From the IMG/VR virus record IMGVR_UViG_3300008267_007733, positions 1-26,540 of that record: DNA of 26,540 bases. The stretch is one strand, 5' to 3'. The stretch is from a virus. The notes below the pieces were generated by a model that saw nothing but the letters and a program-made list of their open reading frames with translations, was not told the origin of the DNA and ran no database searches. The position numbers and the translations under genes are program-made. Positions 1 to 26,540 of the stretch are shown in pieces. The stretch's first letter is position 1; every line of letters starts with the position of its first letter.

Positions 1-1083
1 AGCAGTTAATTCAGAAATAAATTCTCTAGGTTCTTTAATAAACAAATTTCGTTCTACTCGTTTAAACCAAAGAACTGCATTAGTATTAATATTATCAATT
101 GGTTCTCCAATTCTCACGCCGGTAGGATTTTCTTCCCCAGCTCCTAACTTAATTTTTTCAGCGTCATCATCTGAAATCCAATATGATTGAGTTTCACCGC
201 CAGATGCGACAGTTAATCTTGTATCTCTAACATCAGTATCTAATTCGGTTTGGTAAAATATTTCGTGTAATTCTTTAAATCCTTCATACCAATTATAAAA
301 TGCAGATTTTTTCCATTCCATTCCAGCTGATAATTTATCATCTTCAATACTTTCAATAAATCTTGTTTCAAATATCATTATTAATTTTTTTAAAGATTCG
401 GCTGACTGAGGACTTACCATATGTTTTAAATATGTATACGGATCGCCAATTGTTTTAAATGGTAATACGATATCTTTATAAAATTCTTGAATCTGGCCTG
501 TTAGTTTAAATTTAGTAGCTGCACCTTCTTTTGCAGGGTCAAATTTTCCTTTTTCTAATTCTTTAACTTCCCATTGACCATTTGGCATAACGATATCATG
601 GTATTCTGTGCCACCTGGTTTTGAATCTTTAACGCCTAATAATATCGATACTTCTCCATTTCCCATTCCACCTCTAGCACCGCCGACGTTTACTAAAAAG
701 AAATCTTGAAATGCTTTCCATCCATCTTGTACAAATGAATCAATTGAATGCACTCTAAAATTTTTATTAAAGTTATGTTTTTGATCATCAGATAGTGATT
801 TATATACAGAAAAAATTTGTGTATTTACTTCATCAGGCAAACCAATTGATTTTATTTGTTTGATAATAGAATAATTATCTTCTTGTTGTGTTCCTTGTGA
901 TGCAGAATCTGCCGGCAACTCGTTTAATCTTTGTGCTCGTTCTACAATTTGTTGAGCTTGATTAGATGATATATTTGCGGTCTCTAACAAGACATCATAT
1001 AATATTTTGTAATCTTTAGCACATGATGGATACCCTTTGGGCAAACGAAAACACCACTCTGTTAAAATTAAATCAATGTTCAT
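1..1083 (-). CDS. Partial protein with PD-(D/E)XK-like nuclease motifs (3' end beyond window)
   Basis: An open frame without stops runs 361 codons from an ATG at 1083 to the window edge, so the C-terminus is missing. The start overlaps the stop of the polymerase-like gene upstream in an ATGA, which suggests translational coupling. The N-terminus (residues 6-33, ILTEWCFRLP onward) is probably helical and resembles an N-terminal segment I remember from aquatic phage proteins of unknown role. Residues 134-144 are glycine-rich and end in E144. They are followed by D163 and by E172-V-K174, the order and spacing expected for a PD-(D/E)XK nuclease core (helix Glu, Asp, then ExK). No signal peptide or membrane segment was seen. 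Nuclease activity is inferred from these few residues only; a structural or binding protein remains possible. Confidence 0.6.
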   Translation of the reverse strand, partial: MNIDLILTEWCFRLPKGYPSCAKDYKILYDVLLETANISSNQAQQIVERAQRLNELPADSASQGTQQEDNYSIIKQIKSIGLPDEVNTQIFSVYKSLSDDQKHNFNKNFRVHSIDSFVQDGWKAFQDFFLVNVGGARGGMGNGEVSILLGVKDSKPGGTEYHDIVMPNGQWEVKELEKGKFDPAKEGAATKFKLTGQIQEFYKDIVLPFKTIGDPYTYLKHMVSPQSAESLKKLIMIFETRFIESIEDDKLSAGMEWKKSAFYNWYEGFKELHEIFYQTELDTDVRDTRLTVASGGETQSYWISDDDAEKIKLGAGEENPTGVRIGEPIDNINTNAVLWFKRVERNLFIKEPREFISELTA

Positions 1084-2402
1084 AAAGAAATAGTTTTTAT
1101 TTTATCATAAATATCGCCCACTTTCACTTTTACTGGAAAGTTGCCTTGTTCTAATACTGCTTTAATTTGAGGCAGTAACTCTCGTGCTTCTTGGTAATTT
1201 ATATCAAATAATACCGAATCATATGTATATAGAATCATACAACTGGTATATAGTTGCATCATTTCTTGTACTTGTTGCAATTTGCGTACTGATACTTCGG
1301 TTTCTACTGCTTGTAAATAATAGTTAAAAAGTTTATTTGCTGTCATGTTTTGCAAACCTTCACGACAAATATTGCGTTTCAATATGGGTGTTTCTACACA
1401 ACCGGTTTTTTTCCATTTATTCCATATCTTGTATACAAAATCATTTACTTGTGCAAAAAATGGAATACTTAAAAATTCTCGATCAATGCCTCCATACAAC
1501 AAACGGAATGTAATTGATTTGCTTTCATCTCGTTGTTCATCTGTAAGTTCATCTACTCCAAAATAGAATCGTCCTAAATAATCATGTATAGATGACGTCG
1601 GTAAATCATAACCAATCATTTTTGCAATGAGCCGTACGTGATATGAATCAAAGTCCATTTCTACCAATGCACCTCGCTCAAATCTACTATGAAATGCAGC
1701 ACGCGTACCATCTTCTTTATTCATTGCAGCAAAGTTGAATCCTCGAAATGCATTACTAGGACGACCTGTTGTTGTGTGATAATGATATTGAGAATATACT
1801 CGACCATCATGTATCAATTCCGGCATTCGAAATGTTTCGTCTACTGCTAATCCTGCTGATTCTATTGTTGCAAACGTTTTAGGATATGTTGCATTGAATT
1901 GCAAATATGATTCAGTTAATTTTGCATTTACGCACATTGGCCAAGCATAGTGACGTATTTTTTGACACATTGCCATATGTTGTTGTAATGGTACAATGCA
2001 ATTAACTGCATCTAATGCAGTGTGTCGACGCCAATAAAATTGATGCGCTGCTGTTACGTAATGTGATTCATCATATGCCTCGCCATATGTATACCACCAC
2101 AATGTTTTTACATCCCATACGTCATTGTTTCCGCCGGTTTGTAGCCATCGCTTCTTGTCATGAACAAATATATTCTGTAGAGCCATAAACTCCGGGACAA
2201 GTTCTGAAAAGCCCCTTAGTTGTTCGGTATGATACACAGGAATCATACGTTCTACATCATCTTCTGTATAAATGTATATTGCACATAAACGATTAACTGC
2301 AGGATGATTTGTGGGACTACAGTATATAGGAACTAGCAAAGTTTTTCTATCTTTGATATACTGTAACGTTTGTTGTGCCTCTTCTATAGTATCCACTATC
2401 AT
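1080..2402 (-). CDS. Miniature family-A DNA polymerase-like protein
   Basis: The 440 residues show the ordered motifs of the DNA polymerase I (family A) palm and fingers. TTGRPSN is at 211-217 (TGRLSS in PolI). Motif A has D250 and R257. Motif B has R291, K295, F299, Y303 and G304 in the exact RxxxKxxxFxxxYG spacing. Q364 sits in the helix equivalent to QGTAAD. Motif C is YTYDS with D395. Both metal-binding aspartates (PolI D705 and D882) are therefore kept. Motif C His and Glu are Tyr and Ser, and the steric-gate Glu is H255. Residues 20-150 look like a decayed 3'-5' exonuclease: HDKKRW, WDVKT and ALDA resemble Exo II/III, but the Exo I DxE is missing. Typical phage PolA proteins are 550-700 residues. 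It ends the tail operon, an odd place for a replication gene. DNA synthesis is likely but unproven. Confidence 0.8.
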   Translation of the reverse strand: MIVDTIEEAQQTLQYIKDRKTLLVPIYCSPTNHPAVNRLCAIYIYTEDDVERMIPVYHTEQLRGFSELVPEFMALQNIFVHDKKRWLQTGGNNDVWDVKTLWWYTYGEAYDESHYVTAAHQFYWRRHTALDAVNCIVPLQQHMAMCQKIRHYAWPMCVNAKLTESYLQFNATYPKTFATIESAGLAVDETFRMPELIHDGRVYSQYHYHTTTGRPSNAFRGFNFAAMNKEDGTRAAFHSRFERGALVEMDFDSYHVRLIAKMIGYDLPTSSIHDYLGRFYFGVDELTDEQRDESKSITFRLLYGGIDREFLSIPFFAQVNDFVYKIWNKWKKTGCVETPILKRNICREGLQNMTANKLFNYYLQAVETEVSVRKLQQVQEMMQLYTSCMILYTYDSVLFDINYQEARELLPQIKAVLEQGNFPVKVKVGDIYDKIKTISL

Positions 2403-2426
2403 TATATGGATAATAAGAAAATTTTA

Positions 2427-3062
2427 TTAAGAATCCAATCCGTTTATATCTATAGGAATAAAGAATTCATTATCAATATAATATTCAGTTAAATTTGTTA
2501 GATGCGAAACTATTGCTGGCATTCGTGTGGATGCAATTGCAATTTGTTTTTTATTTTTTGTTGCAACGCCTTCTTTTAAATAACCATTTACAACTTCATC
2601 GTCAATGTTTCCAGTTATAAACCAAGACAGTTGTACTGCAGAATACAATTTTGTATCAATGATATTGTTCTGCCATTGTTGATATTGTAGTTGGTTTGTT
2701 TCTATAACGTTAAAATCATTGTGTTTTTTAAGAAAAAATCTTTGAATACTACCGTTTAATATGTCTTGTTTTTTAATTTGCACCGCAGTGCTTTTTGGAG
2801 TAACATACTTTCCATCGTATTGAAAATTTGTTAATTGTTGATATGTAATATTTTTTTCATTATCTGGAGATAATTCATAATATGGAATTAGTTGTACGGA
2901 TGACTTAGGATTCCAATTTGGCTGCGTATATGTTTCGCCAGTTGTATATGTATGATATAATCCAATATATTCTTTTTTATCTGTAGTCATCCATTCCTGA
3001 CCCGTAGTATAAAGATTAGTTGTTATTTCATCAACCGGATAATATAGTTTTAATCGTGCCAT
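2427..3062 (-). CDS. Unknown protein, probably virion or baseplate associated
   Basis: I do not recognise this 211-residue protein as a named family. It is rich in Tyr, Thr, Gln and Asn, with no signal peptide, membrane helix, cysteine motif or catalytic signature that I can see. The start (MARLKLYYP) has a clear ribosome binding site, AGGA six bases upstream, which lies inside the last codons of the hub gene; only three bases separate that stop from this ATG. Its position directly after the hub gene, in the same transcript, suggests a baseplate or tail-tip component, which is inference from context only. Confidence 0.8.
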   Translation of the reverse strand: MARLKLYYPVDEITTNLYTTGQEWMTTDKKEYIGLYHTYTTGETYTQPNWNPKSSVQLIPYYELSPDNEKNITYQQLTNFQYDGKYVTPKSTAVQIKKQDILNGSIQRFFLKKHNDFNVIETNQLQYQQWQNNIIDTKLYSAVQLSWFITGNIDDEVVNGYLKEGVATKNKKQIAIASTRMPAIVSHLTNLTEYYIDNEFFIPIDINGLDS

Positions 3063-3065
3063 TTG

Positions 3066-5390
3066 TTATCCTATTTCTGGTCTCATTATGCATTTAACTT
3101 TAGTTGTCCATTGACCTGAGATTTCTACATCATGTGTAATTCCAATAATACTAAACACAGTATTGCGTCTGTATTTTTCAGGTAACCCATCAAATGTTAA
3201 AACATCACCATATCTTAATCCGTTAATTCCATCAATTGTAAATTCAACATCAAAAGGAAATATTGGTGCAGTTAATTGCTGTGCTGTCGTAATATTAGCA
3301 AATGGATATTTTATATATTCAAGTAACGCTTTAGATAATTTAGTTGTATGTTCATCAACAAATGGAATTTTACCATATTCAGTTTTAGCATCATTTAAAT
3401 TTGCAAGAACCTGACCATGTTTTTCTTCATATTTAGCTCGAGCTTCGTTAATTTTAGCTGGGTCTTTTGAATTATACATAAAATTTAAATATGGAGCAAT
3501 TTCGTCGTCTGAAACATCGGTACCAGAATTTAAAACATATGATAAATTTTTAACATTGCTAGGTAGTTTTGCTTGAAATGTAAATGTTTGCACAACGGTA
3601 CCATTAGGATGATTTGCTAACATCGGAACAGAATATTTTGTAACCTTCTTTTTTGGATCTGGATCAATTGGTTTTAAATATTTAGTATCAGCAAAAACTA
3701 ATTTATTTAAATCGTCTGGAGATGAAACTAATTTCATTACAATTGCATTTCCGGTAGCAAAAGCAATTCTATTGCTAATGTTTTGTAAAAATGAACCAAT
3801 AGTAAATGTTTTAGTATTTAATGCAGAAAGACCATTTAATACTTGTTGAATGTATTCTAAATTAATAAAAATTTTAGATGGATATATTCTGTCAACATTG
3901 TTTGTTGTATCTTTAATACCAGACCATTGTAATACATCCTTTGACGAATACGGTGCCATTTTTGTAAGTATATCTGGATATAATGTTAAATTTCCATAAC
4001 GGTTCATGCCTCCGGCGTTTGCATTTAAATCAGTTTTATGTGGTAGTAATAAAATATCTTTCGGAGCGCAAGATGTTAATGATGGATAATAGTTGCTAAA
4101 ATGTTGTGTATAGTCACAATCAATTTTAGCTGACTGAGCCGAACCAGCTAATTTAGGAAGTATTTTTTCATTGATAAAACTAATTAATGCTCCTAACGTT
4201 ATGTAACGTTGAGTTTGTGTATATGGTTGATATTTTTTATTAAAATTTTCACGTTGTTGTACAACTGTTAATGAACCCGTCGGACCAGCTACAAATTTTG
4301 GAATTTCTATATGTGGATACATTTCACCATATAATATAAAACGATCTGGAGTGGGTGAAGTTTTTTCTTGATTATTTTTAATATTTGTGGTAGTAAATGG
4401 TATTAATAACGGTGTCTCATCTTTGATTTGATTTTCTTGTTTAAAAGTAGATATCAATTCTTCAAAATTATTATACAATAATCCATAGAATTCAGTACTG
4501 CCAGTTGGTTGGCCTGCTGCTTGTAATTCAGCAACGCTACTAGTAGCCAATGTAGTATAACTCTTAGTTTTTTGTTCATCTGTTTTTTTAGTATTTGGAT
4601 TCATCAACATGGTTACGTCGGTATATGTATTACTAGTACCAGTTAATGAAATTGTAGCATCTACTGTTCCATCTTCTGTATATGAAAAATCAAATGATGT
4701 AATTAATCCTTGAAATGAAAATTCATTAAGTTTTCTTCGTTGTCGTTTAAATTTATCTAAATTTGAAACAGATGGATATAATTTTTTTAAATTTTTATCA
4801 ACTTCATCTGGAGGTAATGAGCCAAATAATGATGAAGTAGCTATCAAATTTTCATCAGCACCGGTGATAATAGCAGAGTCAGGATATACAACATCAATTT
4901 TTACATATCGGCCCGGATAAAACCATACTTCTTCCACTGCATCTAAATCTCTAGTTGGGTTCGGAATTGTAATATTAACAGTTGCTTTATTTAACAACCC
5001 CATTGAATGATCGCCGATATCAATAGAAACAGCTGTTATGATTGGTCCGATTCTTCTGGAGTTATCTGTTAAAGGTGTAGTTTTTTTTGTTACAGGATTT
5101 TTTTCAAAATCAATTGATTTAATTTCATAAGTTGGATTTTTTAAAAATCCACCTTCGCTGCTAGGTTGAAATCTTGTCCCTAATACCGATTTGCCGCCTA
5201 AAATACCATATTCGCCAGGGTATTGCATACTAGGATCAGCTGAGCCTGATTTATATGCTGTTACTTGTACATTGGCAATTTTACCTGCCATAAAATTAAT
5301 GTCTGCAGTTGTACGATTTTTACCCGAATTTCCTCGAGCATTTAATTCTCGTTGAACAGCGTCGTCTACTTGCGAATAAAATATATTCAT
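3066..5390 (-). CDS. Baseplate hub protein (gp27/gpD-like)
   Basis: This 774-residue protein is the likely central hub at the tail tip, joining tube and spike. Residues 115-165 (RRIGPIITAVSIDIGDHSMG onward) and 220-260 (SFQGLITSFDFSYTEDGTVD and following) look like the beta-barrel segments found in hub proteins. The C-terminus, with the run LRYGDVLTFDGLPEKYRRN and then VEISGQWTTKVKC, matches the usual hub ending. Between them lies a long variable region (about 270-600). I see no lysozyme domain like that of T4 gp5, so a cell-wall hydrolase would have to be encoded elsewhere. Its ATG overlaps the stop of the LysM gene by four bases. The order LysM protein then hub is the standard one in contractile-tail operons. 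Confidence 0.7.
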   Translation of the reverse strand: MNIFYSQVDDAVQRELNARGNSGKNRTTADINFMAGKIANVQVTAYKSGSADPSMQYPGEYGILGGKSVLGTRFQPSSEGGFLKNPTYEIKSIDFEKNPVTKKTTPLTDNSRRIGPIITAVSIDIGDHSMGLLNKATVNITIPNPTRDLDAVEEVWFYPGRYVKIDVVYPDSAIITGADENLIATSSLFGSLPPDEVDKNLKKLYPSVSNLDKFKRQRRKLNEFSFQGLITSFDFSYTEDGTVDATISLTGTSNTYTDVTMLMNPNTKKTDEQKTKSYTTLATSSVAELQAAGQPTGSTEFYGLLYNNFEELISTFKQENQIKDETPLLIPFTTTNIKNNQEKTSPTPDRFILYGEMYPHIEIPKFVAGPTGSLTVVQQRENFNKKYQPYTQTQRYITLGALISFINEKILPKLAGSAQSAKIDCDYTQHFSNYYPSLTSCAPKDILLLPHKTDLNANAGGMNRYGNLTLYPDILTKMAPYSSKDVLQWSGIKDTTNNVDRIYPSKIFINLEYIQQVLNGLSALNTKTFTIGSFLQNISNRIAFATGNAIVMKLVSSPDDLNKLVFADTKYLKPIDPDPKKKVTKYSVPMLANHPNGTVVQTFTFQAKLPSNVKNLSYVLNSGTDVSDDEIAPYLNFMYNSKDPAKINEARAKYEEKHGQVLANLNDAKTEYGKIPFVDEHTTKLSKALLEYIKYPFANITTAQQLTAPIFPFDVEFTIDGINGLRYGDVLTFDGLPEKYRRNTVFSIIGITHDVEISGQWTTKVKCIMRPEIG

Positions 5391-5689
5391 CTTGATGTAT
5401 TTACTTGATTAATAACTTGTTGAATAATTTGTTTATCTGGAATACGTAATGTTGTATTTACTGGCACTATCAATGTTCCTTTTCCTAACCCATTTGCAAC
5501 AGCAATAGCCCACCACATTGTAGCATCTTGATAAAAATTTAAAGCTAATTTATCTAAACGCTCCGTTGATGTTGTTTGTATGTATACATCATTTGGCGAT
5601 GCTGGCATACTAGGAACAATGATTGTAGATTGTCGTTGTTTACCTTTTGAATTTTGTAATGTTGTGGCAGCTGCATATCTACTTGACAT
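5387..5689 (-). CDS. LysM-domain baseplate protein (gp53-like)
   Basis: A 100-residue protein whose residues 35-85 form a LysM-like fold: DVYIQTTSTERLDKLALNFY, then a Trp pair in MWWAIAVANGL, then VPVNTTLRIP. Small LysM proteins of this kind (T4 gp53, P2 gpX) sit in the baseplate next to the hub and help join wedges to hub. In this setting the domain serves protein assembly rather than peptidoglycan binding. The start lies after AGAAAG and is preceded by about 70 bases without a gene. The stop overlaps the hub start in an ATGA, suggesting coupled translation. Confidence 0.8.
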   Translation of the reverse strand: MSSRYAAATTLQNSKGKQRQSTIIVPSMPASPNDVYIQTTSTERLDKLALNFYQDATMWWAIAVANGLGKGTLIVPVNTTLRIPDKQIIQQVINQVNTSR

Positions 5690-5759
5690 TTTTTTATCTT
5701 TCTATTTATTAATTAGGGCTACTCCGTATCTAAAGTTTCATCAAAATCAGTAAATGCTG

Positions 5760-7781
5760 TTAAATCGCTAACGAGTTGAACGCGTTAGTAATGCGTTGTT
5801 CAATGCTTTCTTCAGCTGTAGGCGATGTTGTTAAACTTTCTTGTTCAAAAGCTCTAGATGGTACATTGGATTCGAAATCACTTAACCAATTATTATTACC
5901 TTCTATCGGCATATTATCGCGATCATATTCTCGAGCTAATCCAAAGAAACGACCATTGTTTTGTGGTATTGCATCTGAAATAATATTAAAGTTACATGAT
6001 ACTGATATTTTTCTCGGCGTTTCAAACATTTCTTTATCACCTTCGATATTAATTTCCCAAGAATGATCTAAATCATATGTATATGACAATGCCGTCATCA
6101 CCACCGGTGTTTGATGAAATAAATCTCCTAATGTGATTCGCATCCACGGAGCAGTTAATGCAATTGATGCACCATCATATTTTGGAGCACAATATCCGGC
6201 TAATGCATTTAATTTTCTCCAAGTTGGTTTAATTTCATCGCGATCTGTAATCACAATATCAAATCCAAGATCTAATGATCTACCAAAGCCGCCATAATGA
6301 TAATTGGGATCAGCGCGTCCAATCATTTTAACATCAGTCCACGATGGAGAAAATGTATCACTTAAACTAGTTAATATTGCACGAAAAACTATGATATCGT
6401 CAGCAATGCCTTCATTATTTCCGGTTCTGTCTCCGAATAAATAATTAGCTGTTAATGTTGGACCAGTTAAGAAAAATTTAATAAAATCTTTTGTTAATGA
6501 TGTTTTCGGAACTCGACCATTTTCTAATTGATTTCCACTTGATGGCTTCCATTGATATGCATTTTTTAACAAACGTTTGCCAAAGTCAATAACAGTAACT
6601 TTGTCGCCGCGGAACGGTGTTACGAGTTCAATTGGATTTCTAGTTCGAACAAATGAGCCAGAATTTATATTCGCCCATCTTGTTGCAACTTCACTTCGCA
6701 GAGTAAAATCGCTACGCAATGCAAACTGTGAATCATGATCGCCCCATCCATAACCATACTCTCCTACACCATTTAAATTAAATAATGAATATGCTCCGCC
6801 TGGTGTTAAAGATGTTGCTGCATAAAGTGAAGCTCGGGGACTAAAATTGCCGGGACGTATTGCAGCAGATGCCCCATCTTTACGAGCTTTACCAATTGCT
6901 GAACTAATTTTTACTGCTAAATTTGCATTTTGATTAGCAAATGAACTAGCAAAACGTTTAGCTCTAAAATCGCCATATGGTGCTAAATTACCTATAGAAT
7001 TAACAATATCAATAGTATCACCTGAAAAATTTATTTTATTAGTCAATTGATCAAATGGCAATGTAAAATATGTAGAATTAACCACATCTTTTTGATCAGT
7101 TGCTGCATCAAATACTTTTTGTGCACTTTGACCAATTTGTGGAAAACCTAATGCTCCTGCTGCAATTGAAGATGCATATCCAACACCATTTCTCGTAAAT
7201 TGTGAATTATTTAAATTGGTAAAATCTGATAATGTATTTGTAACTTGCCAATTTTCTATAGTTACATTTCCTTTAAATTGATCAGCATATTTATCATCTT
7301 TTGTGCCAGGTGTTGTTAAGCTAGCTTCTGTTGGGCCATATAATGTTTGCGATGGTGCTGCAGTTATTGGTTGCGTGCTTGGTTCAACAAATTGCGATGT
7401 ATGTTTTAAAGTTGGGTTTATAAACGTTGGATCAGGCAATATGTTAAATGGTGCTGAAAATTGTTGAGTAGCACCTGGATCAAATATTGTTGGATTAGAT
7501 AATTGTTGCGTTGGAGCAGCAAAACCTAATACTGGGTTCGATCCTACGCCAGTGGTTGTGCCTATACTACTAGCAGCAATAAATTGAGATGCATATACGG
7601 TAGTTGGATTTGTAAATATAGTATCTGGTAACACGTTAAATGGTGCAGTAAATTGAAATCCAGAGTACTCTGTTGGATTTTGGAATCCTAATATATTTGA
7701 ACTAATCCAATTTTCTTGTTGAGTGGAAATATTGAATGGTTCCGTAAATTGTGATCCTGCTTCTAGCGTTGGGTTACTCAT
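5760..7781 (-). CDS. Baseplate / tail-tube initiator-like protein (gp48/gp54-like)
   Basis: A 673-residue structural protein. The C-terminal half (about 390-610) contains RNPIELVTPFRGDKVTVIDF, then VFRAILTSLSDTFSPSWTDV, then WRKLNALAGYCAP and a tube-like beta region around YTYDLDHSWEINIEGD. This pattern I associate with T4-like proteins that cap the baseplate and start the tail tube. The N-terminal 140 residues are a degenerate repeat around NPT, QF and PFN (for example at 16-20, 43-48 and 105-115) and are probably extended. The start has AAGGA six bases upstream, inside the end of the tape-measure gene. A second reading frame just past the stop looks coding (see findings). The family call is from memory of sequence patterns and is moderate. 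Confidence 0.6.
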   Translation of the reverse strand: MSNPTLEAGSQFTEPFNISTQQENWISSNILGFQNPTEYSGFQFTAPFNVLPDTIFTNPTTVYASQFIAASSIGTTTGVGSNPVLGFAAPTQQLSNPTIFDPGATQQFSAPFNILPDPTFINPTLKHTSQFVEPSTQPITAAPSQTLYGPTEASLTTPGTKDDKYADQFKGNVTIENWQVTNTLSDFTNLNNSQFTRNGVGYASSIAAGALGFPQIGQSAQKVFDAATDQKDVVNSTYFTLPFDQLTNKINFSGDTIDIVNSIGNLAPYGDFRAKRFASSFANQNANLAVKISSAIGKARKDGASAAIRPGNFSPRASLYAATSLTPGGAYSLFNLNGVGEYGYGWGDHDSQFALRSDFTLRSEVATRWANINSGSFVRTRNPIELVTPFRGDKVTVIDFGKRLLKNAYQWKPSSGNQLENGRVPKTSLTKDFIKFFLTGPTLTANYLFGDRTGNNEGIADDIIVFRAILTSLSDTFSPSWTDVKMIGRADPNYHYGGFGRSLDLGFDIVITDRDEIKPTWRKLNALAGYCAPKYDGASIALTAPWMRITLGDLFHQTPVVMTALSYTYDLDHSWEINIEGDKEMFETPRKISVSCNFNIISDAIPQNNGRFFGLAREYDRDNMPIEGNNNWLSDFESNVPSRAFEQESLTTSPTAEESIEQRITNAFNSLAI

Positions 7782-7789
7782 CGTGTTCC

Positions 7790-9565
7790 TTATCCGTAAT
7801 ATGCACTATTAATACCAGCGCCAAATGTATTATCTCGTTTTGATAATATGCGTGTTTGATTTCGTATTTCTGCAATCAATTCATCTATTTTAGCAGCCAT
7901 GTTGCTACCGCCAGTTGATGTGTTTGGAAACAAATTTGTTCCTGCAACAATTGTGTCATCATTATTTAATGCAAACGTATCTTCTCCTGCTAGCAATATG
8001 CGATCGCCGTATCCCGTTGGTGTTGCAATAAGGTCATTTGTTGTTTCTGCTTTTCCGTACTTCGGTGTGTTGATTCCTCCAGCTTGAACTACTCCTGTTA
8101 ATGCTTGTTTTATAGTACCGGGTATCTGAGCAGTTAATAATAGTCTAGCAAGATCGTCAATCCGGTCTTGATCCATGTTAGCTTGTGCTGCAGTCATTTC
8201 ATCAACGGCTGCCGTAAAATCATCGCGCATTGCTTGTGTAGAGTTTCTAGCAAAATCTATTTTTTGCATGATTAATGATTCTGTTGACATTTGTAATTGT
8301 TGTTGTAACAATTCTTCTGTATCTCTCTGATCAGCATTGGTTTGAAATTTTTGAAGTTCTTCGGCGGTTAATGCCCCAGTCTCAGCTAAATGTTGAGCCG
8401 CTGCTGCTATTGATCCATCATCATCTAAATTAATAGTTAAGCCAGCTTCTGCAGCTTTATCTAGAATTTTTTGTTTTTGTATAGCCGCCGCAAGTTGTTG
8501 TTCTTGAATACCTAGTAAATCAGCCATTTGTTTTCTAGCAAATAAATTCTTTTCTAACATTTCGCCTTGTTCGCCTACAATTTGTGTCATTACATCTGCT
8601 TGGGCATTCATATCACCGCGAAGCGTTGCTTCTCGATATAAATTAGTTAAACTTTGATTTTGATCATTAACTAATCGATTTCCGGTTAATAATTGGTATT
8701 CTAACTCTTTACCTATACTACTTTCTATATCTAGTAATGCCTCGCCAGACCCGGCTAAATCTTCTAATTTTAAACCCAAACGTGCTGCTTTAATAGCAGC
8801 TTTTTCTAATGAACCAGGCAAACGACCATATTGTAATTGAATATCTGATCCTGCTTCGGCAATTGCTTCAGTTATCATTTTAACATAACCCATATCACCT
8901 TGCGTATCGCCAAACGCTTCTGCTACCGCTTGAGTAAATTTTAATTGTTGAGCTGCATTGCCGGCATTGGCTGCAGCATATTGTGAAAATGAATCTGCTT
9001 GTTCCGCAGATAAACCTATAGATCGATCCAATAAAAAATTTGTTTGCATTAGGCCTTTATAAAAACCTTTTTCATCTTGCATGTTTGCACCCAATTGTTT
9101 CAAATTAGGTAATAATTTTTTAATATTTCCGGAATATTGACCTAATAACTCTGCAGAAATTTTAGTTTCAGCACTGTTACCGCTCATATCTTTTGACATT
9201 TGCAAAAATTGACTAGATAATTTTGCAGCTGCATTGAAGCCAACACCCATTGATTTTGAAATATTCTTAAATCCTTTTTCATAAAATGTAGCAGCCTGCG
9301 CTACTTTCATTAATGAGTCTTGAGTTGTTTGATTTAAACTAATGAATTGAGATATACCCAAATTTGTTTTAAGTACTTGAGAGTCTAATTTTATAAAAGC
9401 ATTGGTAGTACCTTCACTTACAATCGTAACTACTTCAGCTAATGCCGCAGGTACACCTTGTGCTGCAGTTATTAATTGATCAAAAAAGTTTGTCCATTCG
9501 GTACTAGAAGGCATACCGTGACGAGGCTGTTGCTTTAATTGTTGTATGAATTGTTGCTGAGTCAT
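7790..9565 (-). CDS. Tail length tape measure protein (gp29-like)
   Basis: The 591 residues nearly equal T4 gp29 (590). The sequence is mostly helical and rich in Ala, Gln and Leu, with many predicted coiled stretches (for example 325-470). The end of the coding part holds YGDRILLAGEDTFALNNDD followed by TIVAGTNLF, a tail-measure ending seen in many phages. Such proteins fill the tail tube and set its length. The gene comes straight after the gp26-like gene and its overlapping small ORF, the normal place for a tape measure. It has its own promoter-like ATATTTATA about 15 bases before the ATG but no obvious Shine-Dalgarno. Eight bases separate its stop from the next start. Confidence 0.85.
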   Translation of the reverse strand: MTQQQFIQQLKQQPRHGMPSSTEWTNFFDQLITAAQGVPAALAEVVTIVSEGTTNAFIKLDSQVLKTNLGISQFISLNQTTQDSLMKVAQAATFYEKGFKNISKSMGVGFNAAAKLSSQFLQMSKDMSGNSAETKISAELLGQYSGNIKKLLPNLKQLGANMQDEKGFYKGLMQTNFLLDRSIGLSAEQADSFSQYAAANAGNAAQQLKFTQAVAEAFGDTQGDMGYVKMITEAIAEAGSDIQLQYGRLPGSLEKAAIKAARLGLKLEDLAGSGEALLDIESSIGKELEYQLLTGNRLVNDQNQSLTNLYREATLRGDMNAQADVMTQIVGEQGEMLEKNLFARKQMADLLGIQEQQLAAAIQKQKILDKAAEAGLTINLDDDGSIAAAAQHLAETGALTAEELQKFQTNADQRDTEELLQQQLQMSTESLIMQKIDFARNSTQAMRDDFTAAVDEMTAAQANMDQDRIDDLARLLLTAQIPGTIKQALTGVVQAGGINTPKYGKAETTNDLIATPTGYGDRILLAGEDTFALNNDDTIVAGTNLFPNTSTGGSNMAAKIDELIAEIRNQTRILSKRDNTFGAGINSAYYG

Positions 9566-9580
9566 AAATACTTATTTTTA

Positions 9581-9589
9581 TATAAATAT
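9581..9589 (-). promoter_or_regulatory. Promoter-like ATATTTATA upstream of tape measure gene
   Basis: Coding strand reads ATATTTATA followed by TAAAAA, 15 bases before the tape-measure ATG and just after the stop at 9597. It is one of seven identical 9-mers upstream of genes in this window. Promoter function is inferred from recurrence and position. Confidence 0.5.
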
Positions 9590-9596
9590 TTACTAG

Positions 9597-9893
9597 TTAT
9601 TTTTTAGGTGGTCGCGATGGCGTAGATGGTTGAGATCGTTTGCTTCTTTTATTTTTAGCAGCATCGGCAAGTTTCTTTTGGTGATCTTCTCGTTCTTCTA
9701 GTATTCGTTTAACATGTTTCATCCAACGGCGTCGTAAAAATATTGGCATATTGTATAATGTATCCCAGTCCCAACGACCATCGCCGTGCCAAATCATATT
9801 GAATAAATTGTCGTGTAAAAATACTCGGTCTTCTGGTTTAAAACCAAAAAAGGTCTGATCCAAGTTGAAATCCAGATTTGAAGGTGCCTCCAT
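9597..9893 (-). CDS. Small protein overlapping the gp26-like gene, tail-assembly (gp51/GT-like) candidate
   Basis: A 98-residue protein read in the +1 (or -2) frame relative to the gp26-like gene, overlapping its last 56 bases. I chose the ATG at 9893 because GAAGG lies five bases upstream; a TTG six codons earlier is weaker. Residues 12-50 carry FFGFKPEDRVFLHDNLFNMI, then RWDWDTLYNMPIFLRRRW. This resembles small proteins following the T4 baseplate-family gene in other T4-like phages. The C-terminus is very basic (KKLADAAKNKRSKRS) and probably disordered. Its place between tube and tape measure is where many phages encode a tail-assembly chaperone pair joined by a programmed frameshift. A T-run in the overlap could permit a fusion product (see findings). 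Confidence 0.75.
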   Translation of the reverse strand: MEAPSNLDFNLDQTFFGFKPEDRVFLHDNLFNMIWHGDGRWDWDTLYNMPIFLRRRWMKHVKRILEEREDHQKKLADAAKNKRSKRSQPSTPSRPPKK

Positions 9894-10596
9894 TTTCACC
9901 TTCGAATTCAAAAGTTAAATCTATACCCGGGACGTTTTCTAAATAATATGAACGAAAATCTCGAGAATCTTTAGCTAATAATTCATATCGAATAAAATTT
10001 TCAATATCAGATGTTGCTCTAGTTTCATTTACTTGTTTGATTATGGTTGCTAACATTTCAGTTACTGATGAATTTAGCATATCTAATTTAATATTATATG
10101 AAAACTTAATTTTATTTCCATTGATATCATAATCAAATTCACCGTTTGCATCAGATTGTAAATCAAATGATTTAAAACCAACGCTTCGTAAATCTATAGA
10201 ACGTTCCAACATGTTGCCTGTTTCTGGATCTTTCATTTGGACTGGATAATCAGCACCATATGATAAGATACGAGCATATATGATCAATCCGTTTTTGTCA
10301 AAGGTTGAAATTTCTTGTACATTTACGCCTTCTGTTACAATAATGGATTCTAATAATTTATCAAAAACTACGCCGTTCTTGATGTAAGATGTATTAGTTA
10401 AAATATCTTCATCATATGCAGTCATATAACGCATTTCAATTTGGCCGGAGCGAAGTGGAGATGATTCTGGATATATTTTGCCAGCACTTGCTAATGAAAC
10501 AATAATACTTGGCAATGTGCTTCGTTTTTTAGTTTCATAACGTTGTTTTGCTAACTCAATAATGTTTGGATCAATTTTATTAGTATGTGTACTCAT
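9838..10596 (-). CDS. T4 baseplate-family protein (gp26-like)
   Basis: A 252-residue protein. Residues 28-115 match the T4 baseplate family (gp26 group) as I remember it: LPSIIVSL at the start of the domain, then IEMRYMTAYDEDILTNTSYI, then GVVFDKLLESIIV and ARILSYGADYPV. T4 gp26 is about 208 residues and belongs to the baseplate hub and its assembly. The last residues (SDLFWF) are encoded over a run of six T. The start has AAGGA five to six bases upstream and a promoter-like ATATTTATA before that, itself just downstream of the tube terminator. Located between tube and tape measure, it could also act as the tail-assembly chaperone of this phage; that part is inference. Confidence 0.8.
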   Translation of the reverse strand: MSTHTNKIDPNIIELAKQRYETKKRSTLPSIIVSLASAGKIYPESSPLRSGQIEMRYMTAYDEDILTNTSYIKNGVVFDKLLESIIVTEGVNVQEISTFDKNGLIIYARILSYGADYPVQMKDPETGNMLERSIDLRSVGFKSFDLQSDANGEFDYDINGNKIKFSYNIKLDMLNSSVTEMLATIIKQVNETRATSDIENFIRYELLAKDSRDFRSYYLENVPGIDLTFEFEGENGGTFKSGFQLGSDLFWF

Positions 10597-10618
10597 ATAT
10601 TCCTTATATAACCTTTAT

Positions 10619-10627
10619 TATAAATAT
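10619..10627 (-). promoter_or_regulatory. Promoter-like ATATTTATA upstream of gp26-like gene
   Basis: Coding strand ATATTTATA-ATAAAGG, about 22 bases before the ATG and immediately downstream of the terminator after the tube gene. A promoter right after a terminator is the expected arrangement for a new transcript. Confidence 0.55.
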
Positions 10628-10637
10628 GTGCGAACAT

Positions 10638-10665
10638 AAAAAAAGCCCCTTAAATTGGGGCTTTT
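10638..10665 (-). terminator. Rho-independent terminator after tail tube gene
   Basis: On the minus strand, AAAAGCCCC, a loop of AATTTAA, then GGGGCTTTTTTT. The four G-C pairs are extended by A-T pairs and end in a T tract. It begins about 20 bases after the tube stop codon and precedes the next promoter-like element. The flanking A and T tracts would let it work in both directions. Confidence 0.9.
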
Positions 10666-10683
10666 GAAATAGTTTATTCTGAA

Positions 10684-11205
10684 TTAGTAGTTTAAGAATG
10701 CCCAATCAAACTGAATAGTTAATTCAATTTCTTGTACAGCATCGCTACTCCAATCAAAAGTACCAAATCCAGCGCTAGTAATAAATGCACCTTTAAGGAT
10801 CCATTCTTCAATTACTTCGCCAAGCGGTGATAGTTGATGTAAACGAATTTCTTTTTTGTAAAATGATGAATAACCATCGCGACCTGTTGCAGATTCGTGA
10901 TGCAAACGAACCCATTCCATTACTGCTTGTGCTCCCGATGGAACAATTGCATCATACAATGTCATCGTAATGGTGTCCCATGCATGTTTTCCAGCAACGT
11001 AACGTTTAACGTTAATCATATCTAATTCAACAGCTGTGTTTGTGATTGTCGGCTTACCAGAAGCTTTTACTAAATATGATGGAATGTCATTCATTTCTAA
11101 AATAAAATGATGTTGGCGTTTCGGTTCCCACGAAAATGCTTTGTCAAAAATATCAACATCTTCAACAAGAGCTAAATTTGGATTGACTTGATCTATTAAT
11201 GCCAT
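10684..11205 (-). CDS. Tail tube protein (gp19-like)
   Basis: A 173-residue protein in the size range of T4 gp19 (163). It builds the inner tube of the contractile tail by stacking hexamer rings. The family pattern is visible in FSWEPKRQHHFILEMNDIPS (about 24-43), the central beta strands with AWDTITMTLYDAIVPSGAQA (75-94), WVRLHHESATGRDGY, and the C-terminal FDWSSDAVQEIELTIQFDWA. The start has a good AGGAAAG site. It is flanked on both sides by terminators and has its own promoter-like element, so it seems to be transcribed as a single gene. This suits a protein needed in high copy. Confidence 0.9.
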   Translation of the reverse strand: MALIDQVNPNLALVEDVDIFDKAFSWEPKRQHHFILEMNDIPSYLVKASGKPTITNTAVELDMINVKRYVAGKHAWDTITMTLYDAIVPSGAQAVMEWVRLHHESATGRDGYSSFYKKEIRLHQLSPLGEVIEEWILKGAFITSAGFGTFDWSSDAVQEIELTIQFDWAFLNY

Positions 11206-11225
11206 TTTGCTTTCCTATTTTTTAA

Positions 11226-11234
11226 TATAAATAT
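11226..11234 (-). promoter_or_regulatory. Promoter-like ATATTTATA upstream of tail tube gene
   Basis: Coding strand ATATTTATA-TTAAAA, about 20 bases before the tube ATG and just downstream of the sheath terminator. Same 9-mer as at six other gene starts here. Confidence 0.55.
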
Positions 11235-11243
11235 CGCGAATGT

Positions 11244-11272
11244 AAAAAAAGGCAGAGCGAACCCTGCCTTTT
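11244..11272 (-). terminator. Rho-independent terminator after tail sheath gene
   Basis: On the minus strand, AAAAGGCAG, an eight-base loop (GGTTCGCT), then CTGCCTTTTTTT. A five-pair GC stem plus A-T extension and a T run, starting about 20 bases after the sheath stop. It separates sheath from tube transcription. Confidence 0.9.
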
Positions 11273-11291
11273 CCGAATCAATTTAATTTTA

Positions 11292-13775
11292 CTATTCTGG
11301 GAATGTTGCGCCCGTAGGTTGAATATTGAAATCTAATATGATAAATTCTGCCGTTCTTGTTGGTTGAAGGAAGATTTGACCATATAAAATATTCTGATCA
11401 ATCAAGTCCGGTGTGTTGTTTGTTTGATCCATAACAACGCGGAATGCATAAAGGCCTTGATTGGCTCTTACTTGTTCCATGTATGGGTTAACAATGCTTA
11501 AGAAACGGTTACGTGTTGCATTTGTATTTTGTTCAAACACTAAATAACGAGTTGAAGATGCAATAAATTTCTTAACTGCAATCAACAAGCGGCGCACATT
11601 AACGCGGTCTAATGCACTTGGTCGAGCCTGTAGTGTCTTTTGACCCCAAACAACAATTCCATCGTTTAAGAAGTTCGCAATAGGATTAATACGAGCTTCA
11701 TACAATGTATCACGATCTGATTGTGATAATTTAAGATATGTGTCTGTTGCAGTAATCAAACCACGATTCAAACCTGCAGGTGCATACCATGGAGCTTGCG
11801 TGTTATCATTGAATGCCAATACTCCTGGAATAAGAGTTGATGGTGGTACCCAAGTTGGAATATTATTTGCACCCGTAATGCGAAGCCATGGCCAATATGC
11901 TGCTGTATAATTGCTATCCAATGATGTTACTTGATTAACTGCGGTATTGATTGAATCAGTTAATCTATTAGTATCCATCACAAAGAATGTATCTTGACGA
12001 GTTTCAGCCAATGTGCGAGCTAATCCAGTTACATATGGATGCAAACTATCAATAATACCAGGCGTAACAAGTAAGTTCATATCATAGTAATCAGCATTGC
12101 TTAACAATGTAAATGCTTTGTTATATGATTTAGTACCTGTTGATGTTGCTGCTGAACAATTGAAACCAAATGTATTTGTTGCACTAATATACTGCCCTGA
12201 ATATTTTTTCAAGTTTGGTTTAGCTCCATCAAATCCTCCCTGGAATGGAAGAATGAATTTACGAGTTGATGTTGCAACATTTGTAGTAAACGTACCAGCA
12301 ACCAATGCAGATTGTAATGAACCTGAATATGCTGTCGTAATTGTTGGGAAACCTGCATCTGCATCTTGACTTACATCACCTAAATAAAAATCTGAGTTGC
12401 TACCTGTATTCGAACCCGATGTTGGAATTGGAGCTAAATAGTTCATGTTATTTTGAACGGTAAAATTGAATCCAAAATAATTGTTACTATTATATGTACT
12501 AGATACAACTTGTGATGTAGCATATGTTGCTGGACGAATATTCAATGAACCCGATGCCATTGGAATTGGTGTAGATAATGAACGGAATCCAAATGGAACT
12601 AAAGCAGGGTCAATCAAACGATCTGCTACATTTGCATCTACTTCTACTCGTATGTATTTTGAAATATTTGGATAATCTCCATTGATAAGAAGTTGATTTG
12701 AATCATTAACTGTTTGATAACGATTACCAATTCTTCTTGCAATATAGTTTGGAGATGTAGGATCTAAATTAACATTTAAATATGTTTCTACAATATCCGG
12801 TGCACCATCAGTGTCTTGTGATGAATAAGGTGAATTCAAAAGACCAGGTGCAGGAGTTGATGTATTAACTCGACGTACTTCAACCGTAAATGATCCATAA
12901 CCATTTGGATCTGGGGTTTCTGATCCTAATTTAATGTCACGAATACCAACTTTGGTTTCATAGTTAACTGATGTACCATGTGATAAAGTATGGAAACGGA
13001 ACAAGTTTCTAGTAATTGAACCAATTTTTTGTGATGTAATCCATGGTGTTGACGCAGTTTGATAATCTTGCAAAAATTCAAAATTTGAAAGTTTTGCTAA
13101 TTCCATAGTAACGTCACCTAAGTTATTAAATAAACTTGATGCATTAAGATTTTCATACTGAACATAAACTGGATAGTTTACTGATTTAGGATCACGTTGG
13201 AAAACTTTTGCAACATATTCATTGTTTGTAGAAACAATTGATGCTGAAATTGCTGTACCTTCAGTTGCTAAAAATGCGCCGCTAAATCCAATTGCTGAAT
13301 CAGCACCTGCTGCATATGATCCTGAAATTTTAATTGCAAATGACCCAGAACCGCCATTAAGCAATACTGAATCTTCGAATAATGCTGTTGCACCATCCGA
13401 TGTTACTGCTTGAGTTGGATGAAGTACATGTGTTACAGCTTGTACTGCTGATGCACCCGAACCTGATTTTGCAATGATTGCTAATGCACCGTTAGTTAAA
13501 TAATATCCATCTTCATACAACAAACGTGTTACTGTAATTACATTGCCGCCTTTAGCTAAATAATCTTGAACTACATATGGTACATATGAATCTGTAGTTG
13601 TTGGTCCAAATACTTCTTGAAATTGACCAAAACTAGTAATTTGTGTCGGGATGAGCGCAGGACCTTTTACGGTTGGGCCTACAATTGCCGCGCCAATTTG
13701 TGCAACGCCTCCAGCTAAAAACGATTGATCTACTTCGTTCGTAAATACGCCTGGAGAAACTATTCTTTCTGCCAT
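11292..13775 (-). CDS. Tail sheath protein (gp18-like)
   Basis: An 827-residue contractile sheath subunit. The N-terminus MAERIVSPGVFTNEVDQSF is typical of gp18 proteins and probably links neighbouring subunits. The C-terminal third holds the conserved polymerising domain: FFVMDTNRL, WYAPAGLNRG, then ARINPIANFLNDGIVVWGQK and RPSALDRVNVRRLL, ending in AEFIILDFNIQPTGA. T4 gp18 is 659 residues, so this protein carries about 170 extra residues, most likely in the surface-exposed middle domains (about 100-480). A strong Shine-Dalgarno (AGGAG) precedes the start. Promoter-like element upstream and terminator downstream make it a single-gene unit. It has only one cysteine that I can find. Confidence 0.95.
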   Translation of the reverse strand: MAERIVSPGVFTNEVDQSFLAGGVAQIGAAIVGPTVKGPALIPTQITSFGQFQEVFGPTTTDSYVPYVVQDYLAKGGNVITVTRLLYEDGYYLTNGALAIIAKSGSGASAVQAVTHVLHPTQAVTSDGATALFEDSVLLNGGSGSFAIKISGSYAAGADSAIGFSGAFLATEGTAISASIVSTNNEYVAKVFQRDPKSVNYPVYVQYENLNASSLFNNLGDVTMELAKLSNFEFLQDYQTASTPWITSQKIGSITRNLFRFHTLSHGTSVNYETKVGIRDIKLGSETPDPNGYGSFTVEVRRVNTSTPAPGLLNSPYSSQDTDGAPDIVETYLNVNLDPTSPNYIARRIGNRYQTVNDSNQLLINGDYPNISKYIRVEVDANVADRLIDPALVPFGFRSLSTPIPMASGSLNIRPATYATSQVVSSTYNSNNYFGFNFTVQNNMNYLAPIPTSGSNTGSNSDFYLGDVSQDADAGFPTITTAYSGSLQSALVAGTFTTNVATSTRKFILPFQGGFDGAKPNLKKYSGQYISATNTFGFNCSAATSTGTKSYNKAFTLLSNADYYDMNLLVTPGIIDSLHPYVTGLARTLAETRQDTFFVMDTNRLTDSINTAVNQVTSLDSNYTAAYWPWLRITGANNIPTWVPPSTLIPGVLAFNDNTQAPWYAPAGLNRGLITATDTYLKLSQSDRDTLYEARINPIANFLNDGIVVWGQKTLQARPSALDRVNVRRLLIAVKKFIASSTRYLVFEQNTNATRNRFLSIVNPYMEQVRANQGLYAFRVVMDQTNNTPDLIDQNILYGQIFLQPTRTAEFIILDFNIQPTGATFPE

Positions 13776-13796
13776 TATTATACTCCTATAAATTTT

Positions 13797-13809
13797 TATT
13801 TATAAATAT
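13797..13809 (-). promoter_or_regulatory. Promoter-like ATATTTATA / TATAAATA upstream of tail sheath gene
   Basis: The coding strand carries ATATTTATAAATA, which contains the recurring ATATTTATA and also an exact TATAAATA, the T4 late promoter core. It lies about 21 bases before the sheath ATG, just after the stop of the preceding gene. Strongest promoter candidate in the window. Confidence 0.6.
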
Positions 13810-13813
13810 AGGA

Positions 13814-14095
13814 TTATTGGGTCAAACCATCTTCTGGCGTAAATGTTCCGTCGGCAATATTGATTTGTCCGTCGCCGTAACGCTCGCGCATTTTTTGCAT
13901 TAGTTCAGCTTCTTGTTCTCGTAACGCTTCAAATTCATTTAACAAACGTTGTTGTTCTTGATCTAATCGTTTTGCACGTGCATCAACAATTGATTTATCA
14001 ATTACGATAGTTCCAATTGTATTAGCATTTTGTACAAATAATTCTCTCAATTTTTGAATTTCATCTAAATGTTCTTTGTCTAATTTTTTTGTCAT
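13814..14095 (-). CDS. Unknown small coiled-coil protein
   Basis: A 93-residue, strongly charged protein. Residues 1-75 are dominated by Glu, Gln, Leu, Lys and Arg (for example DQEQQRLLNEFEALREQEAE), giving a predicted long coiled coil. The last 15 residues (DGQINIADGTFTPEDG) are probably extended. AAGGAAA precedes the ATG. It lies between the glycosyltransferase and sheath genes, 18 bases after the former. I know no function for it; small coiled-coil proteins at this site may be assembly factors or minor virion parts. Confidence 0.75.
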   Translation of the reverse strand: MTKKLDKEHLDEIQKLRELFVQNANTIGTIVIDKSIVDARAKRLDQEQQRLLNEFEALREQEAELMQKMRERYGDGQINIADGTFTPEDGLTQ

Positions 14096-14113
14096 TGTTT
14101 CCTTTTATTAATT

Positions 14114-14992
14114 TTAAATTTCTTTTATAATTTTTGATATATCAAACATTTCTTCCAAACTAAAATATGGACATTCGTGAGTTACACCTTCAAATGAATA
14201 ATCAAATAAATATGAATCTATCAATTTAACTGTGTTTGTTGGTGGGTTCGCTTCGATATTTTTATGCAATGAATAACCAAAGTTTTTAGCAGATGTCCCA
14301 ATCCAAAATACATTTGATTGCAGATTCATTGCAGCTGCTGCATGTTGCAAACAAGAATCAATTAAAATTCTTTTATCTGCAACTGCTAACAATGCAAATA
14401 ACTCCATTGCCGATGTTTGATAATCAATAATTTCAGCACCTTCAATTTTTAATGATGATGGTTTACATATTTGAATGATATGATGCGTTTCTTTGTATTT
14501 GTCTGCAAGTTGTTTGGATATATTAAATGGAATATCTCTAGTCCATGAATATTCTAAATTGCTATTTAATGGTCCGCCGTTTGTTTGAATTAATAAAATT
14601 GGTTTTTCTCGTTGCCAATTTATTGAATTTCTTTGTTGAACAAAATTAAAATTTAAAACTGGCATTTGAAAATCATATTTAATATCTAATATCTTGCACC
14701 AGTTTGCAATTAAATGTTTATTCTTTAAAATGTGTTGAGTTTCAAAATACGGTTCATGTCTAAAAATAAGTGTATCTTTATCTTTGATATAATCATCATA
14801 AAAATACTGTGTAACGCCTAGTTTATAAACACGATATACAGCTGGATGATTTAGAAATACTTCAGGGTATGATGCTACTACTACAATTTTTCTATCAGAA
14901 TATTTTTCTTGTAAACTGTTTAACAATGCAGTACCGGCAACGTTCTTACCTAAACCGCCTTCAATATGCCAAACTATATATTTTTCTTCCAT
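14114..14992 (-). CDS. GT9-like (heptosyltransferase-family) glycosyltransferase
   Basis: A 292-residue protein of apparent GT-B fold. The N-terminus has IEGGLGKNVAGTALLNSL (10-27), the glycine-rich start seen in family 9 glycosyltransferases. It is followed by an alternating beta/alpha run with VVVASYPEVFLNHPAVYRVY. The C-terminal half has ILLIQTNGG, HIIQICKPS and LIDSCLQHAAAAMN (210-223) with VFWIGTS, matching the donor-binding DSGxxHxAAA region, although Gly is replaced by Cys. Family members move heptose or related sugars onto lipopolysaccharide or protein. Its start overlaps the preceding gene by 19 bases, so it is the last gene of the modification operon. Acceptor and sugar cannot be read from the sequence. 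Confidence 0.7.
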   Translation of the reverse strand: MEEKYIVWHIEGGLGKNVAGTALLNSLQEKYSDRKIVVVASYPEVFLNHPAVYRVYKLGVTQYFYDDYIKDKDTLIFRHEPYFETQHILKNKHLIANWCKILDIKYDFQMPVLNFNFVQQRNSINWQREKPILLIQTNGGPLNSNLEYSWTRDIPFNISKQLADKYKETHHIIQICKPSSLKIEGAEIIDYQTSAMELFALLAVADKRILIDSCLQHAAAAMNLQSNVFWIGTSAKNFGYSLHKNIEANPPTNTVKLIDSYLFDYSFEGVTHECPYFSLEEMFDISKIIKEI

Positions 14993-15438
14993 AATTTTTT
15001 ATTTCCTATTTTAATATATTTGTACCAAATACGTTCGTGAAAAAAATATAAAATGGGTTTAATTAATAATTCTCCAACACCTAACAATGAAGATAACTCT
15101 AAAGAAACACCTAAAGCATAAGCCGTAAATATAGTTGTTATTGTGCCTAAAATACGATATGAAAATGTTTTTAAAATATGACGAGTCATAACAGCATCTT
15201 CTTTTGTTGTTATAACATAAGCTACATTGTTTTGAATATTAACATAACCTTCGCAACTAATATGCCATTTATAATCTTGTAAATCTTCCATCCAATCTTT
15301 TGATGTATATGTATGACCATCCACTATAATATCAGACACTAAAGTTTCTTCACCATCAGCAATTAATCTCCAACGATCATTTTCGCCGGTAGATACTGTA
15401 TTAAATCGAATTTGAAATTTTTTTATTTTTGCTTTCAT
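14974..15438 (-). CDS. Membrane protein with C-terminal DUF2061-like domain
   Basis: A 154-residue protein in two parts. Residues 1-80 are soluble and beta-rich (FQIRFNTVSTGENDRWRLI, later YKWHISCEGYV), like short proteins I recall from other marine phages. Residues 84-142 fit the DUF2061 family: RHILKTFSYRILGTITTIFT, a hydrophobic segment at about 95-112 and another at 114-134, then FFHERIWYKY. It would sit in the host inner membrane with two spans. It starts in an ATGA overlap with the nucleotidyltransferase gene and has AAGG six bases upstream. It is the only clear membrane protein in the window. I believe DUF2061 genes occur near APS kinase genes elsewhere, but could not check this. Confidence 0.7.
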   Translation of the reverse strand: MKAKIKKFQIRFNTVSTGENDRWRLIADGEETLVSDIIVDGHTYTSKDWMEDLQDYKWHISCEGYVNIQNNVAYVITTKEDAVMTRHILKTFSYRILGTITTIFTAYALGVSLELSSLLGVGELLIKPILYFFHERIWYKYIKIGNKKLWKKNI

Positions 15439-15839
15439 AACTTGCCTTGCATGCGCATTTGTTCTCTAACTTTTGTAGCTGAAATATCTGCAATTTCCGC
15501 CGGCGGAATATGTTCAATAATATCATATCCAACACCTCTGCCAAATTCAATTGAACAAATATCAGGAATAATACTTACTTTAATTCGTCCTTGACTGCAA
15601 AGTTCTTTATATTCATTGCTAATGTTTTTGAGTACTTCTTGAGCATCAAAAGGGTTTGATTCAGTTGTTTCTACATCTCGAATTGCAATCCATACATTTT
15701 TTCCAGCATCCAATGCTTGTTGAAACAACGCTTTATGTCCTGGGTGTAATGGTTGCCATCTTCCAACAAATAATGCATATTGATTTGGTTTAGATTCTAA
15801 TGATGATTTTACGTGAATTTTTTTATCCCAAGTTTGCAT
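15435..15839 (-). CDS. Small HxGH-type nucleotidyltransferase
   Basis: A 134-residue enzyme of the cytidylyltransferase-like superfamily. The ATP-binding signature GRWQPLHPGH is at 26-35 and the second signature ISATKVR at 119-125 (ISSTxxR type). Between them are AIRDVETTESNPF and EFGRGVGYDI. These enzymes join a nucleotide to a phosphate or sulfate group, releasing pyrophosphate. True ATP sulfurylases share the fold and an HxGH motif but are far longer (near 390 residues), so the substrate is open. Its start overlaps the end of the APS kinase gene by 17 bases and its end overlaps the next gene by 4. Making APS for that kinase is the attractive guess; NMN or sugar-phosphate substrates are alternatives. 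Confidence 0.75.
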   Translation of the reverse strand: MQTWDKKIHVKSSLESKPNQYALFVGRWQPLHPGHKALFQQALDAGKNVWIAIRDVETTESNPFDAQEVLKNISNEYKELCSQGRIKVSIIPDICSIEFGRGVGYDIIEHIPPAEIADISATKVREQMRMQGKL

Positions 15840-16260
15840 AACTTTTTATTTTATTTAAACATTCAGTAACTGAACAATTTGTTGTATCTACATCTAAATA
15901 ATTTTCAGTTGGTGCTTGATATGTTTCTACATGAAATTGTTCTCGTCCTCTAATTTCAGAAGTATGAACATAAAACTCTTTTAAAGACTGATTCATTTTA
16001 TCTTTAAATTGATCTCGTTGGTCTTTATATGGCGAAACTAATGACACAACAACATTGCATCCTTTATTGTGTAAAAAATGTGCTATTTTTTGAGCCAATT
16101 CAATATTTTTGCGACGACCTGATTCACTATAATCTTTGTTTTCAAATATAGCTCGTAAGTCATCACCGTCAATATGAAATGTGTTATCTAACTCATTTAA
16201 TAAAGCAGTTGCTAAAACCGTTTTACCATGTCCAGGTTGTCCCGTAAACCAATATATCAT
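15823..16260 (-). CDS. APS kinase-like protein (CysC family)
   Basis: A 145-residue P-loop kinase starting at MIYWFTGQPG; the frame stays open upstream but that stretch overlaps another gene and has no family similarity. The Walker A GQPGHGKT is at 7-14, FHIDGDDLR at 28-36, the substrate-binding RRKN at 49-52 and SLVSPYKDQRD at 73-83, all in the order of APS kinases, which phosphorylate adenylyl sulfate to PAPS. After residue 100, EIRGREQFHVETYQAP replaces the usual CysC ending, so this is a divergent subgroup. It is shorter than cellular CysC (about 200). It begins 17 bases after the 79-residue gene and overlaps the nucleotidyltransferase start. Confidence 0.8.
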   Translation of the reverse strand: MIYWFTGQPGHGKTVLATALLNELDNTFHIDGDDLRAIFENKDYSESGRRKNIELAQKIAHFLHNKGCNVVVSLVSPYKDQRDQFKDKMNQSLKEFYVHTSEIRGREQFHVETYQAPTENYLDVDTTNCSVTECLNKIKSYANLG

Positions 16261-16277
16261 AACTTTTTTAGTTGATT

Positions 16278-16517
16278 TTATGCGGTGTATGTGTTTCCGG
16301 CAGTAATAGCGGCATTGATATCGGTTTTTTGTTGTGTAGTACAACCATCTACAAACCAATCTTTACCCATCATAATTTCAAGATGTTGAACATTACGTTT
16401 TACAGTATCTTTACGATTGTCAGTTGCTTCTTGAGTGATTTCGTTGTTAATTAGATTAACTGAATCAAATGCTGCACTAATATGTTGTTGAATTTGTTCT
16501 GGTGTCGGGGTTTCCAT
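16278..16517 (-). CDS. Unknown conserved small phage protein
   Basis: A 79-residue protein, MRNA start well supported by AAAGGA before the ATG and a promoter-like ATATTTATA upstream. The sequence is helical and polar, with NVQHLEIMMGKDWFVDGCTT near residues 42-61. I recall similar short proteins, of unknown role, in T4-like phages of marine cyanobacteria. No enzyme motif is visible. It is the first gene of the transcript that continues into the APS kinase, nucleotidyltransferase, DUF2061-like and glycosyltransferase genes. Confidence 0.75.
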   Translation of the reverse strand: METPTPEQIQQHISAAFDSVNLINNEITQEATDNRKDTVKRNVQHLEIMMGKDWFVDGCTTQQKTDINAAITAGNTYTA

Positions 16518-16530
16518 GTTATTCCTTTAT

Positions 16531-16539
16531 TATAAATAT
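16531..16539 (-). promoter_or_regulatory. Promoter-like ATATTTATA before the modification operon
   Basis: Coding strand ATATTTATA-ATAAAGG, 13 bases before the ATG of the 79-residue gene and touching the sulfotransferase stop codon. It would start a transcript carrying the kinase, nucleotidyltransferase, membrane protein and glycosyltransferase genes. Confidence 0.55.
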
Positions 16540-17360
16540 TAAATGTAATTAAAAGCTCTAAAATACCAATCATAATGTTGACGTAAACGATCGCATTGTT
16601 CTTTTCCAAGAATTTCAATAAAATTGTCTTTTACTGGTTTTACTTGTGGTTGAATTTTATGATCTCCGAATATTCCATGAATAACATCATTTTCATGTGT
16701 CAATTGTTCAACGTTATTAAAATCATGTTTAAAATATGGTAATTCTAAATACTCATAGATTTTTTTCAATTCAGTTTCAGGATCTGTTGTCAAATCTTCA
16801 AATCGAATAAATAAAATATCTTTGTCTATTCCTTGATGAATTGCTTCAGATAACCACTCCATTGAAGGTCCAATTGGAGGAGCAACTGAAAAATGATCTA
16901 CGCGTGCTCCGGTAGTCATATTTTTTAATTCAACACCATTAATAATCATTGGATCTTTATCTGGATGTTTACGGAAATTTTTCTCCATAGATGCAAATAT
17001 AGCACGCAAATCTCGTACCATAACGACCATTTTAGGTTTTTCTTCCATGAAAAATTCAATAAAATTAAAATGACCTAACCAACCTCTACTTTTTTCCATT
17101 ACATATGGGCGATCAGTAATTCCATCAAAAAAACCATATAATCCAGTTTTGCAGAAATTTTTAAATCCTGCTTTCATTACATCTTGATCTTGTGCTTTGA
17201 ATGCATCACCTGCAGAATAAACTGTTCTTGCATTTAATAAAAATTCAATTACACCTGATGTTGGTGTTGAATAGATATCTGGATTCTGCATCATGATATT
17301 TTGTAATAATGTTGAGCCAGCTCTTGGCATTGATGCATTATAAAATATTTTTTGTACCAT
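16539..17360 (-). CDS. PAPS-dependent sulfotransferase
   Basis: A 273-residue sulfotransferase-family protein. The 5'-phosphosulfate loop is PRAGSTLLQNI at 12-22. The 3'-phosphate site is VMVRDLRAIFAS at 113-124, with R116 and S124 eight residues apart as in characterised family members. FIRFEDLTTDPETELKKIYE (about 174-193) is the usual later helix region. Such enzymes move sulfate from PAPS to a hydroxyl or amine of a sugar, protein or small molecule. No signal peptide or membrane anchor is seen, so it would act in the host cytoplasm. It follows the 1200-residue fibre gene and precedes the operon with the APS kinase, which would supply its donor. Its acceptor is unknown; the fibre proteins or a glycan are candidates. 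Confidence 0.85.
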   Translation of the reverse strand: MVQKIFYNASMPRAGSTLLQNIMMQNPDIYSTPTSGVIEFLLNARTVYSAGDAFKAQDQDVMKAGFKNFCKTGLYGFFDGITDRPYVMEKSRGWLGHFNFIEFFMEEKPKMVVMVRDLRAIFASMEKNFRKHPDKDPMIINGVELKNMTTGARVDHFSVAPPIGPSMEWLSEAIHQGIDKDILFIRFEDLTTDPETELKKIYEYLELPYFKHDFNNVEQLTHENDVIHGIFGDHKIQPQVKPVKDNFIEILGKEQCDRLRQHYDWYFRAFNYI

Positions 17361-17413
17361 AACTAATTACTTGTTTATTATATAATATAATATTATTATT
17401 TCAATTATCCAAC
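17361..17413 (-). promoter_or_regulatory. AT-only spacer before the sulfotransferase, possible promoter
   Basis: Fifty-three bases between the giant fibre and the sulfotransferase. The coding strand holds AATAATATTATATTATATAA, rich in -10-like TATAwT. There is no copy of the ATATTTATA 9-mer and no clear terminator hairpin. The sulfotransferase start lacks a strong Shine-Dalgarno. Confidence 0.3.
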
Positions 17414-20400
17414 CTATGCTAATAATATTTTTTGCGTAACGCCATTAATAATAACTGTCCATGTTTTTGTTGATGTACAAGTTTCTGTAGTTACTGGGCC
17501 TAATGGTGTTCCGGTACTACCAACTACGAACTGACAATTGGCAGTAGATCTTGCATCTTTACCTAAAATTACTGAGAATGAACCTGTAAATTGAGTATTA
17601 TAACCTATACCAACGTTATGACTTCCTGTTGTTGCTGTATTAAGACAAAGAGCATTTTGACCAATTGCAATATTATTACTTCCTGAAACATTATTTTTTA
17701 AGGCATTAAAACCAATAGCTACGTTACGTGAACCCGTTACATTGCAGAATAAAGCACATGAACCCACTGAGGTATTATAACATCCTGTAGAAGTAAAAAA
17801 TCCGGCGGCGACACCAATGCCTACGTTACAACTTCCTGAGGTATTAAAACGAAGGGCACACCTTCCCATACCTAAATTATCATTACCAACTGAGTTGTAG
17901 TATAATCCACCTTGACCTAGAGATACGTTATTACACCCTGTAGTGTTGGCTTGGAGAGCTCTATTACCTAGTGCTAAATTACAGTTTCCAGTGGTATTTG
18001 AACGTAATGTGTAAGATCCTATTGCTACGTTAACAAAACCAGTAGTAGTAGCACACATTGACTCTCGACCAATTGCTACGTTCTTACCACTCAATTCTGT
18101 TGCTAATCGTAATGTTCTATACCCAATAGCAATATTATCGCTTCCTACTGAGTTAGAACAAAGGGAATTTCTTCCCATAGCAATGTTATGTGCTCCGGTT
18201 GTATTACAACGTAAAGAATATCTACCTAAAGCTATATTGTTATTTGCTGTAGTATTACTACATAATGCCATATACCCAATAGCAATATTATCACACCCCG
18301 TTGTATTATTTCGTAATGACCATAATCCTCCTCCAGCAGTATTATGACATCCGGTAGTGTTATATCGTAATGAAATTATACCTAAAGCTACATTATAACG
18401 CCCTGTTGTATTTGCATATAAATTAAAATACCCAATTGCTAGATTATTACATCCGGTTGTGTTATTTCGTAAAGCTGTATGTCCTATCCCTATGTTATTT
18501 TTACCAGTAGTTGATTGTAATGCATATCTACCAATTGCTACATTTTGACAACCTGTGCTATTAGTATTCAAAGCCATATAACCGATTGCAACATTGTTTC
18601 GACCAGTAGTAGTATTAGCTAATGCCCGAAAACCTACGCCTATATTACTGTATCCGGATGATAAAAGTCTTAAAGCACAACTGCCGATAGCAACATTATT
18701 TGCACCAGTTGCAGAACTGCTTAAAGTAGTTGCTGCACCAATTGCTACGTTAGACGCAACGGCACCTCCGCCGGTGCTAATTCGTATTCCATTGATCGAA
18801 CCAGTAACAACTAATGATCCAGTAATTTCAGCAGAGCCAGTAAATGGAAATGCTGCTCCGCCAGCACTAGGTGCCCAAGAAGCGGATAAAGCTGATAAAG
18901 CAAATGAAGCAGTACCTGCAAATCCAATGCCTGATCCAGTAGTGGCAAAAAATGATGTTGAACGAGTTTGACCAAATAATTGAGTTCTATATACATCACT
19001 ATTACCAATAGTTGTAGTATTAGTACCTGCCCCTGAAGAACCACTACCAATTACAATTTCATTTCGATCATTATTGCAAAGTGGGTTTGCACCAGGGCCA
19101 ATGATGATGGAAGAGGTTAATGATGTTAAAGGGGAGCCGGCGCAATCTACGTTAGCGGCGCCATAGCCTATTGCTACATTGAATGAACCAGTATTTAATT
19201 TCATCAGAGCACTTAAACCTATTGCTATATTAGACTGTCCGTCTGTGTTATCTTGTAATGCACGACGACCTATTGCTATATTTAAGTTACCGGTAGTAAT
19301 TCTATATAATGATTGATCACCTAGAGCTATATTACCACAATTACTCCATATACATGCGCCATAAGTTGGATATCCTACATAGCAATATGTTCCAAGTAAA
19401 GCATATGCACCTAAAGCAATATTACTATTTGAGTTAACATGGTATGAAGAGCAATTGCCTATTGAAATGCTATTAGATCCGCTTATATTTTTAGTTAAAG
19501 CAGCGAAACCTATTGCAGTATTGTGATTTCCGGTTGTATTAGTTTGTAAAGCACTTTGACCAATTGCGGTATTATAATTTCCGGTTGTGTTGTATCCTAA
19601 AGTATATCTTCCGATTGCTGTGTTATTATTTCCGGTTGTATTATTTAGTAAAGCATTAAAACCTAGTGCTGTATTATTATTTCCTGTGTCATTAGCTTGT
19701 AATGCACGATTACCTAATGCTATATTATTATTTGAGATTGTATTACTATATAAAGCATTTTTACCTATTGCTATATTATCAATTCCGGTTGTATTATATT
19801 TTAAAGCATTTGGACCTATTGCTGTATTATAGCTTCCGCTTGTATTAGTGCGTAAAGCAGCTAGACCTATTGCTGTATTATAATTTCCTACGCTATTACC
19901 CCTTAAAGCACTATAACCTATTGCAGTGTTATTAATCCCATCTGTATTACAACTTAAAGCATAAGTGCCTATTGCTGTATTATTATCTCCATTTCTGTTA
20001 GAGCATAAAGCATTAGTACCTATTGCTATGTTGCATCGACCGCAACTATAACCGTTAACACCTCGGAGAGCAAAATCACCTATTGCAATATTTGCTCTGG
20101 TAGAAGTAACATATCGTAAAGACTCTCGGCCAATTGCTATGTGGTAGTTTCCGTCAACATTTTTTGCTAAAGTACGACAACCTATTGCTATGTTATAAGC
20201 TCCGGTTGTATTACTATATAATGCAGATTGACCTATTGCTACATTATTAGCTCCAGATATATTATAATATAAAGCACGATATCCTTGAGCTATATTGTAT
20301 GCTCCTGTAGTATTTTTACATAATGCTTGGCGACCAATTGCAATATTTTTATATCCAGTTGTATTACTATTTAATGTAAATTCTCCTATTGCTACATTGG

Positions 20401-21016
20401 AGTATCCTGTAGTAGTATCACGTAATGCATATTCACCTATTGCTATATTTTGGGTTCCAGTTGTGTTAGAAGTTAAAGCATTGCGGCCTAGTGCTATATT
20501 ATTACTTCCTGATTCATTATTAAATAAGGAACCACTACCTATAGCAATATTGTTTATACCTACGGCACTTGAAGAAAATGCAGTTGTAGCACCAATTGAA
20601 ACGTTGGATGAAATGTTTCCGCCTCCAAGTCCAATAAATAAATTATTGATTGAACCTGTTACACCTAACGAACCTGTTATTTGAGCTGATCCTGTAAATG
20701 GAAATGGGTTTGATGGGGCACTAGGTGCCCATGATGCCGATACAGCAAACGAAGCAGTTACTGCTCTTGAAGAAGAAACAGCAAATGATGCACTCGTAGC
20801 AAATGAACTTGAAACAGCATTTAAGACATATGAAGCAGTTTGAGCGGTTTGCACAAATGATGCGGTACTAGCAAATGAACTTGATATTGTTGTTGTTGCA
20901 AATGAAGCGGTTCCAAAAAGAGAACCAGTTATACCGGCTGAAACATTAAGTGATCCGGTTATGTTAGATGATCCTTCTGAGAAGAATCCATTTTTTATGC
21001 GAAATTCGTTTGCCAT
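17414..21016 (-). CDS. Giant tail fibre with two YadA-like beta-roll repeat arrays
   Basis: A 1200-residue fibre. Residues 1-100 open with MANEFRIKNGFFSEGSSNIT and then TASFA/SSFA repeats, a likely trimeric shaft attaching to the virion. Residues 91-155 are a connector (SASWAPSA, FPFTGSAQITGSLGVTGSIN). About 155-630 is the first array, roughly 27 copies of a 17-residue unit of the form NNIAIGxxALxxNTTGx. A second connector nearly copying the first follows, then about 22 more units to residue 1150. The IAIG motif and repeat length resemble the left-handed beta-roll of YadA-type adhesin heads. The C-terminus ends STKTWTVIINGVTQKILLA, a small capping domain. By eye it has 31 cysteines. Expected role is receptor binding or reach; the receptor is unknown. 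Confidence 0.85.
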   Translation of the reverse strand: MANEFRIKNGFFSEGSSNITGSLNVSAGITGSLFGTASFATTTISSSFASTASFVQTAQTASYVLNAVSSSFATSASFAVSSSRAVTASFAVSASWAPSAPSNPFPFTGSAQITGSLGVTGSINNLFIGLGGGNISSNVSIGATTAFSSSAVGINNIAIGSGSLFNNESGSNNIALGRNALTSNTTGTQNIAIGEYALRDTTTGYSNVAIGEFTLNSNTTGYKNIAIGRQALCKNTTGAYNIAQGYRALYYNISGANNVAIGQSALYSNTTGAYNIAIGCRTLAKNVDGNYHIAIGRESLRYVTSTRANIAIGDFALRGVNGYSCGRCNIAIGTNALCSNRNGDNNTAIGTYALSCNTDGINNTAIGYSALRGNSVGNYNTAIGLAALRTNTSGSYNTAIGPNALKYNTTGIDNIAIGKNALYSNTISNNNIALGNRALQANDTGNNNTALGFNALLNNTTGNNNTAIGRYTLGYNTTGNYNTAIGQSALQTNTTGNHNTAIGFAALTKNISGSNSISIGNCSSYHVNSNSNIALGAYALLGTYCYVGYPTYGACIWSNCGNIALGDQSLYRITTGNLNIAIGRRALQDNTDGQSNIAIGLSALMKLNTGSFNVAIGYGAANVDCAGSPLTSLTSSIIIGPGANPLCNNDRNEIVIGSGSSGAGTNTTTIGNSDVYRTQLFGQTRSTSFFATTGSGIGFAGTASFALSALSASWAPSAGGAAFPFTGSAEITGSLVVTGSINGIRISTGGGAVASNVAIGAATTLSSSATGANNVAIGSCALRLLSSGYSNIGVGFRALANTTTGRNNVAIGYMALNTNSTGCQNVAIGRYALQSTTGKNNIGIGHTALRNNTTGCNNLAIGYFNLYANTTGRYNVALGIISLRYNTTGCHNTAGGGLWSLRNNTTGCDNIAIGYMALCSNTTANNNIALGRYSLRCNTTGAHNIAMGRNSLCSNSVGSDNIAIGYRTLRLATELSGKNVAIGRESMCATTTGFVNVAIGSYTLRSNTTGNCNLALGNRALQANTTGCNNVSLGQGGLYYNSVGNDNLGMGRCALRFNTSGSCNVGIGVAAGFFTSTGCYNTSVGSCALFCNVTGSRNVAIGFNALKNNVSGSNNIAIGQNALCLNTATTGSHNVGIGYNTQFTGSFSVILGKDARSTANCQFVVGSTGTPLGPVTTETCTSTKTWTVIINGVTQKILLA
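17590..18705 (-). repeat. Second beta-roll array (about 22 units of 51 bases)
   Basis: In-frame tandem repeats encoding about 22 units, each near 17 residues, around xNVAIGxxALxxNTTG. Unit 8 is irregular (AGGGLWSL) and unit 12 has a two-residue insertion. Many units carry Cys just before the Asn pair (TTGCNN, TTGCDN). Less uniform than the first array. Confidence 0.85.
18700..18895 (-). repeat. Second copy of the fibre connector module
   Basis: Encodes SASWAPSAGGAAFPFTGSAE, TGSLVVTGSIN, a Gly-rich turn and SNVAIGAATTLSSSATG. It closely matches the first connector at about 20550-20745 (SASWAPSA, FPFTGSAQ, TGSLGVTGSIN, SNVSIGATTAFSSSAVG), showing that connector plus array was duplicated as a block. 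Confidence 0.85.
19140..20560 (-). repeat. First beta-roll array (about 27 units of 51 bases)
   Basis: In-frame tandem repeats encoding about 27 units. Units 12-15 and 18-21 share NTAIG with near-identical neighbours and look like recent copies, while units 10 and 23 carry inserted loops (SCGR, and a 14-residue loop with GYPTYGACIWSN). Confidence 0.85.
20550..20745 (-). repeat. First copy of the fibre connector module
   Basis: Encodes residues about 91-155 of the giant fibre: SASWAPSA, FPFTGSAQITGSLGVTGSIN, a Gly-rich turn and SNVSIGATTAFSSSAVG. Paired with the copy at 18700-18895. Confidence 0.85.
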
Positions 21017-21049
21017 GAGTTAATCTTTTCCCTATCCAAGATAATTTAT

Positions 21050-21058
21050 TATAAATAT
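21050..21058 (-). promoter_or_regulatory. Promoter-like ATATTTATA upstream of giant fibre gene
   Basis: Coding strand ATATTTATA-ATAAATT, 33 bases before the fibre ATG, in the 50-base gap after the third LamG gene. Same 9-mer as at six other starts. Confidence 0.5.
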
Positions 21059-21066
21059 GAATATAG

Positions 21067-21825
21067 TTAATAACTAGATATTGGACCGGTAGAAATTCCC
21101 CATTTAACACTTAAATATGAAACTATTGCATTATATTCTGAAATGGTTGGTATTTTGCTAACAAAAATCATTTCATACCAATAACCTTCTTGATTTCCTG
21201 CAGACGGAGCTGTCGTCCAACATCCAAACGAATTACCATTTAACGTATACGTGTTATTAGTTTGAGTTCTATTAAGATTTCCATTTCTATATAAAATAGA
21301 TTGCGATGTATCAAATAAATATGACATAACATATGGCGTGGTACTATTTCCACCGGGTATCGTAAATGATGTATCTTGTTGCAAATCATTCCAACCGTTG
21401 CCGCCTTCATATCCCAATTGTAATGAACCCGGGGTTGCGCCGCCTCTATCCCAACTAAACGCACTTCTCGCAGCTCCTTTAATCACAATAAAAAAGCTAC
21501 GAGGTCCTTGAGTTAATCCTCCGTTTGCATACATTACTGTAGCATCAGCATCGAACCAATTGCCACCCGTATTATAATTTCCTGGTTTTGAATTCAATGA
21601 TGATGTAACATATGATGGCTGATTAATTTTAGTTGATTGAATTAAATGTTTTCCGTTCCCGGAGAAATCATATATTCTAGATAGCGTAGTTAAGGTAGAA
21701 ATGTCTATAGTATTAGCTAAATCAGTATTAATAGTAAACGCCGGCTGTGACATATCATACCATATATTTAAACTATTACCTAATATTACTTTAGGATTTC
21801 TAGGACCGCCATGCATTGTACTCAT
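21067..21825 (-). CDS. LamG / concanavalin A-like fold protein (third copy, divergent)
   Basis: A 252-residue protein starting MSTMHGGPRNPKVILGNSLN with WYDMSQ, then a DFSGNGKHL motif like the DLSGNNNH of LamG-like jellyroll proteins. Later come FFIVIKGAARSAFSW, LQLGYEGGNGWN, SQSILYRNGNLNRT and a final SEYNAIVSYLSVKWG. This order (bound-sheet strands, ligand loop, C-terminal helix) is that of concanavalin A-like domains, which often bind sugars. It is clearly more distant from the other two LamG genes than they are from each other. AGGAATG precedes the ATG and one base separates it from the previous stop. Likely a fibre-associated or adhesin-tip protein. Confidence 0.7.
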   Translation of the reverse strand: MSTMHGGPRNPKVILGNSLNIWYDMSQPAFTINTDLANTIDISTLTTLSRIYDFSGNGKHLIQSTKINQPSYVTSSLNSKPGNYNTGGNWFDADATVMYANGGLTQGPRSFFIVIKGAARSAFSWDRGGATPGSLQLGYEGGNGWNDLQQDTSFTIPGGNSTTPYVMSYLFDTSQSILYRNGNLNRTQTNNTYTLNGNSFGCWTTAPSAGNQEGYWYEMIFVSKIPTISEYNAIVSYLSVKWGISTGPISSY

Positions 21826-21826
21826 A

Positions 21827-22099
21827 TTACATTCCTATAGGAGTAGGGTCAGTCCATTCAGGTGTAGACAAAATTACTAAAATTTCTTCATATGTGTATG
21901 GTCCTTCAGATGTTGTTAAATCAATAACACATTGGGGCATTGCACCGTCCCATTTTACAAATGTTTTTGTACCATCAACTGAACGTCGTACTGTTTCTGC
22001 CGATGTCTCGAATACTTGGGTGAAATTGATTTGTGGAAGTTCAGATACATTGAATATCATGAATTCTCTGTTTTCGTAGTCTTGTAATTGTGTTTCCAT
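21827..22099 (-). CDS. Unknown small protein between LamG genes
   Basis: A 90-residue protein. REFMIFNVSELPQINFTQVF, then VRRSVDGTKTFVKWDG and YTYEEILVILSTPEW form a compact alpha/beta sequence that I recall from other T4-like phage genomes as a hypothetical protein. It contains no catalytic motif I know. It is sandwiched with single-base gaps between two LamG-like genes, so it is translated with them. A fibre-assembly or adaptor role would fit but is a guess. Confidence 0.75.
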   Translation of the reverse strand: METQLQDYENREFMIFNVSELPQINFTQVFETSAETVRRSVDGTKTFVKWDGAMPQCVIDLTTSEGPYTYEEILVILSTPEWTDPTPIGM

Positions 22100-22100
22100 A

Positions 22101-22832
22101 TTATATTCCGAATCGAGTTTTTGTTGAGTTATAGTTTTGTTGTATTTCAGTTAATGATAATGCACGATTATATATTTGTACACTACCTATACTCATTGGG
22201 GCAAAATAAGCCGTTCCGGCTCGGGATCCTATGTAAAACGGTTGATTGCCAAAATTATTTGTATTATTACCACTATAACCAGTTACTGGGTTTTGTATAA
22301 TTGGTCCAGGTTGTCCATTTCCGTACATTAAAACTTCTGTAATTGTTTGAGTAGTATCATGTATAATACCATGATGATGCCATTGTAAATCATTTAACAT
22401 TGTTTTGTTATATGATACAATGTTATAATTAACATTGCCTTTTACTGCTGCTAATACTTGATAATCTTGGCCTACTGAATTGTCTGAAAATGCTGCAACG
22501 AAACTATCTGTTCTTGAGTTGAAATCAGTTGATAATTCATATAAAAGTTTAACAGCGGTACCGTATGTAGTTGCTTTTACATACAACAATACAGTTACAG
22601 CATTTGTATTACTTAAATTTAAATTGTTAATGCTACTTATATAGTCATTTGTTCCATCTAATGTGATGACATTATTGGCATATGTCGGTCCATTATATAA
22701 CGTAAAATGATTATTATTTCCACTTAAATCAAACCAAGTAGTTCCACTACCAGGATATGACTTAGTATTTGCTGCATCTAAATACAACACTAAACCATCA
22801 GTTACTATATTTGGTGCTATCGTTCCTGCCAT
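22101..22832 (-). CDS. LamG / concanavalin A-like fold protein (second copy)
   Basis: A 243-residue protein, paralogous to the gene before it: IVTDGLVLYLDAANTKSYPG, GTTWFDLSGNNNHFTLYNGP, LDGTNDYI and the C-terminal YNRALSLTEIQQNYNSTKTR. LamG-like jellyroll domains with this start and end are common in phage receptor-binding or decoration proteins. The loop content differs from copy one in the central part (about 70-190), which is where ligand contact would be expected. Its ATG shares one base with the stop of copy one (TAATG). Ligand unknown; carbohydrate is the default expectation. Confidence 0.75.
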   Translation of the reverse strand: MAGTIAPNIVTDGLVLYLDAANTKSYPGSGTTWFDLSGNNNHFTLYNGPTYANNVITLDGTNDYISSINNLNLSNTNAVTVLLYVKATTYGTAVKLLYELSTDFNSRTDSFVAAFSDNSVGQDYQVLAAVKGNVNYNIVSYNKTMLNDLQWHHHGIIHDTTQTITEVLMYGNGQPGPIIQNPVTGYSGNNTNNFGNQPFYIGSRAGTAYFAPMSIGSVQIYNRALSLTEIQQNYNSTKTRFGI

Positions 22833-23533
22833 TATATGAATCCAAATCGTGTTTTAGTTGCGTTATAATTTTGAAGAACTTCTGTTGCTGATAATACTCG
22901 GTTCCACATTAAAAAATTGTAAACATTACCATCTAAAAAATAGTTGCCGCCTATTTGTAATCCAGTTTGATTTGATAAACCTGCACTTCCACCGCCAGTT
23001 GTAGTTAATAAAGTTCCGTTTTTATAAAAATTTATATTTCCATTTGAAAGTCCACTTCCATTGTATGTCATTGTAAAATGGAATATTTCATTTGTAGTAA
23101 AATTTGAAATAGTTTGAGTAAAATTTGTTTGTGTTGGTATTGAATTTTTTATAAAATACCAATAACTTTTTCCATCACTGTAAAACACATTAGTTACTAT
23201 GTAATGTGATGAGTTAGCAGAATTAAGATTTACTAAACATCGATCTCCTAAAGCATCTAATTTCATCCATGCACTAAAAGACCATGGTCTCGATGACCAG
23301 TCAATGTCCCCAAAAGGAGATGTTACTTGTACATAATCATTTGTTCCATCAAATACAATAGATCCACCATTTGAAGAATTAAACGTTGGACCGTTTGTTA
23401 ATGACCCGTTACTACCACCTCGGCTTAAATCTGTCCAAGTAGTTCCGCTACTAGGATAAGATCTATTATTTGCTGCATCAAGACAGAGCACCAAACCGTC
23501 TGTTACAATTTTAGGTGAATAATTAAACGCCAT
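22832..23533 (-). CDS. LamG / concanavalin A-like fold protein (first copy)
   Basis: A 233-residue protein. KIVTDGLVLCLDAANNRSYP opens the domain, then GTTWTDLSRGGSNGSLTNGP, VFDGTNDYVQV, WSFSAWMKLDALGDRCL, FHFTMTYNG with a strand for NINFYKNG, and the closing LSATEVLQNYNATKTRFGF. The strand order is that of LamG-like jellyrolls. It follows the 619-residue fibre gene after four bases, with AAGG just before the ATG, and overlaps the next paralogue by one base. A carbohydrate-binding, host-recognition role is likely from family and neighbours. Confidence 0.75.
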   Translation of the reverse strand: MAFNYSPKIVTDGLVLCLDAANNRSYPSSGTTWTDLSRGGSNGSLTNGPTFNSSNGGSIVFDGTNDYVQVTSPFGDIDWSSRPWSFSAWMKLDALGDRCLVNLNSANSSHYIVTNVFYSDGKSYWYFIKNSIPTQTNFTQTISNFTTNEIFHFTMTYNGSGLSNGNINFYKNGTLLTTTGGGSAGLSNQTGLQIGGNYFLDGNVYNFLMWNRVLSATEVLQNYNATKTRFGFI

Positions 23534-23537
23534 AACC

Positions 23538-25397
23538 TTATATACTTCTTACAATTGTTTTAATTGTCCAGCCTGATGTTGTTGCTGAACCTGTCAATAT
23601 CATGTTTGCGCCTGCAACTTGAACTGTGAAATTAAATCCAGCAGTTGAGCCAAAATCAGTCGTTGTTGTTTCTGTAAAGTTTACACTTGTTCCGCTCTGA
23701 ATTGCCATTATTGAACCAGCTCTTGCATTTGAGCCTGATTTGATTGAATATTCAAAAAATGCCGTGTCATATGATGCAGTTGGCAGTGTGTATAATGTAA
23801 ATTGACCGGATGCTGTTGTTACAAGTTTTGTAGTTGTAATCAACATTGGATCTTGATAATTACCAATCAATACGGTATTATCAGAAAATGCTTCTAATAC
23901 TGGTAATCCGGATATGTCATTTACTGAAAATAAAGAACCGGATAACGAATCCGTAATTGAAAATAATTCGCCTTGTGAACCTTGTACTGTAAATATAGGT
24001 TGAGCAGAACCCGAACCTTGTACTATTAATACAGATCCGCTAGCGGCTGTATTAAATGATCCAGATATGCGGGTTGTTCCTGCTACATCTAATGATGCCG
24101 TTGGATTTGCGTTATTAATACCAACCCGACCATTATCAACTACTTTTAATATATTCGTTCCTGCAGAGTTTCTTGCTAAGAATGTTGTTCCCGTTGTTGT
24201 GCCATGACTTGTAACAGCTAATGGTGCAAGATATGTTGAGTTAGGAGATTGACCAATATGAAGACCGGCTCCATTCGATACTTTAGCAAAAATACCTCCG
24301 CCAGCCATTAAACCAAATCCCATTGAATTTGATAACCAATTTATAGATGTATAACCATTGATTGTATTATCAATTCGTATTCCACCGTCACCAGATGCCG
24401 TAGCTACAAATGTATATGTACCGGTAGTTGAAGTTGACGATCCTATTAATGAAGTTGATCCGGTTACAGCTAATGATCCAGTTACTATTACAGTTTGACG
24501 TAATGGGTTAACGAATGAAGCAGTTGATGCAAATGATGCCGTTCCTAATAATGAACCTGTAAATGAAGTTGCTGACCAACTACCTGTTACACCATATGAA
24601 CCTGAAAGTTGTTTTTGGTGGGCCCATACTCCAAATGAACCACTTGAAACATATGTCCATAAATCTCCGTAATTATAAGAACCTGATACTAATACACTAC
24701 TTAAATCGCTAAAGTCATATGGTTGTTGAACTGCTACATATATTATACCGCTGCCGCCAGGCCCTGCTTTTACACAAACACCGATAGGAATAATTTCGTA
24801 AGGAGCTCTTGGAGGCACGTTTTGTATAACTCCAGAAGAGCCTGTTCCTACAAATAAAGTGTCACCATCATTAAAGGCACTAGTGTTTACTCCACGAACT
24901 AAACCTTGAGTGGTAACATATCCAAATGAATTATCTTCAATATCATGTGTTGCTAGACCTAAAATTTGGTTTTGTAAATTTATACTTCCTGATACTGCTA
25001 AAGATTGGGCTCTCTCTACCGTAGGGACATCGCCTTGTGCTCCATTTAATCTTACTGCAGTACCATTTGTAATAGTAGTTCCAGTATTGTTACGTACTCG
25101 TGTCCAATTTTCTTGTCCTACTTGTAATGTAACATCTGCTTCAGCATTATAAACGGATAAAGCACCATCTGTATTATCCCAAAATACTCTACCCGATTTC
25201 CAAGCAGGTGTTGCTGATCCTGTATTAAAATCAATATAATCTACATTATTAATTGACCCCGATATTTGTAAATTGTTTGAATATGATGCCGTCATGGCAT
25301 ATGATGCTGTGATACTGTTAATAGTTCCAGCCGGGGTAGTAATTGAATTTAGGGTAGCATCAGAGCCTGATACTATGACTTTTTTCCAGTTTGGCAT
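23538..25397 (-). CDS. Tail fibre protein with SGS/TASFA repeats
   Basis: A 619-residue fibre protein. MPNWKKVIVSGSDATLNSI and SITASYAMTASYS form the attachment end. Residues about 90-230 are a folded domain with WTRVRNNTGTTITNGTAVRL, QILGLATHDIEDNSFGYVT and PIGVCVKAGPGGSG. After this come shaft repeats (TGSLLGTASFASTASFV, VTGSLAVTGSTSLIGSSTST). The C-terminal part has NNANPTASLDVAGTTRISGS, common in fibre stalks, and a beta head to residue 619. A good AAGGA site precedes the start. The gene has a long structured leader (25398-25494) with a promoter-like 9-mer. Probably one of the long fibres; receptor unknown. Confidence 0.8.
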   Translation of the reverse strand: MPNWKKVIVSGSDATLNSITTPAGTINSITASYAMTASYSNNLQISGSINNVDYIDFNTGSATPAWKSGRVFWDNTDGALSVYNAEADVTLQVGQENWTRVRNNTGTTITNGTAVRLNGAQGDVPTVERAQSLAVSGSINLQNQILGLATHDIEDNSFGYVTTQGLVRGVNTSAFNDGDTLFVGTGSSGVIQNVPPRAPYEIIPIGVCVKAGPGGSGIIYVAVQQPYDFSDLSSVLVSGSYNYGDLWTYVSSGSFGVWAHQKQLSGSYGVTGSWSATSFTGSLLGTASFASTASFVNPLRQTVIVTGSLAVTGSTSLIGSSTSTTGTYTFVATASGDGGIRIDNTINGYTSINWLSNSMGFGLMAGGGIFAKVSNGAGLHIGQSPNSTYLAPLAVTSHGTTTGTTFLARNSAGTNILKVVDNGRVGINNANPTASLDVAGTTRISGSFNTAASGSVLIVQGSGSAQPIFTVQGSQGELFSITDSLSGSLFSVNDISGLPVLEAFSDNTVLIGNYQDPMLITTTKLVTTASGQFTLYTLPTASYDTAFFEYSIKSGSNARAGSIMAIQSGTSVNFTETTTTDFGSTAGFNFTVQVAGANMILTGSATTSGWTIKTIVRSI

Positions 25398-25494
25398 ATT
25401 ATATTTCCTTGTCGATTGTGGTTAGATACATACACTTATGCCGTGTGTGTGCCTACTTCCCGAAGGCCTACAATCTTATTTAATATAAATATGA
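25398..25494 (-). promoter_or_regulatory. Promoter-like ATATTTATA and structured leader of fibre gene
   Basis: Coding strand has ATATTTATA at 25492-25484, then a leader of about 86 bases to the fibre ATG. GATTGTAGG (25475-25467) can pair with CCACAATC (25421-25414) except for one bulged A, enclosing a smaller GCCT/AGGC hairpin (25451-25467). The other 9-mers lie only about 13-33 bases from their ATG, so this leader is unusually long. Promoter role inferred. Confidence 0.45.
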
Positions 25495-25716
25495 TTATTT
25501 TGTTTTCTTATCTGCGGCAATTGCTTTTTGTAAATCTTCTTGTTTTTTTGTTTGTTCTGCAGATAACATTTGAGAAATTTGTGTTAACTCGTGTTCTAAT
25601 TTAGTTTGAAGATTTGCTAAAAAGCGTGCATCTTTACCTGCAATTGTTATGAGGTCTAAAGATTGACGCAATGTTTGAATTTCTGGAACAGTTAAATCTA
25701 TTGAAAAAATATCCAT
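25495..25716 (-). CDS. Unknown small protein
   Basis: A 73-residue, mostly helical and charged protein. The opening MDIFSIDLTVPEIQTLRQSL is followed by ARFLANLQTKLEHELTQISQ and a Lys-rich tail. It resembles the preceding small protein in style (TxxEIxxLxxSL near the start), so both may fold as small helical bundles. Seven bases separate the two genes. No function recognised; position among fibre genes suggests a fibre-assembly or regulatory helper. Confidence 0.65.
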   Translation of the reverse strand: MDIFSIDLTVPEIQTLRQSLDLITIAGKDARFLANLQTKLEHELTQISQMLSAEQTKKQEDLQKAIAADKKTK

Positions 25717-25723
25717 AACTTAT

Positions 25724-25912
25724 TTATTTAGTTTGTTCTAAATATTGATTTTGCAATTTAATAACCATATTGTAAAACATTTCAACATGCTCGCCCATAA
25801 TATGGGTTGTTTTTAATGAATTTAATAAAAATTCAATTTCTGCTGCAGTAAGTTGATTTTCATTTACCGGAGGTGTTGCAATTGCATTTGATAATTTATT
25901 AATTATTCCCAT
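25724..25912 (-). CDS. Unknown small protein
   Basis: A 62-residue helical protein. NQLTAAEIEFLLNSLKTTHI then MGEHVEMFYNMVIKLQNQYL resembles short phage proteins I have seen next to structural genes, but I cannot name it. It begins 33 bases after the stop of the truncated fibre gene and has only a weak Shine-Dalgarno. No membrane segment or metal-binding motif is visible. Confidence 0.65.
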   Translation of the reverse strand: MGIINKLSNAIATPPVNENQLTAAEIEFLLNSLKTTHIMGEHVEMFYNMVIKLQNQYLEQTK

Positions 25913-25945
25913 TGTAACTTTGTTTTATTTTTAATATAATAAAAA

Positions 25946-26539
25946 TTATGCGTAAATCCAAATTGAACTATCCGAAGTATTAACATACATGTTACCAAAG
26001 CCGTTGGTAGCGCCGCCATAAGTAGGATTGCCAGATGGATTAGCTGCCGAACCAGAAACTGTTACAACAAAACTATTTGCTGCTACAGAAATTGCACCTT
26101 CTGCTACTCCTAATGCAACACCCCAACGAAGAACGGTATCGCCATCATAATAGAAAGCACTACCAGATCCTGCTGTGGTACCTTCTATAATAATACCACC
26201 TTCTTGTGTCGGCGATACAGAACCAGAACCATGATTCAATATAACGAAACGATCTTCAACACTTAAATTTGTTGTATCAATAATTGAAGCCGTACCGTTA
26301 ACGGTAAAATCACCCGTTACAATTAAGTTATTATTAACTGTGGTATTACCTGTTGCTGCACCAATGTTTAATGTTGTAGCAGCTCCAGCAAAGTTAACTG
26401 TAGTTGCAGTTGCGTTAACTAAATTAAAAGTAGTAGCTGAAGTTGTAATATCTCCGCCATTTACTGCTGCATCGCCAGTTAAAGTTAATCCAACAAATTG
26501 AGGTGAATCTGTAGTCTCTAAACCTAAATCAATTGAAGA
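25946..26539 (-). CDS. Tail fibre / structural protein, 5'-truncated by the window edge
   Basis: The frame is open to the right edge, so only the last 197 residues are seen. They begin SSIDLGLETTDSPQFVGLTL, then GGDITTSATTFNLVNATATT, VNFAGAATTLNIGAATGNTT and NLIVTGDFTVNGTASIIDTT, a repeated beta pattern usual in stalks of phage fibres. The C-terminus (from NHGSGSVSPTQEGGIIIEGT to NMYVNTSDSSIWIYA) is a compact beta domain. An internal TTG inside the frame is not the start; the ATG lies outside the window. It is the first gene of the adhesion block seen here. Confidence 0.8.
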   Translation of the reverse strand, partial: SSIDLGLETTDSPQFVGLTLTGDAAVNGGDITTSATTFNLVNATATTVNFAGAATTLNIGAATGNTTVNNNLIVTGDFTVNGTASIIDTTNLSVEDRFVILNHGSGSVSPTQEGGIIIEGTTAGSGSAFYYDGDTVLRWGVALGVAEGAISVAANSFVVTVSGSAANPSGNPTYGGATNGFGNMYVNTSDSSIWIYA

Positions 26540-26540
26540 T

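Follow-up and report, generated by a model that had tools for sequence, protein, structure and literature searches.

Can a phage carry its own pathway for activating sulfate and attaching it to a glycan? The question is raised by five genes at positions 14114–17360 of a viral sequence, IMG/VR record IMGVR_UViG_3300008267_007733, of which the whole 26,540-nucleotide stretch analyzed is referred to here as the window. An initial annotation suggested that these genes let the phage make its own PAPS and sulfate a glycan, perhaps on its fibers. The explanation that we favor, and consider probable, is that the genes make up a compact module for sulfate activation and sulfation, in which a minimal ATP-sulfurylase-type nucleotidyltransferase (NT) and an APS kinase (KIN) make PAPS for a sulfotransferase (ST).

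Gene Content of the Cassette

The open reading frames, read again, place all five genes on the minus strand. The last four (KIN, NT, a DUF2061 membrane protein, and a glycosyltransferase, GT) overlap end to end as first described, by 17 bp for KIN/NT, 4 bp for NT/DUF2061, and 19 bp for DUF2061/GT. The location between fiber and sheath genes also holds. A fiber-like structural gene lies on one side (17414–21016, minus strand, 1200 aa), with NTTGxxNxAIG-type repeats and profile matches to phrog_23837 (3.9e-175) and the tail spike family phrog_4636 (4.3e-140). On the other side, a 93-aa ORF separates GT from the tail sheath gene (11292–13775, minus strand, 827 aa; phrog_23, 2.8e-69; PF04984, 1.2e-13). 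Both structural genes provide context and stand outside the proposed pathway.

The sulfotransferase (16539–17360, minus strand, 273 aa) is of the PAPS type. It matches PF13469 (Sulfotransfer_3) at 3.5e-14, with 54 bits against a cut-off of 27, and PF00685 at 7.6e-13. Both PAPS loops are present, the 5'-PSB loop reading MPRAGSTLL and the 3'-phosphate loop VRDLRAIFAS. From this family match, ST would be expected to use PAPS as the donor of a sulfuryl group for an acceptor.

KIN is an APS-kinase-family P-loop kinase of ~145 aa (15823–16260, minus strand). Its frame extends upstream as far as a TTG at 16359 (15823–16359), a doubtful start; read from the ATG at 16260, the protein has 145 aa and starts where the conserved domain does. 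The match to PF01583 (APS_kinase; 2e-15) reaches 57.6 bits, over the curated cut-off of 21.1, and that to the APS kinase equivalog TIGR00455 reaches 68.1 bits, under its cut-off of 138.7. The sequence contains GQPGHGKT, DGDDLR, SESGRRKN, and VSPYKDQRD, and alignment with Escherichia coli CysC indicates that DGDxxR, GRxxN, and VSPYxxxRD are kept. From solved APS kinases, we take DGDxxR, the R and N of DRxxN, and SPxxxxR to bind APS. The top solved relatives of KIN are themselves APS kinases (8a8h, 3.1e-9; 7yq0, 4.2e-9). With its family match and substrate residues kept, KIN would phosphorylate APS to PAPS.

The DUF2061 protein (14974–15438, minus strand, 154 aa) matches PF09834 over residues 88–138 (1.4e-14; 54.6 bits, cut-off 23.1), and its N-terminal ~80 aa form an uncharacterized domain. 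A search of plasmids for this protein gave no match. For GT (14114–14992, minus strand, 292 aa), neither Pfam nor NCBIfam has a family that matches at E ≤ 0.1. Judged from its AlphaFold2 model (pLDDT 84.7), the enzyme has a GT9 fold: Foldseek finds 1psw (4.2e-10), 3tov aligns at VIA Z 21.0 (rmsd 3.5, 265 residues aligned), WaaC and TibC score about 19, and matches beyond the GT9 fold family begin at 9.7.

The Nucleotidyltransferase and Its Relatives

NT (15435–15839, minus strand, 134 aa) is a compact member of the HIGH nucleotidyltransferase superfamily. It matches PF01467 (CTP_transf_like) at 1.4e-6, with 29 bits over a cut-off of 21, and carries the motifs GRWQPLHPGH and ISATKVR; the active-site motifs HxGH and ISxTxxR are invariant across homologues. 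Its AlphaFold2 model (pLDDT 90.8) has the superfamily fold at VIA Z about 10.

The initial annotation had cautioned that APS synthesis by so short an enzyme was unproven, and the caution was apt. Against the classical Sat profile, PF01747, NT scores 13.2 bits (E 0.059), under the curated cut-off of 24.3; phage NTs as a group score 14–19 bits, with a weak match at profile positions 29–91. NT shares with Sat this weak match, the superfamily, and the proposed reaction, but it falls far under the cut-off and is without the remaining domains of Sat. With CysDN, which is unrelated in fold, it has the proposed reaction in common. Structure prediction, proposed as a check, places NadM and PPAT nearest among solved structures by both sequence and fold (VIA Z 9.6–10.1; for NadM, an A2 profile match of 1.2e-8 and a Foldseek match to 1m8j of 7.6e-4). 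The best 50 fold matches include no ATP-sulfurylase chain, a result that leaves room for a relation in fold.

The resemblance to NadM, the closest solved relative, raises the alternative that NT is an NMN/NaMN adenylyltransferase and KIN a ribosylnicotinamide-type kinase, the two serving NAD salvage as mere neighbors of sulfation genes. NT shares the GRFQPxHxGH and NPF motifs with NadM/PPAT, a NADAR gene adjoins the fused KIN–NT gene of phage Bhz60, and a search of one SAR86 genome (G041) for nadA, nadC, nadD, and nadE found none of them. The same genome, however, carries another HIGH-family protein, and SAR11 has its own separate NadD and CoaD. NT also scores 27.1 bits against the NadM profile TIGR01527, under its cut-off of 181.2, and lies across a 100/99 branch from NadM in the tree. 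NT is ~20 residues shorter than NadM/PPAT in the acceptor region and has its own invariant R54, GRxVGY, and E109. The spacing from P92 to ISATKxR is ~27 residues in the NT alignments versus ~47 in NadM, where the longer region houses the NMN-binding helix. The sequence comparisons set NT off as a clade distinct from NadM and outside the classical ATP sulfurylases, and a role in NAD salvage is very unlikely.

Conservation and Fusion of the Cassette Genes

The cassette is not a chance grouping: its genes recur in more than 100 viral loci. A DNA-level search for it in deposited phage genomes gave no match. The initial annotation had made its reading depend on whether the genes keep company in related phages, and they do. 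Among 72 viral loci with enough flanking sequence, many of them near-duplicates, KIN is found in 72, the DUF2061 gene in 71, a sulfotransferase in 63, and GT in 55. The sulfotransferase is ST in 58 loci and a member of the unrelated family PF03567 in five (L035–L037 and L039, where it is directly upstream of KIN, and L175); the remaining nine loci have no recognized sulfotransferase nearby. Gene orders are shuffled between loci, always with all genes on one strand. A 79-aa ORF between ST and KIN (16278–16517, minus strand), absent from the original gene list, is also found in 15 of the 72 loci. Sat exceeds its cut-off in none of the 32 phage records.

KIN and NT also occur as a single protein, in Stenotrophomonas phages, in SAR11, and in a phage contig where a sulfotransferase is adjacent (L406). 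The fusions read have the kinase at the N terminus and NT at the C terminus. A single family, phrog_10255, covers both proteins; in the Stenotrophomonas phages this fused homologue is annotated only as a kinase or as hypothetical, and no sulfotransferase is among its annotated neighbors. Cellular KIN–NT pairs accompany sulfotransferases in a Marinimicrobia locus (L085), in SAR86 and the L162/L163 genomes, and in two SAR11 genomes (G447 and G714). In the kinases of SAR11, of SAR86, and of the fusions, alignment with CysC shows that the conserved Asn is missing (GRxRQ instead), as is the lid, so they may differ in substrate.

The presence of a GT9-fold enzyme in 55 of the 72 loci is in keeping with a different division of labor, in which KIN and NT supply this transferase with an ADP- or NDP-activated sugar and ST draws on host PAPS. 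HldE-like systems pair a HIGH-superfamily nucleotidyltransferase with a kinase. A SIS-domain (GmhA-like) gene sits beside KIN–NT in three loci (L085, L236, and L237), and a HAD-like gene lies between KIN and NT in L035. However, KIN resembles APS kinases rather than sugar kinases, L035 and other loci combine KIN–NT and a sulfotransferase with no detected GT9, and where the flanks are complete, GT is never found without ST. There is also no sugar context around the kinase-less NT at aprMBA described below. Synthesis of an activated sugar is unlikely but a serious alternative.

The family matches, the co-occurrence, the KIN–NT fusions, and the exchange of sulfotransferase families at the same kinase all speak for phage-made PAPS and sulfation as first suggested. 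The suggestion of fibers as the target fares less well: in L035 and L085, KIN and NT are housed in polysaccharide clusters. In the favored scheme, NT would convert ATP and sulfate to APS and pyrophosphate, and overlap or fusion with KIN may pull this unfavorable first step forward, as in PAPS synthetases. The acceptor, the weakest step, is probably a glycan, on the virion, fiber, or host surface, that the GT9-fold enzyme makes or lengthens.

The proposed route from ATP and sulfate through APS to PAPS, by two overlapping or fused enzymes, is that of the bifunctional PAPS synthetases (ATP sulfurylase plus APS kinase). They differ in that NT has 134 aa and scores under the curated Sat cut-off, the kinase lid is shortened, and the fusions read put the kinase first. 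Phages are known to bear APS-kinase genes as auxiliary metabolic genes (cysC), but these were reported singly, as assimilatory sulfur genes, and no phage sulfate adenylyltransferase was reported with them (PMC8190135). Literature searches on phage sulfation and on the KIN–NT pair found no title or abstract describing the pair. If the favored reading is correct, the phage genes amount to an entire, portable sulfation pathway and not to a single auxiliary gene.

The Nucleotidyltransferase in SAR11

SAR11 are the most abundant bacteria of the ocean and rank among its most abundant cells. A kinase-less NT, falling in a clade that also contains KIN–NT fusions (97/93), is directly upstream of aprM(-aprB-aprA) in 68 of 73 SAR11 loci, and a second NT lineage (L162 and L163) likewise adjoins aprMBA. 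Most SAR11 have AprBA and lack sat and cysDN, and their ATP sulfurylase has been described as missing (PMC10356861; PMC5069961). Among 44 NT-bearing bacterial genomes, classical Sat was found in one and CysN over its cut-off in none; CysN-family matches in SAR11, all below cut-off, were taken as elongation-factor-type GTPases and left uncounted. Matches to PF01507 in SAR11, mostly weak and in frames of 519–523 aa, were also left uncounted; one strong match, in genome G018, was given no assignment.

APS is the one metabolite common to the phage and SAR11 contexts, and the SAR11 contexts are indirect evidence that it is a product or substrate of NT. Without KIN, NT may run in reverse after APS reductase, turning APS and pyrophosphate into ATP and sulfate. 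The SAR11 context demands just an APS-consuming step, and four SAR11 genomes keep NT with neither KIN nor aprA. NT could then act otherwise on APS (e.g., APS + phosphate to ADP + sulfate) or be a regulatory remnant, with phage APS coming from the host. This is quite unlikely, given that the active-site motifs are invariant and that the phage partner of NT is a kinase that consumes APS and must be supplied with it.

With somewhat less confidence than for the cassette itself, we lean toward NT being a third, minimal ATP sulfurylase besides Sat and CysDN, with which, together with APS kinase and sulfotransferases, phages sulfate glycans, and which provides most SAR11 with the final, ATP-yielding reaction of sulfite oxidation. 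If so, the gain of ATP as SAR11 convert sulfite derived from taurine and other sulfonates to sulfate would be explained by an ATP sulfurylase of unusually small size, and the step described as missing would have a named gene (PMC10356861; PMC5069961). Across genomes, NT and aprA are associated in 211 of 240, a count that ignores kinship and may reflect lineage only, because the SAR11 clade with a KIN–NT pair has aprMBA elsewhere. In that clade, a HIT-family gene lies beside the pair.

The cassette in the window

In the window, a 26,540-base virus record, Pfam and PHROG searches identify the gene for a tail sheath and a large gene of fibre-like type, and ORF reading bears out the five genes that the initial annotation had described between them on the minus strand. 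These encode a sulfotransferase (ST, 16539-17360), an APS-kinase-family P-loop kinase (KIN, 15823-16260), a 134-residue HIGH-superfamily nucleotidyltransferase (NT, 15435-15839), a DUF2061 membrane protein (DUF, 14974-15438) and a glycosyltransferase (GT, 14114-14992). Along the chain from KIN to GT the overlaps are 17, 4 and 19 bp. The most likely KIN start is the ATG at 16260; an upstream TTG ORF adds 33 unconserved residues. The families of ST, KIN, NT and DUF are backed by Pfam matches. GT matched no family in Pfam or NCBIfam, and structure comparison of its predicted model clearly indicates a GT9 fold. The earlier proposal of a sulfate-activation and sulfation/glycosylation cassette stands as an observation, and its interpretation is supported in part and extended here.

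As a pointer to the sulfate acceptor, the fibre neighbourhood in the window is no more than suggestive. The fibre-like gene (17414-21016) encodes 1200 residues with many NTTGxxNxAIG-type repeats. A 79-residue ORF between ST and KIN (16278-16517), to which no family was assigned, is kept in about one-fifth of loci. The N-terminal 80 residues of DUF recur as a stand-alone gene in three related loci (L041, 5121-5429; L058, 5691-5999; L406, 5448-5774), the L406 copy having no match in a Pfam search.

Conservation across phages

An IMG/VR scan gave 502 NT relatives; 111 loci were read in all, and the 72 with enough flank were scored by iterated profiles. KIN is present in 72 of these, DUF in 71, ST in 58 and GT in 55, counts that are not independent because several loci are near-copies. 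Five loci without the window-type ST have a member of an unrelated sulfotransferase family, PF03567, nearby (in L035-L037 and L039 it immediately precedes KIN, and in L175 it lies ~1.3 kb 5' of NT), so 63/72 carry a sulfotransferase of either kind, and the five genes do co-occur in related phages. The partners are always on the same strand as NT, in at least five different orders. In the reverse search, the full gene set accompanies ST in those close relatives whose flanks are long enough; among distant ones, a KIN-NT fusion adjoins ST in L406-L408, and the KIN-NT pair was not found with the others. Varied gene order, KIN-NT fusion and the exchange of one sulfotransferase family for another each add a distinct line of evidence.

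Several loci show further variation. An ORF right after the sulfotransferase in L406 (6804-8324) resembles a flavin-dependent tryptophan halogenase (GGGTAGWLTALYAKK). In L041 (5431-6396), an upstream HNH-like ORF, perhaps a homing endonuclease adjoining or fused to NT, runs in frame into NT as a 321-residue frame. L413 (6043-7106) has a sulfotransferase and KIN with no NT detected, flanked by fibre-like genes with collagen-like repeats.

The kinase and the nucleotidyltransferase

Sequence comparison suggests that KIN and NT belong together: KIN matches the start of phrog_10255 and NT its end, and fused genes occur in two Stenotrophomonas phages, in L406 and in SAR11. The solved structures most like KIN are APS kinases. 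Compared with E. coli CysC, the window KIN has a shorter lid but retains the DGDxxR motif, both the Arg and the Asn within DRxxN, and the SPYxxxR stretch. A second subgroup (SAR11, SAR86 and the fusions) mostly has NADxxR and GRxRQ in their place; its substrate is less sure. SAR11 enzymes may act on another substrate than their phage counterparts.

Among 62 diverse NT homologues, 22 positions are invariant, including GRxQPxH, R54, NP, GRGVGY and SAT-R. The structures nearest the confidently predicted model (pLDDT 90.8) are PPAT (Z 10.1) and NadM (Z 9.6). The profile alignment with NadM covers only the first 75 core residues of NT, whose acceptor region is ~20 residues shorter, and one branch (support 100/99) splits the two in the tree; NT should not be filed as NadM. 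Nor should it be filed as the ATP sulfurylase Sat, its profile score falling far under the cut-off. NT is a candidate new enzyme family at the first step of the cassette.

Bacterial neighbourhoods and proposed function

The genome scan found NT in SAR11, SAR86, one Marinimicrobia and one Bacteroidota bin. A kinase-less NT lies immediately 5' of aprM-aprB-aprA in 68 of 73 SAR11 loci, with tauE-, suyAB- and xsc-like genes close by (aprA was assigned by TIGR02061, the SAR11 neighbours by reading sequences). Another two genomes have aprMBA tail to tail with an NT of a different lineage, which is accompanied by KIN. Other SAR11 clades pair NT with KIN among DmdA-like, MetF-like and SBP56 genes, and in Marinimicrobia the pair sits inside a polysaccharide cluster containing a sulfotransferase. 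PF13469 sulfotransferases occur in 6/7 tested genomes with KIN versus 1/6 with NT alone; the complete SAR11 genome G447, which has KIN-NT, also carries one.

The partner of NT is either an enzyme making APS from sulfite (AprBA) or one using it (KIN); APS is the metabolite common to these contexts. The simplest reading from context makes NT a putative minimal enzyme of the ATP-sulfurylase type. The apr-side kinase-less NTs group in a single clade together with the KIN-NT fusions (97/93), which would fit kinase loss and a reversed direction. KIN-NT might instead have an NDP-sugar role: a SIS-domain gene adjoins the pair in three loci, and its GT partner is of GT9 type. The APS reading also has weak points: four NT-bearing SAR11 genomes lack both aprA and KIN, and in the KIN-NT SAR11 clade aprMBA lies elsewhere, adjoining a HIT-family gene. 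HIT proteins can split APS, and the HIT-family gene immediately 5' of aprM in G447 (L346, C1:507537) may be an alternative AprBA partner.

In a SAR86 genome (G041, L248-L314), nadA, nadC, nadD and nadE were not found with E. coli queries, and the sole nadB-like match is a 594-residue protein read as SdhA. A candidate for NAD synthesis there is a 372-residue protein (L274, 8327-9445) whose C-terminal part is a HIGH nucleotidyltransferase.

According to pathway papers, most SAR11 have AprBA and lack sat and cysDN (PMC10356861, PMC5069961). Searches detected classical Sat in 1 of 44 genomes with NT and in 14 of 297 SAR11-order genomes; CysN exceeded its cut-off in none of the 44. The 297 divide into 211 with NT and aprA, 18 with NT only, 29 with aprA only and 39 with neither, as raw counts that ignore shared descent and in which absences may reflect genome incompleteness. 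In one rare SAR11 genome (L195), classical Sat adjoins CysC, in parallel to the KIN-NT pair.
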